Assembly: GCF_030734285.1 (NCBI RefSeq) | Contig: NZ_CP132294.1 | Coordinates: 1,302,001-1,366,000, forward strand | Origin: Natronococcus sp. AD-5 | GTDB taxonomy: Archaea; Halobacteriota; Halobacteria; Halobacteriales; Natrialbaceae | Length of the DNA: 64,000 nt | Direction of reading: 5' to 3' | Shown here: positions 1 to 64,000 of the stretch, piece after piece | Position numbering within the stretch: position 1 is the first letter of the stretch | Layout: every line of letters starts with the position of its first letter | The notes under the pieces: model-generated | What the model was told of the DNA's origin: nothing | The model's input: the letters and a program-made list of their open reading frames with translations, nothing else | Databases searched by the model: none | Position numbers and translations under genes: made by a program

Positions 1-54
1 CGGAAATCCCCTCAAGAGTGTCTCTACGCTAGTATACGGCAATTACAGGGATTA

Positions 55-62
55 CCTATTTA
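55..62 (+). promoter_or_regulatory. TATA-like box for the glycan locus
   Basis: The sequence cctattta lies about 30 nt ahead of the ATG at 88. That spacing is what a leaderless or nearly leaderless haloarchaeal transcript would show. Inferred from position only. Confidence 0.4.
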
Positions 63-87
63 GCGGACTTTGGAATGGTCGTAGCAC

Positions 88-858
88 ATGCAAGCTGTCG
101 TCTTATCAGCAGGGATGGGTACTCGTCTCCGCCCGCTTACCGAAGACAAGCCGAAAGCGCTCGTCGAGGTCGACGGGTGCCCGATTATCGAGGACGTCTT
201 CGATAACCTACTCGAGATCGGCGCCGACGAGCTGATCGTCGTCGTCGGGTATCTCAAAGAGCAGATCATCGATAGGTACGGAGACTCCTACAGAGGCGTT
301 CCGATCACTTACGCCCATCAGCGAGAGCAGCTCGGACTGGCTCACGCCATCCTCCAGGTCGAATCGTTTATCGACGACGACTTCATGCTGATGCTCGGAG
401 ACAACGTTTTCCGGGCGAATCTCGGCGACGTCGTCAATCGACAGCAGGAAGATCGTGCCGACGCAGCCTTTCTCGTCGAGCAGGTTCCCTACGAGGAGGC
501 CTCTCGCTACGGCGTTCTCGACACGAACGAGTACGGCGAGATCGTCGAGGTGATAGAGAAACCGGCCGAGCCGCCGTCGAATCTCGCGATGACCGGCTTC
601 TATACGTTCACACCGGCGATCTTCCACGCCTGCCATCTCGTCCAACGGAGCGATCGCGGCGAGTACGAACTGCCCGACGCGATCGATCTCCTGATCCAGT
701 CCGGACGGACCATCGACGCGATCCGTATGGAAGGGTGGCGCGTCGACGTCGGCTACCCCGAGGATCGGGATCGTGCGGAAGAACAGTTACGAGACCAGTC
801 GAGCCACGCCGCTGCGACGGCGGAGACCGAACGACCGACGGGGGCCGAGGTGGACTGA
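88..858 (+). CDS. sugar-1-phosphate nucleotidyltransferase (AglF/RmlA-like)
   Basis: A 256-residue nucleotidyltransferase that should condense a sugar 1-phosphate with UTP or dTTP to give the nucleotide sugar used by the glycosyltransferases that follow. The nucleotide-binding signature GMGTRLRP is at residues 9-16, the usual Lys of the LTEDKPK segment follows at 21-23, and the metal/substrate loop LGDN is at 103-106. The length fits the short AglF-type enzymes that lack the C-terminal left-handed helix domain. The last 20 residues are low complexity. The epimerase starts 7 nt after its stop, so the two are probably co-transcribed. Glucose 1-phosphate is the likely substrate, but specificity cannot be read from the sequence. 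Confidence 0.88.
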   Translation: MQAVVLSAGMGTRLRPLTEDKPKALVEVDGCPIIEDVFDNLLEIGADELIVVVGYLKEQIIDRYGDSYRGVPITYAHQREQLGLAHAILQVESFIDDDFMLMLGDNVFRANLGDVVNRQQEDRADAAFLVEQVPYEEASRYGVLDTNEYGEIVEVIEKPAEPPSNLAMTGFYTFTPAIFHACHLVQRSDRGEYELPDAIDLLIQSGRTIDAIRMEGWRVDVGYPEDRDRAEEQLRDQSSHAAATAETERPTGAEVD

Positions 859-864
859 GCGGCG

Positions 865-1851
865 ATGGTACGCGCACTCGTCACCGGCGGTGCGGGCTTC
901 ATCGGCTCGCACATCGCCGCCGAACTGCTCGAACGGGGCCACGCCGTCACCGTGCTCGACAGCATGGAGCCGTACTACGACCTGCGGATCAAAGAGCGCA
1001 ACATCGATCGCTGTCGCGAGATCGGTGGCGGACGATTTCAGTTCGTCGAGGGGTCGATCACCGAAGGGGCGCTCGTCGACGACCTGTTTTCGAGCCGCGA
1101 CGTCGAGGTCGTCTACCATCAGGCCGCGCAAGCGGGCGTCCGAACGAGCATCGAGAACCCGAAAAAGCCCCACGATATCAACACGACGGGGCTGCTCACG
1201 CTCTTGCGCGCGGCCGACGACTACGGCGTTCGCCGATTCGTAAACGCTTCGTCGTCCTCGGTCTACGGCGAAGTGGAGTACCTGCCTTACGACGAAGAGC
1301 ATCAAACCGTCCCGCAGAGTCCCTACGGCGTAACCAAACTCACGGCCGAACACTACTGTCGCGTCTGGAACGACATCTACGACGTTCCGACCGTCAGTCT
1401 CCGGTACTTCACCGTCTACGGACCGCGGATGCGCCCGAACATGGCGATCACGAACTTCACCTCGCGATGTCTCGACGGGAAGCCGCCGATCGTCTACGGC
1501 GACGGCCAGCAGACCCGCGATTTCACGTACGTCGACGACATCGTCGAGGCGAACCTCGCGCTACTCGACGCACCCGCCGCTGACGGGGAGACGATCAACG
1601 TCGGCTCGACGCGGACCATCACGATCGAGGAGTTGGCCGAGCACGTGATCGCCGAAACTGGCGCCGACGCCGATCCCGTGTACACCGAACCCAAGGACGG
1701 TGACGCGCGCCACACGCACGCCGACGTCACGAAAGCCCGCGAACTGCTCGACTACGAGCCGAGCACTGAGATTCGCGACGGCGTCTCGCAGTTCGTCGAT
1801 TGGTACCGCGAGAATCGCAAGTGGTACGAACCGCTGGTGGTCGAATCCTGA
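865..1851 (+). CDS. NAD-dependent sugar epimerase/dehydratase (SDR)
   Basis: An extended short-chain dehydrogenase/reductase of 328 residues. The Rossmann motif TGGAGFIGSH is at 7-16, SSSSVYG ends at 135, and the catalytic Tyr and Lys are Y154 and K158 in SPYGVTK. The region after the first strand (MEPYYDLRIKE) resembles UDP-glucuronate 4-epimerases more than plain GalE. It probably interconverts the nucleotide sugar made by the upstream nucleotidyltransferase. It begins 6 nt after that gene and is followed at once by a glycosyltransferase, which supports one operon. Exact substrate unknown. Confidence 0.87.
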   Translation: MVRALVTGGAGFIGSHIAAELLERGHAVTVLDSMEPYYDLRIKERNIDRCREIGGGRFQFVEGSITEGALVDDLFSSRDVEVVYHQAAQAGVRTSIENPKKPHDINTTGLLTLLRAADDYGVRRFVNASSSSVYGEVEYLPYDEEHQTVPQSPYGVTKLTAEHYCRVWNDIYDVPTVSLRYFTVYGPRMRPNMAITNFTSRCLDGKPPIVYGDGQQTRDFTYVDDIVEANLALLDAPAADGETINVGSTRTITIEELAEHVIAETGADADPVYTEPKDGDARHTHADVTKARELLDYEPSTEIRDGVSQFVDWYRENRKWYEPLVVES

Positions 1852-1874
1852 CCGATTCGTCCCTCGCGGCCGAC

Positions 1875-3014
1875 GTGACCCCGTTCACTCGTTCGAAGAG
1901 CGAACGTGCACGGCCTTCACGGAGCGACCCCTCCTCGGCGAACCGTGAGACGGACACGCGCAATCTCGTGTACGTTATCACGGCCCTCCACACGGGCGGG
2001 GCTGAAGTCGGAATGTGTCGGCTGTTGGACGGGCTGAACGACGATCGGTACGACGTTACCGTCGTGACTCTCAACGGCTACGACGAGACGTTCGTCGATC
2101 GACGCGTTCCGGACGTCGAATCGATACTCGACTGCAAACGGCTCAGAACGCCTCGAGACGCATCGAAACTCGTCTCCGCTGTGGCCGATGCGGACGTCAT
2201 CGTCGGGTCGCTCTTTCACTCCCAACTGGTCGCTCGACTCGCGGGCGTCGCCAATCGAAACGCCGTCGTCGCCACCTGGCAGCACAACGAGCGATTCAAA
2301 ACGGCGTTCAGGAAGAAACTGTCGGGAGCGATGCACCCGCTGAGCGACGTTCTACTCGCGGATTCCGATCCCGTCGCGGAGATGCTCCACGACGAGTTTG
2401 GATTCACCGACGGGTTCGTCAAAACGGTTCCGATCGCCGGCGTACCGTTGAGCGAGTTCGAACGGCGGGAACACGACCACGCCGACCCGGTGGTCGTCGG
2501 AAGCGTCGGCGTCCTCTCCGATCAAAAGAATTTCCGAACGCTCCTCGCGATCGCGGACGAACTCGACGGGGAGGGAATCACGTTTCGGATCGCCGGCGAC
2601 GGACCGAACCGCGGGAAACTGGCGTCTCGAATCGAGTCCGCAGGTATCGAAAATATCGAGCTTCTCGGTCACGTGCGAGACCTATCGCAATTCCTGAACT
2701 CCATCGACGTGTACGTTCAGCCATCGCGGTTCGAGGGACTTTGCATCACCGTCCTCGAGGCGATGGCGACGGCGCTTCCGATCGTCGGCAGTTCGGTCGG
2801 TGGAATCGGGCACAACGTGACCGAGGGAACGTGCGGGTACCTCCACGATCCGGACGATGTAGAGGGGTTTTGCCGCTCAATTCGGGAGTTAGCTGCCGAT
2901 CCGCTGAAACGGCAGCGCTTCGGCGACCGTGGACGGGAGCTCGTCGAGCGCAACTATACCCAAGACGTGCTCGTCGAGGAGTTCGAACGGGCCATCCACG
3001 GTGCATCCGCCTGA
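1875..3014 (+). CDS. GT4-family glycosyltransferase
   Basis: A GT-B fold glycosyltransferase. The N-terminal acceptor domain begins LVYVITALHTGGAEVGM, a typical GT4 opening with a Gly-rich loop. The C-terminal donor domain has SRFEGLCITVLEAMA with the E-x7-E donor motif, then GSSVGG. The start is uncertain. The reading frame is open back into the previous gene. The GTG at 1875, just after the epimerase stop, is chosen; the GTG at 1968 would begin exactly at the first beta strand and is the main alternative. It likely adds one sugar to the lipid-linked glycan on the cytoplasmic side. Confidence 0.82.
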   Translation: MTPFTRSKSERARPSRSDPSSANRETDTRNLVYVITALHTGGAEVGMCRLLDGLNDDRYDVTVVTLNGYDETFVDRRVPDVESILDCKRLRTPRDASKLVSAVADADVIVGSLFHSQLVARLAGVANRNAVVATWQHNERFKTAFRKKLSGAMHPLSDVLLADSDPVAEMLHDEFGFTDGFVKTVPIAGVPLSEFERREHDHADPVVVGSVGVLSDQKNFRTLLAIADELDGEGITFRIAGDGPNRGKLASRIESAGIENIELLGHVRDLSQFLNSIDVYVQPSRFEGLCITVLEAMATALPIVGSSVGGIGHNVTEGTCGYLHDPDDVEGFCRSIRELAADPLKRQRFGDRGRELVERNYTQDVLVEEFERAIHGASA

Positions 3015-3401
3015 GGCCGCGAAAGCGGTCGAACGAGCCGTCGTTTCGGTCCGCTCGCGGAAACGGTGATAGGAACGTATCTTCGCCGCACTAGTCCTCG
3101 AACAGAGAGAGATTACTCCGCGATCGGATCAGCGATTGGCCACGTAACGAGGACAGCGAGGACGAACAGCACGACGGAGCTCACAAACTGTACACTCGCC
3201 TCTCGATTCGGCCGTACGATCCCAATGACGCTGTCATCGCGGCCGGAAAAGCGAGTACAGAAAGACCCAGATAATTGGAAATGTGTAGGTGGCGATTGTT
3301 TTACAGAAAAGAAGATACACACGAGAATATACATTATATGCGAATACAATCGCCGCAATCGGGGCAACATATTATAAAAACTCGAGTCATATCTGGCCAT
3401 C
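3015..3401. other. gene-free AT-rich spacer, possible decayed gene on the minus strand
   Basis: About 390 bp without a convincing gene. On the minus strand, roughly 3113-3230 encodes a hydrophobic stretch (VQFVSSVVLFVLAVLV) that reads like the end of a membrane protein, but it has no credible start or upstream domain. The right half is AT-rich and ends in the promoter of the next gene. Confidence 0.4.
3372..3379 (+). promoter_or_regulatory. TATA box of the GT4 gene at 3402
   Basis: The sequence ttataaaa is centred about 27 nt ahead of the ATG at 3402, the spacing expected for a leaderless archaeal transcript. Confidence 0.55.
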
Positions 3402-4649
3402 ATGCGGATCGCCTTCATTCACCCGCATTTTCCTTCGGCGGAGGGAACCGGGGCGACCCACACGGCGACGCAAATCGTTACTGGACTCGCAGAGAGGGGT
3501 CATGAGGTGTGCGTGTACTGTGCTGAAGTGCCGGACGGCGACCCAATCGACTTCGGAATCGAGTTTCGGTATCTCACCGGGAACAGCAGTCATCCACACA
3601 CGGATACCCGGTTAAATAGAGAGGTCACCGCTCGGCTCGACGAGTTCGGCGAATTCGACGTCGTGCACAGTTATTTGATGTCTCTGATTCCCGCTATCGC
3701 CGAAGTCGGAAAAGCGACGGATGCGGGCACTGTCGTCACGTTAAACGCGTACAAGGGAGTCTGCGCGAAAAACGATCTTCTCTACCGCAACGAAGAACGG
3801 TGTGAGAGCAAGTCGATCGGAAAGTGCTTGCGTTGTATCGGTAGCACGGGATTCGACGACGACGAGTACGGATACCTGTACCAAACCGGGAGCCAGCTGT
3901 TTTCGCTTCAACTGGTTCGTGAAGCGAACCAGCAGTTCGATCACGTCGACGCATTTCGTGCCCCGTCCGAACACGTCCGAGAAAACTACGTCCAGTTCGG
4001 ATACGACCGCAACAAGATACGCGTCATTCCGCACCCGGTCGACGAGAATTTTCTCGTCGATCACCGGAGTGAATTCGCGGAGCCCTACGACCTCCTGTAC
4101 GTAGGCTATCTTATAGAATCGAAGGGGGTCAGGAAACTGATACCGATTCTCGATTCGTTGAACGACGGCGAGTTCGAATTCAACCTCACGATCGTCGGTA
4201 CCGGCGGGTTAGAATCGACGCTTCGGAAGCAAGCCGAAGAACACGACGTAGAAAACCGTGTGGAGTTTGCTGGGTTCGTCCCGAATGGAGAGTTACCGCA
4301 CGTGTACGCTGAACACGATTGTTTCGTGTATCCCGGAATCTGGGATGAACCGTTGGCTCGAGTGTATTTGGAGGCGCTGTCCACGGGAACTCCGATCGTA
4401 ACCAGCGAGTACGGAGTCGTCGAGGAGATCGTCGGTGAGGGCGGAGTCACTACCGACGGCTCCATTGACGATTTCCGCAGGGAAATTCACCAGCTAGCCA
4501 GTGATGATAGCTTTCGTGAACTGTCGCAAGGAGGACGACGGAAAGCAGCAGACTACGATCTGGAACCAGTCATCGAGGAGCTAACTGAAATGTATCTCGA
4601 GGTACAGGATCAAAGCAGTGGTGCGAAGATTCGCGCGGGCTCCCGATAG
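3402..4649 (+). CDS. GT4-family glycosyltransferase with cysteine-rich insert
   Basis: A 415-residue GT-B enzyme. The N-terminus MRIAFIHPHFPSAEGTGAT is a classic GT4 opening. The donor site near the C-terminus is WDEPLARVYLEALSTGTP, with E-x7-E. Between the two halves is a segment with four cysteines (CAKNDLL, ERCES, GKCLRCIG), a pattern also seen in other GT4 proteins and possibly metal binding. It is led by its own TATA box and followed 58 bp later by another GT4 gene with the same kind of cysteine insert, so the two probably act in succession on one glycan. Confidence 0.85.
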   Translation: MRIAFIHPHFPSAEGTGATHTATQIVTGLAERGHEVCVYCAEVPDGDPIDFGIEFRYLTGNSSHPHTDTRLNREVTARLDEFGEFDVVHSYLMSLIPAIAEVGKATDAGTVVTLNAYKGVCAKNDLLYRNEERCESKSIGKCLRCIGSTGFDDDEYGYLYQTGSQLFSLQLVREANQQFDHVDAFRAPSEHVRENYVQFGYDRNKIRVIPHPVDENFLVDHRSEFAEPYDLLYVGYLIESKGVRKLIPILDSLNDGEFEFNLTIVGTGGLESTLRKQAEEHDVENRVEFAGFVPNGELPHVYAEHDCFVYPGIWDEPLARVYLEALSTGTPIVTSEYGVVEEIVGEGGVTTDGSIDDFRREIHQLASDDSFRELSQGGRRKAADYDLEPVIEELTEMYLEVQDQSSGAKIRAGSR

Positions 4650-4707
4650 ACCGCGTGGAAATTATAGCGAGTACGAACCGTATGCACTGGAGAAAACCTA
4701 ACGATCG

Positions 4708-5904
4708 GTGATCGAACGCGTGAACGTCAGTATCCTGTGCGAGAAATTAGATGTCAACGGTGGAGGGTCAAACGTCAGCCTCGACGCGTTAGCCCGAGCA
4801 CTCTCGAAACGTGGACACGCGGTTCAGGTAGTGACGATCGATCAGGAACAAAACGAGTTGCCGTCGGAGCGGCCCTATTCCGTCGCCGAATATTCGGTCG
4901 ACCGGACGGTGCACGCGGTGAGCTGGATACGTGACGTAAAGCGGATTATGGATGGTCACGACGATTGCGATCTCTTCCACGTATTCACGCCCATTCTACT
5001 CCCCGCGGCAGGACTGTATCGGAGAGAAGGCGATACGGCCGTCGTCGGAAGGCTCAATTCGTATTCCCTGTTCTGTACGAACCAGTCGGAAATGAACGCC
5101 GAGTGCTACAAGCGCTGTTCTAGTTACAGAAAATTCGTTCACGACGACGACGGCGCGGTGCGAAAGCTACTAAAATCGCCGGTGTACGTCGGACGAACGA
5201 ATTTCGTTCCTCGACTCGTCGGTCACGTCGATAAACTGTTCGCCCAGAGCCCGGCGATTAAAGACGTGTATTCGACGGTCGGATTCGACGTCGAGATAAC
5301 GGTGGTCCCCAACTTCTACGATCCCGAATTTATCACGACTACCCCTTCCTCACGCGGTGCAGAGCACTTCGGTGGGGAGACCTTTGACGTTCTTTCCGTC
5401 GCCCGACTCGAGAAGTACAAGGGAATCCGCACGCTTTTGGACGCGACCGCGAAACTCGACGCTCCGATCCGAGTTCACGTGGTCGGAAACGGCCCCGATC
5501 GGCCGGAACTCGAATCCTACGCGGCGTCGATCGGTGTAACGGATCGAGTCACGTTTCACGGCTGGGTAGCGCATTCGAAACTGCCGCACTATTACGATAA
5601 CGCGGATATTTTCGTTCACTCGGCGACGTGGCCGGAACCGTTCGGTCGAGCCGTGCTCGAATCGATGCAGTGTGGTACTCCGGCTATCGTCTCGGACGTC
5701 GGCGGCCCGCCGTGGGTCGTCGGCGAAGCGGGTATGACGTTCGAGCCGGGGAACTCGGACGAACTGCGTACGAAGCTGGCGTCAGTCTACGAAAACCCCG
5801 AATCGATATCCGTTCTTCAGGAACGCAGCGAAAAGCGAGTCGAGCGGTTCGAGCCCGAACGAGTTCTCGGGCGTATTCTCCGCGAGTACGCTAGCGTCGG
5901 GTGA
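4708..5904 (+). CDS. GT4-family glycosyltransferase
   Basis: A 398-residue GT-B glycosyltransferase related to its upstream neighbour. The N-terminus has a Gly-rich loop (DVNGGGSNVSL). A cysteine-containing insert (LFCTNQSEMNAECYKRC) sits in the acceptor half. The donor motif WPEPFGRAVLESMQCGTP carries E-x7-E. The start is GTG at 4708; GTG at 4720 is equally possible. The gene converges on the minus-strand GT2 at 5891, and the two ends overlap by 14 nt. Donor and acceptor are unknown. Confidence 0.84.
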   Translation: MIERVNVSILCEKLDVNGGGSNVSLDALARALSKRGHAVQVVTIDQEQNELPSERPYSVAEYSVDRTVHAVSWIRDVKRIMDGHDDCDLFHVFTPILLPAAGLYRREGDTAVVGRLNSYSLFCTNQSEMNAECYKRCSSYRKFVHDDDGAVRKLLKSPVYVGRTNFVPRLVGHVDKLFAQSPAIKDVYSTVGFDVEITVVPNFYDPEFITTTPSSRGAEHFGGETFDVLSVARLEKYKGIRTLLDATAKLDAPIRVHVVGNGPDRPELESYAASIGVTDRVTFHGWVAHSKLPHYYDNADIFVHSATWPEPFGRAVLESMQCGTPAIVSDVGGPPWVVGEAGMTFEPGNSDELRTKLASVYENPESISVLQERSEKRVERFEPERVLGRILREYASVG

Positions 5905-6808
5905 TCGTCGAACCCCACTCCCTGGCGGCTTCGTGTACCGTTCGCGCCGTCTTGTATCGTTTCGCTCCCGCCTTCGTAGCTGCGAGGTAGTAGTAATACG
6001 GTGGTCGGAAGGGAAAGATCGCTATCGCCCGTCGGAACTCCCTGATCGCTTCCTCGGCGTCGTCCTGTCGTGCACAGATGTGCGCCAGGTTGTAGTACCG
6101 TTCAGCGAGGCGGTACGCCGTCATCCTGTCTTCGTGTTTCTGCAAGAATCGTCTGATGCTTTCTCTGTGATCGTAGTGTCCCCGGTCCGACGTTAGCTGA
6201 TCGTCGAACCCCGTGTAGTGTACGTACAGCGGTCGGTCAACGGCGTACAGCGAGAACTTCTCTGCGAGGCGGAGATACAGGTCGTAGTCTTCGCTGTGTC
6301 TGAGTTCCGGGTCGAAGAGGCCGACCTCTTCCAACGCGCCCCGCTCGAAAATGCCACCGCCGATGCCACCGAGCACGTTTTCCTCGCACAGGTCTTCGGC
6401 GGAAACGACCCCTTCTCGAGAGATGTTGTACCTGACACTTCCGTCCGTCTCTACTTTCATTTTGGAAGGAACGACGCCGGCGATCCCCTCCCCGTCGAGG
6501 TATTCGACCAGTGACTCGACCGCATCGGCTTCGAGTTCATCGTCCGCATCCAGAAAGAGGATCCGATCGCCGCTCGCACGCCGAATTCCGACGTTCCGCG
6601 TCTCGCTGAGTCCGTCGTTTTCCTCTTTTCTAATGTACCGAACCTGACCGTCGTACCTGGTCATTAGTTCGGCCGTCCCGTCCGTCGACGCGTCGTCGAC
6701 GACCACGTGCTCTACGTCCTCGTAGGTCTGATTCCGGACGCTCAGTATCGCTCGAGAGAGGAGATGTGCGTGATTGTACGTTGGAGTTATGATACTTACG
6801 GAGCTCAT
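5891..6808 (-). CDS. GT2-family glycosyltransferase with C-terminal TPR-like region
   Basis: A 305-residue GT-A glycosyltransferase. The opening SVSIITPTYNHAHLLSRAI, the nucleotide-binding VVDDASTDGT and the metal-binding LFLDADDE are all clear. After about residue 230 comes a helical segment (RYYNLAHICARQDDAEEAI) that looks like a tetratricopeptide pair. The start is the ATG at 6808, which overlaps the upstream GT2 stop by 4 nt (ATGA), so translation is probably coupled. The frame is open far upstream, but those residues are not protein-like. It resembles its upstream neighbour across its length, suggesting tandem duplication. Confidence 0.88.
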   Translation of the reverse strand: MSSVSIITPTYNHAHLLSRAILSVRNQTYEDVEHVVVDDASTDGTAELMTRYDGQVRYIRKEENDGLSETRNVGIRRASGDRILFLDADDELEADAVESLVEYLDGEGIAGVVPSKMKVETDGSVRYNISREGVVSAEDLCEENVLGGIGGGIFERGALEEVGLFDPELRHSEDYDLYLRLAEKFSLYAVDRPLYVHYTGFDDQLTSDRGHYDHRESIRRFLQKHEDRMTAYRLAERYYNLAHICARQDDAEEAIREFRRAIAIFPFRPPYYYYLAATKAGAKRYKTARTVHEAAREWGSTITRR

Positions 6809-7749
6809 CGTTGACGGTAGCTCCGGAGACGTTGCGGAACCGTCGACACGACTCTCCGTTTGGCCGTCTCGTGTATTTTCGACGCCACATCGTACGCGTC
6901 CTGTCCGATGAGGATCGGCGGGAGATAGTAGTAATACGGGAGTCGAAACGGGTAGGCAGCGATCGCGTCGACGAGGTTTTTCGCCGCATCGCTCATGTCC
7001 CCAGCACGCGCGTGCGAGTGAGCTAACCGATAGTAGTGTTTCGAACGGTGGTGTTTCGAGAGTCGCTCTCGATTCTTCTTCAAAAACTTGCGCCTCTGGC
7101 TCAAGTACTCGTCTTTGTGCGTGGTCAACTGGCCCTCGTATCCTCGGTGGTACAGGTACAGTATTTCGTCCGTTCCGCGCAGCGAGTTCTCCTCGACGAG
7201 CCGAAGGCAGATGTCGTAATCCTCGAGGTACCGGAGTTGCTCGTCGAACAATCCGACGTCTTCGAGCGTCTGTGAGTCTACCATCATCCCCCCGACTCCA
7301 CCCACAACGTGCATCCCGTCGGTCCGCATGTCCTCTTTCGTAATCTTCCGCGGAGGGGCGGGATCTACTTCCGTCGTCCCGTCCTTCCAAATCCACAACT
7401 GTGATGGACACACTGCGATCCACTCGCCGGCCTCGATGAGCTCTAGCAGCGTTTCGATCGTATACGGGAGAAATTCGTCGTCAGCGTCGAGGAAGACGAC
7501 GTACTCCCCCTTCGCTACTCGAAGACCGTCGTTCCGAGCTGCGGCCAATCCCCCGTTCGTTTTCCGTTTCACCCGTTTGATCCGCGGATCGTTATATCGG
7601 TCGAGAATCCGAGAAGTATCGTCCGTAGACGCGTCGTCGACGATGACGTGTTCGTAATCGTCGTACGTTTGCCCGAGGACGCTATTTATCGCTCGAGAAA
7701 CGTACTGAGCGTCGTTATATGTAGGAGTGATAACGCTGACGTGAGCCAT
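6805..7749 (-). CDS. GT2-family glycosyltransferase with C-terminal TPR-like region
   Basis: A 314-residue GT-A enzyme. MAHVSVITPTYNDAQYVSRA, VDDASTDDT and VFLDADDEF mark the nucleotide and metal sites. A helical repeat-like tail (KHYYRLAHSHARAGDMSDAA) ends in a Tyr-rich PYYYYLP segment that is also found in the downstream paralog. It is the first gene of a two-gene minus-strand unit with 4-nt overlap. It probably transfers a sugar to the growing lipid-linked glycan; sugar identity is unknown. Confidence 0.88.
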   Translation of the reverse strand: MAHVSVITPTYNDAQYVSRAINSVLGQTYDDYEHVIVDDASTDDTSRILDRYNDPRIKRVKRKTNGGLAAARNDGLRVAKGEYVVFLDADDEFLPYTIETLLELIEAGEWIAVCPSQLWIWKDGTTEVDPAPPRKITKEDMRTDGMHVVGGVGGMMVDSQTLEDVGLFDEQLRYLEDYDICLRLVEENSLRGTDEILYLYHRGYEGQLTTHKDEYLSQRRKFLKKNRERLSKHHRSKHYYRLAHSHARAGDMSDAAKNLVDAIAAYPFRLPYYYYLPPILIGQDAYDVASKIHETAKRRVVSTVPQRLRSYRQR

Positions 7750-7931
7750 CCAGTGATGGGGAGTTGAAAGGGAATTACATTGTTATCCGTATACTACCAT
7801 CTGGATAAAATACCTTTGAATGACTGTTCAAGATGGTAATTGAATAAAGTCCGGCCAGCACGGCGGCTCTTTTCGCAGAAATCATTCGATAATCGCCACA
7901 GTGATCGCTCATAATCCGATTCCCTTTCGAA

Positions 7932-8819
7932 CTATTGCCTCTCACAGCGGATGAAGTGTCCTCCATCCCAATTCCACAACCGCTCGGTCTCAAACCCGTG
8001 CTGATCTAGCCATTCGTAAACTTCGTCGGGAGCGATGGAACGATCGTAAAATTCGTCCGACGTGATTACGTCGATGTAGATCACTCGAACTCCGTCCTGA
8101 GTGATCGTGCGCTCCATCCCCCTCAAGACCTCTAACTCTGCGCCCTCGACGTCGATCTTGAGGGCGTTCGGGGCAGGGACCCCGTCTTCGACGAGGGCGT
8201 CCCCCGTCGTCGTTTCGACGTTGATACTCTCCGTCGGATCGACCGTGAGCGACTCGCTCTGAACCGAAGAGCCGTCCTCGGAAAGGAATCCGAACGCACC
8301 AGCGTCCGCGTCCTCGTATATCTGTAGTACCCCCTCGTCAGTATCTGCCATCAGTGCGCATTCGTGCACGTCCGCCGAGAGACCGTTTAGCTGCAGGTTC
8401 TCCACGATCCGCTGGATGTTGTTCGGGTTCGGCTCGACGCTAACGACGCGGCCGGACTGGAGTTTCGCCGCCGCCAGACACGAGTAGATACCGATGTTCG
8501 CCCCTACGTCCCAAAATACGTCATCGGGCTCCAGATGATTCAGAATATCTCCGTGCACGGGAAACGACTCGTCCTTTTCGGGGTACTTCTGGAAGACGAG
8601 ATATTCTTCTACGTCCTCGATTTTGAACCGCATCGTGAGCCCGTGGGCCGTAATCCGTTGTTCGGTCGGAAAAAACGGGCTGAGGATTCCCCGATAGGCG
8701 TCCGAGAGCGCGGATTTCACGCCGAGTCGGCGAAGCGGCGCCTTGGCCGGTTCGGGGACGTATCGAACGCCGTTTTTGGCACTCGGAACTAGGTTATTAA
8801 CTAGGTCCACAAATTTCAT
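7932..8819 (-). CDS. FkbM-family methyltransferase (paralog A)
   Basis: A SAM-dependent methyltransferase of the FkbM family, 295 residues from the ATG at 8819. This start was chosen because it aligns with the start of the paralog at 10394 (both reach GVRYVPEP about 18 residues in). The SAM-binding motif DVFWDVGANIGIYSC, VVSVEPNPNN and the catalytic-region LKIDVEGAELEVL are present. These enzymes usually O-methylate sugars or glycan ends. The pair at 7932 and 10394 are clearly homologous over their full length; this copy carries about 12 extra residues near the middle (around ESLTVDPTESIN). Confidence 0.87.
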   Translation of the reverse strand: MKFVDLVNNLVPSAKNGVRYVPEPAKAPLRRLGVKSALSDAYRGILSPFFPTEQRITAHGLTMRFKIEDVEEYLVFQKYPEKDESFPVHGDILNHLEPDDVFWDVGANIGIYSCLAAAKLQSGRVVSVEPNPNNIQRIVENLQLNGLSADVHECALMADTDEGVLQIYEDADAGAFGFLSEDGSSVQSESLTVDPTESINVETTTGDALVEDGVPAPNALKIDVEGAELEVLRGMERTITQDGVRVIYIDVITSDEFYDRSIAPDEVYEWLDQHGFETERLWNWDGGHFIRCERQ

Positions 8820-9217
8820 GCGTTTTCTTGCCTGTACATGGACGGACATTCATTATGTTATCCGGCGCCTACAGCAGCGTCTACTCGTAACCGATCGTAT
8901 GGACGTCCTTCACTGGTGGCCTCTCCGACCACGGATTCAGAATTCGGGCGCTGCGTTTTCAGGCGGGCGAGAAATGAACTACTCTCCCTGTAGAGGCGTT
9001 TGGACCGCCGGATAAATCTTTGAGGACTGGCTGCAAAACACTATGACACACTCATTACAGGCCGCGTTGCCTATAATTCGCATCGGAGATCGTGACGGGG
9101 GATATAGTGAGATTGTGTTTCATTCTGTGACATTTCAAAAAATACGATGACCCCCTCTCGGCCCCTATTTTTAAGTCTCATTTCACACATCTTATTAAAA
9201 CGCGGTAGTTCCAATTA
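8820..9217. other. gene-free AT-rich spacer between two minus-strand genes
   Basis: About 400 bp with no supported gene. It must hold the promoter of the FkbM gene at 8819 and the 3' end signals of the deacetylase gene. Base composition is more AT-rich than the flanking genes. Confidence 0.5.
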
Positions 9218-9994
9218 TCACCGTACCTTTCGTCCGAAAAGTCGGCGGTAGCCGCCGACAAGTCGCGTGGGAAGATCCGGAACGAGCCACCGCATCTCTT
9301 CAGGCGGTTTCTCCCCTCTCGTCCGAGGAATTCGATGGGGATCGGTTTCGATCGTTATCAATGTCTCATTTCCTCCGCTGGTTACCGCTGTGGCGTGGTG
9401 CCTACGAGCCACGTCGACGGCGGTTGCGTTGTAGTCGTTGAAGGGATAGCAGAACCGATCGACGGTGATACCGAGTTCCGCCTCGATTATTTCTTTCCCA
9501 CCGACGATTTCGGATTCGATAGCATCGCGATCGAGTTCCGACAACCGGGGATGCGTCCGCGTGTGATTTCCGATCGTGACGAGCGGCTCTTCGACGATCT
9601 CGGTCAATTGGTCTCGAGTCATGTAGTCCGATTCAACCGGCATGTACTCGCCGTCCGGGTCGCAAACCGCCTCGCCGATGAGATAGACCGTCGCCGGTGC
9701 GTCGTGCTCTCGGAGAATCGGCAAGACCGAATGGTGAAAGCTCGCCAGTCCGTCGTCGAACGTGAGTGCGATCTCTTTTCCCGCTTTCGGGGAGATTACG
9801 TCCGGTAAATCGACGATATCGTAGTTCGATTGTAACCACTCGAGGTGAGACCGAAACCATTCGGCCGGAATATCGTCCCACCCGGTTCCGTTTACCGAAT
9901 GGTACTGTAAGACGATGGGATGGTGGTCCGCGAACCGGTGAACGAAATTAGTACGGGCGTTCACTCGCTGGAGGATATGTTGTTTCGGAATCAT
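9218..9994 (-). CDS. polysaccharide deacetylase (NodB/CE4 family)
   Basis: A 258-residue carbohydrate esterase family 4 protein. The catalytic and metal motif TFDDG is at 78-82, the metal-binding NHTRTHP (H-x3-H type) at 143-149, and FCYPFND at 181-187 occupies the place of the usual RxPY motif. No signal peptide is apparent, so it would act inside the cell or on a lipid-linked substrate. It should remove acetyl groups from N-acetyl sugars. It lies between two mirror-image FkbM methyltransferase genes, consistent with glycan tailoring. Confidence 0.85.
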   Translation of the reverse strand: MIPKQHILQRVNARTNFVHRFADHHPIVLQYHSVNGTGWDDIPAEWFRSHLEWLQSNYDIVDLPDVISPKAGKEIALTFDDGLASFHHSVLPILREHDAPATVYLIGEAVCDPDGEYMPVESDYMTRDQLTEIVEEPLVTIGNHTRTHPRLSELDRDAIESEIVGGKEIIEAELGITVDRFCYPFNDYNATAVDVARRHHATAVTSGGNETLITIETDPHRIPRTRGEKPPEEMRWLVPDLPTRLVGGYRRLFGRKVR

Positions 9995-10393
9995 TATTCG
10001 GACGGAATAGCTCCTCGTATCTGCTGTCTATATGTCTTTCAGTGAACAAATCCGAAGAGCGGTGTTTGCAAGATGTGCCGGACAGAGTACGAGCCGGACA
10101 TGTTGACTCCCTTTTTACGTGTTCTACTTCTATCGATGTCACGACGCTACTTGACTATTCTCTCCGTGAATGTGAACGATCAATTCGCGTGTAACACGGC
10201 GATTGGATCGCGTGACGTCAACGCGCTAGTACCGTAACGTACTCCGGGACTGTATCGGCGAGACTACGCACGTGAGCCGGTCGAAGCGAACTTCGAGATG
10301 ACGGGCTCGAGCCCCTATTCCGACCGGATACCAAGACCGCTTTCTTAGTCGTATGGCGAGTTTAAATAAGTAGTTCCGCAGCTATGGCGGGGT
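9995..10393. other. divergent promoter region
   Basis: About 400 bp between divergent genes. A TATA-like box serves the plus-strand gene. No gene seen. Confidence 0.5.
10361..10368 (+). promoter_or_regulatory. TATA box of the FkbM gene at 10394
   Basis: The sequence tttaaata is centred about 29 nt ahead of the ATG at 10394, which fits a leaderless transcript. Confidence 0.55.
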
Positions 10394-11248
10394 ATGGAAT
10401 TTGCGAACTTCCTTGTTAGATTGAAGTCGAATCTCAGACAAGGGGTGCGTTACGTCCCGGAGCCGATCAAAGCCCCCCTCCGCCAGCTCGGACTTAGATC
10501 GGCGGCGGCGAACGCCTATCGAACGGTTCTCACTCCGTTCGTTCCCTCGGAAGAACGGATTACGATCCACGGTCTTACGTTGCGATTCAGGATCGCGAAC
10601 GTCGACGAGTATTTGCTGTTCCAGCGGTATCCCGAAACGGATCCTTCCTTTCCAGTTCCCGGGGACATTTTAGATCATCTAACGCCCGACGACGTTTTCT
10701 GGGACGTAGGGGCGAACATCGGCATCTACACGTGCCTGGCGGCGGCCAAGATTCAGCCCGGCCACGTCGTCAGCGTCGAACCGAATCCAAACAACGTCGA
10801 TCGGATCGAGGAGAACCTCGAACTCAACGGACTCGACGCGGACGTCCACGAACGTGCGCTGATGGCAGAGAGCGACGAGCGGATGCTCAAGATTACGGAA
10901 GAGGCGGGCGCAGGAGAGTTCGGGTATCTCTCCGATCACGCATCCGATGGAATACGAGTGGAAACGGCGATGGGTGACGAGCTCGTGGCGGAGGGCACTC
11001 CTGCACCGGACGTGCTCAAGATCGACGTCGAAGGCGCAGAACTAGAGGTCCTGAAGGGAATTGAACGCACGATATCCGAGGAGGAGTGTCGGGTCATATA
11101 TCTCGATGTGATAACCTCTGATAGTTATTATGGTTCGCCGACTTCCGAAGACGAAATTTACGAATGGCTTCAGGAACGCGGATTCGAGATCGAGCGGTTG
11201 TGGGACTGGTCCAGCGGTCACTTCATTCGTGCCGAACGACCGTCTTGA
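10394..11248 (+). CDS. FkbM-family methyltransferase (paralog B)
   Basis: A 284-residue SAM-dependent methyltransferase. DVFWDVGANIGIYTC, VVSVEPNPNN and VLKIDVEGAELEVL are nearly identical to those of the minus-strand copy at 7932-8819. The two share the N-terminal VRYVPEP-KAPLRxLG segment, so they arose by duplication. Divergence is spread over the whole length, so the event is not recent. The paralogs may methylate different positions or sugars of the same glycan. Confidence 0.88.
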   Translation: MEFANFLVRLKSNLRQGVRYVPEPIKAPLRQLGLRSAAANAYRTVLTPFVPSEERITIHGLTLRFRIANVDEYLLFQRYPETDPSFPVPGDILDHLTPDDVFWDVGANIGIYTCLAAAKIQPGHVVSVEPNPNNVDRIEENLELNGLDADVHERALMAESDERMLKITEEAGAGEFGYLSDHASDGIRVETAMGDELVAEGTPAPDVLKIDVEGAELEVLKGIERTISEEECRVIYLDVITSDSYYGSPTSEDEIYEWLQERGFEIERLWDWSSGHFIRAERPS

Positions 11249-11454
11249 CCTCCGATCCGATCGGATCTGGCGCTCGAGACCAGAATCGATCTTCCAGTTT
11301 CGATAGAACCGTTCTCCCTCCAGAGAAGGACGCCAGTTTACGCTGCTGTATCGATTTCATCCAGCAGCTATCGGATCGGCGCGAATATGAAAATGGTAGC
11401 CGAATCAGCATCTCTCCCTGGGTGTTTTTACTCCTGTAAACTGTATGACCATCT

Positions 11455-12357
11455 ATGACAACTGTGAGCGTTGTCATTCCAACGTATAACCGGGCTGAAT
11501 TTCTCTCCCGGGCCGTTACTAGCGTTCTCGATCAGTCTTTTCAGGATTTCGAGGTTATTGTCGTAGATGACGGCTCGATCGATGGGACCGAGGCAGTCGT
11601 TAGCGAATACGCGGACGACAGGATCATCTACATTTCACACGAAGTAAATAAAGGTCCCTCGGCTGCTCGAAACACCGGAGTAAAAGCTGCCGAGGGCGAA
11701 CTTATCGCGTTCCTCGACTCGGACGACGAGTTGGAGCCGACTTTTCTGGAACGTTCGATAGAAACGCTTCAGGCAGAATCCGCCGACTGTGCGGGCACCT
11801 TCGTTGCCCTCGAAGTTTATCGGGACGGTGAAGTGGCTACTCATCACGGCGTGACTTCCACGATGTCTTCGCCCGCCGACCTCGGACCGACAGTCGAGGC
11901 TGAAGCGAGAACGGGCGGCCTGGTGCTGCGGGCGTCAGTACTCACCGACGTCGGTCCCTTTGACGAAAATATCGCGTACATGGACGACGTAGCGTACTGG
12001 GTCGAGCTCCTGCAACGATATTATCTAGTCGGGATCGATGAACCACTCTACAGGTATTATCAGCACGGCGAACAACTCACTGGAGACGATGCCGAAAAAA
12101 TCGAGGGGTTGACTGAATTCCTCGCGAAATACCATCAGGACTTGTCGTCCGCGTATCGCGCACAATACCGGTATATACTGGGGAAATCCCATCTGCGCCA
12201 ACGAAACCTGCTGAGAGCCGCGACCGAATTTCGGAGGGCTATCGTCGCCGATCCTCGATGGGCCAGAGAGCTCTCGCATTACCTGTCGAGCAAAATCAGA
12301 CCGCGGCTGTCCTCCGCGCCGTCATACGTCAAATCCTGCTTGAGAGAGTACACGTAG
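11455..12357 (+). CDS. GT2-family glycosyltransferase with C-terminal helical repeat
   Basis: A 300-residue GT-A glycosyltransferase. VSVVIPTYNRAEFLSRAV, VVDDGSIDGT and AFLDSDDE mark the active site. The tail (YRYILGKSHLRQRNLLRAATEF) is TPR-like and resembles the tails of the two GT2 proteins at 5891-7749, so the three form a subfamily of this locus. ATG at 11455 gives the canonical N-terminus. Confidence 0.87.
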   Translation: MTTVSVVIPTYNRAEFLSRAVTSVLDQSFQDFEVIVVDDGSIDGTEAVVSEYADDRIIYISHEVNKGPSAARNTGVKAAEGELIAFLDSDDELEPTFLERSIETLQAESADCAGTFVALEVYRDGEVATHHGVTSTMSSPADLGPTVEAEARTGGLVLRASVLTDVGPFDENIAYMDDVAYWVELLQRYYLVGIDEPLYRYYQHGEQLTGDDAEKIEGLTEFLAKYHQDLSSAYRAQYRYILGKSHLRQRNLLRAATEFRRAIVADPRWARELSHYLSSKIRPRLSSAPSYVKSCLREYT

Positions 12358-12863
12358 TTCATTTTAAGTGAGGACGGGAGAGGTCTTCGGTTACGACATT
12401 GAACGAGGATTGGAAATATATCGGCGGTCGAGAAGGAGCGTGCCAATAGGACGTTACCTGCGTTATCCTCCCGCTACATCATATCTCACCCTCTAATAGT
12501 AAATTGAATTCTAATCGCGGGGATGTAGGCGGATTCAAACAATACCCTCCTATCCGGAACGGTCCGCAGAAGATGTCTCATGATCGCTCGAAATGTACCG
12601 CGGGATCCACGCGTTCGTTCTCCCGCTGAGCGAACGACCGTTGTCGCCGGTGATTGTCGGTCCCTCGTCCGCGAATATATCGGCGTCTTATATCGAGTCC
12701 TATCGAGTACAACGAAACCGATTACCGAAGCCCGCGAGGCTCTGTCGTGGGGGCGTGGTGGCTGTACGAAGCAGGATCACCGGTCGTGGCGTCGATCACC
12801 GATTCGGGCGAAGCGTTCGCAAGGAGGAAAAAACAATTACGCCGAACGTGGGCGGACACCGTA
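12358..12863. other. spacer ahead of the STT3 gene
   Basis: About 500 bp, AT-rich in its first half. The STT3 reading frame stays open back to 12654, but those residues are Arg-rich and unlike the family. An A-rich patch about 25-38 nt ahead of 12864 may be the promoter. No other gene seen. Confidence 0.45.
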
Positions 12864-15317
12864 ATGGTGGACGAACCGGATCCGGTCGCGGTCGCCGATG
12901 CGGCGACGACTTTCCGTGAGAAATACGAGAGCGGTGAAGAGGCGCTCGAGACGCTTCTCGAGGTCGACGCCGAACACGAAACCTGGTCCTTCGACGACAT
13001 ACCGCTCGATTCGGGGACGTTCGGCGAGATCGTTTCACGCGGAATCGTCACGAAGGTCGATGGGGAGTATCGCGTCTCGAGCCGGGAGGGGGTTCGGGCT
13101 GGTCTCGACGGTAGACCGGTTTCTCTCGAGGACGATCGAGAGACGGGATTCGGACTCTCGATTCCGATCACATTCGATAGACGTGCGGCGGGAGCGCTAG
13201 TCGTTGCGCTCGGCGTGCTGTTCGCGACGCGGAGTTTGATTTACCGATCAGTGATGCGCGGCGAATACGTCGTTCCGCCGTCGAACGATCCGTACCACTA
13301 CCGATACTGGCTGGAGGTACTGCTGGCAGAGGGCGACGGGAGTGTGATAACGAACCTGCCCGAGGGAGCGGCCGAGACGAGGCCACTGACCCACGCTGCG
13401 AACTGGTTCTTCGCCGTGTTGCTCGGCGGAGATCGGTGGGCGGCGGATATGGTCACCGCGTGGTTTCCCGTCGTCGCGACGGTCGCGCTCGGTATCGTCG
13501 TCTACTGGCTCGCCGTCGTGGTCACCGACGACGTCCGCGTCGGGGTGGTGTCGGTCTTCCTGCTCGCAATTACACCCCTTCACACCGTGTACACGAGCAT
13601 CGGCTACCTCGAGCACCGGTCTCACCAGTACTTCTGGCTCGGCGTGACGATGCTGACGCTCGCCTGGTTGGCAGTCGATCTCGAGCGTCGACGGGACGGA
13701 GCGTCGACGGCGCGGGAAGCAATTCGCGAGCACCTTCGACAATCGTGGACGTGGGTGGCCGCCGTCGCACTGGGTATCGCAGTCGGCTTCTCGGTACACG
13801 CCTGGGGAGGCGGAATTCTGCTGCTCATTCCCGTTGCAGTCTACGTCGGGCTGAAGGTTGCCGTCGACGTCCGAGTCGGCCTCCCGCCAGCGCTGGCGAA
13901 CCTGCCGATTCTCGTCGGCCTGGGCCTCGGGGCGGCCCTCGCCGCGTTCTTGCACTTCAGCTGGGGGTGGCACGAGGTGTTCGCCGCAGCGATTTCGATG
14001 CTCGTGGTGGGCGGCGCCGTCGCCGTCGTCGGACTCGGGGAGCTGTGGCGTCGCCTCGAGTGGCCCACCCGGGGACTCGTCGGACTCGAAGGTGGGCTAG
14101 CAGGTATCGGTCTCGTTGCGTTCCGATACCTGCGACCGGAGGACTGGGCGAGACTTTCCGAACGGGCCCTCGAACTGTTTTTCAGGGGCGAGGCCGTGGA
14201 GACGGCGACGTTGTTCTCGATGGAGCAATCGATAGTACTCGGCCCGTTGCCGCAGTTCGGGGTCTGGTTTTACATCGCGATCCTGTTTCTGGGATGGGCC
14301 TGCTGGACTTCGGTTCGGCGCTACGCGCCCGGGTGGACGCTGCTCTCCGTCTACGGCGTCTTCTGGCTCGTGCTGGCGGCGATTCAGGCTCGCTTCGCCG
14401 GACAGCTAACGATCCCGCTCTCGGTTCTCGGAGGGCTGGGCTTCGTGCACCTGCTAGCGTGGGCGAATCTCGCCCGGGTTCCAGCACCGTTCCGAGAGAC
14501 CGACGGGAACGAGCGAGACGGCACGAGAGCGCGGACCGCCGCAGCAGACGGTGGGGACGCTACAGCAGGCGACGGGAAGCGCGAACCGAGCATCATCTTC
14601 CCACGGGACCCTCGGACGCTCGTCGCGCTCGTCTGGATCGGGTTTCTGATCTTCGGGATGAGTCTGTTTTTCGTCCCGACGATAGCCGGGCAGATAACGC
14701 ACAGTGACGCGGAGTTCGAGGCCGCGATGGCCATCGACGACCACGCCACGGACGTCGATCGGGAGTACCCGGACAACTTCGTGTTGAGTAACTGGGGAGA
14801 TAACCGCATGTACAACTATTTCGTTAACGGGGAGGCCGATCGATACGCGTACGCGTACGACAATTTCGACGAGTTCCAGACCGACGACGATCCGGACGGC
14901 TGGTACGAGGAGTTCGAACGGAGCCAGGTCGGATACGTCGTCCTGACCGACGAGGAGGGAGGGTACCCGGAAGACATAACACAGGCGAAACTTCACGACG
15001 AACTCGGCGCGGGCGGGGACGACGGAGAACCGCTCGAGCACTACCAGGCGATCTATATCGACGACGAAGTGACGGCGTTCGCCGTGGTCCCCGGGGCGAC
15101 GATCACCGCGACCGGCGAACCGGGCGAGACGGTGGTGGTCGAGACCGAGGTGACGGTCTCGGGAGAGACGATCACGTACGAGCGAAACGCGACCGTACGA
15201 GAAGACGGATCGCTGGAGGTAACGGTGCCGTACCCCGGAGAATACACCGTCGACGACCGGGAAGTCGACGTCTCGACGGAAGCAGTTGAAAACGGGTCGA
15301 CAGTGCAGATCGATTGA
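12864..15317 (+). CDS. STT3/AglB-like oligosaccharyltransferase, divergent motif
   Basis: An 817-residue multispanning membrane protein that should transfer a glycan from a dolichol-type lipid to asparagine on the outer face of the membrane. Residues 1-90 are soluble and resemble a winged-helix module (GTFGEIVSRGIVTKVDGEY). About a dozen membrane helices follow. Candidate active-site acids are D142 in NDPYHYRYW, E250 in YLEHRSHQ and E454 in FSMEQS. The extracellular C-terminal part has NWGDNR (643-648) where canonical AglB has WWDYG. The C-terminus ends in a short beta-sandwich-like region. The start at 12864 is chosen over the upstream open frame because MVDEPDPVAVADAATTF is acidic and protein-like. 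It may be a second, specialised transferase alongside a canonical AglB elsewhere. Confidence 0.8.
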   Translation: MVDEPDPVAVADAATTFREKYESGEEALETLLEVDAEHETWSFDDIPLDSGTFGEIVSRGIVTKVDGEYRVSSREGVRAGLDGRPVSLEDDRETGFGLSIPITFDRRAAGALVVALGVLFATRSLIYRSVMRGEYVVPPSNDPYHYRYWLEVLLAEGDGSVITNLPEGAAETRPLTHAANWFFAVLLGGDRWAADMVTAWFPVVATVALGIVVYWLAVVVTDDVRVGVVSVFLLAITPLHTVYTSIGYLEHRSHQYFWLGVTMLTLAWLAVDLERRRDGASTAREAIREHLRQSWTWVAAVALGIAVGFSVHAWGGGILLLIPVAVYVGLKVAVDVRVGLPPALANLPILVGLGLGAALAAFLHFSWGWHEVFAAAISMLVVGGAVAVVGLGELWRRLEWPTRGLVGLEGGLAGIGLVAFRYLRPEDWARLSERALELFFRGEAVETATLFSMEQSIVLGPLPQFGVWFYIAILFLGWACWTSVRRYAPGWTLLSVYGVFWLVLAAIQARFAGQLTIPLSVLGGLGFVHLLAWANLARVPAPFRETDGNERDGTRARTAAADGGDATAGDGKREPSIIFPRDPRTLVALVWIGFLIFGMSLFFVPTIAGQITHSDAEFEAAMAIDDHATDVDREYPDNFVLSNWGDNRMYNYFVNGEADRYAYAYDNFDEFQTDDDPDGWYEEFERSQVGYVVLTDEEGGYPEDITQAKLHDELGAGGDDGEPLEHYQAIYIDDEVTAFAVVPGATITATGEPGETVVVETEVTVSGETITYERNATVREDGSLEVTVPYPGEYTVDDREVDVSTEAVENGSTVQID

Positions 15318-15389
15318 ACGTGATACGTTTGCGGTAACTCGAGTTTCGAGGAGGAACGACGTTTTCCCGAACCGACGTAAGCTACTGAT

Positions 15390-16325
15390 TTAGCGCCGTG
15401 TACCGCCGTTTTCGGCCAGCATTCGAAGTCCCGCTTCCAGGGAGACCGCCGGTTCGTATCCGAGTTCGGTTCGGGCTTTTGTAATATCCGCCTCGCTGTG
15501 ACGAACGTCGCCCTCGCGCGGATCGTCGTAGACGAGTTCGCTGTCGGCGTCGGTCACGTCGATGATCGACTCCGCGAGTTCCGCGATCGTAACTCGGGTT
15601 CCCGTTCCCACGTTGTACGCCTCGCCGGCCCGATCGGCCGTCGCAGCCCGGAGGTTTGCCCGTACGACGTCGTCGACGTGAACGAAATCCCGGGTTTGCT
15701 TCCCGTCGCCGAAAATAGTCAGCGGATCGTCGTCGCAGGCGCGGTCGACGAAGACGCTGACCACGCCGCTGTAGTCGTTGGCCGGCTGACCGGACCCGTA
15801 GACGTTGAAGTAGCGCAGCGCGATCGTCTCGAGACCGTACAGCTCGTTGTAGAGGCGAGCGTAGTGATCAGCCGTGAGTTTCTCGAGTCCGTACGGGGAG
15901 GTCGGTGCTTTCGGGTCGTCCTCGGAAACGGGAATTCGAGCGGGGCGCCCGTAGATCGCGGCGCTCGAAGCCAGCACGACGCGGGCGTCGTGATCTCGAG
16001 CCGCCTCGAGGAGAGTGAGCGTCCCGGTCGCGTTCCGACCGTGGCTCTCCAGGGGGTCCTCGATAGACTCGGCGACGCTGACGAGCGCTGCTTGGTGAAA
16101 AACGACATCGGCACCGCGTATCGTCTCGGCGATGCTTTCGCGGTCGCGGATATCGCCTTCGACGACGGTCGCCTCGCCGGGGACGCGACCGGCTTCTCCG
16201 TTTGAGAAGTCGTCGAGGATCGTAACTTCATTGTCGGACACGAGCGCGTGGGCCAATCGGCTGCCGATAAAGCCCGCACCGCCGGTGATGAGGACCGTCG
16301 CGTCGGAAAGCGGTGGATCGACCAT
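15390..16325 (-). CDS. NAD-dependent UDP-sugar 4-epimerase (GalE-like)
   Basis: A 311-residue extended SDR. The NAD motif TGGAGFIGS is at 14-22, LASSAAIYG precedes the catalytic YGLEK, and LRYFNVYG and FGDGKQTRDFVHVDDV are typical of UDP-glucose/UDP-GlcNAc 4-epimerases. It probably supplies UDP-galactose or UDP-GalNAc. It converges with the STT3 gene, 72 bp away, and is divergent from the polyprenyl sugar transferase gene. Confidence 0.88.
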   Translation of the reverse strand: MVDPPLSDATVLITGGAGFIGSRLAHALVSDNEVTILDDFSNGEAGRVPGEATVVEGDIRDRESIAETIRGADVVFHQAALVSVAESIEDPLESHGRNATGTLTLLEAARDHDARVVLASSAAIYGRPARIPVSEDDPKAPTSPYGLEKLTADHYARLYNELYGLETIALRYFNVYGSGQPANDYSGVVSVFVDRACDDDPLTIFGDGKQTRDFVHVDDVVRANLRAATADRAGEAYNVGTGTRVTIAELAESIIDVTDADSELVYDDPREGDVRHSEADITKARTELGYEPAVSLEAGLRMLAENGGTRR

Positions 16326-16668
16326 CGATCGGCGTGGTAGTACGACTGCGACCGTATAAGACGTGTTGGGGATATGCTGCGACGACCGTTCTTTACGAGC
16401 CCGCTAACGCCCTCCGACGTTCGAGATTCGTCGGTCGCCTCGAAACATACCTCTCCTCACGGGTGGAATTACTTCGTGGACGAACGGCGTTCGATACGGC
16501 GTCATCGATCACTATCCGTAGATTTTTCAGCGCTCTTCATTCTATCGCGCAGATCACATAAATCGAGATTAGATTTTAATATGTTGCGAATTTAATATTT
16601 TTCGGCAACGAACCATCACGACAAAGTGTAAAATGGGTTATAATATTCGGGAGTGTGCCAAACAGTGA
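16326..16668. other. divergent promoter region, AT-rich
   Basis: About 340 bp between divergent genes, strongly AT-rich over its right 130 bp. It contains the TATA box at 16638. No gene seen. Confidence 0.5.
16638..16645 (+). promoter_or_regulatory. TATA box of the sugar-phosphate transferase gene
   Basis: The sequence ttataata is centred about 27 nt ahead of the ATG at 16669, which fits a leaderless transcript. Confidence 0.6.
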
Positions 16669-18108
16669 ATGGTAACGGGATGGAAGTACCGCGTAGTGAG
16701 CGCCCTCGGCGTGATTCTGCTGACCGCCGGAGCGGTACTCGCGGCGAACCATCGGGTCAGCCAGTGGGTGTTCACGACGTACGTCCCCTTATTCAACCGA
16801 CTCGAAGTGATCGTGTTAACCGGGGAGTCGCTGTACTGGGCGATTGCCTTGAGCGTACTGGCCGTCGCGGGGAGTCTCAGCCCGTTGTACAAACCGCAAC
16901 CGCGGCGCGTCCTCGATACCGCCTTTCTCGCGAAAAAGCGCGTCCTCGTCGGCGGCTTCGCGCTCGCGACGTTGGGGTACTTCAAGTGGTCGCACCGATT
17001 GCCGCGAGCGACGCTCGTAATGACCATCGGCCTGCTGGCAGTTGCGATCCCCGCGTGGTTCGTCTGGATCCGTCGTCGACCGACGAGCGAACCCGGGCGC
17101 ACGCTCGTCATCGGTGACGATCTTACGCAAATCGAACGTGTCACCCCGTCGGTCGCGGTTCCCGTCTTCGGGTATCTCTGTCCGTCGACCGTCGGTGCTA
17201 GTGACGACGGCTCGCCCGCCGACCCTGCTGCGGACGGCGGGGTAACCGCCGGGAACGACGCCGCGATCGAATTCCAGAATACCATCGGCGTACCGCCCCG
17301 CCTCGGCGGATTATCGCGGATCAGGAGCGTACTCGTCGAGTACGACGTCGACACCGTCGTCTTGGCGTTTCGGCGAGCCGATCGAGCGGAGTTTTTCGGC
17401 GCGTTGGACGCCTGTCACGAACACGGCGTGAACGCCAAGGTCCACCGGGAGTACACCGACAACGTGCTGGTTTCGACGAGCGACTTCGGCGAGCTGGTCG
17501 ACGTGGACCTCGAGCCGTGGGATCCGCTCGACCACCTGTTTAAGCGCGCCTTTGACGTGGTCTTCTCTATCGTCGGACTGGTGGTTCTCGCGCCGCTGAT
17601 GCTCGCGATCGCGACCGCGGTCAAACTCGACGGTCCCGGTCCGGTGCTGTACAGCCAGGAGCGCACGGCAGGATTCGGGGATACCTTCCGCGTGTACAAA
17701 TTCCGTACGATGGCCCCCGACGAGGAATCCGCGGTTCCGGCCGACGACGAGGAGAACGGTCGGATCACCCGGGTCGGTCGCACGTTGCGGAAGACCCACC
17801 TGGACGAACTCCCGCAGCTGTGGTCGATTCTCGCGGGGCGGATGAGCGTCGTCGGCCCCCGGGCCGCGTGGGTCGACGAAGAGCAGGTGCTCGAGCGGGA
17901 TACGCCCACGTGGCGCAAGCGGTGGTTCGTCAAGCCGGGACTGACCGGCTTGGCACAGATCAACGACGCGAAGAGCACCGATCCGAACGCGAAGCTTCGG
18001 TACGATCTCGAGTACATCCGCCGGCAGTCGGTGTGGTTCGACCTCAAGATCGTGATCCGACAGCTCTGGAAAGTGCTCGAAGACGTGTACGCGGTTGTGA
18101 GGCGATGA
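16669..18108 (+). CDS. polyprenyl-phosphate sugar-1-phosphate transferase (WbaP/PglC-like)
   Basis: A 479-residue membrane enzyme expected to start glycan assembly by moving a sugar 1-phosphate onto a polyprenyl or dolichyl phosphate. The N-terminal third has four or five membrane helices, a soluble CoA-binding-like middle follows, and the C-terminal catalytic domain begins KRAFDVVFSIVGLVVLAPL. Active-site signatures include GPVLYSQERTGF-like (here SQERTAGF), VYKFRTM, KTHLDELPQLW and GPRAAW. The next glycosyltransferase begins at or just after the stop (ATGA), so the two are coupled. This is the committing step of the pathway encoded around it. Confidence 0.9.
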   Translation: MVTGWKYRVVSALGVILLTAGAVLAANHRVSQWVFTTYVPLFNRLEVIVLTGESLYWAIALSVLAVAGSLSPLYKPQPRRVLDTAFLAKKRVLVGGFALATLGYFKWSHRLPRATLVMTIGLLAVAIPAWFVWIRRRPTSEPGRTLVIGDDLTQIERVTPSVAVPVFGYLCPSTVGASDDGSPADPAADGGVTAGNDAAIEFQNTIGVPPRLGGLSRIRSVLVEYDVDTVVLAFRRADRAEFFGALDACHEHGVNAKVHREYTDNVLVSTSDFGELVDVDLEPWDPLDHLFKRAFDVVFSIVGLVVLAPLMLAIATAVKLDGPGPVLYSQERTAGFGDTFRVYKFRTMAPDEESAVPADDEENGRITRVGRTLRKTHLDELPQLWSILAGRMSVVGPRAAWVDEEQVLERDTPTWRKRWFVKPGLTGLAQINDAKSTDPNAKLRYDLEYIRRQSVWFDLKIVIRQLWKVLEDVYAVVRR

Positions 18109-18140
18109 GACGGGACGAACGAGAGTCGCAGCGAACGTCA

Positions 18141-19277
18141 ATGCGGATCCTACGGGTCGCCCAGAAGGTCTATCCGGACGTGAGCGGTGGCGGACCGTAC
18201 CACGTCCACGCGATGAGCCGCGATCAAGCGGCGATGGGTCACGACGTGACCGTCCTCACCGTCCGGTACGACCCGGACCTGCCCCGGATCGAGGAGCGTG
18301 ACGGGTACACGGTGGTGCGGTACGATCCGGCCCTCGATCTGCTCGGGAACGACATTAGCCCCGGCGTGGCTCGGCACCTATCGAGTGCAGCGGAGTTCGA
18401 CGTCGTTCACGCCCATTCACACCTGTACTTCTCGACGAATCTGGCCGCGTTGAAGTGCGCTCTCGGAGACGTTCCGCTCGCGGTCACGAACCACGGACTC
18501 TACTCGCAGAACGCCCCGAAGTGGGCGTTCGACCTGTATCTTCGATCGCTCGGCCGGTGGACGTTCGACCAGGCCGACGTCGTGTTCTGCTATACGGAGA
18601 CCGATAGGGAGCGAGTGCGGGAGTTCGGGGTCTCGAGCCGGATCGAGGTCGTTTCGAACGGGATCGACACGGATCGATTCACGCCCGACGGACCGGAGAG
18701 CGAGTTGATCGATCACGACGGCCGAGCGGTGTCGTTCGTGGGACGGTTAGTCGACGGCAAACGCCCACAGGATGCACTACGTGCCATCGCTCGAGTTCGA
18801 GAAACACGTTCGAATATCACGCTCCATTTCTGCGGCGACGGTCCCCTTCAGAGCCGCCTGAAATCGATAGCTTGCGAACTCGGCATCGAAGACAGCGTGA
18901 CGTTCCACGGCCAGATCCCGTACGACGAAATGCCGAACGTCTATCGCAGTTCCGACCTACTGGTCCTGCCGAGCCGGTCCGAAGGCGTCCCGCGGACGGT
19001 GTTGGAGGCGATGGCGACCGACACCCCGGTCGTCACGAGCGACCTCGATCAACTCACGTCTCTCGTCGAGGATGGCGGACGAACCGTTCCAATCGGATCT
19101 CCGGAGCGATTGGCGATCGCACTCGAGCGCGAACTGGAGGAGTCAACCGCGAGCTCCCCGAGATCGGTAATCCGGGCCGGCGGATACGATTGGCAGAGCA
19201 CCGTCGATGGAACGACCCGGTATCTACGGGAGGTTGCCGAGCGGACCGAGCGAATAGTGTCCGCTCCCAGCGGTTAA
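18141..19277 (+). CDS. GT4-family glycosyltransferase
   Basis: A GT-B glycosyltransferase of 378 residues. MRILRVAQKVYPDVSGGGPYH is a typical opening with a Gly-rich loop. VSNGIDTDRF links the two domains, and SRSEGVPRTVLEAMATDTP carries the donor E-x7-E. An in-frame ATG at 18105 overlaps the stop of the upstream gene and would add 12 polar residues; both starts are reasonable. Because it follows the polyprenyl transferase directly, it is a good candidate for the second sugar of the glycan. Confidence 0.86.
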   Translation: MRILRVAQKVYPDVSGGGPYHVHAMSRDQAAMGHDVTVLTVRYDPDLPRIEERDGYTVVRYDPALDLLGNDISPGVARHLSSAAEFDVVHAHSHLYFSTNLAALKCALGDVPLAVTNHGLYSQNAPKWAFDLYLRSLGRWTFDQADVVFCYTETDRERVREFGVSSRIEVVSNGIDTDRFTPDGPESELIDHDGRAVSFVGRLVDGKRPQDALRAIARVRETRSNITLHFCGDGPLQSRLKSIACELGIEDSVTFHGQIPYDEMPNVYRSSDLLVLPSRSEGVPRTVLEAMATDTPVVTSDLDQLTSLVEDGGRTVPIGSPERLAIALERELEESTASSPRSVIRAGGYDWQSTVDGTTRYLREVAERTERIVSAPSG

Positions 19278-19665
19278 CCGAACCGCCCCCTCGTAATCGA
19301 AGAGTCCGCTGGTTCGTTGGCGAGGACGTGTCGAATCCGGTAATTCGAACGCACTCGACTTCGGCAGCAACTTCTTATCCGATCCGAATTCGACGATTTT
19401 CCGCCCCGTCCCTTATCACGCGACCGATAGACCTGCTTCTATCTTCTATCGAATCGGTTCTACTGCACCATGGTCGGGTAAACCCGTTACATTCCTGATC
19501 GAGAAACTCGGCATCACGGGATCGAATTTCTCGGGTTGATTTTCCGACAAAGCACGTTATTATTTTATAGATGTAAGTATAATCTGCACAATTATTCAAT
19601 TACCTGAATAATGGTTATACGTCTTGCTGAGGTGCTTAGACTCGATCGAGGATCTACCACAAATA
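19278..19665. other. AT-rich spacer, no gene seen
   Basis: About 390 bp. The stretch 19540-19630 is very AT-rich and may contain the promoter of the GT2 gene at 19666. No reading frame looks coding. Confidence 0.45.
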
Positions 19666-20631
19666 ATGTCAGATAACACGACAGTCGGCGTGGTGACGTA
19701 CGATCGATCCGAACACGTTGATCGGTTGTTAGAACACCTCGTATCTCAGCAGTCCGCGCCCGACGAAGTGATCGTCATCAACAACGGCGCCGACAACGAA
19801 ACGAAAAACGTCGTTGAGTCGCATACGAACCGCTTCGCTCGGAAGTCGATCGATCTTCGTCACCGCCCGAGGCCGGACGATACGAGCCTTCAGCGGGGAC
19901 GAAACGACGCAATCGAGTCGTCGAGCGGTGATATCATCTGCTTCCTGGACGACGATGTCGTCCCTCGAAAAACGTGGTTGGAAGGGATCGAACGCGGGTA
20001 CGAGTGGGACGATTCCGCGGTTGCTGTAGGCGGACCGGCCCCGATTACGGACGAGGAACTCACACTGCAGTACGACGTTGTGAGCCCATCGGCGAATCAG
20101 AACTACATCAACGAGTTCGGCGAGCACAGACAGATTACGTACAAATGGATTCCACCGGCCCCCGTGAGAACGGACTTTCTCGTCGGAGCCAACATGTCGT
20201 TCAAAGTCGACGTCCTCGAGGAGATCGGCGGTTTTGATCCATCGTACGAAGGACATCCGCAGTTCGAGGAACTGGACGTGATGGCGAAGTTGTGGAAACG
20301 CGGGGAAACGATCGTCTACCATCCTCGCGCGCTCGCGTATCACATAAACGCATCACGGGAAGAGAGCGAACGCGTGTCGTACTGGTACGGGCGAAACAGT
20401 TTGCGATTCCGACGGAACAATTTCCCCGAAACGTACCCTCGCTCGCTCTTCCGGTTGTTGATCAAACCGGAGTACGGGACGCCCGTGTGGCGGCACATCA
20501 AAAGCGCAATTTTACGCGATGACAGCGCCTCTCGGTGGCGATTACGAGGATACCTCGACGAGTTGTTCCTCGATCAGTTTGACGGATCGTTTGGTAACGA
20601 GTTGAGCGCATCATACGCCGAGGATACGTGA
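19666..20631 (+). CDS. GT2-family glycosyltransferase
   Basis: A 321-residue GT-A enzyme from the ATG at 19666; the open frame extends 14 residues upstream without family features. TVGVVTYDRSEHVDRLLEHL opens the fold, VINNGADNETK binds the nucleotide, and CFLDDDVVP holds the metal-binding acids. LVGANMSFKVDVLEEIGGFD is the acceptor-site signature of this group. It lacks the TPR-like tail of the other GT2 proteins here. A further SDR epimerase follows after 72 bp. Confidence 0.86.
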   Translation: MSDNTTVGVVTYDRSEHVDRLLEHLVSQQSAPDEVIVINNGADNETKNVVESHTNRFARKSIDLRHRPRPDDTSLQRGRNDAIESSSGDIICFLDDDVVPRKTWLEGIERGYEWDDSAVAVGGPAPITDEELTLQYDVVSPSANQNYINEFGEHRQITYKWIPPAPVRTDFLVGANMSFKVDVLEEIGGFDPSYEGHPQFEELDVMAKLWKRGETIVYHPRALAYHINASREESERVSYWYGRNSLRFRRNNFPETYPRSLFRLLIKPEYGTPVWRHIKSAILRDDSASRWRLRGYLDELFLDQFDGSFGNELSASYAEDT

Positions 20632-20703
20632 ATGAGACCTACGAAAACGATCCGCCGCTGTGGCTCTTCGGCGGACGACGAGGCCGATCACGGGGAGTAA
20701 ACG

Positions 20704-21648
20704 ATGACCTTCGAAACCATTCTCCTCACGGGCAGTAGCGGGATGATAGGAACGGCGCTCGCCGAGCGGTTACGATCCGAGGGATACGACGTGACCGGGG
20801 TCGATATCGCGCCGAACCCCTGGTCCGACGAGCTCGACGCCGCGACCGAAATCGTCGATCTTCGCGAGAAGAGCGCCCTCAAACGATTGCCATCGCATTT
20901 CGACGCGATTATCCATCTCGGAGCGCACGCGCGCGTTCACCAACTCGTGGAACGCCCGGAACTCGCGATGGAAAACATGACGATGACGTTCAATCTTCTC
21001 GAGTTTGCCCGAGAGAACGGTATCTCGAATTTCCTCTTTGCTAGTTCGAGGGAAGTGTACGGGAACACCAATCGGATCGTTTACGACGAGTCGGCAACGT
21101 ACGCTGACACCAGCGAGAGTCCGTATACGGCGAGTAAAATTGGCGGCGAGTCCATGGTCACCGCGTATAGCCAGTGTTACGACATGACGGCGACCATAGT
21201 GCGGTTCTCGAACGTATACGGACGATACGATACCGCGGATCGAGTCGTTCCGCTATTTATCGCTCGGTGTCACGAGGATCTCGATCTGACCGTCTACGGT
21301 GCGAACAAAGTACTCGACTTCACGTATATTGACGATTGCATCGACGGCCTCTACAAGATCATCGAACAACAGCACAAAGTAGAGAATACGACGCTAAATA
21401 TCGCGTCCGGCCAGGGAACGTCACTGCTCGAACTGGCCGAGCAAGTAAACGACCTGACGCCGGGCGATTCGGACGTTCTCGTAGAGCCGACGAGAATGGG
21501 GGAAGTGAGCCGGTATGTTGCGGACATCGAAAGGGCGAAACGGATACTCGATTACGACCCTCAGTTCTCGTTTTCCGAGGGAATCGACGAAGCGGTGACT
21601 TGGTACTTGGAGCGTCCGTCCATGCTCGAACAGATTCCGTTCAGTTGA
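20704..21648 (+). CDS. NAD-dependent sugar epimerase/dehydratase (SDR)
   Basis: A 314-residue extended SDR. The cofactor motif TGSSGMIGTAL is near the N-terminus, ASSREVYG precedes the catalytic YTASK, and VRFSNVYGRY and LDFTYIDDC follow the family pattern. It differs clearly from the two other epimerases of the locus, so it probably makes a different nucleotide sugar. It converges on the ABC exporter gene with 27 bp between the stops. Confidence 0.86.
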   Translation: MTFETILLTGSSGMIGTALAERLRSEGYDVTGVDIAPNPWSDELDAATEIVDLREKSALKRLPSHFDAIIHLGAHARVHQLVERPELAMENMTMTFNLLEFARENGISNFLFASSREVYGNTNRIVYDESATYADTSESPYTASKIGGESMVTAYSQCYDMTATIVRFSNVYGRYDTADRVVPLFIARCHEDLDLTVYGANKVLDFTYIDDCIDGLYKIIEQQHKVENTTLNIASGQGTSLLELAEQVNDLTPGDSDVLVEPTRMGEVSRYVADIERAKRILDYDPQFSFSEGIDEAVTWYLERPSMLEQIPFS

Positions 21649-21675
21649 GCACGCGCCACTTCCTGACCTCGATCG

Positions 21676-23487
21676 CTATTGTGACTGCAACGAGTACAAC
21701 GACGAGTACGTACTCGAGTTCGACAGCAACTCCTCGTGCGGCCCGGATTCCACGATTTCACCGCCTTCCATCGTATAGATCCGGTCGGCGTTAGTCACCG
21801 TCGAGAGCCGATGTGCGATCACCAGCATCGCGTAGTCTCGGTCCATCGATTCGATCCCTTCGTGAACCCGTCGTTCGAGGGCCGTATCCAGATCGCTCGT
21901 CGCTTCGTCCAAGATCAGCAGGTCCGCCTCTTTCAACAGGGCGCGAGCGATCGCGACGCGCTGGCGTTGCCCGCCCGATAGTTTCACTCCCTGGTCGCCG
22001 AGTACGGTATCGTATCCGTCCGGCAACTCGGGAAGAAACTCGGTTATCTGCGCGATTTCACAGACTCGCTCGATCTCCGCTCGCGTCGCGTTTCGCTTCC
22101 CGACGGTTACGTTCCGTCGGAGCGTATCGTTGAAAATGTGGGGGTCCTGTCTGACGATACTTACTCGCGAACGCCACTGCTGAACGTCGAACTCGTCGAT
22201 CGGAACACCGTTCGCTCGAACGTCTCCGCGACCGGGTTCGTACATTCTCGCGAGTAACGACGCGATCGTCGACTTTCCCGCTCCCGACGGGCCGACGAAC
22301 GCGACGAATTCGTCCAGGTCGAGTTCGAACGAAACGTCGCGGAGCACCGTTTCGTCGTTCGAGTCGTAACGAAACCGGACGTCGTCGAACTCGACCCGAT
22401 CGATCGAAGCTGGCACCGGTCGGGATGCGTTCGTCGGCTCACGGCTTCGTTCGAGTTCGTCGATGAACCCCTGCGTACGAATGAGATGGGGGAGTCCGCT
22501 ATCGATACGGTAGAGGTACTTATTCAGGTTGCTGATCTTCGGCCCGAGTTTGAACATCGCGAACAGAAAGACACCGAGCTCAGCGAGAGTCATCGAAGAG
22601 AACGTTAGTGCGAGGTATATCAGGCCGAACACGGATACGGCCGTCATCAGCTGGTAATAATTCGTTATCGCCGAGTCGTTTCGTTCGACCCTGATGGAGT
22701 TCTTTTCGAACTGTTCCGCCGATTCGTTAAAACCGGCTTGAAGCTCGTCGGTCATTCCGAAGAGTTTTACCTCTCTCACGCCTTGGGTACCCGCCTGCGC
22801 TCGAGACTGAATCCCCTCTTTGGCAGCAGCCACCTTATCGCCGAGGGAGTAGCCGTCGTCGAGTACGTACTTGAACAGGATCGTCATGCCGCCGAGAAAC
22901 ACCGCAGCGATCACCGTCAAAAGCGGAGCGAGAAAGAGCGCGATAGCGAGGTATATGACGGCGAGTAATCCCTGTTCGATGGCCCGCAATGCGTGCATAA
23001 CCACACTCCCCGCGTACTCCGCCTGCGTGACGATCGCGTTCAGTATGTCGTCGGACCCCTCTCGATCGAAGTACGAAATCTCCGCCTCGAGCGCTTTGTT
23101 GAACGCCTCTTCTTGCAGGTATCTCACGTACTTCGTCTGGATCGCAGCCCCCAGCCATCCGACCAAGAACGACGCGGTGAATCGAACCGTCATGACCGCA
23201 GCAACGCCGGTCACCAGATACCCGAGCGTGAAGGGGATCCCCAGCGTTTCGTAGACCAGCAGGAACGTCTCGAGTAGCCCGTCGGCTTCTTCGGTCGGCG
23301 CGTCGGCCTGGGCGACCTCCACGATCGGCATGATGAAACTTAGCCCGACTCCCTCGAGCAGTGCTGCGACGACGCTCAACGCGATCACTGTGCTAGCGAT
23401 CGCCGGTTGAAACGTCGCCGCTCGATACAGGGCGCGTCCCTTTTCGCGCCACGTTCGGCCGGCGTCAGAGGTGTCAGTAGCGGACAT
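21676..23487 (-). CDS. ABC exporter, fused permease and ATPase (MsbA/PglK-like)
   Basis: A 603-residue half transporter. The first ~330 residues carry six membrane helices. The nucleotide-binding domain has Walker A GPSGAGKST, Q-loop SIVRQDPHIFND, signature LSGGQRQR, Walker B LLILDEATSDLD and the H-loop IAHRLST. It would work as a homodimer. Its place at the end of the glycan locus suggests it flips the finished lipid-linked glycan across the membrane, as PglK does in bacteria; export of another lipid is possible. Confidence 0.88.
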   Translation of the reverse strand: MSATDTSDAGRTWREKGRALYRAATFQPAIASTVIALSVVAALLEGVGLSFIMPIVEVAQADAPTEEADGLLETFLLVYETLGIPFTLGYLVTGVAAVMTVRFTASFLVGWLGAAIQTKYVRYLQEEAFNKALEAEISYFDREGSDDILNAIVTQAEYAGSVVMHALRAIEQGLLAVIYLAIALFLAPLLTVIAAVFLGGMTILFKYVLDDGYSLGDKVAAAKEGIQSRAQAGTQGVREVKLFGMTDELQAGFNESAEQFEKNSIRVERNDSAITNYYQLMTAVSVFGLIYLALTFSSMTLAELGVFLFAMFKLGPKISNLNKYLYRIDSGLPHLIRTQGFIDELERSREPTNASRPVPASIDRVEFDDVRFRYDSNDETVLRDVSFELDLDEFVAFVGPSGAGKSTIASLLARMYEPGRGDVRANGVPIDEFDVQQWRSRVSIVRQDPHIFNDTLRRNVTVGKRNATRAEIERVCEIAQITEFLPELPDGYDTVLGDQGVKLSGGQRQRVAIARALLKEADLLILDEATSDLDTALERRVHEGIESMDRDYAMLVIAHRLSTVTNADRIYTMEGGEIVESGPHEELLSNSSTYSSLYSLQSQ

Positions 23488-23913
23488 AGTAGAGGATGGA
23501 CCGACGGAGACGGTTTCTCGTTCTGTATCAGATCCCGGTATAAATTCTCGTCGTCCGTTTTGGCCGGAAACGCGCTGCTACACGATCGAATCGAGCAACA
23601 AAGCAGACTCCCTCGTGCGATCGTCGATCGAGGCTGCTCGGCTTCTCCGTTAGCCACGACGTATCTCCTGTAGTGACTTCCGTCATCCGTTATCGAATCT
23701 TGTATGATCTCGATACGTCTACTAACCGGTATTTCGGGGACGGAGCGGTGACGTAAGTTCAGGTGAAATGTTATCAGGGCGCCAAATAGCGTCGTCCTAC
23801 GAGCGACAGAACAACAGTCACCGGTGCTGGAAACTCACCGAAAACGAATGAGAGGGAGCCTTCGCCCTTCTAATCCGTTTATTCTGCCGAAACCGTTCTC
23901 CGGGTATAAGTGG

Positions 23914-23950
23914 CACCCTGTAATGAGGTGTGACCGGGCAGCGCGTCACA
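23914..23950. repeat. two mutually exclusive small hairpins
   Basis: CACC (23914-23917) can pair with GGTG (23927-23930), and TGTGAC (23929-23934) can pair with GTCACA (23945-23950). They share two bases, so only one full hairpin can form at a time. Seen directly; function unknown. Confidence 0.45.
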
Positions 23951-23959
23951 GCGAATGCA

Positions 23960-24004
23960 GGGAAGTGGACGTGCCCCTTTCCGATAGCGGGTGTGCCACT
24001 TCCC
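23960..24004. repeat. strong inverted repeat / hairpin in the leader
   Basis: GGGAAGTGG (23960-23968) is the perfect reverse complement of CCACTTCCC (23996-24004). Past a one-base bulge the stem continues for seven more pairs as RNA (23970-23976 with 23989-23995, three of them G-U). The loop is 12 nt. It is far stronger than expected by chance and points to a structured transcript or a protein-binding palindrome. Confidence 0.7.
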
Positions 24005-24019
24005 GTGATGACCAAACGT

Positions 24020-24062
24020 CGTTGTTGATCCTCCGCGTGTGATGCGTGGCCTGTGAACAACG
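24020..24062. repeat. start-proximal hairpin, copy 1
   Basis: CGTTGTT (24020-24026) pairs with AACAACG (24056-24062). Inside a symmetric 6/6 internal loop, CCGCG (24033-24037) pairs with CGTGG (24045-24049). The outer stem ends 5 nt before the ATG at 24068. A second copy lies at 24807-24886. Confidence 0.65.
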
Positions 24063-24067
24063 CAACA

Positions 24068-24472
24068 ATGAAACGTACAATCGCAATCACACTGACGGTA
24101 GCGATGCTCGGGAGCCTCATGCTTATGGGGTTCGCAGGAACGGTGGCGGCGCAAGATAACATCACCATCGAAACCGGCGACACTGGCGACGTGAACCAGA
24201 GTGCGGAACAGAACGCCGAGATAAACCAGCAGAACAACAACCAGCAGATCGGTACTGCCACCGCGACCGCGGCTAGTGCTGACGGCGCTAACCACAAGAA
24301 GCACGGCGGCAGTAGCGGAGGCGCAGCCGCTGCCGCTTCGGTGGACCAGGTTCAGGTAGTTGAGCAGAGCAACGACGCCGAGATCGACCAGGATATCGAC
24401 CAGGAAGGCGAATCTGGTGACAGCGGGATCAACATCGAAGTTCTATTAGGTCTCCTTCCACTTAACGGCTAA
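24068..24472 (+). CDS. small secreted Q/N-rich repeat protein (curlin-like)
   Basis: A 134-residue exported protein. Residues 1-28 form a Sec-type signal peptide ending GTVAA. The mature part is acidic and Q/N-rich, with two related repeats, NQSAEQNAEINQ (43-54) and EQSNDAEIDQ (99-108), spaced by an Ala/Ser/Gly-rich region containing NHKKHGG. The Q-x-N-x-Q rhythm recalls curlin-type amyloid repeats, but I recognise no named family. ATG at 24068 is preferred over the GTG at 24053 because it starts the signal peptide cleanly. Strong hairpins flank the gene on both sides, and a membrane-anchored protein rich in Ser/Val/Gln repeats is encoded downstream. A fibre or matrix subunit is an inference. 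Confidence 0.7.
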   Translation: MKRTIAITLTVAMLGSLMLMGFAGTVAAQDNITIETGDTGDVNQSAEQNAEINQQNNNQQIGTATATAASADGANHKKHGGSSGGAAAAASVDQVQVVEQSNDAEIDQDIDQEGESGDSGINIEVLLGLLPLNG

Positions 24473-24523
24473 AGGATAGATGTCGGGTATTAACAGCCAT
24501 CGATAACGGTTGTTAATATCCTT
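24472..24523 (+). terminator. stem-loop overlapping the stop codon
   Basis: Just after the stop, 24488-24498 pairs with 24508-24518 as an 11-bp stem (one G-U) with a 9-nt loop. AAGGATA (24472-24478) can also pair with TATCCTT (24517-24523). A T-rich tract follows. A 3'-end or stability element is likely. Confidence 0.5.
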
Positions 24524-24538
24524 TCTCCCTTGAGGAGT

Positions 24539-24596
24539 CAAAAATCGCTATTTTTGCCGGGTAAAATTCGCAATCAGCAAAACTCGTAGTTTTCTG
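24539..24596. repeat. two further A/T-rich hairpins
   Basis: CAAAAAT (24539-24545) pairs perfectly with ATTTTTG (24550-24556), and AAAACT (24579-24584) pairs with AGTTTT (24588-24593), extended by CAG/CTG around one bulge. Their T-runs make them plausible transcription terminators on either strand. Confidence 0.5.
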
Positions 24597-24806
24597 CGCC
24601 CTGCGCCTCCGGTAGATCGTCATCGGGTTTCGCCTGAAAGCGCACCGCGTGAGCGCCAGGAGCGCCAACAACAGTGCGAGAGCGTATCGCGCCACCGGTG
24701 AGCGCTCAACCGCCATTTCGGCGTACCGGCTCGATTCGGCTCGTGGTGGCGCCACAGCCCGCGAAAGGATTGAATCGCTGCCGGACGCCGCCGTTAGCGC
24801 TACCGT

Positions 24807-24886
24807 CGTTGTTGATCCACCGCGTGTGATGTGTGGACGCCGCCGGTGCCGCCGGGCGCGGGGACCACCGAAGCCTGTAAACAACG
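24807..24886. repeat. start-proximal hairpin, copy 2 with insertion
   Basis: 24807-24835 repeats the left part of copy 1 with two substitutions, and 24874-24886 repeats its right part with one. A GC-rich insertion of roughly 38 nt separates them. Both arms CGTTGTT and AACAACG are intact. In the inner stem CGTGG has become TGTGG, which keeps pairing (G-C to G-U). No gene with a signal peptide follows directly. Confidence 0.6.
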
Positions 24887-25231
24887 TTATCGCACGGGAT
24901 GCGAACCGTCCGCACGTACAACGGTTCTACAGCGGGCGATCGGCTCGGGGCCCGAGCCCGGCTCGATCGTGTTTCCGTCCTCCCTCGAGCGCTAGCTCCG
25001 CTCGCCGACCGCCGTCCGTCTCGGGGGCCATTTTCGTTGCCGCGGCCGCCGCGTCGTACCCCGCACTCGCACGGTAACCGTTGGCATCGTTCGAGACGAC
25101 GCCTTCCGTAGCGACCGCTGCAGCGGCGTTCGTGCGTTCGATTAGCGCTCGGGTACCACCGAAACGATTCCGGTGATTAAAGGCCGAATTCGCTGAGGAA
25201 CAGTGTAACAGAGGTGGGCACTGGCTCGCTG

Positions 25232-25852
25232 ATGCTAACAGAACCCGTCAATCGACGAATCGTAGTCGCGCTCGTGATCGGATTCGCGGTAGTAGTCATC
25301 GTCGCGGGAGCAGCGGCGATCGGTGCTTCCGACGAACCAGCGGGCGACGCGATCGACCGTAATAATTCATCCAACATGACTCAAACCGAATTTCCGTGGG
25401 GAACGGTGACCCACGAAACCGACCCTGATACTGGTACGACCCGCGTCGACGTGGCCGTCGAGACTGACGGTGGCGTCTCGGTCTCGGCGACGGCAGCACC
25501 CGGCGCGACCGCCGAACCGACCGACCCGGACGCCGAGACGGAACGATTCTCGTGGGGGACGGTAGCCTACGCGACCGATTCCGACACCGGCGTGACGGAC
25601 GTCGAAGTGATCGTCGACGCCGCGGACGACGTTTCGCTCGCAGTAACGACGGTCTCCGAGGACGGGAGCCAGGAGTCGACGTCAATCGTCACGTCCGCAG
25701 GTGAGGACGGCGGCGCGAGCGTTTCTCAGTCGACGAGCGTCTCGGGCTCATCGAGCACCGTCCAGTCGAACGCGAGCGTCTCGCAATCGACGACCGCGTC
25801 GACCGGCGAGTCGATCGAAATCGATATCGACGACGGCGACGAGGACGAGTAA
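25232..25852 (+). CDS. membrane-anchored surface protein with duplicated 34-residue motif
   Basis: A 206-residue protein. A membrane helix spans about residues 10-31, and the remainder should be outside the cell. Residues 54-87 and 106-139 are a gap-free internal repeat with about half of the positions identical, each opening F-x-WGTV and containing T-D-x-D-T-G. A Ser/Val/Gln-rich tail follows (SVSQSTSV, ASVSQSTTAS), and the C-terminus is acidic. GTG at 25214 is an alternative start. I do not recognise the family. Its position after the curlin-like gene and its own SVSQS repeats suggest a shared surface role, which is inference. Confidence 0.68.
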   Translation: MLTEPVNRRIVVALVIGFAVVVIVAGAAAIGASDEPAGDAIDRNNSSNMTQTEFPWGTVTHETDPDTGTTRVDVAVETDGGVSVSATAAPGATAEPTDPDAETERFSWGTVAYATDSDTGVTDVEVIVDAADDVSLAVTTVSEDGSQESTSIVTSAGEDGGASVSQSTSVSGSSSTVQSNASVSQSTTASTGESIEIDIDDGDEDE

Positions 25853-25908
25853 CTCGAGCCGGAACCGTTTTTCCAGCCGATTCCGACGGTGACCGACGCC
25901 CCCGGCTC

Positions 25909-27273
25909 TCAGTCCGTCCGATCGTTCAGGACCGCCTGCTCCGCCCGCCGGACGATCTCGCGAACGGGTTTGTCAACCTCCCGTGCGATCCTCGCCGCGT
26001 CGTCGTACTCCGAACTCGCGTCGTAGACCGCACCGTCGGCGCCGCTGGCGACCTTCACGGTCACCTCGTACGTTTCTCCGTCGAGTTCGAGGTCGACCGT
26101 CTCGAACTCCCGCTCGGCGATCCAGCGGTGGGTCGCGCCGGCGTCGCGAACGCCGAGCGTTCCCGTCTCCTCGGCCAGTTTCCGCGCGACGCGCTCGCGG
26201 TCCTCCGGCTTGCAGATCACCTTCACGAGGTGGCCGGGCCGGGACTTCTTCATCGTCGCCGGGACGATCGAAACGTCTCGCGCGCCCGCGCCCGAGAGCG
26301 TCTCTTGGAGACCGCCGAGCACCTCCGGCGTCGCGTCGTCGAGGTTCGTCTCGAGCACCGCGATGTCGTCTTTCACGAGTTCGCGCCCGCCGTCCCCAAC
26401 CAGCGCCCGGAGCACGTTCGGGTGCGGATCGAGGTCGTAGCCGCCGGCGCCGTAGCCCGAGTCCTCGAGGTCGAGCGACGGGAGCGACTCGACGCCGTCG
26501 GCGAGGTGGCCGAGAATCGCCGCCCCCGTCGGCGTCAGTAACTCCGCGTCGACCGGACCGCCGCGGAGCGGCCAGTCCGCCCGCCGGGCGATCTCGACGA
26601 CCGCGGGCGTCGGGACAGGGTACTCCCCGTGGCTCATCGAGACGGTTCCGCCGCCGGTCGCGAGCGGGGTCGTCACGATGCGTTCGGGCTCGAGGTCGTG
26701 GACCAGCGAGACCGCGCCGACGACGTCGGCGATCGCGTCGTCGGCGCCGACCTCGTGGAAGTGGATCTCCTCGAGCGATTCGCCGTGCACGCTGGCTTCG
26801 GCCTCCCCCAGCAACTCGAAGATCGCGAGCGCGTCGCGTTCGATCGCCGACTCGAGGCCCATCCCTTCGACGATCTCGCGGACCTCGAGGTAGCTGCGGT
26901 GGGGACCGTGGCCCTCCGCGCGGACGCCCTCGTCGTGGGTGTGATCGTGGTCGTGCGCGCGGTGGGAGTCCTCTTCGCCGTGAGTGTGATCGCACTCGTG
27001 CGCGTGGTCGTGATCGTGGTCGTGATGGTGATCGTGATCCGCGTCGGGGTCGCGTTCGCGATCGGCCGACCGCTCGTCGTCGACATCGGTCAAGATCACG
27101 TCGACGCTCGCCGCCGCGATGCCGCTCTTGACCGTCTCGTCGATCCGGTACTCGAGATCCAGCGCCGTGGTGACGGGCTCGAGAGCCGCCGGGTCGGCCC
27201 CGGCGTCGAGCAACGCGGCGAGGATCATGTCGCCGCTCGCACCCATTCGGCCGTCGAACGCGAGTGTTCGCAT
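25909..27273 (-). CDS. larC: nickel pincer cofactor biosynthesis protein LarC
   Basis: A 454-residue LarC, the CTP-dependent enzyme that inserts nickel into the pyridinium-thiocarboxylate pincer cofactor. MRTLAFDGRMGASGDMILAALL is the family N-terminus, FHEVGADDAIADVVG and ATMKKSRPGHLVKVICKP are conserved LarC segments. A His/Asp-rich insert at about residues 80-115 probably binds nickel. LarC1 and LarC2 are one uninterrupted frame here, unlike the frameshifted lactobacillar gene. The start is the ATG at 27273; the frame stays open upstream but without family features. No larA, larB or larE is in the window. Confidence 0.9.
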   Translation of the reverse strand: MRTLAFDGRMGASGDMILAALLDAGADPAALEPVTTALDLEYRIDETVKSGIAAASVDVILTDVDDERSADRERDPDADHDHHHDHDHDHAHECDHTHGEEDSHRAHDHDHTHDEGVRAEGHGPHRSYLEVREIVEGMGLESAIERDALAIFELLGEAEASVHGESLEEIHFHEVGADDAIADVVGAVSLVHDLEPERIVTTPLATGGGTVSMSHGEYPVPTPAVVEIARRADWPLRGGPVDAELLTPTGAAILGHLADGVESLPSLDLEDSGYGAGGYDLDPHPNVLRALVGDGGRELVKDDIAVLETNLDDATPEVLGGLQETLSGAGARDVSIVPATMKKSRPGHLVKVICKPEDRERVARKLAEETGTLGVRDAGATHRWIAEREFETVDLELDGETYEVTVKVASGADGAVYDASSEYDDAARIAREVDKPVREIVRRAEQAVLNDRTD

Positions 27274-27494
27274 ACTGAAACGGGAGAGCGGCGACACCAA
27301 AAAGGCACTTCTCCGTTCCCGTAGAACGGTTCTCAGTTCCTGCAGAAGGCTCAAAAGCCACCGAAGCCGGTACATCTATGTATCCTCCCATCTGAGTTAG
27401 ATGTGGTGTTACCTAGCACGGTGGAGATTAACGCTAGCAAAAAACCTATCCGCCCCCGAATCGGAATCACTGATATCGCCGTCCATCCCGAATC

Positions 27495-29723
27495 ATGAAC
27501 GAAGTCCAACTGGAGGTTGCGAAGGCGTACCCGAACGACTCGGGTCGTGGTATCGCCCGACTCGACCCGGACACGCTGTTGCATTTGAAGCTCAGTCCGG
27601 GCGACATCATCGAGATCGAAGGTGCAGATACGACCGCCGCGAAGGTGTGGCGTGCTGACCGGCAGGACTGGAACACCGATACCGTCCGCATCGATGGATT
27701 CACCCGACAAAACGCCGACGTCGGTATCGGCGAACGGGTGACGATCCGGAAAGCCGAGGCGACGAAGGCGGACAAACTCGTCCTCGCGCCGCCGGAGGAG
27801 GCGTCGGTCCAGTTCGGCTCGGACGCCGCCGGCATGGTCAAACGCCAGATCCTGAAGCGGCCGGTCGTCGGCCGCGACATCGTCCCCGTGATGTCCTCGA
27901 CGAACCATCCGTTCATGCGATCGCCGGGCCAGGCCATCCCGCTCATCGCGGTCGAAACCGAACCGGAGGGCGTCGTCCTCATCACCGAGGACACGGACGT
28001 CGAACTCCGCGAGGAGCCGATTTCCGGCTTCGAGAAGACCGGCGGCGGGATCACCTACGAGGACATCGGCGGCCTGCAGGGCGAAATCCAGCGCGTGCGC
28101 GAGATGGTGGAGTTGCCGATGAAGCACCCCCAGATCTTCAAGAAGCTGGGGATCGAGCCGCCACAGGGCGTCCTGTTACACGGGCCGCCCGGCACGGGGA
28201 AGACGCTGCTCGCCAAAGCCGTCGCCAACGAGACCTCCGCCAGCTTCTTCTCCATCGCCGGCCCCGAGATCATCTCGAAGTACTACGGGGAGTCCGAACA
28301 GCAGTTACGCGAGATCTTCGAGGACGCGAGCGAGGAGTCGCCCGCGATCATCTTCATCGACGAGCTCGACTCGATCGCGCCCAAGCGCGAGGACGTCACC
28401 GGCGAGGTCGAGCGCCGCGTCGTCGCTCAGCTGCTGACCATGATGGACGGCCTCGAGGCGCGCGGCCAGGTTATCGTCATCGCGGCGACCAACCGGGTCG
28501 ACTCGGTCGACCCCGCGCTTCGCCGGCCGGGCCGGTTCGACCGCGAGATCGAGATCGGCGTCCCCGACGAGGTGGGTCGCGAGGAGATCCTCCAGATCCA
28601 CACGCGGGGCATGCCGCTCTCGGACGACGTCAACCTCGCGCACCTGGCCGACGAGACCCACGGCTTCGTCGGCGCCGACATCGAGTCGCTGACGAAAGAA
28701 GCCGCGATGAAGGCGCTGCGGCGATACTTACCCGAGATCGATCTGGACGAGGAGGACATCCCGCCGAGCCTGATCGATCGGATGATCGTCAAGCGTCAGG
28801 ACTTCCGCGGCGCGCTGAACGAGGTCGAACCCTCGGCGATGCGGGAGGTCCTCGTCGAACTGCCGAAGATCTCCTGGGACGACGTCGGCGGCCTGCACGA
28901 CGCCAAGGATCAGGTCAAGGAGTCCGTCGAGTGGCCGCTGAACAACCCCGAGCGGTTCGACCGGCTCGGGATCGATCCGCCGTCGGGCGTCTTGCTGTAC
29001 GGTCCGCCGGGGACCGGGAAGACGCTCATGGCCAAAGCCGTCGCCAACGAGACGAACGCGAACTTCATCTCGGTGCGCGGCCCGCAGTTGCTCTCGAAGT
29101 GGGTCGGCGAATCCGAGAAGGCCATCCGCCAGACCTTCCGCAAGGCGCGGCAGGTCTCGCCAACGGTGGTCTTCTTCGACGAGCTCGACGCGCTGGCGCC
29201 GGGCCGCGGCGGCGAGGTCGGCTCGAACGTCTCCGAGCGCGTCGTCAACCAGCTCCTGACCGAACTCGACGGGCTCGAGGAGATGGAGAACGTGATGGTC
29301 ATCGGCGCGACGAACCGGCCGGACATGATCGATCCCGCCCTGCTGCGGTCGGGTCGGTTCGACCGGCTGGTCATGATCGGCGAACCCGACATGGAGGGGC
29401 GCGAACGCATCCTCGACATCCACACGGAGGGGACGCCGCTGGCCGCGGACGTCAACCTGCGCGAGGTCGCCGAGATCACGGACGGCTACGTCGGAAGCGA
29501 CCTCGAGTCGATCGCTCGCGAGGCCGCCATCGAGGCGCTGCGCGAGGACGAGAAGGCCGACGTCGTCGAGATGCGCCACTTCAGACAGGCCATGGAGAAC
29601 GTCCGGCCGACGATCACGGACGACATCCTCGACTACTACGAGCGGATCAAAGAGGAGTTCAAGGGCGGCTCGAGCGGCCCCGACCCGACCGGCCGCCGGG
29701 GCAGTCGGATCGGCTTCCAGTAA
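27495..29723 (+). CDS. cdc48: Cdc48/VAT AAA+ ATPase
   Basis: A 742-residue double-AAA unfoldase. Residues 1-85 form the double-psi barrel ([17 protein letters not shown]), followed by the second N-domain. D1 has Walker A GPPGTGKT near residue 230 and Walker [16 protein letters not shown]2 has GPPGTGKT near residue 503 and [16 protein letters not shown]. Arginine-finger segments [10 protein letters not shown] and RSGRFDRLV are intact. It is a hexamer that pulls proteins apart for the archaeal proteasome. Length and domain order are standard. Confidence 0.96.
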
Positions 29724-30156
29724 GCCGCTTCGCGCGGCGTCGAGCGACCGTCGCCGCGTTCGCGGTAACCGACTTCCGGTATTCGGGCGGTGGACGCGGT
29801 TGAACTGTCAATAGGGGCTGATTTCTGATCGATTCGTATCGGTTCTCGAGCGCCCGTTCGGACGGTACCACGCACGAGACCGCCGCACGTCGTCGATTAG
29901 GAAAACGGAATCGCGGCGCTCGTTCCATCGCGTAAACGGTCCGAACTGCTCGTCGAAACGAGTGATTGTACGCGCCGAGAGCGCGTGCGGCTCCGTCAGA
30001 CGTCCGTCGGACGCGACGCCGTGGACCACTCGTTTACTCGCTCTCGATTCGCTTCAGCTAGAGCCTTAATGGAGTGAATTCTCCGCAACCCGTCGAAACG
30101 GTCTCGCCGATATATGTGCGTCCGCCGTCGATGGATATCCGTCGCCAGGTGTTTCG
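29724..30156. other. spacer, nothing recognised
   Basis: About 430 bp between Cdc48 and a small membrane protein gene. Open frames on both strands lack protein-like composition. No repeat or RNA gene was recognised. Confidence 0.5.
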
Positions 30157-30429
30157 ATGTCGAGTCCCCCAACAACCCACGATTCCCGCGCTTCTACTTC
30201 CAGTGAGAGCACCGAGAAACAGAACACCGACGGCGTTCTCGAGCGACTCTTTCCGACGCTCGCCACCCCCGTCCGAAGGATCGGGTTCTGGACGGCGATC
30301 GTCCTGCCGTTCCTGTACGTTCCCTTGCTCGTGACCGGGCTATCGACGGCGACCGAGACCGGAACGTTCCTCGTCCTCCTGGCGGTCAACCTCCTCGCGC
30401 TCTACGTCGGTCACGCACACCGGCAGTAA
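30157..30429 (+). CDS. small two-helix membrane protein, unknown function
   Basis: A 90-residue protein. The first 40 residues are polar and Ser/Thr-rich. Two hydrophobic helices follow (FWTAIVLPFLYVPLLV and FLVLLAVNLLALYVG), ending in a short basic tail. The composition and clean ATG make it a probable gene. It is convergent with the DMT transporter gene. I do not recognise a function. Confidence 0.65.
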   Translation: MSSPPTTHDSRASTSSESTEKQNTDGVLERLFPTLATPVRRIGFWTAIVLPFLYVPLLVTGLSTATETGTFLVLLAVNLLALYVGHAHRQ

Positions 30430-30453
30430 CCTCACTCTCTCGTTTTTCCCGCC

Positions 30454-31380
30454 TCACTGACCGGAGCGACGGCGCCCGACGGCGGCGACCTCCCGACGGA
30501 GCGCGCGGCGTTTGACGAGGACGAATCCGGCCGCGATCAACGCGAAGCCCGCGACCGTCGTCGCGTCGACGACCTCGCCGAGGTAGAGCCAACCGACGAT
30601 CGCCGTAAAGACGGGGGCGACGTAGGAGACCATGTTGATCTCCACCGCGCCGAGTCGCTCGAGCAGGTCGAAGTAGAGCAAGAAGCCGAACGCGCTCGCG
30701 GCCAGCGCCAGGTACGCCAGCGCGCCGATCGCCTCGGGATGGGCCCAGGCCGTCGGCTCGATCGACTCGCCGAATCCGAGGCTCACCAGGTGCATCAGGA
30801 GGGCGCCGCCGAGCATCGACCATGCCTCCATCGTCTCGATCGGGAGCGACGCGTCGATGCGTCGCGTGAGGACGCTCCCGAGCGCGAACGCCGCCGCCGC
30901 ACAGAAGACGAGGAACTTCGCGACGGACGCCGTCGCGAACAGGTTCGACGGGTCGGGCTGGACGACGACGGCGACCCCGAACAGCCCGACGAAGACGCCG
31001 ACGACGCCGACGGCTGAGAGCGCGTCCGAGGGGACCAGCGCCCGCGCGAATCCGGTGGTCAGGACGGGCGAGAGGCTCACCAGCACGGCGGCCGCCGCCG
31101 CGGTCGTGTGCTGCTGTCCGACGAACAGGAACACGTGGTAGGCCGCGATCAACAGGACGGCGCCGACGGCGACCGTCGCCCACTCGCCCCGCCCCGCGGG
31201 TCGCCAGTGATCGACGGCGTATATCGCGTACGCGAGCATCACCGCGCCCGCGACGTCGTATCGAAGCGCGGCGAACAACACGGGCGGAAAGTGCTCGAGC
31301 CCCGCGCTGATCGCGACGAACGAACTCCCCCAGACGGCTGCGAGAACGAGAAAGAGTGCGACGTTTCGGTATCGGCTCAC
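30454..31380 (-). CDS. EamA/DMT-family transporter
   Basis: A 308-residue integral membrane protein of about ten helices made of two EamA halves. AAVWGSSFVAISAGL is the signature N-terminus and GWLYLGEVVDATTVAGFALI the conserved end of the second half. These are drug/metabolite exporters; substrate cannot be predicted. A short Arg-rich cytoplasmic tail ends the protein. Confidence 0.88.
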   Translation of the reverse strand: MSRYRNVALFLVLAAVWGSSFVAISAGLEHFPPVLFAALRYDVAGAVMLAYAIYAVDHWRPAGRGEWATVAVGAVLLIAAYHVFLFVGQQHTTAAAAAVLVSLSPVLTTGFARALVPSDALSAVGVVGVFVGLFGVAVVVQPDPSNLFATASVAKFLVFCAAAAFALGSVLTRRIDASLPIETMEAWSMLGGALLMHLVSLGFGESIEPTAWAHPEAIGALAYLALAASAFGFLLYFDLLERLGAVEINMVSYVAPVFTAIVGWLYLGEVVDATTVAGFALIAAGFVLVKRRALRREVAAVGRRRSGQ

Positions 31381-31496
31381 GGTCCCCGTTTCGCGAGCGA
31401 TGCCCTATGCGTTTCGAATCGAAATAGACCGCGATCGAGACGCGAGGGCCCCTCTACCGGCGCCGAACGCGGCGTGAAATCGGAAACCGGTCGTCC

Positions 31497-31862
31497 TCAG
31501 AGCAACGGTCGCTCGCGAATTTCCGGCTTCTCCTCGGTCTGCTTGAACTGCTCGAGCACCGGTCGAATGTCGTCGAACCCTTCCTTGAGCACGACGTCCC
31601 CGCTGCGCAGGTCGTAGTCGATGATGTCGTAATCCGCGAGCCGCGGCAGGTGGTTGTGCGCGAGCGAGACGTAGAGGCGCTGCCGGAGGTCGGACTCGTG
31701 CGATTCCTCGTGGTCGTCCCGCTCCCACGCGGCGATCTGCGAGACGATCTCCTCGAGGTTCCCGCGGCGGTTTTCCGCGAGTTGGTAGAGCAGATATCTG
31801 CGTTCAGACTCAGCTAACAGCGAACACGCGGCTTCCATACGAGAGGGGGTAGTCTGCTTCAT
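31497..31862 (-). CDS. DUF7344-type winged-helix regulator
   Basis: A 121-residue protein of the halophile-specific DUF7344 type. LLAESERRYLLYQLAEN starts the helix-turn-helix, and the stretch VSLAHNHLPRLADYDIIDYD is the typical end of the winged helix. A paralog with the same core is encoded at 45188-45601. It probably binds DNA and regulates unknown targets. The ABC transporter operon ends 146 bp upstream on the same strand. Confidence 0.78.
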   Translation of the reverse strand: MKQTTPSRMEAACSLLAESERRYLLYQLAENRRGNLEEIVSQIAAWERDDHEESHESDLRQRLYVSLAHNHLPRLADYDIIDYDLRSGDVVLKEGFDDIRPVLEQFKQTEEKPEIRERPLL

Positions 31863-32007
31863 ACCAGAGGAAAGCCACTGTCCGCAATTACACCTGCTGC
31901 CAAAAGAGATTGGTTCTTAGATATCGGTGAGTGTCTGTATTTTTGTCACCGCGGCCGCCCTGGTGGCGTTTCACCGACGGAAGCGTCGAACACTCGGTCC
32001 CGTCGAT

Positions 32008-33333
32008 TTACTGCAGGGGTTCCGCACCCTCGTGCCGGTCGGCTGCTTCTCCGTAGAGGTGACAGGCGACCGGGTGGCCCCCGTTCCCGAGCCCGGGATT
32101 CTGCCGCTCACAGACGCTCTCGTACTCCGCGCGCAACCGTTCCGCGGCGTCGGCCCAGTTGCCGTACGCCAGTTCCGAAAGCGCCCGTTCGACGATCTCC
32201 TCGTGCGCCGCGGGCAGGTCGGCGTCGAGCAGCCGGTCCTTCAGGGCCTCGACGAACGCGGGGACGTCCTCCTCGGGGACGGTGTCGCCCTCGAGGTCGA
32301 ATCGATCGTCGTCGCCGACCGTCTCCAGCGAGATGTCCCGGCGCTCGACGCGCTCGCGCAGCGTCATCAGTTCGCGGTAGGTCTCCTGGTCGACGTCGAG
32401 TTCCTCGGGCGGGATGACCCGCGGACACCGGGTTCGGAACCGGCAGCCGCTCGGCGGGTCCCGCGGCGAAGGAACGTCGCCGGAGAGCGTCTCCCGATCG
32501 CGGTCGCGCTCGTCGGTCGACGCGCGCGGAACGCTCTCGAGCAGCGCCTGCGTGTACGGGTGTTTCGGCTCCTCGAAGAGCTCCCCGACGGGGCCAATCT
32601 CGACGACCTCGCCGAGGTACATCACCGCGACGCGGTCGCAGACGTGGCGGATCACGGAGAGGTCGTGGCTGATCAGCAGGTAGGTGAGATCGAACTCCGT
32701 CTGGAGGTCGTCGAGCAGGTTCAGCACCTGCGCCTGGACCGAGACGTCGAGCGCCGACGTCGGCTCGTCGAGCACGATGAACTCCGGCTCGAGCGCGAGC
32801 GCGCGGGCGATGCCGATGCGCTGGCGCTGCCCGCCGGAGAACTCGTGGGGGTAGCGGTCGAGCTGGTCGGCCGAGAGGCCGACGCGCTCTACGAGGTTTC
32901 GTACCCGTTCGCGTCGTTCGTTTTCGGTTCCGATCTCGTGGACGTCGAGCGGCTGCTGGACGGTTTCACCGATCGTCATCCGAGGATCGAGACTCGAGAA
33001 CGGGTCCTGGAAGACGACCTGCGCTTCCCGCCGGAAGCCGGTGAGTTCGCTGCCGGAGAGATCGTAGACGTTGGCACCATCGAACTCGACCCGACCGTCC
33101 GTCGGCTCCTGAAGTCGCAGGAGCGTCTCGCCCGTAGTCGACTTGCCACAGCCGGACTCCCCGACCAAGCCGAGGGTCTCTCCCTCTCTGATCTCGAAGC
33201 TGACGCCGTCGACTGCCCGTACCGGCACCGGTTCCGCACCCAGCAACCGGTCTATGACTGAGTCCTGCTCCCAGAAGTACTTCTGGAGGTCGTCGACGCG
33301 AACGAGGGGCTGTTCCGATCGGTCGGAGCTCAC
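32008..33333 (-). CDS. peptide ABC transporter ATPase (DppF/OppF)
   Basis: A 441-residue ABC ATPase. Walker [10 protein letters not shown], signature [10 protein letters not shown], Walker [14 protein letters not shown] and the C-terminal oligopeptide-binding domain with [10 protein letters not shown] are seen. It is longer than bacterial DppF because of an acidic C-terminal extension of about 100 residues, a haloarchaeal habit. It is the last gene of a five-gene operon and overlaps DppD by 4 nt. Confidence 0.93.
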
Positions 33334-34613
33334 AGTCTACCACCTCCCGAATCCTCGACGGGGGATTGCGCTCGTTCCGGTTGCACGCCGTCTTCGGTCC
33401 GATCCGGATCGGCGTGCTTGTCCGCGGCAGCCCGCTCGGTTCCGCCGAAGTAGTCCGGCGGAAGCGCCCGCTGCTCGTCGTAGTCCCGTTCCGCGAGCAC
33501 GCAGCGGATCTCGTGATCGCCACGTTCGTCGGCGTCGAACTCCGGCGGGTGGTCGAGGCAGTCCTCCATCGCCTTCGGGCACCGATCGGCGAAGTGACAC
33601 CGATCGCCCATATCGTGGTCGAGGAGGGTCGGAACGTTGCCCGGGATCGGCTGGAGTCGGCCGCTTGCCCCCTCCAAGTTGGGAACCGAGCCGAGCAGAC
33701 CCTCGGTATAAGGGTGGACGTGTTCGTCGAAGATGTCGGCGAGGGTACCTCGCTCGACGATCTCGCCGGCGTACATCACGCCGACCCGGTCGCACATGCG
33801 CGCGATGACGCCGAGGTTGTGTGTGATCAGCAGGATCGTCATTCCGATCTCCGTCTGAAGGTCGTCGAGGAGGTCGAGCACCTGCGCCTGAATGGTCACG
33901 TCGAGCGCCGTCGTCGGTTCGTCGGCGACCAGCACGTCCGGTTCGCCGGCGAGCGCCTGGGCGATCATCGCCCGCTGAAGCATTCCGCCGGAGTACTCGT
34001 GCGGGTACTCGTCGGCCCGTTCGACGGGGTCGGGGATGCCGACCAGTTCCAGTAGCTCGATCGCCCGGTCGCGGCTCTCCTCGCTGACGTACTTCTTGGA
34101 CGGTAACACCGTCGAGAGCATCAACGATCCCAGCGAGTACTCGTCGGAGTCGGTCCGGGCGCGGGTCGACCGGGGACGAGCGCTGGCCCGCCGCTGGACC
34201 TCGACGGCTTCGGCGAGTTGCTCGCCGACCGTAAGCGTCGGGTTGAAGCTGCTCTCCGGATCCTGGAAGATCATGCTGAACGAGGTGCCGCGGAGCGACT
34301 GCCTGACGTTCGCGGGAACCTCGAGCAGGTTCACGAACTCCCCGTCGACCGCGTTCGGGTAGTCGTCGGCGATGGCCTCGGCGAAGTCGGCGTTCCGGTA
34401 CCGGATCTCGCCGTCGGTAATCTCACCCGGGGGTTCGATCAGGTCCATGACGGATCGGGCGGTGACGCTCTTTCCGCTGCCGCTCTCGCCGACGATCCCG
34501 AAGACCTCCCCGCGTTCGATCGTCAGGTCGAGGCTCGAGACCGCGTTTACCTGTCCTTCCTGCGTGAAAAACCGCGTCGAAAGATCGCGTACTTGGAGTA
34601 TCTCTTCTGTCAT
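33330..34613 (-). CDS. peptide ABC transporter ATPase (DppD/OppD)
   Basis: A 427-residue ABC ATPase. Walker A GESGSGKS, signature [12 protein letters not shown] and Walker [13 protein letters not shown] are present, followed by the oligopeptide C-terminal domain with [14 protein letters not shown], a four-cysteine cluster typical of DppD-type [4Fe-4S] or zinc sites. An insertion of charged residues follows the Q-loop. It overlaps both neighbours by 4 nt, indicating translational coupling. Confidence 0.93.
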
Positions 34614-35605
34614 CGTCCTTCACCCTCGATGTTCGGATCCAGTGCGTCGCGGAACCAGTCGCCGAGCAGGTTGACGCTGATCACTGCCAGCACGATACCG
34701 ATCCCCGGGACCATCGAAACCCACGGCCGCGTCCTGAGGACGTCCTGTCCCCGCTCGATCTCGTAGCCCCACGAGAGCGTCGTCCCGGAGAATCCGAGGT
34801 ACGCGAGCGAGGCCTCGAGCAGGATGATGACCGCGACCTGGATCGTCGCGAGGACGATTATCGGCGTCAGACTGTTCGGGAGCACGTGTTTGAGCAGGAT
34901 CGTTTTGTCGCTCGTTCCGAAGCTCCGCGCCGCCTTGACGTACTCCTCGTTGCGGATCGACAGCGCCTCGCCCCGGGCGACGCGCGCGAACCAGACCCAG
35001 GTGACCAGTCCGACGACGATCGAGACCGTCCCCGGGATCGGGATGGATTCGGGCATCCCGTCGGCGAGGCCGGCCATCACGATCGGGTCCGGTACCATGA
35101 CCGGAGACTCGCCGAACACGCCGATCAGGGCCAGTGCGAGCACGAGCGCCGGAAACGCGAGCATGGTGTCCGCGATACGCATCAGCCCGTCGTCGACTCG
35201 ACCGCCGTAGTATCCCGCGACGAGCCCGAACGGAACGCCTATCAGCAGCGCCATACTCGTGCCGAGAATCCCGACGAACAGCGAGACGCGCGCCCCGTAG
35301 AGGAACCGCGAGTAGACGTCCTGCCCGACGTTGTTCGTCCCGAAGATGTGATCGCCGGTCGACTCAACGGTCACTTCGCCGATTTCGCCGTCCGACGCGA
35401 CCTGCGTCGTGTACTCGTGTCCGATCGGCGGATACTCGGCTCCCTGCTCGGCGTAGTATCCCGTCCGAGTCGGATTGTGCGTGGCCAGAAGCGGCGCGAA
35501 CACCGCCATGAAGACGATGGAGACCAGCAGCAGCAGGCCGATCTTTGGGAGCAAGCTCTCGGAGAACGTCTGTTTCAGGTTCGACTTGACTCTCTCTGAT
35601 ATCAT
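34610..35605 (-). CDS. peptide ABC transporter permease (DppC/OppC)
   Basis: A 331-residue permease. The first helix (GLLLLVSIVFMAVFAPLLA) is followed by an extracytoplasmic loop with HIFGTNNVGQDVYSRFLYG, then five helices. The EAA loop is EYVKAARSFGTSDKTILLKH. ATG at 35605 overlaps the stop of DppB; the frame is open for another 740 nt upstream, but that is antisense-like sequence within DppB. It works with DppB as the membrane channel. Confidence 0.93.
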   Translation of the reverse strand: MISERVKSNLKQTFSESLLPKIGLLLLVSIVFMAVFAPLLATHNPTRTGYYAEQGAEYPPIGHEYTTQVASDGEIGEVTVESTGDHIFGTNNVGQDVYSRFLYGARVSLFVGILGTSMALLIGVPFGLVAGYYGGRVDDGLMRIADTMLAFPALVLALALIGVFGESPVMVPDPIVMAGLADGMPESIPIPGTVSIVVGLVTWVWFARVARGEALSIRNEEYVKAARSFGTSDKTILLKHVLPNSLTPIIVLATIQVAVIILLEASLAYLGFSGTTLSWGYEIERGQDVLRTRPWVSMVPGIGIVLAVISVNLLGDWFRDALDPNIEGEGR

Positions 35606-36591
35606 TTTTCGTTCACCCGCGGATCGAGGTAGGTGTAGAGGGCGTCGACGACGATGTTGATCGCGACGAACGCGATGGCGATGAACACGACGATTCCCTG
35701 CATGAGCGGCCAGTCTCGCGTATCCAGCGCGTCGATGAGGCGGAGACCGAGCCCCGGCCAGTTGAACACCGTTTCGGTGATGACCGCACCGCCCATCAGG
35801 GTCCCCATCTGGAGACCGAGGACGGTGATGATCGGAATCATCGTGTTCCGCAGTACGTGTTTGTATCGTACGAGTACCGAGGGGAGCCCCTTCGCTCGAC
35901 TCGCCGTGACGTAGGGCTTGCCGAGTTCGTCGATCATGCCGCTCCGTGTGAGGCGCGTGATGAGTGCCGTGAAGTACGTTCCGAGCGTGAGCGCCGGGAG
36001 CGCGATGTATTTCAGCCAGACCAGCAGATCGTAGACCGATCCGTACCGAACGAGCGTCAGGACGGCGTCGTCGAATCCGACCGGCCGGCGGCCGGTCGGG
36101 AATAGACCGGCCCACACGCCCAGCAACAGGATCAGCATGAGTCCGAGCCAGAAGTTCGGCGTCGAGATGCCGAGCAGCGAGAATAGCGTCGCGCCGTAGT
36201 CCGACGGCTGGTTCCGGCGCGTCGCCGAGATCACGCCCAGCGGGATCGCGATGACGATCGCGACGATCGTCGCGGCTACCGCGAGCTCGATCGTCGCCGG
36301 GATACGCTCGATGACCATCACCTCGACTTCCCGGTTCGACTGCCACGAGTAGCCGAAATCACCGACGACCATTCCTTGGAGGTAGTCGAAGTACTGGACG
36401 TATATCGGCTGGTCCAACCCTTCTTCTCTCCGCACCTGTTCGATAAGTTCCTGGCTCGCTCCCTCCGCAAGCATCAGGGTCGCCGGATCGCCGGGCGACA
36501 CCGCCCGGAGCCCGAACATGATCGTGATGACTCCCCAGATGACGAACACTCCATGAAGCGTTCGACGTACGAGGAATTTACCCATCGTCAT
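35602..36591 (-). CDS. peptide ABC transporter permease (DppB/OppB)
   Basis: A 329-residue permease with six helices. LVRRTLHGVFVIWGVITIMF is the family start and PYVTASRAKGLPSVLVRYKHVLRN in two parts gives the EAA loop. A 23-bp tandem duplication straddles its start codon (36581-36626) and places a second ATG upstream in another frame. The start at 36591 keeps the family N-terminus. Confidence 0.92.
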   Translation of the reverse strand: MTMGKFLVRRTLHGVFVIWGVITIMFGLRAVSPGDPATLMLAEGASQELIEQVRREEGLDQPIYVQYFDYLQGMVVGDFGYSWQSNREVEVMVIERIPATIELAVAATIVAIVIAIPLGVISATRRNQPSDYGATLFSLLGISTPNFWLGLMLILLLGVWAGLFPTGRRPVGFDDAVLTLVRYGSVYDLLVWLKYIALPALTLGTYFTALITRLTRSGMIDELGKPYVTASRAKGLPSVLVRYKHVLRNTMIPIITVLGLQMGTLMGGAVITETVFNWPGLGLRLIDALDTRDWPLMQGIVVFIAIAFVAINIVVDALYTYLDPRVNEK

Positions 36592-36626
36592 TGAAACGTA
36601 TCACCCACCGTCATTGGAACGTATCA
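36581..36626. repeat. 23-bp tandem direct repeat over the dppB start
   Basis: Two adjacent copies, 36581-36603 and 36604-36626, differ at two positions. Read on the minus strand, the upstream copy offers ATG followed by eight codons and a TGA that overlaps the real ATG. Confidence 0.75.
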
Positions 36627-36687
36627 TGAGAACTGAAAGGACGATAATGATGTTTTCGCTTCGCCTAAGTGATCGCCAGTTCCGTAG

Positions 36688-38298
36688 CTACGTTTCCATT
36701 CCCCAGATGTAGACGGTCTCGTCCTCGCGCGGCTCCCACTGAATGTCTTCTCTCACGCCGTAGATACTTTCCTGGGTGTGGAGGAACACGAACGGCGCCT
36801 TCTCGTAGGCCAGTTCGTTGACCGCCTCGAGTTGCTCGCGTCGCTCGTCCGGGTCTTCGATCTGCTGGCTCTCCAGAATCGCGTCGCTGAGTTCTTCGTC
36901 GTCGAACGTCCGGTTCGGGTTGTCCGGGATCGTGAAGAAGCCCTGGACCCCGTAGTCGGTGTCGCCGGTGATGGTCCCCCACCCGATCATGTAGAACGGG
37001 ATCTCGAACCCGTCGGGATCGACCCCCGCCTGGTTCGCGTCCGAGACGACGCCGAAGTCGACGATGTTCGCCTCGCAGCTGACGTTGTCGAGCTGGTCGA
37101 TCTGGTCGGCGACCATCTCGCCGACTTCGGCGTCGTTGAGATACCGTCCCTGGGGCACGGTCAGTTCGATCTCTACGTCGCCGTAGCCGCTCTCCTCGAC
37201 GAGGCTCTCGGCCGTGCCGATGTCCTGCTCGTATGGCTCGATGTCGTCGTTGAAGCCGTTTATTCCGGGCGCGACGGGCTGGCCGCGCGGTTCGCCGAAC
37301 CCGCTGAGCGCCGTCTCGACGATCTCCGTGTTGTCGACGGCGTAGTTCATCGCCTGCCGGAACTCCTGGCTGTCGAACGGTTCGACGGTGTTTTTCATCG
37401 GACAGAAGATGTTCCGGAAGCTCGTCACCTGCCTGACCTCGATCCCGTCGCCCTCCTGGACGGTCGCGACGTCCTCGGGCAGGATGTTAATCGTGAGGTC
37501 GGTCTCTTCCGTCTCGAGCGACGCCACCCGGCCGCTGGATTCGCCGTCCGCGTTGAACGTCACGCGCTCGAACGGTGGCTCGTCGCCCCAGTAGTCGTCG
37601 AACCGCTCGAGGACGACCTCCTCGCCCGACGTGAAGTCGACGACTTCGTACGGTCCCGTTCCGTTGAAGTTTTCGGGGTCTGCGCCGGAGATCGCGTCGT
37701 TTTCGGCGTCGTGATTGTCGATCGCCCAGCCCATGTTGATCGCGCGAGCGTAGTTACCGAACTCGAATTCCGCGAGACCGGGCGAGGCGCTGTACTCCAC
37801 CGAGACCGTTGTCTCGTCGACCGCCTCCGCGCCCTCGATCGAGCCGAGTCCGTACGTTCCGATCGGACTCGGGACGCCCATCTCCGGGTCGACGGTTCGG
37901 TTGATCGTCCACGCGACGTCCTCCGCGGTCAGATCGTCGCCGTTGTGGAACACCACGTCGTCCCGCAGGTAGAGTTCGGTCGACCCGTCCCCCTGGGCTT
38001 CCCAGTCCTCGACGACGCGCGGGAAGATTCCCTCGCCGGGTTCGAAGTCGAACAGCGGCTCGTAGATGTGGTCGTATACGTCGAAGTAGTCCCCGGTGAT
38101 GTGGTCGAGCGGGTCGATTGTGTCCGGGAACTGCGACAGCGTAATCGTTATCTCGTTGCGGTCTTCGTCGTCGTCGTCGCTCGCGTCGGGATCGCTCAGA
38201 CAGCCGGCGATCGCACCGAGTCCCGTCGCCCCTCCGGCAGCACCCGTGATCTTTAGCAGCGTCCGTCGATTGATACGGTGTCTACTAGCACCCTTCAT
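36688..38298 (-). CDS. peptide ABC transporter substrate-binding lipoprotein
   Basis: A 536-residue family 5 solute-binding protein. The N-terminus has a Tat motif (RR at 11-12 in INRRTLLKI), a hydrophobic stretch and a lipobox ending at C33 (AIAGC), so it should be exported folded and anchored by lipid. DVYDHIYEPLFDF, YLRDDVVFHNGDDLTAEDV and ETALSGFGEPRGQPVAPG are hallmarks of peptide/nickel-binding proteins. It heads the dpp-like operon, 96 bp ahead of the first permease. Confidence 0.93.
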   Translation of the reverse strand: MKGASRHRINRRTLLKITGAAGGATGLGAIAGCLSDPDASDDDDEDRNEITITLSQFPDTIDPLDHITGDYFDVYDHIYEPLFDFEPGEGIFPRVVEDWEAQGDGSTELYLRDDVVFHNGDDLTAEDVAWTINRTVDPEMGVPSPIGTYGLGSIEGAEAVDETTVSVEYSASPGLAEFEFGNYARAINMGWAIDNHDAENDAISGADPENFNGTGPYEVVDFTSGEEVVLERFDDYWGDEPPFERVTFNADGESSGRVASLETEETDLTINILPEDVATVQEGDGIEVRQVTSFRNIFCPMKNTVEPFDSQEFRQAMNYAVDNTEIVETALSGFGEPRGQPVAPGINGFNDDIEPYEQDIGTAESLVEESGYGDVEIELTVPQGRYLNDAEVGEMVADQIDQLDNVSCEANIVDFGVVSDANQAGVDPDGFEIPFYMIGWGTITGDTDYGVQGFFTIPDNPNRTFDDEELSDAILESQQIEDPDERREQLEAVNELAYEKAPFVFLHTQESIYGVREDIQWEPREDETVYIWGMET

Positions 38299-38458
38299 AC
38301 CACATGAAGAAACAGGCAGGTATTTAATAAGTTTTGGTGATACTCCCGTCTCCTTGGTAGTATTGTTTCTTTAGACGAATACGCCGAATAAATGCGGACC
38401 TCTCGCACCGCGTGATATCGCCCACAAGCTTAAGTGAGCTACGTCACCTACACCGTGT

Positions 38459-39100
38459 ATGGCCGCTCACGGCCGGTCTGCCCTGCGGGACCTGTTCGAC
38501 GAGTCGCCCACGCCGCACATCGCCCATCCTCCGCGCACCCATCACCGTGACTTCTACGTCGCTACCGATGGGTCCTTCCGCGAATCGGGTGGTGGGCTGG
38601 GCGCCGTTATCGAAACGCGCGACGGCACCCGCGTCGCTCGCATCGCGACCGCGGACACGCCGCCGGACAACAACGTCGCCGAGTACCGAGCGCTCCATCT
38701 CGGATTGGACGTACTCGCCGCTCGAGCGCCGCGTGACGCTCGCGTCGGCGTCCTCGTCGACCACGACGCGCTCGCCAGCAACGTGAACAACACCGTCCTC
38801 GCGACCGGACACCCCGATCGAAAGCCGCCGCGTCCGGTCTCGGTGCCGTCGGCGACGCGCTACCACTGGCGCGGGATCCAGGCCCGACTCAACGGCTTCG
38901 CCGAGATTCGAGCCGCCCGGATCGACAGCGACCAGAACCCCGCGCACCCGCTCGCGAACGCCCCGACCCAGTACCAGCACGTGAACCAGGAGGCCGATCG
39001 CTGCGTCCTCCCGGAGCCGCCGGAAGCGACGGCGCCGACCGAGTTCCCGCCCCCGTCCCGAGCGGACCGCAACGGCGGCGGCGGCCGGGCCTCGGACTGA
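38459..39100 (+). CDS. RNase H-like ribonuclease
   Basis: A 213-residue protein with an RNase HI fold. The first catalytic Asp lies in YVATDGSF, the Glu in NNVAEYRALHLGL and the second Asp in VGVLVDHDALA. NQEADR near residue 181 may give the last acid. The N-terminal 30 residues and C-terminal 30 are polar extensions. It should cut the RNA strand of RNA-DNA hybrids. Confidence 0.85.
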   Translation: MAAHGRSALRDLFDESPTPHIAHPPRTHHRDFYVATDGSFRESGGGLGAVIETRDGTRVARIATADTPPDNNVAEYRALHLGLDVLAARAPRDARVGVLVDHDALASNVNNTVLATGHPDRKPPRPVSVPSATRYHWRGIQARLNGFAEIRAARIDSDQNPAHPLANAPTQYQHVNQEADRCVLPEPPEATAPTEFPPPSRADRNGGGGRASD

Positions 39101-39198
39101 GGCGCCGTTCGTCTCTCCGGTGACGGCGTCCGGGGCGCGAGCCGCGGCCTCGCCCGGAACCGCCACCGTTTTCTCATCGCTACAGAGAGTCGTGTGCG

Positions 39199-39651
39199 AT
39201 GAGTCTTCGCGTCGCCGCCGCCGCGCCGTTCATCCAGAACGGGAGTCGCCGGCTGCAGGAAAACGAGTTCGTCGTCGCGCTCTCGCTCGATCGCGACTGG
39301 TTCTCCCCCGATCAGGCAAAACGGCTGATCGACGTCGCAGTTCGGGACGGGCTGCTCGAGCACGACGGCGGGGAACTCGTGGCCGCGTTCGATCCCGCCG
39401 AGGTGACGATCCCCGACGAGTTCGTTCCGGACGAGGACCTCTTGCGGGAGCGCTCCGCCTTCGAGCGCGTTCTCGACGCGCTCGTCGCCGAGGGCATGGA
39501 GAAACACGACGCCGTCGGCGCGATCAACGGCCTCCAGCAGGAACTCGGACTCACGATCGAGGCCGCGGCGGTCGTTTACGCCCGCCGCGAGGGAATCGAC
39601 GTCGACGACCTCGTCCCCGTCGCACGGTCGGCGCTGATCGAAGAGCGTTAG
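39199..39651 (+). CDS. DUF2240 family protein
   Basis: A 150-residue archaeal protein. It starts SLRVAAAAPFIQNGSRRL and has a winged-helix-like segment (FSPDQAKRLIDVAVRDGLLE), then a helical C-terminal part (GLTIEAAAVVYARREGID). This matches the archaeal DUF2240 family as I know it. Function is unknown. It sits between RNase H and another small hypothetical gene on the same strand, 25 bp upstream of the latter. Confidence 0.8.
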   Translation: MSLRVAAAAPFIQNGSRRLQENEFVVALSLDRDWFSPDQAKRLIDVAVRDGLLEHDGGELVAAFDPAEVTIPDEFVPDEDLLRERSAFERVLDALVAEGMEKHDAVGAINGLQQELGLTIEAAAVVYARREGIDVDDLVPVARSALIEER

Positions 39652-39675
39652 GGCACTGCCGACGGACGGAGAGCC

Positions 39676-40062
39676 ATGGTCGAGGACCGAACGACCGACG
39701 GCCGGCGGATCGCCGAACTGCTCGCGTCCGAACTGGACGGCCGCGAGGACGGGGTGCTCGAGGCCGTCTCCGTTACCAACGCCGATCGCGACGTCGAACC
39801 GTCGGCGGACGGCGCGCGCGCGTACGATGCCGTTACCGAGAACCGGGAGGAGCCGTTCGCCCGCGCGTTCGTCCACCCGGAGCGGGCTCACCTCGAGTTC
39901 GAGCGCGGCCAGGACGTCGCGGCCGACGCGGCCACCGAGGCCGAACTCCGGGTCCGGCCGAAGGCGACGACGCCGCCGAAGACGCTGGTGTTCGTCGAGA
40001 GCGGCGCGGAAGTCAAGCGGGCGACCGACGTGATCCAGGCCGTCGTCCGGGCTGACCCGTAG
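39676..40062 (+). CDS. conserved haloarchaeal hypothetical protein
   Basis: A 128-residue acidic protein with no membrane segment. The C-terminal half (AELRVRPKATTPPKTLVFVESGAEVKRA in part) looks like a small alpha/beta domain. Spacing of 25 bp from the DUF2240 gene suggests co-transcription. I do not recognise a function. Confidence 0.7.
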   Translation: MVEDRTTDGRRIAELLASELDGREDGVLEAVSVTNADRDVEPSADGARAYDAVTENREEPFARAFVHPERAHLEFERGQDVAADAATEAELRVRPKATTPPKTLVFVESGAEVKRATDVIQAVVRADP

Positions 40063-40091
40063 TCCGTCGCCCCGTCTACAGAAACGGCTCC

Positions 40092-40775
40092 CTACGAGCC
40101 GATACCGCGGCTCGCGCGATCGAGTTCGGCGATCGTCGAGGGAACGGCCGTCGCGACGTGCTCCTGTTCGACGTGGGCGACGGCGCGCGGATCCGGATCG
40201 GGACCGCCCTCGAACAGGACCTGGATCGCGGCCATCCCGGCGTCGGTCGCGCCGCGGACGTCGGCCTCGACCTCGTCGCCGACGTACACCGCCGTCTCGG
40301 GAGCGACGTCGAGTTCCGCGGCGATCGACTCGAACGCGCGGCGGTCGGGTTTGCCGGCCTCGAGTTCGCCCGTCACCAGCGCCGCGTCGAAGGCGTCCTC
40401 CCAGCCCAGGGTCGACAGTTTATCTCGCTGGGCGCGGACGGGACCGTTCGTCAGCAGCCCGATCCGGTACTCGTCTCCGAGTTCCGCGAGCATCGACTCG
40501 ACGCCGGGAAGCGGCTCGAGCGCGGCCGCGATTCCGTCGCGGTAGGCGGCGGCGACGTCGGCCGGATCGGCGTCGGTGTCGCGGTCGGCGAGTAACTCCT
40601 CGAAGATCGGCTCTCGCGTCTCCCGGGTGAGGTTTCGGCGGTGGGCCTCGAGGTACGCGCTTCGCGACAGTTCCGGCGCACCGGCGGCGCTCGCCGCGTC
40701 TTCGAGGATCGTCGCCCGGTCCCGTCGCGGAACGGCGAGCGTGTAATCGAGGTCGAAGACGACCGCCTGTACCAT
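40092..40775 (-). CDS. HAD-family hydrolase
   Basis: A 227-residue haloacid dehalogenase-like phosphatase. Motif I is VFDLDYTLAVPRR, motif II is IGLLTNGPVRAQRDK, the motif III Lys is in LEAGKPDRRAF and motif IV is VYVGDEVEADVRGA. The cap is helical, class I type. Likely a small-molecule phosphatase of the Gph type; substrate unknown. Confidence 0.88.
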   Translation of the reverse strand: MVQAVVFDLDYTLAVPRRDRATILEDAASAAGAPELSRSAYLEAHRRNLTRETREPIFEELLADRDTDADPADVAAAYRDGIAAALEPLPGVESMLAELGDEYRIGLLTNGPVRAQRDKLSTLGWEDAFDAALVTGELEAGKPDRRAFESIAAELDVAPETAVYVGDEVEADVRGATDAGMAAIQVLFEGGPDPDPRAVAHVEQEHVATAVPSTIAELDRASRGIGS

Positions 40776-40878
40776 GGTCTCCGGAAGGGAGTCAACGCGC
40801 TTGAACCTATTGTTTCAGAATCTGAGAGCGTGTAAACGAACGGCTGGATCCGGATCGCCACGCTCGCTCGCGCGGCGC

Positions 40879-42159
40879 TCAATCGTCGGTCGATCGTGGC
40901 GCCGGTCCCGACCTGCGCTCGAGCACCGGGACGACGACGTCCTCGATCCGGCCGGCGTACTGCATGAGCGTCGTGCCGAGGATGCTCATGAACAACACGT
41001 AGCCGACGGCGAAGGCGTAGATCGTTTCCGCCGTTCCCTCGGCGATTCCCGCTCCCGAACCCGCGATCGCGACGCTCGCGATGATGAGCGAGAACTCGCC
41101 GCGGGTCGTCATGCCGAGGCCGACTCGCACCGAGCGGCGCTCGTCGAGGTCGTAGATGCGGCCGCCGAGGTAGCCGCTGACGAGCTTCGACGGGGCCGTC
41201 AGCAGGGCCGCGAGCGCGACGAGGCCCGCGACCCCGGGGAACAGCGTCGGATCGGTGATCAGCCCGATCCAGAAGAAGAAGACCGCCGCGAAGGTGTCGC
41301 GAAGCGGCTCGAGCAGGTTCTCGAGGTCGTGGACGTGGTCGGTCGAGGAGAAGGCCATCCCGACGAAGAAGGCCGCGACGGCCTCGCTGACCCCGAGCGC
41401 GAGCGCGGCGCCCGAGACGAGGACGGTGATCCCGAGCGCGCGAAGCACGACGAACTCGTGGGAGTCCGTCTCCAGGCTGCGCTGGAACCAGGCGGTCCCG
41501 AGGTAGACGAGCAGGAGCAAGACGAGGATGAACGCCACAGCGGTGCCGATCTGTCCGGCCGCCTCGCCGACGTCGTCGCCGCCGAGGACGAGCGCGGACG
41601 CGATCGCCAGGTAGACGGCGATGAAGAGGTCCTCGTAGACGAGCGTGCCGAGCATCGGATCGGCCTCGTCGTTCGCGATCCAGCCGAGGTCGATCAGCGA
41701 CTTCGTGATGATCGCGCTCGAGGAGATGTAGACGATGCCGGCGGTGAGAACGGCCGGAAGGAACGACCGGAAGATCGCGTAGCCGAACAGCAGGCCGATT
41801 CCGAAGTTAATCAGCAGGTCCACCGTTCCCGCCTTTCCGATCCGCTCCTTGGCGGCGATCAGCCGATCGAGGTTGAACTCGAGCCCCAGAAAGAACAGCA
41901 GGAGGACGATCCCGAGTTCGGCTCCGAGGTGGACGAAGTCGGTATCGAGGAGCGCGAGTTCCGACCCGTGCGGGACCAGATCCGTGCCGAGCAGCGCCGG
42001 GAAGTCGATCCGACCGAGCACGTACTCGCCCAGCACCATTCCGACGAGGATGTAAAATGGGATGACGGACTGGTTGATCTCGTTCGCGACGAGCCCGGCC
42101 AGTGCCGCGGCCGCGAACAGGACGCCGACGTCGATCAGCGTGGTCGATTCAGCTGCCAC
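40879..42159 (-). CDS. cation:proton antiporter (CPA2 family)
   Basis: A 426-residue membrane protein with about 12 helices. FFLGLEFNLDRLIAAKERIG and STDHVHDLENLLEPLRDTF are typical of KefB/NapA-like antiporters, and RVGLGMTTRGEFSLII is the conserved segment near the transport site. It should exchange K+ or Na+ for H+. The preceding gene encodes a TrkA-C regulator 36 bp upstream, an established pairing in this family. Confidence 0.9.
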   Translation of the reverse strand: MAAESTTLIDVGVLFAAAALAGLVANEINQSVIPFYILVGMVLGEYVLGRIDFPALLGTDLVPHGSELALLDTDFVHLGAELGIVLLLFFLGLEFNLDRLIAAKERIGKAGTVDLLINFGIGLLFGYAIFRSFLPAVLTAGIVYISSSAIITKSLIDLGWIANDEADPMLGTLVYEDLFIAVYLAIASALVLGGDDVGEAAGQIGTAVAFILVLLLLVYLGTAWFQRSLETDSHEFVVLRALGITVLVSGAALALGVSEAVAAFFVGMAFSSTDHVHDLENLLEPLRDTFAAVFFFWIGLITDPTLFPGVAGLVALAALLTAPSKLVSGYLGGRIYDLDERRSVRVGLGMTTRGEFSLIIASVAIAGSGAGIAEGTAETIYAFAVGYVLFMSILGTTLMQYAGRIEDVVVPVLERRSGPAPRSTDD

Positions 42160-42195
42160 TGGCGAACACCTCCGACTGGCTCGTCATCGATCGAT

Positions 42196-42690
42196 TCAGG
42201 CTCCGTTCGCGTCGCTGATCAATTTCTCGAACTCGAGACAGTCCTCCTGCTCGCCGACGACCACGACGGTGTCGTCGGCTTCGATGACGGTCTCCGGGGT
42301 CGGCGGCGTGATGACTTCGTCGCCGCGCTGGATCGCGACGACGGAGACGCCCGTCCGCTCGCGGACCTTCGCGTCGGCGATCGAAACGCCCGCGAGTTCG
42401 GCGTTCCCGTCGACGTTGTACCACTCGAGGAACGTTTCGTCGGAGAGCATCGTCTCCACGCGGTCGGTCCGGACCGGCTGAAAGTACGCGCCCTCGAGGA
42501 TCGTCCCGACCTTCCGGGCGAGCTGATCCGACAGCTCGAACAGCTTGTCGCTGTCGGCGTCCGCGTCCGATTTCACGTAAACCTCTCGCTTGCCCGTGTT
42601 GTGAGTCACGATAACGAGCCGTTCGCCGCCGTCGAGTTCGACCTCGAACTTTTTCCCGACGCCCGGGAGGTCGCTCTCGTAGATAGTCAT
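42196..42690 (-). CDS. TrkA-C (RCK_C) domain regulator of the antiporter
   Basis: A 164-residue soluble protein. Residues 1-75 form a small regulatory domain (MTIYESDLPGVGKKFEVEL), and 85-160 are an RCK_C/TrkA-C domain with GVSIADAKVRERTGVSVVAI and TVIEADDTVVVVG. The architecture matches KhtT-type partners of CPA2 antiporters, which sense a nucleotide or ion. ATG at 42690 is chosen; the frame is open upstream but loses family features. Confidence 0.86.
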   Translation of the reverse strand: MTIYESDLPGVGKKFEVELDGGERLVIVTHNTGKREVYVKSDADADSDKLFELSDQLARKVGTILEGAYFQPVRTDRVETMLSDETFLEWYNVDGNAELAGVSIADAKVRERTGVSVVAIQRGDEVITPPTPETVIEADDTVVVVGEQEDCLEFEKLISDANGA

Positions 42691-42824
42691 ACGGGTAATA
42701 GCGAAGCGATCGCTAATAAAGTCGGTGACGCGGGTGATCGCTCCGAAACGACGGGGATCGGATCGAACCGTCTCCGACGTATCGGTTACTCGTTCGACGC
42801 AGAGCGGAGAACCGTACGGATCGC

Positions 42825-43193
42825 TTACTCGGCGAGTCCCTCGATGAGGAATTCGGCCGACGCGAGGTTCGTCGCCAGCGCCGTGTCGTGCACGTCGCAG
42901 ATCCGCAGGAGCGCGGAGATGTCCGGCTCGTGAGGCTGGGCCCGCAGCGGATCGCGCAGGAAGACGATCCCGTCCAGCTTGTCCTCCGCGACTTCGGCGC
43001 CGATCATCAGGTCCCCGCCGAGCGGACCCGACTCCTTTCGCTCGATTTCGAGGCCGGTTTCCGCTATCAGCCGCTTGCCCGTCGTCCCGGTCGCGATCAG
43101 TTCGTACTTCCGTAACTGCGACTCGTGCGCCTGCGCGAACTCGATGAGATCCGGCTTCTTCTCGTCGTGAGCGATGAGTGCGACGCGCGTCAT
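42825..43193 (-). CDS. mgsA: methylglyoxal synthase
   Basis: A 122-residue enzyme that turns dihydroxyacetone phosphate into methylglyoxal. MTRVALIAHDEKKPDLIEFA, TGTTGKRL, ESGPLGGDLMIGAEVA and VFLRDPLRAQPHEPDI are signature segments, and the length is slightly below the bacterial norm. It is divergent from a VOC (glyoxalase-fold) gene 87 bp away, a suggestive pairing. Confidence 0.92.
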   Translation of the reverse strand: MTRVALIAHDEKKPDLIEFAQAHESQLRKYELIATGTTGKRLIAETGLEIERKESGPLGGDLMIGAEVAEDKLDGIVFLRDPLRAQPHEPDISALLRICDVHDTALATNLASAEFLIEGLAE

Positions 43194-43280
43194 ACGTGGT
43201 CGTCGTCCCAGAGCGAAATAACACTAGGCGAAAGACGACCGGACGAAGCGCTTTTGTCGTCCGCTCGTCGGATCGAAACC

Positions 43281-43700
43281 GTGTCCAACCTCAGCGCACA
43301 CCACGTCGGACTCACCGTCAGCGACCTCGAGAAAACGCTCGCGTTCTACCGCGAGGCGCTCGGCCTCGAACTCGTCGATCGGTTCGAGGTCGGCGGCGAC
43401 GCCTTCGCCGACGCCGTCGACGTCGACGGCGCGAGCGCCCGCTTCGCCCACCTCGAGACCGACGGCGTTCGGCTGGAAATCGTCGCGTACGATCCCGAAG
43501 CGCCTGCTCGACCGACCTCCGACCTCAACGAGCCGGGAGCGGCCCACGTCGGACTCGCCGTCGACGACCTCGAGGGCTTCTACGAGGGCCTCCCCGACGA
43601 AGTTCCGACGCTCAGCGAGCCGCGAACGACCGAGAGCGGAACGTCGATCTGCTTCCTGCGCGACCCCGAGGGGAACCTCGTCGAGGTGCTCGAGGCGTAA
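43281..43700 (+). CDS. VOC-family protein, glyoxalase/epimerase-like
   Basis: A 139-residue vicinal-oxygen-chelate protein. It starts with SAHHVGLTVSDLEKTLAFYR, the first metal-binding His strand, and ends ICFLRDPEGNLVEVLEA with the final metal Glu. The start is GTG at 43281; the open frame extends upstream without family features. It could be a glyoxalase I that removes methylglyoxal made by the divergent mgsA product, or a methylmalonyl-CoA epimerase-like enzyme. Confidence 0.84.
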   Translation: MSNLSAHHVGLTVSDLEKTLAFYREALGLELVDRFEVGGDAFADAVDVDGASARFAHLETDGVRLEIVAYDPEAPARPTSDLNEPGAAHVGLAVDDLEGFYEGLPDEVPTLSEPRTTESGTSICFLRDPEGNLVEVLEA

Positions 43701-43815
43701 CGGGAGCGGCGAATCGAATCGCTTTCGGATCGGCGTTCGATCTCCAGTCCGAGTACCGTCGACCGTCCCCAACGGGATAGTAATCTTTTCGACCGTTCGG
43801 CGGCCACTCGAGTCC

Positions 43816-44613
43816 ATGAACTTCTTCGACCGCTTGCACGACCGGATTCGGACGGTCGACAGCGTCGTCTCGGTGGGACTCGACCCCGATCCGTCTCGCA
43901 TTCCGGACCACCTCCAGGAGCACGACCTCCCGCGGTGGGCGTTCAACCGGCGGATCATCGACGCGACGCACGAGCACGCCGCCGTCTTCAAGCCGAACGC
44001 GGCCTTCTACGAGGATCACGACGGCTGGCGGGCCCTGGAGGAAACCATCGCGTACGCGCACGGGAAGGACGTGCCGGTCCTGCTCGACGCCAAGCGGGCG
44101 GACATCGGGAACACGACGCGCCAGTACGCGAAGATCCTCGAGACCGTCGACGCGCTCACCGTCAACCCCTACATGGGGCGGGACTCGTTGCAGCCGTTCC
44201 TGGCCGACGAGGAGTCCGGGATCTTCGTCCTCTGTCGGACCTCGAACCCCGGCGGTGCGGACATCCAGGACCTCGAACTCGAGACCGGCGAGCCCGTCTA
44301 CGAGCGGGTGGCGGCGCTCGCGGACCTCTGGAACGAGAACGACAACGTCGGCCTCGTCGTCGGCGCGACCAAGCCGGAAGAACTCAGGGAACTGCGCGAG
44401 CAGGTTCCCGACCTCCCCTTCCTCGTGCCGGGCGTCGGCGCGCAGGGCGGCGACGCGGAGGCGGCCGTCGAGCACGGGCTCGCCGACGGCGTCGGGCTGA
44501 TCAACTCCTCGCGAGGGATCATTTTCGCGGGCGAAAACCAGGGCGAGGGGTTCGCGAGCGCCAGCGGTCAGGCGGCCAAGCGACTCAAGGGGCGACTGAA
44601 CCGGTACCGCTAG
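43816..44613 (+). CDS. pyrF: orotidine 5'-phosphate decarboxylase (type 2)
   Basis: A 265-residue TIM-barrel enzyme for the last step of UMP synthesis. SVVSVGLDPDPSRIP, VFKPNAAFYE and the catalytic LLDAKRADIGNT are the hallmarks of the longer type 2 PyrF. GVGAQGGDAEAAVEHG binds the phosphate. Its stop codon overlaps that of the convergent small gene by 4 nt. Confidence 0.94.
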   Translation: MNFFDRLHDRIRTVDSVVSVGLDPDPSRIPDHLQEHDLPRWAFNRRIIDATHEHAAVFKPNAAFYEDHDGWRALEETIAYAHGKDVPVLLDAKRADIGNTTRQYAKILETVDALTVNPYMGRDSLQPFLADEESGIFVLCRTSNPGGADIQDLELETGEPVYERVAALADLWNENDNVGLVVGATKPEELRELREQVPDLPFLVPGVGAQGGDAEAAVEHGLADGVGLINSSRGIIFAGENQGEGFASASGQAAKRLKGRLNRYR

Positions 44614-44864
44614 TCGTCACACTCGAGGGAGACCACGCGGCCGGCGACCAGCCCGTCGACGACCCGGCCGACGATCTCCACCTCGACCGGGTGCGGGGGC
44701 GGCCGTTCCTCGAGCAGGTCGAGCCCCTCGACGATGGCGACGTCCATCGGGCTGGCGTCGTGGGGATGAGCGGCGACGAGGGTTTCGTCCCGCTGCTCGA
44801 GTTCGAGACAGAACGTTTCGCCGATCGCGAGCGACTCTCCGAGCAGGTCTCGAATCGACGTCAT
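44610..44864 (-). CDS. small conserved haloarchaeal protein
   Basis: An 84-residue acidic protein without membrane segments. It begins MTSIRDLLGESLAIGETFCL and ends in a Val-rich strand with VSLECDD. The composition is haloarchaeal and it is followed on the same strand by no close gene; a zinc-ribbon gene lies 19 bp upstream. Function unknown. Confidence 0.68.
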   Translation of the reverse strand: MTSIRDLLGESLAIGETFCLELEQRDETLVAAHPHDASPMDVAIVEGLDLLEERPPPHPVEVEIVGRVVDGLVAGRVVSLECDD

Positions 44865-44883
44865 TTTGGATCACGACCCATCG

Positions 44884-45063
44884 TCAGAACCGGTGGACGT
44901 CGACGTCGTCGGACTCCCGATCGGGTCGCGCCTGGGCGGCGCAGTCGGCACAGAGGCCTACGTCCGACTCGTAGTGTACCTCACACGCGAGCGTCCCGCA
45001 GTTGGGACACCGCTCCTGCGCCTGCCGCGACTCGCAAATCTGGCAGAGGCCACTGATGCTCAT
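44884..45063 (-). CDS. small HIT-type zinc-finger protein
   Basis: A 59-residue protein with CQIC, CPNC, CEVH and CADC, that is seven cysteines and one histidine spaced like a HIT zinc finger that would hold two zinc ions. ATG at 45063 starts MSISGLC; the open frame upstream is not protein-like. It may be a protein-protein or nucleic-acid binding module and is probably co-transcribed with the gene at 44610-44864. Confidence 0.8.
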   Translation of the reverse strand: MSISGLCQICESRQAQERCPNCGTLACEVHYESDVGLCADCAAQARPDRESDDVDVHRF

Positions 45064-45187
45064 AGCTGTCCGTACGGGCTCGAGGGGCTTGAAAGGGGGG
45101 CCGGCAGTGCCGGGTCGCCGTTTCGACACCTGCAGGTCGGCGATGGCGAAACGGGACGAAGCGAATCGGTTCCTACCTGTCGAACGG

Positions 45188-45601
45188 CTACTCGGCGTCC
45201 GTCTCGAGCGCGTGGCAGCTCTCGAGGATGCGCTCGAGGTCGTCGGTCGGGGGCATCCACCTGACCGCGCCGCTGCGGCTGTCGTACTCGACCAGTCGCC
45301 GGTCGGCCAGCTTCGGCAGGTGATTGTGATAGAGGTCGATCAGTACCGGCTCCCGGTCGTCGTCGTCGATTTGCTCGGACGGGAGATCGGTCTCACGGGC
45401 GGCGATCATCGTCGCCAGCGACTCGACGTCCGCGACCTCGTTCCGGGAGAGGTGGTACAGCACGTCGCGGCGTCGCTGATGGCTAAGAAGCGAAAGTAAT
45501 TCGTCTATCGACGACCGATGGTCGCCGATAGACGGCGGGTCGAATCGGGGTTCGTCCGTCGTCGACCGTTCGTCGGAATTCTCCGAACGATAATCAACCA
45601 T
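45188..45601 (-). CDS. DUF7344-type winged-helix regulator
   Basis: A 137-residue paralog of the protein at 31497-31862. The disordered N-terminus is followed by LLSLLSHQRRRDVLYHLSRN and then DLYHNHLPKLADRRLVEYD, the winged helix. It is divergent from the HalOD1/RecA-like gene at 45790 and could regulate it, an inference from layout only. A TATA-like sequence (tttatta, minus strand) lies about 28 nt before its start. Confidence 0.8.
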   Translation of the reverse strand: MVDYRSENSDERSTTDEPRFDPPSIGDHRSSIDELLSLLSHQRRRDVLYHLSRNEVADVESLATMIAARETDLPSEQIDDDDREPVLIDLYHNHLPKLADRRLVEYDSRSGAVRWMPPTDDLERILESCHALETDAE

Positions 45602-45789
45602 ATATCTGTGGAGTATCGATCAACGCTAATAAACTTGTTAGAGAAGTGCTCCGCCGGAACGTAAGAAACAAATACAGAACCGGATGCGTAACGCACTATT
45701 CTTTTGATAGTAATCTCCGTTAGTTCTATCCGCTGTTCGAGTAGTATATCCGCGACCTTTTCGTGGGGCTCGCTCGTACACCGCTGCAG

Positions 45790-47016
45790 ATGACGAACGA
45801 CTGTTCTCGGACGGGAGACGAATCTCGGGCGGATGGCGGAGACGTTACGAGCGCCGAGATCCGGCCTCGTCCGAGCGTCGCAATCGTCGAGCGGGTCGCG
45901 GACGAAACCGAAATCTCGCCGCTCGAGTTGCCGCCGCTAAACGACACGATCGACGCGGACGCGCTCGATCGGCTGCTCGGCGCCTCCGGCGAGTCGGCGA
46001 ACGACGCGTGGCCGACCGTCGTCTTCACGTACGCGGATTATCGCGTCCGCGCGACCGCCGATGGGCAGGTGGCGCTCTCGAGTCCCAGCGCCACCCCGAT
46101 CTCGGTGGTCGACGAGTGGACTCACGTTTCGATCGTGGAGACGACCGACGAGAAGGACGTTGCGACGCGCGCCGTGGCGGCGGTCGCCGAGTGCTCCGGA
46201 CAGGATCTCTCGACGGTTCGGACGGCGATCGGGAACGTCGTCGATATCGACGCGGTCGCCCGGCTGGGAGGGGAGCGGGGAAACGGGGCGTCGCGATCCG
46301 GAGCCACCGTGCTGTTTTCGGTACTCGGGTACGACGTCGTCGTCGAGTCGAACGGAACGATCGCCGTCGGATCTACGCTCAGGCGGCTGAAACAGACAGG
46401 CGGGAACGTGCTGATCGTCGGTGCCGTCCCCGACGCCCTCACCGACGTGGCGAGCGCCAACCTGCTCGGCGATCCGGACCGCGGTCGACGGCACGTCTTC
46501 GCGTTGCTCGATCGTGACGATACCGTCGTCCTCGATCGGTTGGGTTCGCCGGACGCGACGTCCGCGCGCGTCGTCGATTACGCGGCGGCGTCGCGTTCCG
46601 CGGCGAGCGCACGGACGACCGACGCCGATCTCGCAGTCACCGACGAACCGACCGACCTCGACGAACTCGAGACGGCGATCGAGGCGCAGATCCGGGCGCT
46701 CGTGACGGGGACGACCCTCTGCGAGCCGGGAGAGCTCCGCATCTGCGTCGACTCGTTGCGTCCGGTGCTGGATCAGCGCGACACGGACGGCGCCGTCGCG
46801 TTCCTCGAGTCGATCTGTGACTCGGTCAGGGACGCGTCGGGGCTCGCACACTACGTCCTGCCGATCGACCGGGACGAATCGGTCGTACGGAGGCTCGAGC
46901 CCCTGTTCGACGCGACGATCGAGCTCCGGGTGAGCGAGTCGGGCCCCGAACAGCGGTGGCACCTCCACGGGAGCGACTACACGACCGACTGGTTCGACCT
47001 CGCGCCCGTCCAGTGA
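45790..47016 (+). CDS. double HalOD1 domain protein with RecA-like C-terminal region
   Basis: A 408-residue soluble protein. Two HalOD1 output domains lie in tandem: residues ~30-105 (VERVADETEISPLELPPLND with IDADALDRLL) and ~120-195 (AVAAVAECSGQDLSTV with VVDIDAVARL). The C-terminal half begins GGNVLIVGAVPDALTDVASA, a degenerate P-loop-type strand, and resembles the RecA/KaiC-like DUF7504 regions of halophile signalling proteins. The Walker A Lys is absent, so ATP binding is doubtful. ATG at 45790 is preferred to the alternative start at 45763. The CHAT peptidase gene follows after 91 bp on the same strand. Confidence 0.75.
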   Translation: MTNDCSRTGDESRADGGDVTSAEIRPRPSVAIVERVADETEISPLELPPLNDTIDADALDRLLGASGESANDAWPTVVFTYADYRVRATADGQVALSSPSATPISVVDEWTHVSIVETTDEKDVATRAVAAVAECSGQDLSTVRTAIGNVVDIDAVARLGGERGNGASRSGATVLFSVLGYDVVVESNGTIAVGSTLRRLKQTGGNVLIVGAVPDALTDVASANLLGDPDRGRRHVFALLDRDDTVVLDRLGSPDATSARVVDYAAASRSAASARTTDADLAVTDEPTDLDELETAIEAQIRALVTGTTLCEPGELRICVDSLRPVLDQRDTDGAVAFLESICDSVRDASGLAHYVLPIDRDESVVRRLEPLFDATIELRVSESGPEQRWHLHGSDYTTDWFDLAPVQ

Positions 47017-47107
47017 TCCCGTTCGCAGCGCGTCGATCGGGACGTCGCATCGGCGCCGTTCCTCGAGGGCGTAGCGCTCGCGACCGAACCGTAACCACCA
47101 TCTACCG

Positions 47108-49189
47108 ATGAACGTGAATCCGACGTTTCAGCCGGTCGACGACAGGCCCGGGTTGACCGTCATCGATTCCATCGAAAACAGGCAGTATCCGCTCCGGACC
47201 TCCGACTCGGTTTCGCCGCGCGCGGCCGACTCCACCGGGTTCTACTTTCCGGTCGACGCCGCCGTCTCGTTCACGACGACGAAGCTGGTGTTACCCTACG
47301 TCGTCCCGATCTACGTCCGGGATCCGGATGGGGAGATGCTCCTCGAGGCCGAACACTACGCGTACGAGACGCTACCCGACGGCGAGTACGTCCTCGAGTT
47401 GATGGCGCCGATCAAACTCTACGTTCACGTGCGAAGCGGCGTAACGATCGCCTCCTCCGATGACCGCCTGTCGTTCGACTTCGGCGAGCCGACGTCCGTT
47501 CGACTGGGGGCGCGTTCGCGTCACAAGCGCCCCGCGGCGACGGTCGCGACGACGGCCGAACCCGACGATCTAGCGCGTGCGGTCTCGACGTTCGGTTCCG
47601 CGCTGAAGACGACCGGTTGCGATCGGTCGCTCCCGTCGTTCCGCGGTCATCCGCCTCGGCTCGCGTTGGACGACGAGGTCCGAATCCCGGACGAAATCGA
47701 GCCACCGGATACCGGAATCACGATAGTCACGCCGCCGGAGCGGACGGCGATCTACGCCGTCAGCCCGCTCGCCTACTACCTCGGCGCGACGGTCGAAACG
47801 GGGTCACGCCCCCGCATCGAAACGGATTGCGGCTTCGAGTATCCGCTCGATCGCTCGAACGAGCCGTTCGACCGGTCGATCCAGCGGGTTCTCGAGCACG
47901 TGTTCTTCTTCGACTGCGTGATTCGGACGGAGGGGTTGTACCAGGTCGACCTCCACGAGCGCCGTCGCCTCGAGGAACGCGTCGATCTGGCGTTCGACGA
48001 GTTGTACGAGGCGTCCCCGGCCGATCGGCTGGCCACCGTCCTCTCGGTGCCGTTCGAGACCGTCGAGGATCTCGTCCCCACGTGGCACCTCGTTACACAC
48101 GCGACCGCGGCGTCCGAGAATGCGACGATGCTGCCGTTTCTCGTGAACGAACTGTCCGTCGTCCGAACGAACCCGGACGACCGAGAACCCGCCGACGCTC
48201 CGTCGGCGAGACCGCTCGCGATCGACGAGTTTACGCGCTCGAACGCTCGATCGGTCGAGGACGACTCCCCGTCGATCGACGCCTACGTCTCCCCGCCCGA
48301 CGTCGACGCCTTCGAACAGGCGTGGTTGGGCGACGGCGTTCCGGTCGGAGCGAACAAGCTCTCGCGGGCTGCGTTCGAAAACGGACTCGATCGGTCGGCG
48401 TCCGGCGACGGCGTCGACGTCACGATCGTCTGCAACGATCCGGAAATGGCCGCCGAATTCGAAGCGGGTGACGGCGGTCTCTACGGCGATCGCGAGGAGC
48501 TCCCGTTCGACGTCACCGTTCACCGAAGCGTCTCCGGCGACGAGCTGCGGCGGCTGTTCGCCGAAGACGTCGATTTCCTCCACTACGTGGGCCACGTCAG
48601 GGACGGCGCGTTCGTCTGTTCCGACGGGACGCTCGACCCCGGAACGCTACCGGACATCGGCGTCGACGCGTTCCTGATCAACGGGTGCCGATCGTACGAA
48701 ATCGGGACTCGGGTAATCGAGGAGGGGGGCGTCGGCGGAATCGTTACGCTCAGCGAGATCGGGAATCGGGACGCGATCGTGGTCGGCCGATTCGTCGCAA
48801 AGCTCCTGAACAACGGGTTCACGCTCCGTTCTGCGGTCTCCCTGGCTCGCTCCCATCGCTTCGTCGGTAACCAGTACATCGTCGTCGGCGACGGCGGCAC
48901 GGCCGTTGGACAGGCCGGAAGCGGCGTTCCGAACAGCTGCCGAATCGAACCGATCGGTGACGACACCTATCGGCTGCGACTGCAACTCTACCACGTCGAC
49001 AGCGGCGTCGGAGCGCAGTACATCCCCTACCTCGACGGTGTGGACCGTCACTTCCTCGCTGGCAACGAACTTCCGCCGTTAGAAGTCTCCGGCCAGACGC
49101 TGTCGCGTTTCCTGCGACTCGCGCAGATACCCGTCGAGTACGACGAAGAATTTTGCTGGTCGACGGACGATCGATTCGCCTCGCTGTAG
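47108..49189 (+). CDS. CHAT-like (caspase-fold) peptidase
   Basis: A 693-residue protein without membrane segments. Residues 1-150 are beta-rich, the middle is mixed, and the C-terminal third has the features of a CHAT domain. A putative catalytic His496 is in FLHYVGH and Cys527 in FLINGCRSY, followed by GVGGIVTLSEIGNRDAI and FVAKLLNNGFTLRSAV, the helix that follows the Cys in CHAT peptidases. It would cut a protein substrate when activated. It is paired with the double-HalOD1 protein upstream, a possible sensor or activator. Proteolytic activity is inferred. Confidence 0.74.
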   Translation: MNVNPTFQPVDDRPGLTVIDSIENRQYPLRTSDSVSPRAADSTGFYFPVDAAVSFTTTKLVLPYVVPIYVRDPDGEMLLEAEHYAYETLPDGEYVLELMAPIKLYVHVRSGVTIASSDDRLSFDFGEPTSVRLGARSRHKRPAATVATTAEPDDLARAVSTFGSALKTTGCDRSLPSFRGHPPRLALDDEVRIPDEIEPPDTGITIVTPPERTAIYAVSPLAYYLGATVETGSRPRIETDCGFEYPLDRSNEPFDRSIQRVLEHVFFFDCVIRTEGLYQVDLHERRRLEERVDLAFDELYEASPADRLATVLSVPFETVEDLVPTWHLVTHATAASENATMLPFLVNELSVVRTNPDDREPADAPSARPLAIDEFTRSNARSVEDDSPSIDAYVSPPDVDAFEQAWLGDGVPVGANKLSRAAFENGLDRSASGDGVDVTIVCNDPEMAAEFEAGDGGLYGDREELPFDVTVHRSVSGDELRRLFAEDVDFLHYVGHVRDGAFVCSDGTLDPGTLPDIGVDAFLINGCRSYEIGTRVIEEGGVGGIVTLSEIGNRDAIVVGRFVAKLLNNGFTLRSAVSLARSHRFVGNQYIVVGDGGTAVGQAGSGVPNSCRIEPIGDDTYRLRLQLYHVDSGVGAQYIPYLDGVDRHFLAGNELPPLEVSGQTLSRFLRLAQIPVEYDEEFCWSTDDRFASL

Positions 49190-49212
49190 CGGCGCAGTTC
49201 CGTTTTCGGACG

Positions 49213-49347
49213 TTACCACGTTCCGCCGCCGTTCCCGGCAGCGACGGTGCCGGCCTGCGACAGCAGGAGGCAGGCGGTGAACAGGACGCCCATCAGTCGG
49301 GGGTGCTCCGCGAGGAACGCTCGTAATTGGCCATTACTCGATGACAT
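49213..49347 (-). CDS. tiny secreted or membrane peptide (DUF7503-like)
   Basis: A 44-residue reading frame. It starts MSSSNGQLRAFLAEHPRL, then a hydrophobic core (MGVLFTACLLLSQAG) and a short Gly-rich end. I recall a halophile family of such peptides with LxEHPRxxGxLFTxLLLLSQAG, numbered DUF7503, but cannot check it. A TATA-like sequence (49374-49383) is about 30 nt ahead of its start. It converges on the CHAT peptidase gene with 23 bp between the stops. Confidence 0.7.
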   Translation of the reverse strand: MSSSNGQLRAFLAEHPRLMGVLFTACLLLSQAGTVAAGNGGGTW

Positions 49348-49761
49348 TGCATGATTACCGTGAACTCGAGGCGTAATATAATTTTCCTAAAAAATTTTTT
49401 ATGTAATTAGTAATTTCTTACAACGGAAACTCAAAAATCATATAGTTACGTACAGGTTGTATTACGTTATTACCGGGATAGGACGAGATGGTACCGAGAT
49501 AAAACACGTTATTACCCGATCAGGACTGGAGTAGTATCGCGCTTAACGAAACGTAATGCGATTTTTCCGGCGATAATACGGCATTTCGTCCGAGATTCGC
49601 CGGGAAGCGAAGCGATCTCCGGCCGGACCGACCGTCGCGTCGGTCGAAAATCCACTCCTCGGCGCGAGACGGCTTTCGACCGGGTTAGCCGCCTCCTATG
49701 CCCTATGATAGCACTTCACCGGGGCGGGAAGTTTTTATCAGTTCACCTGCTACCCGCACCC
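49348..49761. other. AT-rich promoter region with a direct repeat
   Basis: About 410 bp between divergent genes, with an extremely AT-rich core (49374-49450). A 21-bp imperfect direct repeat lies at 49464-49484 and 49506-49526. No gene seen. Confidence 0.5.
49464..49526. repeat. imperfect 21-bp direct repeat, 42-bp period
   Basis: ACGTTATTACC-GG-AT-GGAC occurs at 49464-49484 and 49506-49526 with three or four differences. The 42-bp period is close to four helical turns, so a regulator could bind both on one face. Confidence 0.5.
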
Positions 49762-51363
49762 ATGAGCCGTGACCGGGCCCTCCTCGACCGGGCCCTGGAA
49801 CGTGGCGAACAGGACGGGGGCAGCGTCGAATTCAAGGAACGACTGCTCCGAGACGTCCACCTCGAGGGGGGACGCAGGGAGAGTCTGGCTGCACAACTTC
49901 GACACCGCATGCTCTCGGGCGACGGCGAGGCGACGTACGTCGTCGGCGTCACCGACGACGGCGGCCTCGCCGGCATCGACCCCGACACCTTCTCCGAAAC
50001 GATGGACGTCCTCTCGCTGCTCGCGGAGGAAGCCGACGCCCACATCGACGACGTCCAGACGTGGGGCCTCGAGGGCGGACTCGTCGGGGTCGCGCGGATC
50101 TGCGACGGCGCGATTCTCGAGACCGACGACGAACACCTCGTCGTCGGGACGGCCGGCCACGTCGACCACGGAAAGAGTACGCTCGTCGGCTCGCTCGTCA
50201 CCGGCACGGCGGACGACGGCGACGGCGCGACGCGCGCGTATCTCGACGTCCAACCTCACGAGATCGAGCGCGGGCTCTCGGCGGATCTCTCGTACGCCGT
50301 CTACGGCTTCGACGACGACGGTCCCGTCCGCGTGCGCAATCCGAACCGCAAGTCGGACCGCGCTCAGGTCGTCGAGGAAGCGGACCGGCTCGTCTCGTTC
50401 GTCGACACCGTCGGCCACGAGCCGTGGCTCCGTACCACGATCCGCGGACTCGTCGGGCAGAAACTCGACTACGGGCTGCTCGTCGTCGCCGCGGACGACG
50501 GACCGACGCGAACGACGCGCGAACACCTCGGCGTCCTGCTGGCGACCGACCTCCCGACCATCGTCGCGATCACGAAGGCCGACGCGGTCTCCGAGCGGCG
50601 GGTCCAGGAGGTCGAACGCGAGGTCGAGCGCCTCCTCCGCGACGTCGACAAATCGCCGCTGCGGGTCGCCCGCCACGGCGTCGACGCCGCCGTCGAGGAG
50701 ATCAGCGAGCGCGTCGTTCCGATCGTCACGACCAGCGCGATCACGATGGAAGGTCTCGGGACGCTCGACGAACTGTTCGACCGCCTGCCGAAGACCTCCC
50801 AGGACGCCGGCGAGTTCCGGATGTACGTCGATCGCAGCTACTCCGTGACCGGCGTCGGCGCGGTGGCTTCGGGCACCGTCATGGCCGGCGAGGTCGAGGC
50901 CGGCGACGAACTCCTGATCGGGCCGATGGCCGACGGCCGGTTCCAGGAGGTCGAGGTTCGATCGATCGAGATGCACTACCATCGGGTCGACAAGGCTCAG
51001 GCGGGCCGGATCGTCGGCATCGCGCTCAAAGGCATCAAGGAGAGCGCCATCGAGCGCGGAATGGTCTTGCTCCCGCGGGACGCCGATCCCGATCCCGTCC
51101 GGGAGTTCGAGGCCGAGGTCATGGTGCTCAACCACCCGACCCGCATCGGCGACGGCTACGAGCCGGTCGTCCACCTCGAGACGATCGGCGAGGCCGCCGC
51201 CTTCTACCCCGAAGACGGTCGGCTCCTGCCCGGCGACACCGGCGAGACGACCGTCCGGTTCAAGTTCCGCCCGTACCTCGTCGAGGAGGGCCAGAAGTTC
51301 GTCTTCCGCGAGGGCCGAAGCAAGGGCGTCGGGACCGTGACCGACGTCCACCCCGCCCGGTGA
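49762..51363 (+). CDS. GTPBP1-like translational GTPase
   Basis: A 533-residue GTPase of the GTPBP1/archaeal EF-Tu-like group. After an N-terminal domain of about 110 residues come G1 GHVDHGKST, G3 DTVGHEPW and G4 ITKAD. DIERGLSAD-like switch I is here EIERGLSADLSYAVYGF. Two beta-barrel domains follow, with GVGAVASGTVMAGEVEAGDE. It may act on the ribosome or mRNA. The ATG at 49762 is preferred over the upstream open frame. Confidence 0.9.
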   Translation: MSRDRALLDRALERGEQDGGSVEFKERLLRDVHLEGGRRESLAAQLRHRMLSGDGEATYVVGVTDDGGLAGIDPDTFSETMDVLSLLAEEADAHIDDVQTWGLEGGLVGVARICDGAILETDDEHLVVGTAGHVDHGKSTLVGSLVTGTADDGDGATRAYLDVQPHEIERGLSADLSYAVYGFDDDGPVRVRNPNRKSDRAQVVEEADRLVSFVDTVGHEPWLRTTIRGLVGQKLDYGLLVVAADDGPTRTTREHLGVLLATDLPTIVAITKADAVSERRVQEVEREVERLLRDVDKSPLRVARHGVDAAVEEISERVVPIVTTSAITMEGLGTLDELFDRLPKTSQDAGEFRMYVDRSYSVTGVGAVASGTVMAGEVEAGDELLIGPMADGRFQEVEVRSIEMHYHRVDKAQAGRIVGIALKGIKESAIERGMVLLPRDADPDPVREFEAEVMVLNHPTRIGDGYEPVVHLETIGEAAAFYPEDGRLLPGDTGETTVRFKFRPYLVEEGQKFVFREGRSKGVGTVTDVHPAR

Positions 51364-51379
51364 TCGGCCGCCAAAAGGG

Positions 51380-51868
51380 TCAGTCGCGTCGGTATCCGCC
51401 GTCCGTCCGCTCTGCCAGTCCGAGCAGCGCCGCCCACTCGAGAAGCCGCTCGACGCGTTCTTCACGGCGCTCTTCGAATCGATTCGAGCGGTCGCGCCGC
51501 TCGCTTCGGGAGTCCGTCCCGCCGAGACGGTCTGCAGTCGCCGTCGCGGAGAGCGGTTCGTCCGCCGCCTCGAGTCGAGCGAGCAGTTCGTCGGCGCCGC
51601 AAACCCGGTCGCGAAACGCCCGCCGGAGGTCCTCGGGCTCGAGATCGCGCCGCGTGCGAGCGAAGCCCGACGGTTCCTCGCTCGCGCACTCGAGCGCGCG
51701 CAGGAAGATCAGCCACGCGGCCGCCGCGTCGCGCGATTCGATCTCGGTCCGCTCCACGAGCCGCGCACAGCAGTCGTTCGTGCTCTCGGGATCGCGCGGT
51801 ACGGCTCGCCGGACGGTCTCGAGAACGTCGAGCGATTCGGGCGCCGCGGGAACGGGTTTGAACTGCAC
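51380..51868 (-). CDS. conserved haloarchaeal hypothetical protein
   Basis: A 162-residue, charged, mostly helical protein starting at GTG 51868 with VQFKPVPAAPESLDVLETV. It has two cysteines (NDCCARLVERTE). The C-terminus (ERLLEWAALLGLAERTDGGY) looks like a winged-helix end. It starts 2 nt after the Mch stop, so it is probably in the same operon. The frame is open far upstream but that is antisense to Mch. Function unknown. Confidence 0.66.
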   Translation of the reverse strand: MQFKPVPAAPESLDVLETVRRAVPRDPESTNDCCARLVERTEIESRDAAAAWLIFLRALECASEEPSGFARTRRDLEPEDLRRAFRDRVCGADELLARLEAADEPLSATATADRLGGTDSRSERRDRSNRFEERREERVERLLEWAALLGLAERTDGGYRRD

Positions 51869-51870
51869 GC

Positions 51871-52803
51871 CTACAGGTCGAACGACTCGACGAGGAGTTC
51901 CTCGTCCGTCTCGCCGTAGGCGTACGTCGGTCCGCCGAGCACGTCGACGGTGACCCTCGCAGGGGCGAACAGGTCCGAGGGTACCTCCGCGAACTCCCAC
52001 TCGAGGTCGTCGAAGACGTCGGCGAACGGCCGGCCGTGGTCCGCCGCGGCCGTCGACGGCACGGAGTCGAAGACGTCGTCGTCCTCGCGGACGGTGAGGT
52101 GCGCCCGGCCGCCGTAGGCGATCGCGTCGTTCGTCCGGGCGATCGCCGTCTCTTCGTCCTCCGGGACGGGCGCGACCGGCGCCCGGCCCGTCGCCGAGAC
52201 GATGTCGAGCGGCTCGTAGCCGAGTTCCGCGAGCCGGAACGTCGCCAGTTCCGCCGCCCGCGCGGCGGCGGTGATACTCCCGGCGAGGCTCGCGGTCCGG
52301 TAGGCGAGTAAGAAGACGCTGCTGGTCTCGACCTCGGCGAGGTCGGCGACCTGTTCGGCGGCCGACTCCGGCGGGAGCTCGTCGGTCTCGACGGCGAGCG
52401 TCGTCAGGTCGAACGCGTCCGTGTAGCCGACGCGTCGGAACTCCTCTTCCTCGGCGACGAGTGCCCTGGCCGGGCCGCTCCCGAGGCCTTCGAAATCCTC
52501 CGTCGTCAGCTCCCAGCCCGCCTTCTGCGAGCACAGTAGCGAGAGCGCCGGCTGGTCGGTCGTCAGTTCGACGTACGGGATCGGCACGCCGTCGATCTCG
52601 CCCAGTTCGTGGCTCGGCGTCGCCATGCCGGCGGTCTGGATCTCCGTGAGTAGCAGCCCCGCCTCGACTCCGCCGTCGAACTCGACGCCGAAGTCGAGCA
52701 CGGTCGCCTCGTTCTCGAGATCGAACCCGCCGATGTTCAGCTCCTCGGCGTACTCGAGGGCCTCGTCGACCAGCTCGATCGCCATCCGGTTGAGACTCTC
52801 CAT
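51871..52803 (-). CDS. mch: methenyltetrahydromethanopterin cyclohydrolase
   Basis: A 310-residue C1-carbon enzyme that hydrolyses methenyl-H4MPT to 5-formyl-H4MPT or the folate analogue in halophiles. MESLNRMAIELVDEALEYAEEL, FGVEFDGGVEAGLLLTEI in part, LGSGPARALV and ATGRAPVAPVPEDEETAIARTN in part are characteristic. Length is normal. It heads a two-gene unit with the hypothetical gene downstream. Confidence 0.92.
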   Translation of the reverse strand: MESLNRMAIELVDEALEYAEELNIGGFDLENEATVLDFGVEFDGGVEAGLLLTEIQTAGMATPSHELGEIDGVPIPYVELTTDQPALSLLCSQKAGWELTTEDFEGLGSGPARALVAEEEEFRRVGYTDAFDLTTLAVETDELPPESAAEQVADLAEVETSSVFLLAYRTASLAGSITAAARAAELATFRLAELGYEPLDIVSATGRAPVAPVPEDEETAIARTNDAIAYGGRAHLTVREDDDVFDSVPSTAAADHGRPFADVFDDLEWEFAEVPSDLFAPARVTVDVLGGPTYAYGETDEELLVESFDL

Positions 52804-52874
52804 ACCCTCCCTTCGGTATCGGGCGTAAAACAGTTTGTCAGTTCGATTTCGCGATGCGGCGGCGTCCCGGGGCC

Positions 52875-53081
52875 TCAGGCGACGACTTCGTAACCCGCAT
52901 CCTCGATCGCGCCCTGGAGCGCGCCGACGTCAGCCCCTTCGTCGTGTTCGACGCGCACCTCGTCGGCCTCGTGGTTGGCCGTCGCCGACGAGACGCCCTC
53001 GAGCGCTTCGAGCGTCTCGGTTACGTTCGTCTCGCAGCCGTCACAGGACATGCCGGTTACCTCGAGTGTGGTTTGCTCCAT
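52875..53081 (-). CDS. heavy-metal-associated (HMA) copper chaperone-like protein
   Basis: A 68-residue ferredoxin-like protein. The metal site is GMSCDGC (GMxCxxC), followed by LEALEGVSSATANHEADEV. ATG at 53081 is preferred to the upstream start at 53093. It should bind Cu(I). It is divergent from a UspA gene. Confidence 0.9.
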   Translation of the reverse strand: MEQTTLEVTGMSCDGCETNVTETLEALEGVSSATANHEADEVRVEHDEGADVGALQGAIEDAGYEVVA

Positions 53082-53176
53082 GGTCGACGCCAATCGCTCC
53101 AGTGAGTTTGCTCTTCCGTTCCGCCGTCACCCGAACGAGTAGTCGTTTGATACGTGTTCCCGCGAAGGCTTCGCGT

Positions 53177-53617
53177 ATGTACGCCGTCCTCGCCCCGATC
53201 GACGAGAACGACGAACGGGTCCGGTCCCAGATCGAGACGATTCGTGGACTGCCGGCAGCCCCGGACGATATCGCCGTCGACGCACTGCACGTCCGGGAAG
53301 AACTCTATTTCTCCGCCGAAGACGTCGAGGACGCCTCGATCGGGAGACTCGAGGAGGACCTCGAGGATCTGTCGGAACCACCGGAGACGGCGTCGCTGAT
53401 CGCGACCGAACTACTGGATTCGGGGTTCGAAACGGCGGTCCACGCGGCTACCGGTCGGCCGGCCGCCGCGATCGTCGACGTGGCCGAGCGACTGGACGTC
53501 GACCTGCTCGTTCTCGGGGCGCGACGGCAGTCGCCGGTGGGCAAAGCCCTGTTCGGCAGCGCCGCCCAGTTGGTGCTGTTCGACGCTGACCGACCGGTGA
53601 CGGTCGTTCCGTCCTGA
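53177..53617 (+). CDS. universal stress protein (UspA family)
   Basis: A 146-residue UspA-fold protein. MYAVLAPIDENDERVRSQI opens the fold. The ATP-binding signature appears as LLVLGARRQSPVGKALFGSAAQLVL, in which G-x2-R-x-S-x-x-G replaces the usual G-x2-G-x9-G, so nucleotide binding may be altered. Confidence 0.87.
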   Translation: MYAVLAPIDENDERVRSQIETIRGLPAAPDDIAVDALHVREELYFSAEDVEDASIGRLEEDLEDLSEPPETASLIATELLDSGFETAVHAATGRPAAAIVDVAERLDVDLLVLGARRQSPVGKALFGSAAQLVLFDADRPVTVVPS

Positions 53618-53652
53618 CCGTCCTGAATCGATCTTCGCGAGCGCGCCGATCA

Positions 53653-53967
53653 CTACTCGCGCTCGCTCGTCGGCGGTCGGCCGAGTTCCCGCTCGACGGC
53701 CTCGACTTTCTCCGACGCGGACACCTCGCGCGTTCGCTTGTCGTCGATCTTCAACACAGTGCTCACTCGATCGCCGTCGACGGCGTCGTGAGCGGCCTGT
53801 GCCGCCGCGAACAGTTCGTCCGTCGACTCGGCTTCGATCACCGTCCCCATCGGGTTCGTCTCGTACTCGACGTCGTACTCCTCGAGCGCCTCGACCGCCT
53901 TCGCGACTTCGCCGGCCATACTCCCCTCGATTACCGGAGCGACGCTCAGTAGTGCGATAACTGTCAT
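53653..53967 (-). CDS. MTH1187-family thiamine-binding protein
   Basis: A 104-residue protein of the MTH1187/YkoF-like group (DUF77), which forms tetramers and binds thiamine. MTVIALLSVAPVIEGSMAGEV, EYDVEYETNPMGTVIEA and the helix before VSTVLKIDDKR are typical. ATG at 53967 is chosen because the upstream frame loses similarity. Confidence 0.88.
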   Translation of the reverse strand: MTVIALLSVAPVIEGSMAGEVAKAVEALEEYDVEYETNPMGTVIEAESTDELFAAAQAAHDAVDGDRVSTVLKIDDKRTREVSASEKVEAVERELGRPPTSERE

Positions 53968-54075
53968 ACCCGACGGTAACGGGTGCATAGGACCTAAAAC
54001 CGTCCCTTGAATTGGATGCTCCGGGCGCGCCCTTCGTCGAGGCGTCGGCACGACGATCGGTCGACTCGTGGGCCG

Positions 54076-54429
54076 TCAGCGAACCGGTCCCGGGTGGTGG
54101 GTCTTCGCCGGCGGGTAGATGATGATGTCGCCGCTCGCGTAGACGAACACCTCGTGCTCGAGGGCGGTGAACGCGATGTGGCCGCCGGTTCGCTGGGTGC
54201 CGTCCGCCTTCGGCCGAAAGATCCGATCGAGCGCGTCGGGATCGATGCTGTCGTACAGCGAGAACTCTCCCTGGGAGACGTCGGTGTCCGCGATCGACGC
54301 GAGCGCGTGGACGATCGTCGTCGTTATCGTCGCCGTTCCGTCGTCGTCGTAGTGGAAGACGTAGCGGTCGTTCGCCTGGTCGTACTGAACCTCGTTCGTC
54401 TCGTCGCCAGATGTGGTTTCGGTTTGCAT
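54076..54429 (-). CDS. HalOD1 domain protein
   Basis: A 117-residue protein that is essentially one HalOD1 output domain: VHALASIADTDVSQGEFSLYDSIDPDALDRIF followed in sequence by HIAFTALEHEVFVYASGDIII. It is related to the two domains in the protein at 45790. These domains are thought to be outputs of halophile signal transduction. ATG at 54429 is preferred over a GTG-type start at 54450. Confidence 0.82.
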   Translation of the reverse strand: MQTETTSGDETNEVQYDQANDRYVFHYDDDGTATITTTIVHALASIADTDVSQGEFSLYDSIDPDALDRIFRPKADGTQRTGGHIAFTALEHEVFVYASGDIIIYPPAKTHHPGPVR

Positions 54430-54666
54430 AGGCAGAACTCGATCGTTCAACTGTCCACCATCCGTTAACGACTCGGAGTATAAAAGCCGATCGCAGCCGA
54501 TAGCGTTATTGCGGACGAGTATCGCTTCCGTCGAATCGTCCGCCGTTCCGAATCCTCTCGGATCTGTACAGCTTCGGACGAGGCCTGCGGCCGTGAGTCG
54601 ATCTCGAGGCCGCCCGATCCCGATATCGGTCGGCGAACGGCGCCGTGATCCGACCGTGTCGGCCGC

Positions 54667-54996
54667 TCAGAACGACTCGTTCGGCCACTCCCGCCGTTCG
54701 CCGAGCGCCGGCGGCGTCCGATCGCTGTACCCTTTCCGCCCGATCGCCCGGTCGCTGACGGTGTTGAAGATGGCCATCCGTGCCTCGGCGGCCGACTCGA
54801 GGTTTTCGTCCGGCATCAGCTCGAACAGTTCTCGAAGCGTCTGTTCCCCGTTAGGGAGCCCGAGTACGGCGTTCCCGTACGTGTCGACCAGTTCGGCGCA
54901 CGTCGCCGGATACTTGTGCTCCTCGAGTTCCTGGGCGAGTGGACCGAAGTCGATGCCGAGTTCTCGCGTTCGACTGCTCACGTTTGGTCCGGTCAT
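54667..54996 (-). CDS. DUF5789 family protein
   Basis: A 109-residue halophile protein. LGIDFGPLAQELEEHKYPATCAELVDTYG, in part, and EQTLRELFELMPDENLESAAEAR match the DUF5789 pattern as I recall it. No membrane segment. Function unknown. Confidence 0.78.
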   Translation of the reverse strand: MTGPNVSSRTRELGIDFGPLAQELEEHKYPATCAELVDTYGNAVLGLPNGEQTLRELFELMPDENLESAAEARMAIFNTVSDRAIGRKGYSDRTPPALGERREWPNESF

Positions 54997-55320
54997 CGCA
55001 TGCTAGTCCGCCGCGACCGGCATAAAGGCCGGTCGTGGTTTCACCGCCGTTTTCCCATCCGCGGCGTCGTAGGCGCTTTCTCGAGTTCGGTTTGAGGGCG
55101 GTTACCGATCTCAGTGTCCGATTAGCGCTTGCCTGCTCTCGAGAGACACGGTGCTCGTCGAAGGCGTTTGCCGAAGAAGTGCGCTGGCTGGGATTTGAAC
55201 CACGCCCAGACGTGCTCGCTGCGCTGCGCGCCACTAGTCTGATTCAAATCCAGAGCGATTTCTCCGAACACGGGTGCTCGCGTCGCTGCGCGACGCTCGC
55301 GATGTTGTATTCGAGAGAAG
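54997..55320. other. gene-free region with a 3' tRNA fragment
   Basis: About 320 bp. It contains the partial tRNA copy at 55180-55202 and part of the tandem repeat that runs to 55834. No gene seen. Confidence 0.6.
55180..55202 (-). pseudogene. 3' fragment of tRNA-Gly (copy 1)
   Basis: It matches the discriminator base, the 3' acceptor strand and most of the T arm of the intact tRNA-Gly, then diverges. A near-complement (TTCAAATCCAG) follows about 50 nt later and could pair with it. Confidence 0.7.
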
Positions 55321-55391
55321 TGCGCTGGCTGGGATTTGAACCCAGGTTGTGACCATGGCAAGGTCACGTGATACCACTACACTACCAGCGC
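55321..55391 (-). tRNA. tRNA-Gly (GCC)
   Basis: A 71-nt tRNA. The acceptor stem GCGCTGG pairs with CCAGCGC, the anticodon loop is CTTGCCA (anticodon GCC), and the T arm is CTGGGTTCAAATCCCAG. Discriminator A. No CCA is encoded. A TATA box (tgtataagg on the plus strand, 55422-55430) lies 31-39 nt upstream. Confidence 0.95.
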
Positions 55392-55834
55392 CCTATTGCA
55401 CTCTCACGTATCTCGAGTGACTGTATAAGGGTTGCGAATCGTTTGATTCGGGTTCGGCGGTCCCGCCGCTCACGAGCGGACTGGACGAAAGAGGTGCACT
55501 GACCGGTATCCGAATCGCGCTCGAGAACCTGTTTGCTTCGTTCGCCGGAGTTGGTCGCCGAAGAAGCGTGCCGGATAGGATTTGGACCACGGTCAAACGG
55601 TCCCCTCACTCCGCTCGACGCTGCGACTGGCCCGATTCGAACCCGAGAACGATTTCTTCGAACACGGATACGCGCACCGCTCGTGATGTTGTGTTCGGAG
55701 AAGTGCGCTGGCTGGGATTTGAACCACGTCCAGACGTGCTCGCTGCGCTGTGCGCGACTGGTCTGATTCAAACCCAGGAACGATTTTCGCTGAACAGACG
55801 ACTCGCTCCGCTCGCCATCGTTGTTCAGTGAAAA
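55392..55834. repeat. spacer of degenerate tRNA-containing repeats
   Basis: The ~440 bp between the two tRNA genes hold two repeat units resembling 55180-55320. One, from about 55568, has a strongly decayed tRNA fragment; the next, from 55704, has an intact 3' fragment. Blocks such as cgatttct-cgaacacgg and gatgttgt-ttcg-gag recur. Confidence 0.6.
55704..55726 (-). pseudogene. 3' fragment of tRNA-Gly (copy 2)
   Basis: Same T-arm and acceptor fragment as at 55180, followed by the same block (ccagacgtgctcgctgcgct). It lies about 110 nt beyond the 3' end of the second tRNA gene. Confidence 0.7.
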
Positions 55835-55905
55835 TGCGCTGGCTGGGATTTGAACCCAGGTTGTGACCATGGCAAGGTCACGTGATACCACTACACTACC
55901 AGCGC
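55835..55905 (-). tRNA. tRNA-Gly (GCC), second copy
   Basis: Identical in its 71 nt to the copy at 55321-55391. The upstream flank is also conserved for about 50 bp, including the TATA box tgtataagg at 55936-55944, so promoter and gene were duplicated together. Confidence 0.95.
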
Positions 55906-56211
55906 CCTATTGCACTCTCACGTATCTCTGGTAGCTGTATAAGGATTGCGAATCGGACCGGATGTGTATCGCGCCGCCGTACCACACATTGGTACCGTCC
56001 GCTGCTCCGTCTTATGTGTGTGCGCGCGGAGCGCGGCGCGAGCATCCCACAGAAACACGTTAGTAGTGGTGACACTGCTACTCGAGAAACTGTATGCGTC
56101 GAATTCTCACCTGTGAGGCGTTCACAGCCGGGATCGAATCCGCTACCCTTTTAAGACCTTGTCGGCAAAACATCGCTACAGTCTAGTGACGCGGCGCCGA
56201 AGCGTCACGGC
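55906..56211. other. spacer between tRNA-Gly and the ribosomal protein cluster
   Basis: About 306 bp. It contains the tRNA promoter at its left end and a TATA-like cttttaag near 56149-56156. A 7-bp perfect hairpin sits just before the start of the next gene. No gene seen. Confidence 0.5.
56186..56208 (+). promoter_or_regulatory. leader hairpin ahead of the SPOUT gene
   Basis: GTGACGC (56186-56192) and GCGTCAC (56202-56208) form a perfect 7-bp stem with a 9-nt loop, ending 3 nt before the ATG at 56212. In RNA it would hide the start region, so it may control translation. Confidence 0.5.
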
Positions 56212-57087
56212 ATGACCGTCAGCGTGCTCGTGCCGTCGTCGCTCACCCGAGAAGCCGAGGACAAACGCGAGGCAACTCGCAAACTCGGATACGTCGCCCG
56301 CGCGGCGACGATCTTCCGGGCAGACCGCCTCGTCGTCTTCCCCGATCGGGAAGGCGAACGCGGGCGATTCGACGGCGGGTTCGTACAAACCGTCTTACGG
56401 TACGCCGCAACGCCACCCTACCTCCGAAACGAGGTGTGGGGGATGCGGGACGAACTGGAGTACGCGGGCATCTTGCCGCCGCTCCGCGCCGCGTCGCAGA
56501 CCGGCTCCGGATCAGACGGTTCGGGGTCGTTAAGACAAGGAATCGTGACCGAGGTCGGACCTGAAGGGCGCGTCCGGGTCAATTGCGGCTTGCAACACCC
56601 GATCTCCCTCAACGTGCCGTCGAAAATGACGGCCGAGGAGGGTGAGCGCGTGACCGTCAGGATCTCTTCGCGACGACCGGTTCGGGCGAAGCTCGTCGAC
56701 GAACCCCTCCCGGGGCTCTCCGTCGAGCGGACGAACCTACAGGCGGCGCTCGGCCGTGAGGACGCCGGCGTCCGTATCGCAGCCTCCCGATTCGGTGCTG
56801 AACTCACCGTCGGGCGGCTCGGGACGCTGGCCGGACGACCCGAACGCGACGGGATGACCGTCGCGTTCGGGTCGCCCGAGAGAGGGCTGCCGGACATCCT
56901 CGGAATGGACGAGGAGACCGTCGACGCGCTGTCCCGTTGGGACCGCGACGACGGTGACGGAGTCGAACCCACAGCCGATCCGGGGTTCGACCTCTGGCTG
57001 AATACGGTTCCGGACCAGGGAAGCGAGGTCGTGCGAACGGAAGAGGCTCTGTTCGCCACCCTCGCTCCCCTCTCACTCAGAGAGTGA
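56212..57087 (+). CDS. SPOUT-class RNA methyltransferase (COG2106)
   Basis: A 291-residue putative RNA uridine-N3 methyltransferase. MTVSVLVPSSLTREAEDKRE opens the SPOUT fold. An OB-like insertion (GIVTEVGPEGRVRVNCGLQH) occupies the middle, and the C-terminal knot has VAFGSPERGLPDIL and DLWLNTVPDQGSEVVRTEEAL. This gene commonly precedes rpl3 in archaea. It starts the ribosomal protein operon and ends 4 nt before rpl3. Confidence 0.88.
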   Translation: MTVSVLVPSSLTREAEDKREATRKLGYVARAATIFRADRLVVFPDREGERGRFDGGFVQTVLRYAATPPYLRNEVWGMRDELEYAGILPPLRAASQTGSGSDGSGSLRQGIVTEVGPEGRVRVNCGLQHPISLNVPSKMTAEEGERVTVRISSRRPVRAKLVDEPLPGLSVERTNLQAALGREDAGVRIAASRFGAELTVGRLGTLAGRPERDGMTVAFGSPERGLPDILGMDEETVDALSRWDRDDGDGVEPTADPGFDLWLNTVPDQGSEVVRTEEALFATLAPLSLRE

Positions 57088-57091
57088 TAGA

Positions 57092-58111
57092 ATGCCACAA
57101 TCAAACGCACCACGCAAAGGCTCACTCGGGTTCGGCCCACGAAAGCGTGCGACCAGCGAGGTCCCGCGCTTCAATTCGTGGCCGGACGACGACGGACAGC
57201 CGACGCTCCAGGGCTTCGCGGGCTACAAGGCCGGCATGACCCACGTCGTGATGGTCGACGACAAAGCGAACTCGCCGACCGAGGGGATGGAAGAGACCGT
57301 CCCCGTGACGATCGTGGAGACGCCGCCGATGCGCGCGGTCGCCCTGCGTGCGTACGAAGACACGCCGTACGGAATGAAGCCGATCACCGAGGTCTGGACC
57401 GACGAGTTCGTTCCCGAACTCGATCGCGTCCTGGATCTCCCCGGTGACGACTACGACACCGACGCGGCCGCGGACGAACTCCGCGGACTCCTCGAGGAGG
57501 GCCGCGTCGCCGACGTTCGCGTCATCACGCACACGGTTCCCGGATCCGTTCCCTCGGTTCCGAAGAAGAAACCGGACGTGATGGAGACGCGCGTCGGCGG
57601 CGGCTCGATCGAGGATCGCGTCGACTTCGCGCTTGACCTGATCGCCGAGGGCGGCGAGCACGTCATGAACGACGTGTTCCGCGCCGGCGAGTACGTCGAC
57701 GCGAGCGGCGTCACGAAAGGGAAAGGTACCCAGGGCCCCGTCAAGCGGTGGGGCGTCCAGAAACGCAAGGGCAAGCACGCCCGGCAGGGCTGGCGCCGCC
57801 GCATCGGCAACCTCGGTCCCTGGAACCCGTCCCGCGTCCGCTCGACGGTCCCCCAGCAGGGGCAGACCGGCTACCACCAGCGGACGGAACTGAACAAGCG
57901 CCTCGTCGACATCGGCGACGGCGCCGACGCGACGGTCGACGGCGGCTTCGTCAACTACGGCGAAGTCGACGGACCGCACGCGTTGATCAAGGGCTCGCTC
58001 CCCGGGCCGAACAAGCGCCTCGTGCGCTTCCGCCCGGCGATCCGACCCGGAGACCAGCCGCGCCTCGATCCCGAGGTCCGGTTCGTCTCCACCGCATCCA
58101 ACCAGGGCTGA
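57092..58111 (+). CDS. rpl3: ribosomal protein L3 (uL3)
   Basis: A 339-residue large-subunit protein near the peptidyl transferase centre. PQSNAPRKGSLGFGPRKRA is the archaeal N-terminus, and VTKGKGTQGPVKRWGVQKRKGKHARQGW in parts is the core loop. Length is normal for archaea. Confidence 0.98.
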   Translation: MPQSNAPRKGSLGFGPRKRATSEVPRFNSWPDDDGQPTLQGFAGYKAGMTHVVMVDDKANSPTEGMEETVPVTIVETPPMRAVALRAYEDTPYGMKPITEVWTDEFVPELDRVLDLPGDDYDTDAAADELRGLLEEGRVADVRVITHTVPGSVPSVPKKKPDVMETRVGGGSIEDRVDFALDLIAEGGEHVMNDVFRAGEYVDASGVTKGKGTQGPVKRWGVQKRKGKHARQGWRRRIGNLGPWNPSRVRSTVPQQGQTGYHQRTELNKRLVDIGDGADATVDGGFVNYGEVDGPHALIKGSLPGPNKRLVRFRPAIRPGDQPRLDPEVRFVSTASNQG

Positions 58112-58117
58112 TAGCAT

Positions 58118-58870
58118 ATGGAAGCAACAGTACGCGACCTGGACGGCACGGACGCGGGCTCGATCGAGCTCCCGGCGGTCTTCGATACGCAGTACCGCCC
58201 GGACCTGATCGCTCGCGCCGTCCGCGTCGCCCAGGCAAACCGAAAACAGGACTACGGCGCCGACGAGTTCGCCGGCATGCGAACGCCGGCCGAATCGTTC
58301 GGCAGCGGCCGAGGGATGGCCCACGTTCCGCGACAGAACGGACGCGGTCGCCGCGTTCCCCAGACCGTCAAGGGACGCAAGGCCCACCCGCCGAAAGCCG
58401 AGAAGGACTGGTCCGAATCGATCAACACGAAAGAGAAGAAACTGGCCGTTCGCAGCGCGATCGCTGCGACGACCGACGCCGAACTCGTCGCCGAGCGCGG
58501 CCACGCGTTCGACGGCGACGCCGAGATTCCGGTCGTCGTCTCCGACGAGTTCGAAGACCTCCGGAAGACGAAGGAAGTCGTCGAGTTCCTCGAGGCAGCC
58601 GGCCTCGCGGACGACGTCGAACGCGCAGACGAGGGTCGCAGCGTCCGCTCGGGTCGCGGGAAGACCCGCGGACGCAAGTACAAGCAGCCCAAGTCGATCC
58701 TCTTCGTCACCTCGAGCGAGAACGGTCCGTCCCGTGCGGCCCGCAACCTCGCCGGCGCGGACGTCACGACGGCCGCGGAGGTCAACGCGGAAGACCTCGC
58801 GCCGGGCGCTCAGCCCGGCCGGCTGACCGTCTGGACCGAAAGCGCACTCGAGGAGGTGGCCGACCGATGA
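58118..58870 (+). CDS. rpl4: ribosomal protein L4 (uL4)
   Basis: A 250-residue L4. It begins MEATVRDLDGTDAGSIELP, and the long tunnel loop includes GRGMAHVPRQNGRGRRVPQT. The stop overlaps the L23 start by 4 nt (ATGA), so translation is coupled. Confidence 0.97.
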   Translation: MEATVRDLDGTDAGSIELPAVFDTQYRPDLIARAVRVAQANRKQDYGADEFAGMRTPAESFGSGRGMAHVPRQNGRGRRVPQTVKGRKAHPPKAEKDWSESINTKEKKLAVRSAIAATTDAELVAERGHAFDGDAEIPVVVSDEFEDLRKTKEVVEFLEAAGLADDVERADEGRSVRSGRGKTRGRKYKQPKSILFVTSSENGPSRAARNLAGADVTTAAEVNAEDLAPGAQPGRLTVWTESALEEVADR

Positions 58871-59121
58871 GCGGACACATCGAACACCCGCTCGTGACGG
58901 AGAAGGCGATGAACGACATGGACTTCGAGAACAAGCTCCAGTTCGTCGTCAGCCCGGACGCCACCAAACCCGAGATTCGGGACGAAGTCGAGGAGCGCTT
59001 CGAGGTCTCGGTCGACGACGTCAACACGCAAGTGACGATGAAGGGTAAGAAGAAAGCAACCGTCAAACTGTCCGAGGACGACGACGCACAGGAAGTCGCC
59101 TCGCGTATCGGGGTGTTCTGA
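58867..59121 (+). CDS. rpl23: ribosomal protein L23 (uL23)
   Basis: An 84-residue L23 at the exit of the ribosome tunnel. It starts HIEHPLVTEKAMNDMDF and has KNKLQFVV-like (here ENKLQFVV) and VNTQVTMKGKKKATVKL. ATG at 58867 overlaps the L4 stop; the frame is open far upstream as antisense-like noise. Confidence 0.97.
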   Translation: MSGHIEHPLVTEKAMNDMDFENKLQFVVSPDATKPEIRDEVEERFEVSVDDVNTQVTMKGKKKATVKLSEDDDAQEVASRIGVF

Positions 59122-59123
59122 CG

Positions 59124-59846
59124 ATGGGACGACGCATTCTCGGACAACGACGCGGTCGCGGTACCTCGACGTTCCGCGCCCCGTCGCACCGGTACAAGGC
59201 GAAGCTCGATCACAAGAAAGAGGAGGACGACGACGTCGTCCGCGGGACGGTCGTGGACATCGAACACGACCCCGCCCGCTCGGCGCCCGTCGCCGCCATT
59301 GAGTTCGAGGACGGCGACCAGCGACTCGTGCTGGCGCCCGAAGGGATCACGGTCGGCGAAGAGATTCAGGTCGGCGTCAGCGCGGAGATCAAGCCCGGCA
59401 ACACGCTCCCGCTCGCGGAGATCCCCGAGGGAGTGCCGGTCTGTAACGTCGAAGCCAACCCCGGCGACGGCGGCCGATTCGCTCGCGCCTCGGGTGTCAA
59501 CGCGGACCTGATCACCCACGACCGCAACGCCGCGGTCATCCAGCTGCCGAGCGGCGAAGTCAAGCGCCTCGATCCGCAGTGTCGCGCCACCATCGGCGTC
59601 GTCGCCGGTGGCGGTCGCACGGAGAAGCCGATGGTCAAGGCGGGGAACAAGTATCACAAGATGAAGGCACGGGGCACAAAATGGCCTCGCGTCCGTGGTG
59701 TGGCGATGAACGCCGTCGACCACCCGTTCGGTGGCGGCGGCCGCCAGCACCCCGGCAAACCCAAGTCCGTCTCGCGGGACGCCCCGCCGGGACGGAAGGT
59801 GGGTGACATCTCCTCGCGTCGCACCGGCCGAGGTGGAAACAAATGA
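59124..59846 (+). CDS. rpl2: ribosomal protein L2 (uL2)
   Basis: A 240-residue L2 that helps form the peptidyl transferase centre. [20 protein letters not shown] is the archaeal start, and [20 protein letters not shown] holds the conserved His-Pro-Gly-Gly loop. It overlaps rps19 by 4 nt. Confidence 0.98.
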
Positions 59847-60265
59847 GTCAGGAGTACCGAACCGGCCGCGAAGGTGAGTTCACCTACCGCGGCCACACGC
59901 TCGAAGAGCTGCAGGATCTGGAGCTCGACGAGGTTGCGGAACTGCTGCCCGCTCGCAAGCGGCGAAGTATCAAGCGCGGACTCTCCGTCGAGAAGCAGAA
60001 GCTGCTCGAGGAGGCCCGCGAGAAGGGCGAGGAAGAGACCGCCAACGCGCCGATCCGCACGCACCTGCGCGACATGCCGGTGCTGCCGGAGTTCGTCGGA
60101 CTGACCTTCGAGGTCTACAACGGACAGTCATTCGAGCGCGTGCGCGTCGAACCCGAGATGATCGGACACTATCTCGGCGAGTTCCAGCTGACCCGGACGT
60201 CCGTCGAACACGGACAGGCCGGTATCGGCGCGACTCGATCCTCGAAGTTCGTCCCACTGAAGTGA
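59843..60265 (+). CDS. rps19: ribosomal protein S19 (uS19)
   Basis: A 140-residue S19. The N-terminal archaeal extension ([18 protein letters not shown]) precedes the core with [21 protein letters not shown] in part and [12 protein letters not shown]. It overlaps the end of rpl2. Confidence 0.97.
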
Positions 60266-60272
60266 TCCACGC

Positions 60273-60755
60273 ATGGGAATCAACTACTCAGTCGACGCGG
60301 ATCCGGACACGACCGCGAAAGCGATGCTCCGGGAGCGTCACATGAGCCACAAGCACAGCAAGGAGGTCGCCCGCGAGATCAAGGGGCGAACCGTCGCGGA
60401 CGCCCAGGCGTACCTCCAGGACGTCATCGACGAAGAACAGTCGGTCCCGTTCAAGTCGCACAACACCGGCGCCGGCCACCGGTCCGACGTCGACGGCTGG
60501 GACGCCGGCAAGTACCCCGAGAAGGTCTCGGAGGAGTTCCTCGACCTGCTCGAGAACGTCGCGGCGAACGCGGACCACCAGGGCTTCGACGGCGAGGCGA
60601 TGGAGATCGTCCACGTCGCCGCCCACAAGGTCGGCGAATCGGTCGGTCGCAAACCCCGCGCGATGGGGCGTGCGACCGCCTGGAACACGCCGGAGGTCGA
60701 CGTCGAGATCGTCGTCGCAGAACCGGACGAGGACGAGACGGAGGATGAGAACTAA
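60273..60755 (+). CDS. rpl22: ribosomal protein L22 (uL22)
   Basis: A 160-residue L22. It begins MGINYSVDADPDTTAKAML, and the tunnel beta-hairpin region includes GRKPRAMGRATAWNTPEVDV. The C-terminus is strongly acidic, as is usual in halophiles. Its last base is shared with the rps3 start. Confidence 0.97.
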   Translation: MGINYSVDADPDTTAKAMLRERHMSHKHSKEVAREIKGRTVADAQAYLQDVIDEEQSVPFKSHNTGAGHRSDVDGWDAGKYPEKVSEEFLDLLENVAANADHQGFDGEAMEIVHVAAHKVGESVGRKPRAMGRATAWNTPEVDVEIVVAEPDEDETEDEN

Positions 60756-61699
60756 TGGCTGACGAACACCAATTCATCGAAAACGGCCTGCAGCGGTCCC
60801 AGATCGACGAGTTCTTCGAAGAAGAGCTCGGCCGCGCGGGCTACGGTGGTATGGACGTCGCCAAGACGCCGATGGGAACCCAGATCGTCCTCAAGGCCGA
60901 GAAGCCGGGGATGGTCATCGGCAAAGGCGGCGAGAACATCCGAAAGGTCACGTCGGCCTTAGAGGAGAAGTTCAACCTCGAGGACCCGCAGATCGACGTA
61001 CAGGAGGTCGACGAACCCGACCTCAACGCGCGGATCGTCGCCGACCGACTGGCGAACGCGCTCGAGCGCGGCTGGTACTTCCGGAAGGCCGGTCACACGA
61101 CGATCGACCGGATCATGGAATCCGGCGCGCTCGGCGCCGAGATCGTCCTCTCCGGGAAGGTCACCGGCGCCCGTTCGCGCGTCGAGAAGTTCAACCGCGG
61201 CTACATCAAACACAACGGCGAGCCCGCGGAGGAGATCGTCGACGAGGGACAGGCGACCGCCGTCATGAAGCTCGGCACGATCGGGGTCACGGTGAAAATC
61301 ATCCCGCCGAACGCCGAACTCCCCGACGACTTCGGCGTTCACGAGGACATGGACCCCGAGGAACTCGTCCCCGACGCCGTCGAGGCCAACGAGGCCGAGG
61401 GCGTCGAGGAGCTGCTCGAGGGCGAACCGGAGGAGGCCGAAGCCGCCGACTCCGGCGCCGAAGCGCCCGCCGAGGACGCCGTCGAGCCCGACCACGAGCT
61501 CGAGGAGGACGTCGAGGAGGTCATCGAAGAGGAAGTCGACGCCGGCGAAGACGAGGAAGAAGTCGAGATCCCCGACGACTCGCCGGTCGAGGAGGACCTC
61601 GACGAGCTCGAGGAGGACGTCGAAGCGGAAGCCGAGGAGCTCGTCGCCGAGATGGACGACGAATCCGAAGCTGACGAAGACGAGGGAGGTGACGCCTGA
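60755..61699 (+). CDS. rps3: ribosomal protein S3 (uS3), with long acidic tail
   Basis: A 314-residue S3. The KH domain has [20 protein letters not shown], and the core ends near residue 205. The last ~100 residues are almost all Glu, Asp and Ala, a halophile-type extension that roughly doubles the negative charge. It shares single bases with rpl22 and rpl29 at both ends. Confidence 0.97.
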
Positions 61700-61914
61700 T
61701 GGCGATCCTCCACGTCGAAGAGATCCGCGACATGACGCCCGCCGAGCGGGAGGAAGAGCTCGAAGAGCTCGAGACCGAACTGCTGAATCAGAAGTCCGTC
61801 CTCGCGGCCGGCGGTGCCCCGGAGAACCCGGGTCGCATCGGCGAACTCGGCCGCACCATCGCCCGGATCAAGACGATCCAGCGCGAGGAAGGCGACTTCG
61901 AAGACGAAGCGTAA
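61699..61914 (+). CDS. rpl29: ribosomal protein L29 (uL29)
   Basis: A 71-residue L29. [20 protein letters not shown] and [17 protein letters not shown] are the two helices of the family. ATG overlaps the S3 stop. Confidence 0.96.
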
Positions 61915-61919
61915 CACAG

Positions 61920-62384
61920 ATGCCACTGACACCCGAGACCCTGCCGCGACACGAACTCAACGGACTCCCGGTGCGAGTCGTCGAGAGCGACGACTCCGCC
62001 AGGGTCGGCCTCGAGGGGCGCGTCGTCATCGAGACGACGAACACCCTCTCGATAGAGGTTCGTGACGACGGCGAATCTCGGGTCGTCATGGTACCGAAAT
62101 CGGGCTCGACGTTCGAATTCGCGATCACAGATGACGCCGCCGACTCCACCAAGGAGTCGGGGACCGCGTCCAAACTGGCCGACACTCAACCCGGTGGGAC
62201 CGAGCAATCGGACGCACCGGACCGAGCCGGCGGCATCGCCGCCGGCTGTCGTGACGACGCCCCCCCGCGGGGCCGCCGTCGCGCCGCCGGCGAGGACGTG
62301 GCCTACGTTACGGTCGATGGCTCGCGACTGCTCTCACGACCCGCCCGACGCACGGAAACGAATGGTGATTCACCATGGCAATAG
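61920..62384 (+). CDS. rnp1: RNase P protein component 1 (Rpp29/Pop4)
   Basis: A 154-residue subunit of RNase P. The Sm-like barrel is seen as [21 protein letters not shown] and [13 protein letters not shown], with PKSGSTFEF. The second half contains a long Ala/Gly/Arg-rich insertion before the last strands ([18 protein letters not shown]), making it longer than most archaeal Rpp29. It sits between rpl29 and rps17, the usual archaeal place, and overlaps rps17 by 10 nt. Confidence 0.92.
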
Positions 62385-62824
62385 GACTAGACGTTGAAAC
62401 CCCTCCGGAACCAGAGAACCCGGAGGAATACGACTACGAGAAGTGTCCGTTCTACGGCGAGCTCTCCGTTCGAGGTCAGATCCTCGAGGGGACCGTCGTC
62501 TCGACGGACATGGACAAGACCGTGGTCGTCGAACGAGAGTACGACGTGGCGGTTCCGAAGTACGACCGCCAGATGAAACGTCGCTCGCGCATCCCGGCTC
62601 ACGTGCCGGGCGTGCTCGAGCCGCTCTCGGTCGGTGACACGGTCAAGATCGCAGAGACCCGACCACTGTCGAAGACCAAATCGCACGTGGTCGTCGAAGT
62701 AACCGAAGAAGCGACTGCGGAGGACATCGCCGAGCTGACCCGCCAGGCCGAACCCGAGCGGGAGCTCTCGAGCGGCGACGTCACCGAAGGCGCAGAACCC
62801 GAAGCGACCGAGGGTGATCAGTGA
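62375..62824 (+). CDS. rps17: ribosomal protein S17 (uS17)
   Basis: A 149-residue S17. The OB-fold core has [20 protein letters not shown] and [14 protein letters not shown], with [20 protein letters not shown] in order. An acidic C-terminal tail of about 35 residues follows. It overlaps both neighbours slightly. Confidence 0.96.
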
Positions 62825-63222
62825 TGGAGGCGATGAAAGCCGACGTCACGCAGGGCCTCAAGAAGGGGTCGCTGGTCACGTGCGCCGACAACACCGGCGC
62901 GCGCGAACTGAAGATCATCAGCGTCTCGGGCTACCACGGCACCAAGAACCGCCAGCCGAAGGCGGGACTCGGTGACAAGGTGACCGTTTCGGTCACGAAG
63001 GGTACCCCCGAGATGCGCCGCCAGGTCCTCGAGGCCGTCGTCGTCCGCCAGCGGAAATCGATCCGCCGACCGGACGGCACCCGGCTGAAGTTCGAGGACA
63101 ACGCGGCGGTCATCATCGACGAGAACGAGGAGCCCCGCGGCACGGAGATCAAGGGGCCGATCGCCCGCGAGGTCGCAGAGCGCTTCGGAGCAATCGCGTC
63201 CACCGCGACGATGATCGTATAG
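62824..63222 (+). CDS. rpl14: ribosomal protein L14 (uL14)
   Basis: A 132-residue L14. [20 protein letters not shown] and [20 protein letters not shown] are the family signatures. The ATG at 62824 shares its first base with the S17 stop; a GTG at 62821 would add one residue. Confidence 0.97.
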
Positions 63223-63225
63223 ACA

Positions 63226-63597
63226 ATGAGCGAACAACCACACAAACAGCGAACCCAGACGGAGCGTGCGCCGCTGCACAAGCGACAGAAGCAGCTGCAC
63301 GCGACGCTCTCCGACGAGCTCCGCGAGGAGTACGATACGCGCCGCACCCGCGTCAACGCGGGCGACACCGTCGAGGTTCTGCGCGGCGACCACGCCGGCA
63401 GCGAAGGCGAGGTCCTCCGCGCGATCCTCGAGGACGGCACGATCCACGTCGAGGACGTGACGGTCGAGACGGCCGACGGCGAAGAGGTGCCGCGGCCGCT
63501 CGACCCGTCGAACGTCCGCATCACGGAGCTCGACCTCGAGGACGAGCGTCGCGAGGCACGCCTCGAAGGCGACGCAGACGAAGGTGATAGCGAATGA
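63226..63597 (+). CDS. rpl24: ribosomal protein L24 (uL24)
   Basis: A 123-residue L24. The N-terminus is basic ([20 protein letters not shown]), and the KOW motif is [20 protein letters not shown]. The acidic tail is short. It overlaps rps4e by 4 nt. Confidence 0.97.
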
Positions 63598-64000
63598 CGA
63601 AGCACCAGAAACGACTGTCCGTACCGAAGTCCTGGCCGGTCGAGCGCAAGACCGAGGTCTTCACGGTCAAAGCCGGTGCCGGCCCGCACGGAAAAGACGG
63701 CGTTCCGCTCGTCGTCCTCCTGCGGGACGTCCTCGGCTACGTGGACTCGAAGAAAGAAGCACGATACGCCCTCTCGCAGGACTCGATCCTCGTCAACGGG
63801 GAACCGATCAACGACGAACAGCGCCCGATCGGCATGTTCGACATCATCGCGTTCCCCGGCCGCGAGGAGTACTACCGGGTCTTCCCCGACGAAGGCGGTC
63901 GGCTCGCGCTGACCGAGATCGACGAGGAGTCCGCCGGGAGCCGCCTCGGCAAGGTCGAGGGCAAGCAGCAGGTCTCGGGTGGAGACACCCAGCTGACGCT
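63594..64000 (+). CDS. rps4e: ribosomal protein S4e (eS4), partial at window edge
   Basis: The first 135 residues of S4e. [19 protein letters not shown] is the archaeal start, with [20 protein letters not shown] from the S4-like fold. The gene runs past 64000 and should end about 300 nt later. The order rpl14-rpl24-rps4e is the normal archaeal one. Confidence 0.95.

Follow-up and report, generated by a model that had tools for sequence, protein, structure and literature searches.

The window analysed here is a 64,000 nt stretch of the genome of Natronococcus sp. AD-5 (contig NZ_CP132294.1). It carries a gene for a small secreted protein, termed the subunit, which is preceded by a structured leader RNA, a putative promoter and a large cluster of polysaccharide genes. 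A second protein, which shares repeat logic with the subunit and is termed the companion, is encoded to the left of the window. The features are as follows:

88-23487, no strand assigned: exopolysaccharide/glycan cluster between the companion gene and the subunit; ABC exporter by Pfam, the rest read from sequence
21676-23487: ABC exporter of the glycan cluster (Pfam)
23889-23911, plus strand: putative promoter region, with the conserved block GAAACCGTT and the TATA-like GGGTATAAGT (23902-23911), common to subunit genes across genera
23932-24070, plus strand: structured 5' leader RNA that runs from the putative transcription start to the ATG (covariance model R1)
23936-23950, plus strand: 5' arm of the conserved closing stem, with one bulged base at 23941
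23960-24004, plus strand: internal 9-bp hairpin in the variable middle of the leader, not conserved in paralogs
24038-24051, plus strand: 3' arm of the closing stem, with its end 16 nt upstream of the ATG
24068-24472, plus strand: subunit ORF, 134 aa, secreted Q/N-ladder protein
24068-24151, plus strand: signal peptide MKRTIAITLTVAMLGSLMLMGFAGTVAA, followed by QDN (alignment A3, conserved AxA site); putative cleavage site placed by eye
24215-24265, plus strand: ladder repeat 1, AEINQQNNNQQIGTATA (family alignment)
24335-24391, plus strand: ladder repeat 2, ASVDQVQVVEQSNDAEIDQ (family alignment), which includes NDAEIDQ
24485-24521, plus strand: 3'-UTR hairpin (24485-24498 with 24508-24521), common only to same-genome paralogs
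24804-24886, plus strand: partial leader duplicate (33 nt at 94%, 14 nt at 93%) that is not followed by a subunit ORF
25214-25852, plus strand: WGTV/S-Q-rich protein, secreted or membrane-attached; similar proteins flank subunits in relatives, by eye

The subunit, its companion and their neighbours

An earlier note on this DNA described a 134-aa exported, Q/N-rich protein with two related repeats, and this description stands. The subunit has a Sec-type export signal and a mature part of 106 residues, and its ladder residues are kept across relatives, a point that had been named beforehand as one on which the description might fail. Q54, N56, Q60, Q100 and N102 are invariant in 22 of 22 relatives, Q94 and Q96 are nearly so, and the 22-member alignment has 14 invariant columns. 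It is at the level of the family that the repeats are evident; inside the single sequence they are not significant, as the best 17-aa self-match is equalled by 372 of 1000 shuffles. Two or more copies of the spacing Q-x-[NQ]-x3-Q are present in 67 of 78 mature subunits, versus one of 78 after shuffling. The signal peptide MKRTLTITLTVALIGSLMFMGFAGTAAAQ (alignment A3, residues 1-28) is unusual in that its cross-species conservation exceeds that of most of the mature protein.

A profile built from 22 relatives detects subunits in 97 of the 125 genomes of the taxonomic family to which AD-5 belongs, and tandem arrays are frequent. Named loci are in Natrialba, Natronorubrum, Natrinema, Natronococcus, Halovivax and others; beyond this taxonomic family, most occurrences are in a single further family of the order, f17. 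Three further paralogs, with 70-76% identity, are present in the two-contig, 5.17 Mb genome of Natronococcus sp. AD-5 itself. Neither Pfam nor NCBIfam offers a credible family for the 22 subunits, Pfam offers none for 17 companions, and a sequence search of the PDB with both profiles gave nothing relevant. No earlier report of the subunit family was found in a literature search that reached few subscription papers and no bioRxiv preprints, which makes it weak evidence of novelty.

The companion is a protein of ~530 aa (about 500-540), encoded next to subunits in relatives and transcribed divergently from them. Each of its five modules has two long ladders of the kind seen in the subunit, e.g. 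AEVTQYQDVDQVNINQQ and ATAIQEASQYNDNDQ, and the companion profile matches that of the subunit (probability 91.5%, E 8.6e-7). Companions are present in 99 of the 125 genomes. Comparison of the two family listings gives both partners in 96 genomes, the companion alone in three, the subunit alone in one and neither in 25, with part of these joint absences deduced from totals. Joint absence is seen within several genera that otherwise have both. The pair usually lies head to head, 0.5-0.8 kb apart, as read by hand from both listings. In Natronococcus sp. AD-5 the companion gene (G000:C1:1296671-1298254, minus strand) and the subunit are 28 kb apart and still divergent.

Between the two lies the exopolysaccharide cluster, with a nucleotidyltransferase, epimerases, glycosyltransferases, a sugar transferase and the ABC exporter. 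Such a cluster is found between subunit and companion in six genomes, i.e. this one and five others; it is almost entire in G017 and G070 and represented by its core genes in G028, G069 and G139. A transposase-like gene (G000:C1:1299758-1300855; L115:11759-12856) is situated between the companion and the cluster, left of the window. Downstream of the subunit, larC and then cdc48 follow in the window and in many relatives, both named by sequence recognition. The product of 25214-25852 has two WGTV..D.DTG.T units and a tail rich in S and Q; as judged by eye, it resembles the product of L051 6570-7226 and, less clearly, those at L018 and L040. It is a possible third component of the system.

Do these proteins form stacked beta solenoids, as the earlier note suggested might be sought by structure prediction? 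The answer differs for the two partners. The AlphaFold model of the subunit is of low confidence (pLDDT 47), too low for its Foldseek rows to be considered. The companion is modelled with long strands in five modules (pLDDT about 70-82) joined by disordered linkers. Foldseek gave no significant match for this model; the top two PDB rows are CsgA (E 0.42) and FapC (E 3.1), neither of them significant. A second aligner gave Z 9.3 to the SufB/SufD beta-helices, Z 6.5 to CsgA (rmsd 8.5 A) and Z 2.5 to FapC. Values of Z 7-9 are frequent between unrelated folds. The predicted model is read as a beta-solenoid-like architecture, and not as evidence of family membership.

The proposal of an archaeal fibre or matrix subunit gains from the family conservation, the repeat-sharing companion, the exopolysaccharide linkage and the companion's predicted beta strands, but the curlin-type label that came with it does not hold. 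An alternative is that the subunit does not polymerise at all: it may be a low-complexity protein, adapted to salt and secreted as a coat or to bind polysaccharide, with ladders that contact glycans or protect against drying. The linkage to the polysaccharide cluster, the low-confidence monomer fold and the lack of a match to any amyloid family would all suit such a protein. The strict spacing of the ladder residues and the companion's predicted long strands, however, go beyond what mere composition would give, and this alternative appears rather unlikely.

The putative leader RNA

Many subunit upstream regions share the promoter block GAAACCGTTxTYCGGGTTCAAGT (or TATAAGT). The GAAACCGTT part, which lies some 13 nt upstream of the TATA-like box in subunit genes, may be a regulator site common to the family. 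Since the distance to the TATA-like box is fixed, transcription is predicted to start at about 23932.

A conserved 14-bp stem joins the two ends of the leader (23936-23950 with 24038-24051). Counted from the start of the TATA-like box, its arm RAYYGGGCAACGCGTCACA begins after about 30 nt, and in most cases the complementary arm TGTGATGCGTGCC lies 10-25 nt upstream of the ATG. The arms are separated by a variable stretch of about 20-88 nt that holds other hairpins. The fold of the window leader is more stable than those of its dinucleotide shuffles (z -3.4, with 0 of 200 as good), and when folded from the predicted start the leader reaches z -4.9. Of 47 leaders, 43 have a minimum-energy fold in which ten or more pairs join the 5' end to the 3' end; the mean is 16.4 closing pairs versus 5.8 in shuffled sequences, and the mean z is -2.9.

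The closing stem is supported by compensatory change across species. RNAalifold recovered 13 of the 14 stem pairs from 20 leaders, and no other helix. In the alignment of these 20, 94.3% of cells are paired and seven of the 14 pairs have changed on both sides, values reached by 0 of 500 shuffles, although the counts overstate independence because the sequences are related and each arm was selected for its resemblance to a complementary consensus. Slid controls on the same alignment are 22-61% paired. An alignment of 32 leader arm pairs agrees, less strongly.

This is not the structure to which attention had been drawn initially. The two leader stems named in the earlier note are present as described: GGGAAGTGG (23960-23968) pairs with CCACTTCCC (23996-24004) and can be extended past a bulged A, and CGTTGTT (24020-24026) pairs with AACAACG (24056-24062), ending 5 nt before the ATG. 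Both are in non-conserved parts of the leader. Where the note called for folding and covariation in orthologous leaders, it is the different, 14-bp stem that covaries, and the named stems are mostly confined to the window. The suggestion of post-transcriptional control through a structured leader is nonetheless made plausible by the conserved stem. A stem next to the stop codon is also present as had been stated, but it is limited to same-genome paralogs. The 3' region of the window folds more weakly (z -2.0), and a 3' hairpin as a feature of the family was ruled out, with a mean z of -0.30 over 77 3' regions.

How closely is the leader tied to the subunit? A covariance model of the 20 leaders (R1) has 66 matches at E 0.01 or better, training sequences included, in 51 of the 125 genomes and in 17 genera; the other 46 subunit-bearing genomes are without a match at E 0.01. 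The window, itself one of the training sequences, scores 81.3 bits. Sixty-two of the 66 matches end on the start of a listed subunit. Three of the remaining four precede MKR-type secreted proteins with Q/N-containing mature parts, so that 65 matches are directly upstream of subunit-like genes. The last one (G020, L128) has no ORF behind it and, like the partial leader copy at 24804-24886, which is a probable relic of a tandem subunit copy, probably remains from a tandem gene. The exact two-arm pattern gives 15 matches in 15 genomes, and its reversed control none. The 5' arm alone was rejected as a search pattern in the AD-5 genome; it is unspecific, with matches of the same order as its reversed control. 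The 5'-arm core was not found in viral contigs, and a search of Rfam with 23400-25300 returned sub-threshold rows only, with nothing above the gathering score. By these comparisons of sequence, the leader apparently constitutes a new structured 5'-UTR family in haloarchaea.

The main rival for the leader is that its arms are half-sites of a DNA operator, bound by a regulator, and do not form an RNA stem. Both arms are strongly conserved and are inverted copies of one motif, as an operator would require. However, they change together in several lineages, they lie 20-88 nt apart between the TATA-like box and the start codon, and the leaders fold better than shuffles. An operator is thus unlikely.

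A proposed two-component matrix system

The gene is probably that of a small exported subunit in a two-component, curli-like extracellular matrix system of haloarchaea, with a leader stem that would serve mRNA stability or translation. The two-component part is based on repeat logic, predicted strands and neighbourhood. The two ladder strands of a subunit would stack on each other and on the companion, which may act as anchor or nucleator, and the stacking would yield beta-rich fibres within a polysaccharide matrix. At the RNA level, the closing stem would start at or next to the 5' end of the mRNA and close about 16 nt before the start codon. It would shield the 5' end and leave the start codon in a short open stretch, and would most likely set the stability and translation of an mRNA for a presumably abundant secreted protein. 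By analogy with known leaders, a stability and translation element is the most likely role.

Some observations count against this interpretation. The subunit model is poor and the structural matches are weak, two ladders per subunit are few for a self-assembling amyloid, and some genomes have a single partner (three with the companion only, one with the subunit only).

A bolder proposal can be made tentatively. The locus may represent a new functional-amyloid system of archaea that does not share descent with curli or Fap, where the companion nucleates subunits in a co-encoded polysaccharide matrix and where a dedicated, undescribed RNA that closes the 5' end coordinates dispersed and tandem subunit genes.

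In Haloferax volcanii biofilms, staining by Congo red and thioflavin T is seen together with polysaccharide (PMC4180959). The gene behind this amyloid-like staining was not established; HVO_1403 was proposed, a candidate unrelated to the present family as far as that paper states (PMC4180959). Subunit and companion offer a genetically linked candidate pair for a haloarchaeal amyloid-like biofilm, present in many culturable species of a group related to H. volcanii and situated beside the polysaccharide genes with which the pair would work.

Comparison with known systems

The likeness to curli is one of design. As in curli (PMC10192328, PMC3521004), there is a small exported subunit with alternating amide/hydrophobic ladders. 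There is also a second repeat-bearing protein encoded nearby, as with the CsgA major and CsgB minor subunits, a matrix context, and a beta-solenoid-like architecture predicted for the companion. NDAEIDQ of ladder repeat 2 conforms to N-$-Psi-$-Psi-$-Q, the base signature of curlins (PMC10192328). The resemblance of the Q/N ladders to curlin subunits that had been pointed out thus holds at the level of motif logic only. In contrast to the tight 22-residue arches of curli, the ladders here are long, with 15-20 residues, and the companion exceeds the subunit several-fold in size.

Genome G035, of the same taxonomic family, encodes at L070:1303-2037 (minus strand) a secreted haloarchaeal protein of 245 aa in which the canonical curlin core (Q.G..N.A...Q) occurs ten times. 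This protein scores above the Pfam PF07012 cut-off; CsgG was not found in this taxonomic family (41 genomes, G035 not among them). A single archaeal protein with curli-like repeats had been noted earlier (PMC3521004).

The subunit and companion are not curli. That the subunit is a diverged CsgA/CsgB homologue is very improbable, for although its NxAxVDQ-type motifs fit the base signature (27 in 78 subunits versus 4.8 expected) and the L070 protein passes the Pfam curlin cut-off, PF07012 (Curlin_rpt) matches none of 22 subunits or 17 companions and nothing in the AD-5 genome even at E 10, the QXGXXNXA core is missing from all 78 subunits and all 17 companions searched, N.P.P.Q motifs in the companion are rarer than in shuffles, the profile match of the subunit with L070, CsgA and CsgB rests mainly on the signal peptide, and CsgG (PF03783) is absent from 41 of 41 genomes with a positive E. 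coli control.

FapC of the Fap system has few imperfect Q/N-rich repeats with variable linkers. The present proteins are similar in having few Q/N-rich repeats, and FapC (PDB 9u4u) is the second Foldseek row for the companion, but no match in sequence or structure is significant.

For the leader, there are precedents in bacteria and in haloarchaea. Stems at the 5' terminus protect bacterial mRNAs, e.g. E. coli ompA, whose stabilising stem is 5'-terminal, as is predicted for the one described here. In haloarchaea, translation can be set jointly by the 5' and 3' UTRs, and translational regulation needed stem loops in the 5' UTR, the feature shared with the present leader (PMC2636863). Most transcripts lack a leader in the best-studied haloarchaeal transcriptome; in Haloferax volcanii 72% of the protein-coding transcripts do so, and control by structured leaders has been judged atypical for haloarchaea (PMC4983044). 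Unlike both precedents, the subunit leader matches nothing in Rfam and has one closing stem, kept with compensatory changes across 17 genera and tied to one gene family, and it is against this background that it stands out.

Follow-up and report, generated by a model that had tools for sequence, protein, structure and literature searches.

The question raised by this locus is which gene, if any, is the constant partner of a candidate protease in haloarchaea and what the two might do together. The locus lies in a window of 64,000 nucleotides from Natronococcus sp. AD-5, a haloarchaeon with a genome of 5.17 Mb whose closest named relatives belong to Natronococcus (N. pandeyae at 84% identity). 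The open reading frames and strands between positions 45188 and 49347 were as given in the preliminary description, and four genes were assigned. The first (45188..45601, minus strand) is divergent and encodes a probable winged-helix regulator of 137 residues with a DUF7344 domain (Pfam PF24035, 3.7e-22); an ArsR-type HTH match from NCBIfam was weak (8.4e-4) and under its own cut-off. It is followed on the plus strand by a gene for a HalOD1-HalOD1-DUF7504 protein (45763..47016; 417 residues from a GTG start) and by a gene for a 693-residue protein (47108..49189). The fourth gene (49213..49347, minus strand) is convergent with the third, the two stop codons being 23 bp apart, and encodes a 44-residue DUF7503 micropeptide with one hydrophobic segment (Pfam PF24335, 3.4e-19). 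The flanks were assigned to housekeeping genes from Pfam and NCBIfam matches, namely pyrF, a small zinc-finger gene, a SelB/EF-Tu-like GTPase and methenyl-H4MPT cyclohydrolase. The GTPase (49705-51363) scored 175.6 bits against a SelB cut-off of 242. It is conserved next to the module in seven named loci, and in 7 of the 31 named loci examined (L073, L075-L078, L080 and L081) the module is flanked, as in the window, by pyrF and a SelB-like gene.

The major data collected for the 693-residue protein were structural. Its AlphaFold model, built from 30 relatives, had a pLDDT of 85.3 and a pTM of 0.86 and predicts a beta-rich N-terminal part, a middle region and a caspase-like C-terminal domain. 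Residues 325-638 were modelled in a CHAT/clan CD fold resembling CHAT, separase and gingipain structures, and the top solved structures found by Foldseek included separase (2.3e-6), the SAVED-CHAT filament (2e-5), RgpB (2.8e-5) and the Craspase TPR-CHAT protein (1.8e-4). Alignment with VIA-align gave Z scores of 18.9 for RgpB (236 residues, 2.9 A), 17.6 for SAVED-CHAT 8tl0_D (168 residues, 2.4 A), 15.9 for separase and 13.6 for Csx29. The SAVED-CHAT match covers model residues 431-602 (48398..48913, plus strand), which were assigned to the CHAT domain. The comparison of 47108-49189 with CHAT domains that had been proposed earlier thus returned the caspase-like fold, and the CHAT-like His/Cys dyad noticed in the letters alone falls within it. 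Both dyad residues, H496 (codon 48593-48595) and C527 (codon 48686-48688), were conserved in 29 of the 30 aligned relatives, and H492 in all 30, so that the earlier reading was not refuted. The alignment comprised 30 of the 36 loci L001-L036, the two pieces of one frameshifted paralog (L004 and L007), three close orthologs (L011, L013 and L015) and a split hit (L031) having been left out. The sole member without H496 and C527 was L006, a paralog from the same genome. Among 20 further divergent loci, 18 kept both residues, and L183 and L193 had neither. Pseudoprotease homologs occur in haloarchaea (L006/L049 at G000:C1:509607-511790, and L193) and, in the case of L183, in a different family of the phylum. 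By fold and dyad, the 693-residue protein is assigned as a CHAT-type clan CD protease whose activity is predicted from the model.

This assignment was reached only through structure and the PF12770 (CHAT) matches of a few relatives, since sequence routes failed for the window protein. It matched no Pfam family at E<=10, no NCBIfam or PADLOC entry and no PDB sequence, and a 30-row profile found nothing among PDB sequences either. Six of the 30 members matched PF12770 at E<=1, with 4.5e-4 as the lowest value; the window protein was not among them, and in the window's own genome PF12770 reached at most 15.4 bits, its cut-off being 24. A few family members are already correctly labelled in records: in 25 plasmid records that carry CHAT relatives, nearly all of the proteins are annotated as 'hypothetical protein', one as 'CHAT domain-containing protein' and one as 'caspase family protein'.

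The upstream protein had been described as two HalOD1 domains joined to a degenerate RecA-like half, and this was borne out. Pfam matched HalOD1 in two stretches (6.5e-26) and DUF7504 at residues 213-388 (8.3e-48; 46399..46926, plus strand), and the NCBIfam DdfA family (NF053557) matched the HalOD1 part at 2.7e-26. Aligned relatives suggest a later ATG start, in ...LQMTND. In the model (pLDDT 85.6), residues 204-417 take a KaiC/RecA fold, with Z scores of 17.1 to KaiC 7s65_A (182 residues, 2.9 A) and 16.5 to the archaeal RecA-superfamily ATPase 2dr3. The DUF7504 alignment contained no Walker-A GK[TS] loop, the P-loop position reading VGxVPxxxxDxAS, and a [FV]DSL element was retained in most sequences. 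ATPase activity is therefore unlikely.

A survey for a fixed pair of HalOD1 and CHAT had also been proposed, and such a pair was not upheld. Of the 81 named CHAT genes, 47 are preceded by a codirectional DUF7504 gene, and of the 50 ORFs that make up the DUF7504 cluster, 28 carry HalOD1. The other 34 CHAT genes, some of them at contig ends, have no recognised upstream DUF7504; none was recognisable in Haloarcula-type loci, and ten candidate upstream ORFs, several of them probably in wrong frames, gave no Pfam match. The HalOD1/DUF7504 partner is thus common, yet not fixed, beside CHAT. DUF7344, kept beside the module in Natronococcus relatives, and HalOD1 were both considered as the core of the module and were set aside because they are lineage-limited.

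The near-fixed pair is CHAT and DUF7503. A convergent DUF7503 gene was found within 1 kb of 72 of the 81 CHAT genes in 80 named loci; 71 of these came from the main neighbourhood survey, all but one within 165 bp, and L141 was added. At L105 the peptide gene follows CHAT on the same strand at a distance of about 1.4 kb, and no DUF7503 was seen for the remaining eight genes, one of which is near a contig end. Across 61 genomes (the window's own and relatives), CHAT was present in 54 and DUF7503 in 51. Of the 83 DUF7503 copies, 81 stood tail-to-tail with a listed CHAT gene no more than 600 bp away; one of the other two lies at the start of a contig, and one is separated from CHAT by a block of genes. 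In 294 genomes sampled across the phylum, CHAT occurred in 50 and DUF7503 in 44, all among those 50; DUF7503 was in none of the 244 CHAT-less genomes. Fifty-nine of the 61 copies in that sample were convergent with CHAT; of the other two, one faces a frameshifted own-genome paralog that was absent from the CHAT search list and one (G322) is on the same strand. Co-occurrence and orientation were near-perfect over 12 families in the first sample, and this was repeated in the second; the arrangement is found again and again, well beyond what chance would give. A solo clade of CHAT genes has no peptide (none for the 14 genes scoring 350-400 bits; one exception, L202, was found later), and a search for a small peptide beside solo-clade or distant CHAT genes at 22 loci gave one clear DUF7503-like peptide, that of L202, and otherwise chance-like ORFs. 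In the literature searched, neither DUF7503, DUF7504 and DUF7344 nor haloarchaeal or Haloferax CHAT domains were found to be treated, and the CHAT module and its link to the peptide did not appear there. The new fact here is DUF7503 as the near-locked partner of a CHAT protease.

Several individual loci depart from or extend this arrangement. Distant CHAT relatives in family f25 of the same phylum (L183-L186, from G087, G068, G077 and G096) stand without DUF7503, and the dyad is kept in three of the four. In L203, a CAAX-type intramembrane protease-like ORF (2708-3532) directly follows CHAT, and DUF7503 is about 4.5 kb further, past serA- and hisA-like ORFs (names by eye). Two tandem DUF7503 copies are present beside one CHAT gene at G144:C1:486534-486796. 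In Haloferax mucosum and H. profundi (L148 and L149), DUF7504, CHAT and DUF7503 lie between UspA-like and response-regulator-like ORFs, with a guaB-like ORF beyond (also named by eye), and elements of the same layout are found again at nine loci.

From its substitution pattern, DUF7503 is judged a genuine coding gene under purifying selection. In 114 related pairs, which are not independent, the median dN/dS was 0.23 with values below 1 for 113 pairs, and differences at codon positions 1, 2 and 3 numbered 463, 346 and 1219. It probably has its own promoter: a probable BRE/TATA element, TTAGGAAAATTATAT, is present in the window at 49376..49390 (minus strand), and an A/T-rich TTAGxAAAA-TTATAT-like element recurs about 28-43 bases upstream of DUF7503 in named relatives as well as in the window.

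Protease and peptide duplicate and travel as a unit. At L080 (1498-8315), two CHAT-DUF7503 pairs stand in tandem downstream of a single HalOD1-DUF7504 gene, the two peptides differing at about two thirds of positions, and of the 26 peptides in the named set that have a paralog in the same genome, 25 were closer to a peptide from another species than to that paralog. CHAT and peptide distances were correlated (Mantel r 0.587, 71 pairs, 0 of 2000 permutations). This correlation was rejected as proof of contact between the two, as linked inheritance alone yields it. The window's own genome also holds a third module, L047 (G000:C1:3690791-3692847), of DUF7504, CHAT and DUF7503, in which CHAT is split into two frames past the region of the catalytic Cys; an intact second CHAT gene (3688303-3690312) comes after it on the same strand.

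Linkage alone does not tell whether DUF7503 is a substrate, an inhibitor, an anchor or a signal. The gene for a CHAT substrate commonly adjoins that of the protease, as was shown for Csx30 (PMC9729208), and DUF7503 is on these grounds the first candidate substrate. We tentatively favor, with somewhat less than even confidence, a three-part archaeal proteolytic switch of a HalOD1/DUF7504 gate, a CHAT protease and a DUF7503 partner that is most likely the substrate. The degenerate KaiC-like HalOD1/DUF7504 protein would sense or relay a cell-state signal and so gate the protease, presumably a clan CD cysteine enzyme acting through His496 and Cys527 as the model and their conservation indicate. 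The peptide (40-50 residues, one hydrophobic segment), apparently transcribed from the opposite strand by way of a promoter of its own, would be the dedicated partner that the observed linkage points to. Once activated, CHAT may cut this membrane peptide, altering its activity or releasing its short tail. Since 34 of the 81 CHAT genes have no recognised DUF7504, the gate is not universal, and the signal dependence suggested earlier is an inference.

The 72 peptides follow roughly the pattern YLAE[NH]P[RK]MxGVLFTxxLLL[ST]QAG[NT]xAA[AG]NGGT, with P in 72/72, Q in 71/72, and F and G each in 69/72; the helix is conserved above the variable tail. Such conservation (as of P, Q and G) is as expected for a binding surface, and it speaks for a second reading, in which DUF7503 is an inhibitor or membrane tether, securin-like or an anchor, that holds CHAT inactive at the membrane until DUF7504 relays a signal. 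The same CHAT-DUF7503 linkage counts for it, as does the retention of one peptide per protease in the tandem duplicates of L080. A separate convergent promoter without co-transcription would, however, be unusual for a stoichiometric inhibitor, and the solo-clade CHAT genes manage without the peptide. This reading is considered fairly unlikely.

The leader of DUF7503 resembles a Sec signal, and an AxA-like site follows the hydrophobic core, with a short tail beyond, in most of the 72 sequences. From these features the peptide could be the precursor of a secreted signal of 6-10 residues (GNGGGTW in the window) that passes between cells, with CHAT as its processor or responder. This would be in keeping with the density-dependent shape change of Haloferax volcanii, which, in the portion of the report available, is driven by a small molecule resistant to proteinase K, with DdfA, a HalOD1 protein, taking part (PMC12240190). 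The supposed signal peptide is, however, better conserved than one would expect of such a segment, and it is the tail that varies; moreover, two members (the second L080 copy and L081) have lost the AxA motif and kept the GNGG tail. The strong conservation and these two losses argue against a plain signal peptide, no receptor or importer was linked among the conserved neighbor clusters, and a signal precursor is deemed quite improbable.

A defence role, as in the preliminary description, would make the module an anti-phage abortive-infection system resembling gasdermin-CHAT or Craspase. SAVED-CHAT and Csx29 are indeed among the closest fold neighbors, a small membrane-peptide gene adjoins CHAT, and there are several paralogs per genome, some of them plasmid-borne. 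Against this, CHAT is present in 54 of the 61 genomes, the flanks are pyrF/SelB-like housekeeping genes in 7 of 31 named loci, and there was neither a PADLOC match nor a relative in phage records or viral contigs. The wide and often syntenic distribution favors stress or cell-state signaling over phage defence; the earlier suggestion was not sustained and is given a low probability, and the output of the proposed proteolytic switch would probably be a stress or cell-state response. That DUF7503 is a bystander, lying near a self-sufficient protease by chance or through shared termination, is very improbable: convergent genes require no functional tie, but the near-perfect co-occurrence and orientation persist over the 12 families, in the second sample and through duplications.

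A possible counterpart in the biochemical literature was also considered. The available portion of one report describes extracts of Haloferax volcanii in which a caspase-like activity (LEVD > VEID > IETD) is dominant and is blocked by zVAD-FMK; it names no gene for the activity and calls for identification of the protein (PMC3615174). The same text points to comparable activity in Halorubrum and Haloarcula, and to activity in Sulfolobus among other archaea, brings up the proteasome and describes a partial inhibition by EDTA; among the papers listed in the literature search, none was found that later named the gene. Haloferax mucosum, H. profundi and several Haloarcula species carry members of the CHAT family. 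In H. volcanii itself, DUF7503 and DUF7504 match, which together with the CHAT-DUF7503 linkage would imply a CHAT gene there, none having been seen directly; PF12770 has no match in that species, which says little, as it falls under the cut-off in the window's genome too. The CHAT family is therefore a candidate for this gene-less activity, not proof of its origin, and the breadth of the activity (Sulfolobus) is not explained by a family that was searched for within its own phylum only. The bolder proposal that it is the missing gene behind the activity in H. volcanii and other haloarchaea, as part of an ancient caspase-like pathway, with DUF7503 as the native substrate cut under a dead KaiC-like sensor, is rather doubtful. 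If true, an archaeal caspase-like protease would for the first time be matched with a micropeptide substrate dedicated to it. The conserved haloarchaeal family offers one gene family for deletion with regard to the caspase-like activity, and the CHAT-DUF7503 pairing is an unusually clean protease-micropeptide system with more than 100 natural pairs for coevolution work.

Comparison with known systems places each component differently. Phr/arbitrium-type peptide precursors have about 44 residues, a hydrophobic leader and a short tail. DUF7503 is alike in all three respects and differs in that its gene is convergent, its helix is conserved and no linked receptor was found. The HalOD1 domain is shared with DdfA (HVO_2176) of Haloferax volcanii through NF053557; DdfA is a cell-shape regulator, and the part of the source available mentions no CHAT gene next to its own. 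A connection with HVO_2248, a hypermotility gene of Haloferax, was weighed and dropped: the accessible text gives a protein without an InterPro domain, sometimes beside an htr gene, from which its identity could not be discerned. DUF7504 is alike in fold to KaiC and PH0284 (2dr3; Z 16-17), differing from KaiC/RecA ATPases in the missing Walker-A GK[TS] and in a HalOD1 fusion that is found in some lineages only.

For the protease, the gingipains RgpB and Kgp (4ief, 6i9a) gave the top Z (18.9) and a long alignment from residue 325, before the catalytic half. Gingipains are secreted bacterial enzymes, and their N-terminus differs. Separase (5fc2, 7nj1) is likewise a large regulated clan CD protease and is alike in the fold of residues 325-603 (Z 15.9), whereas there is no detectable sequence similarity and neither a cohesin-type substrate nor a securin is known for the haloarchaeal CHAT protein. 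The CHAT-gasdermin type differs in its adjacent gene, no gasdermin being found there and the conserved neighbor being the 44-residue DUF7503. Unlike the Craspase TPR-CHAT protein, the haloarchaeal one has a beta-rich N-terminal part with no TPR, residues 1-140 being strands and loops only (DSSP on the model). Its partner is HalOD1/DUF7504 rather than a CRISPR effector, neither gRAMP/Cas7-11 nor Csx30 being among the conserved neighbors in the 80 named loci (DUF7504, DUF7344 and DUF7503), the neighboring gene encodes a 44-residue hydrophobic peptide, and the setting is halophile genomes with housekeeping synteny. What is shared with SAVED-CHAT (8tl0) and Craspase TPR-CHAT/Csx29 is a caspase-like C-terminal domain with a His-Cys dyad, a sensor partner and a neighboring gene as candidate substrate.
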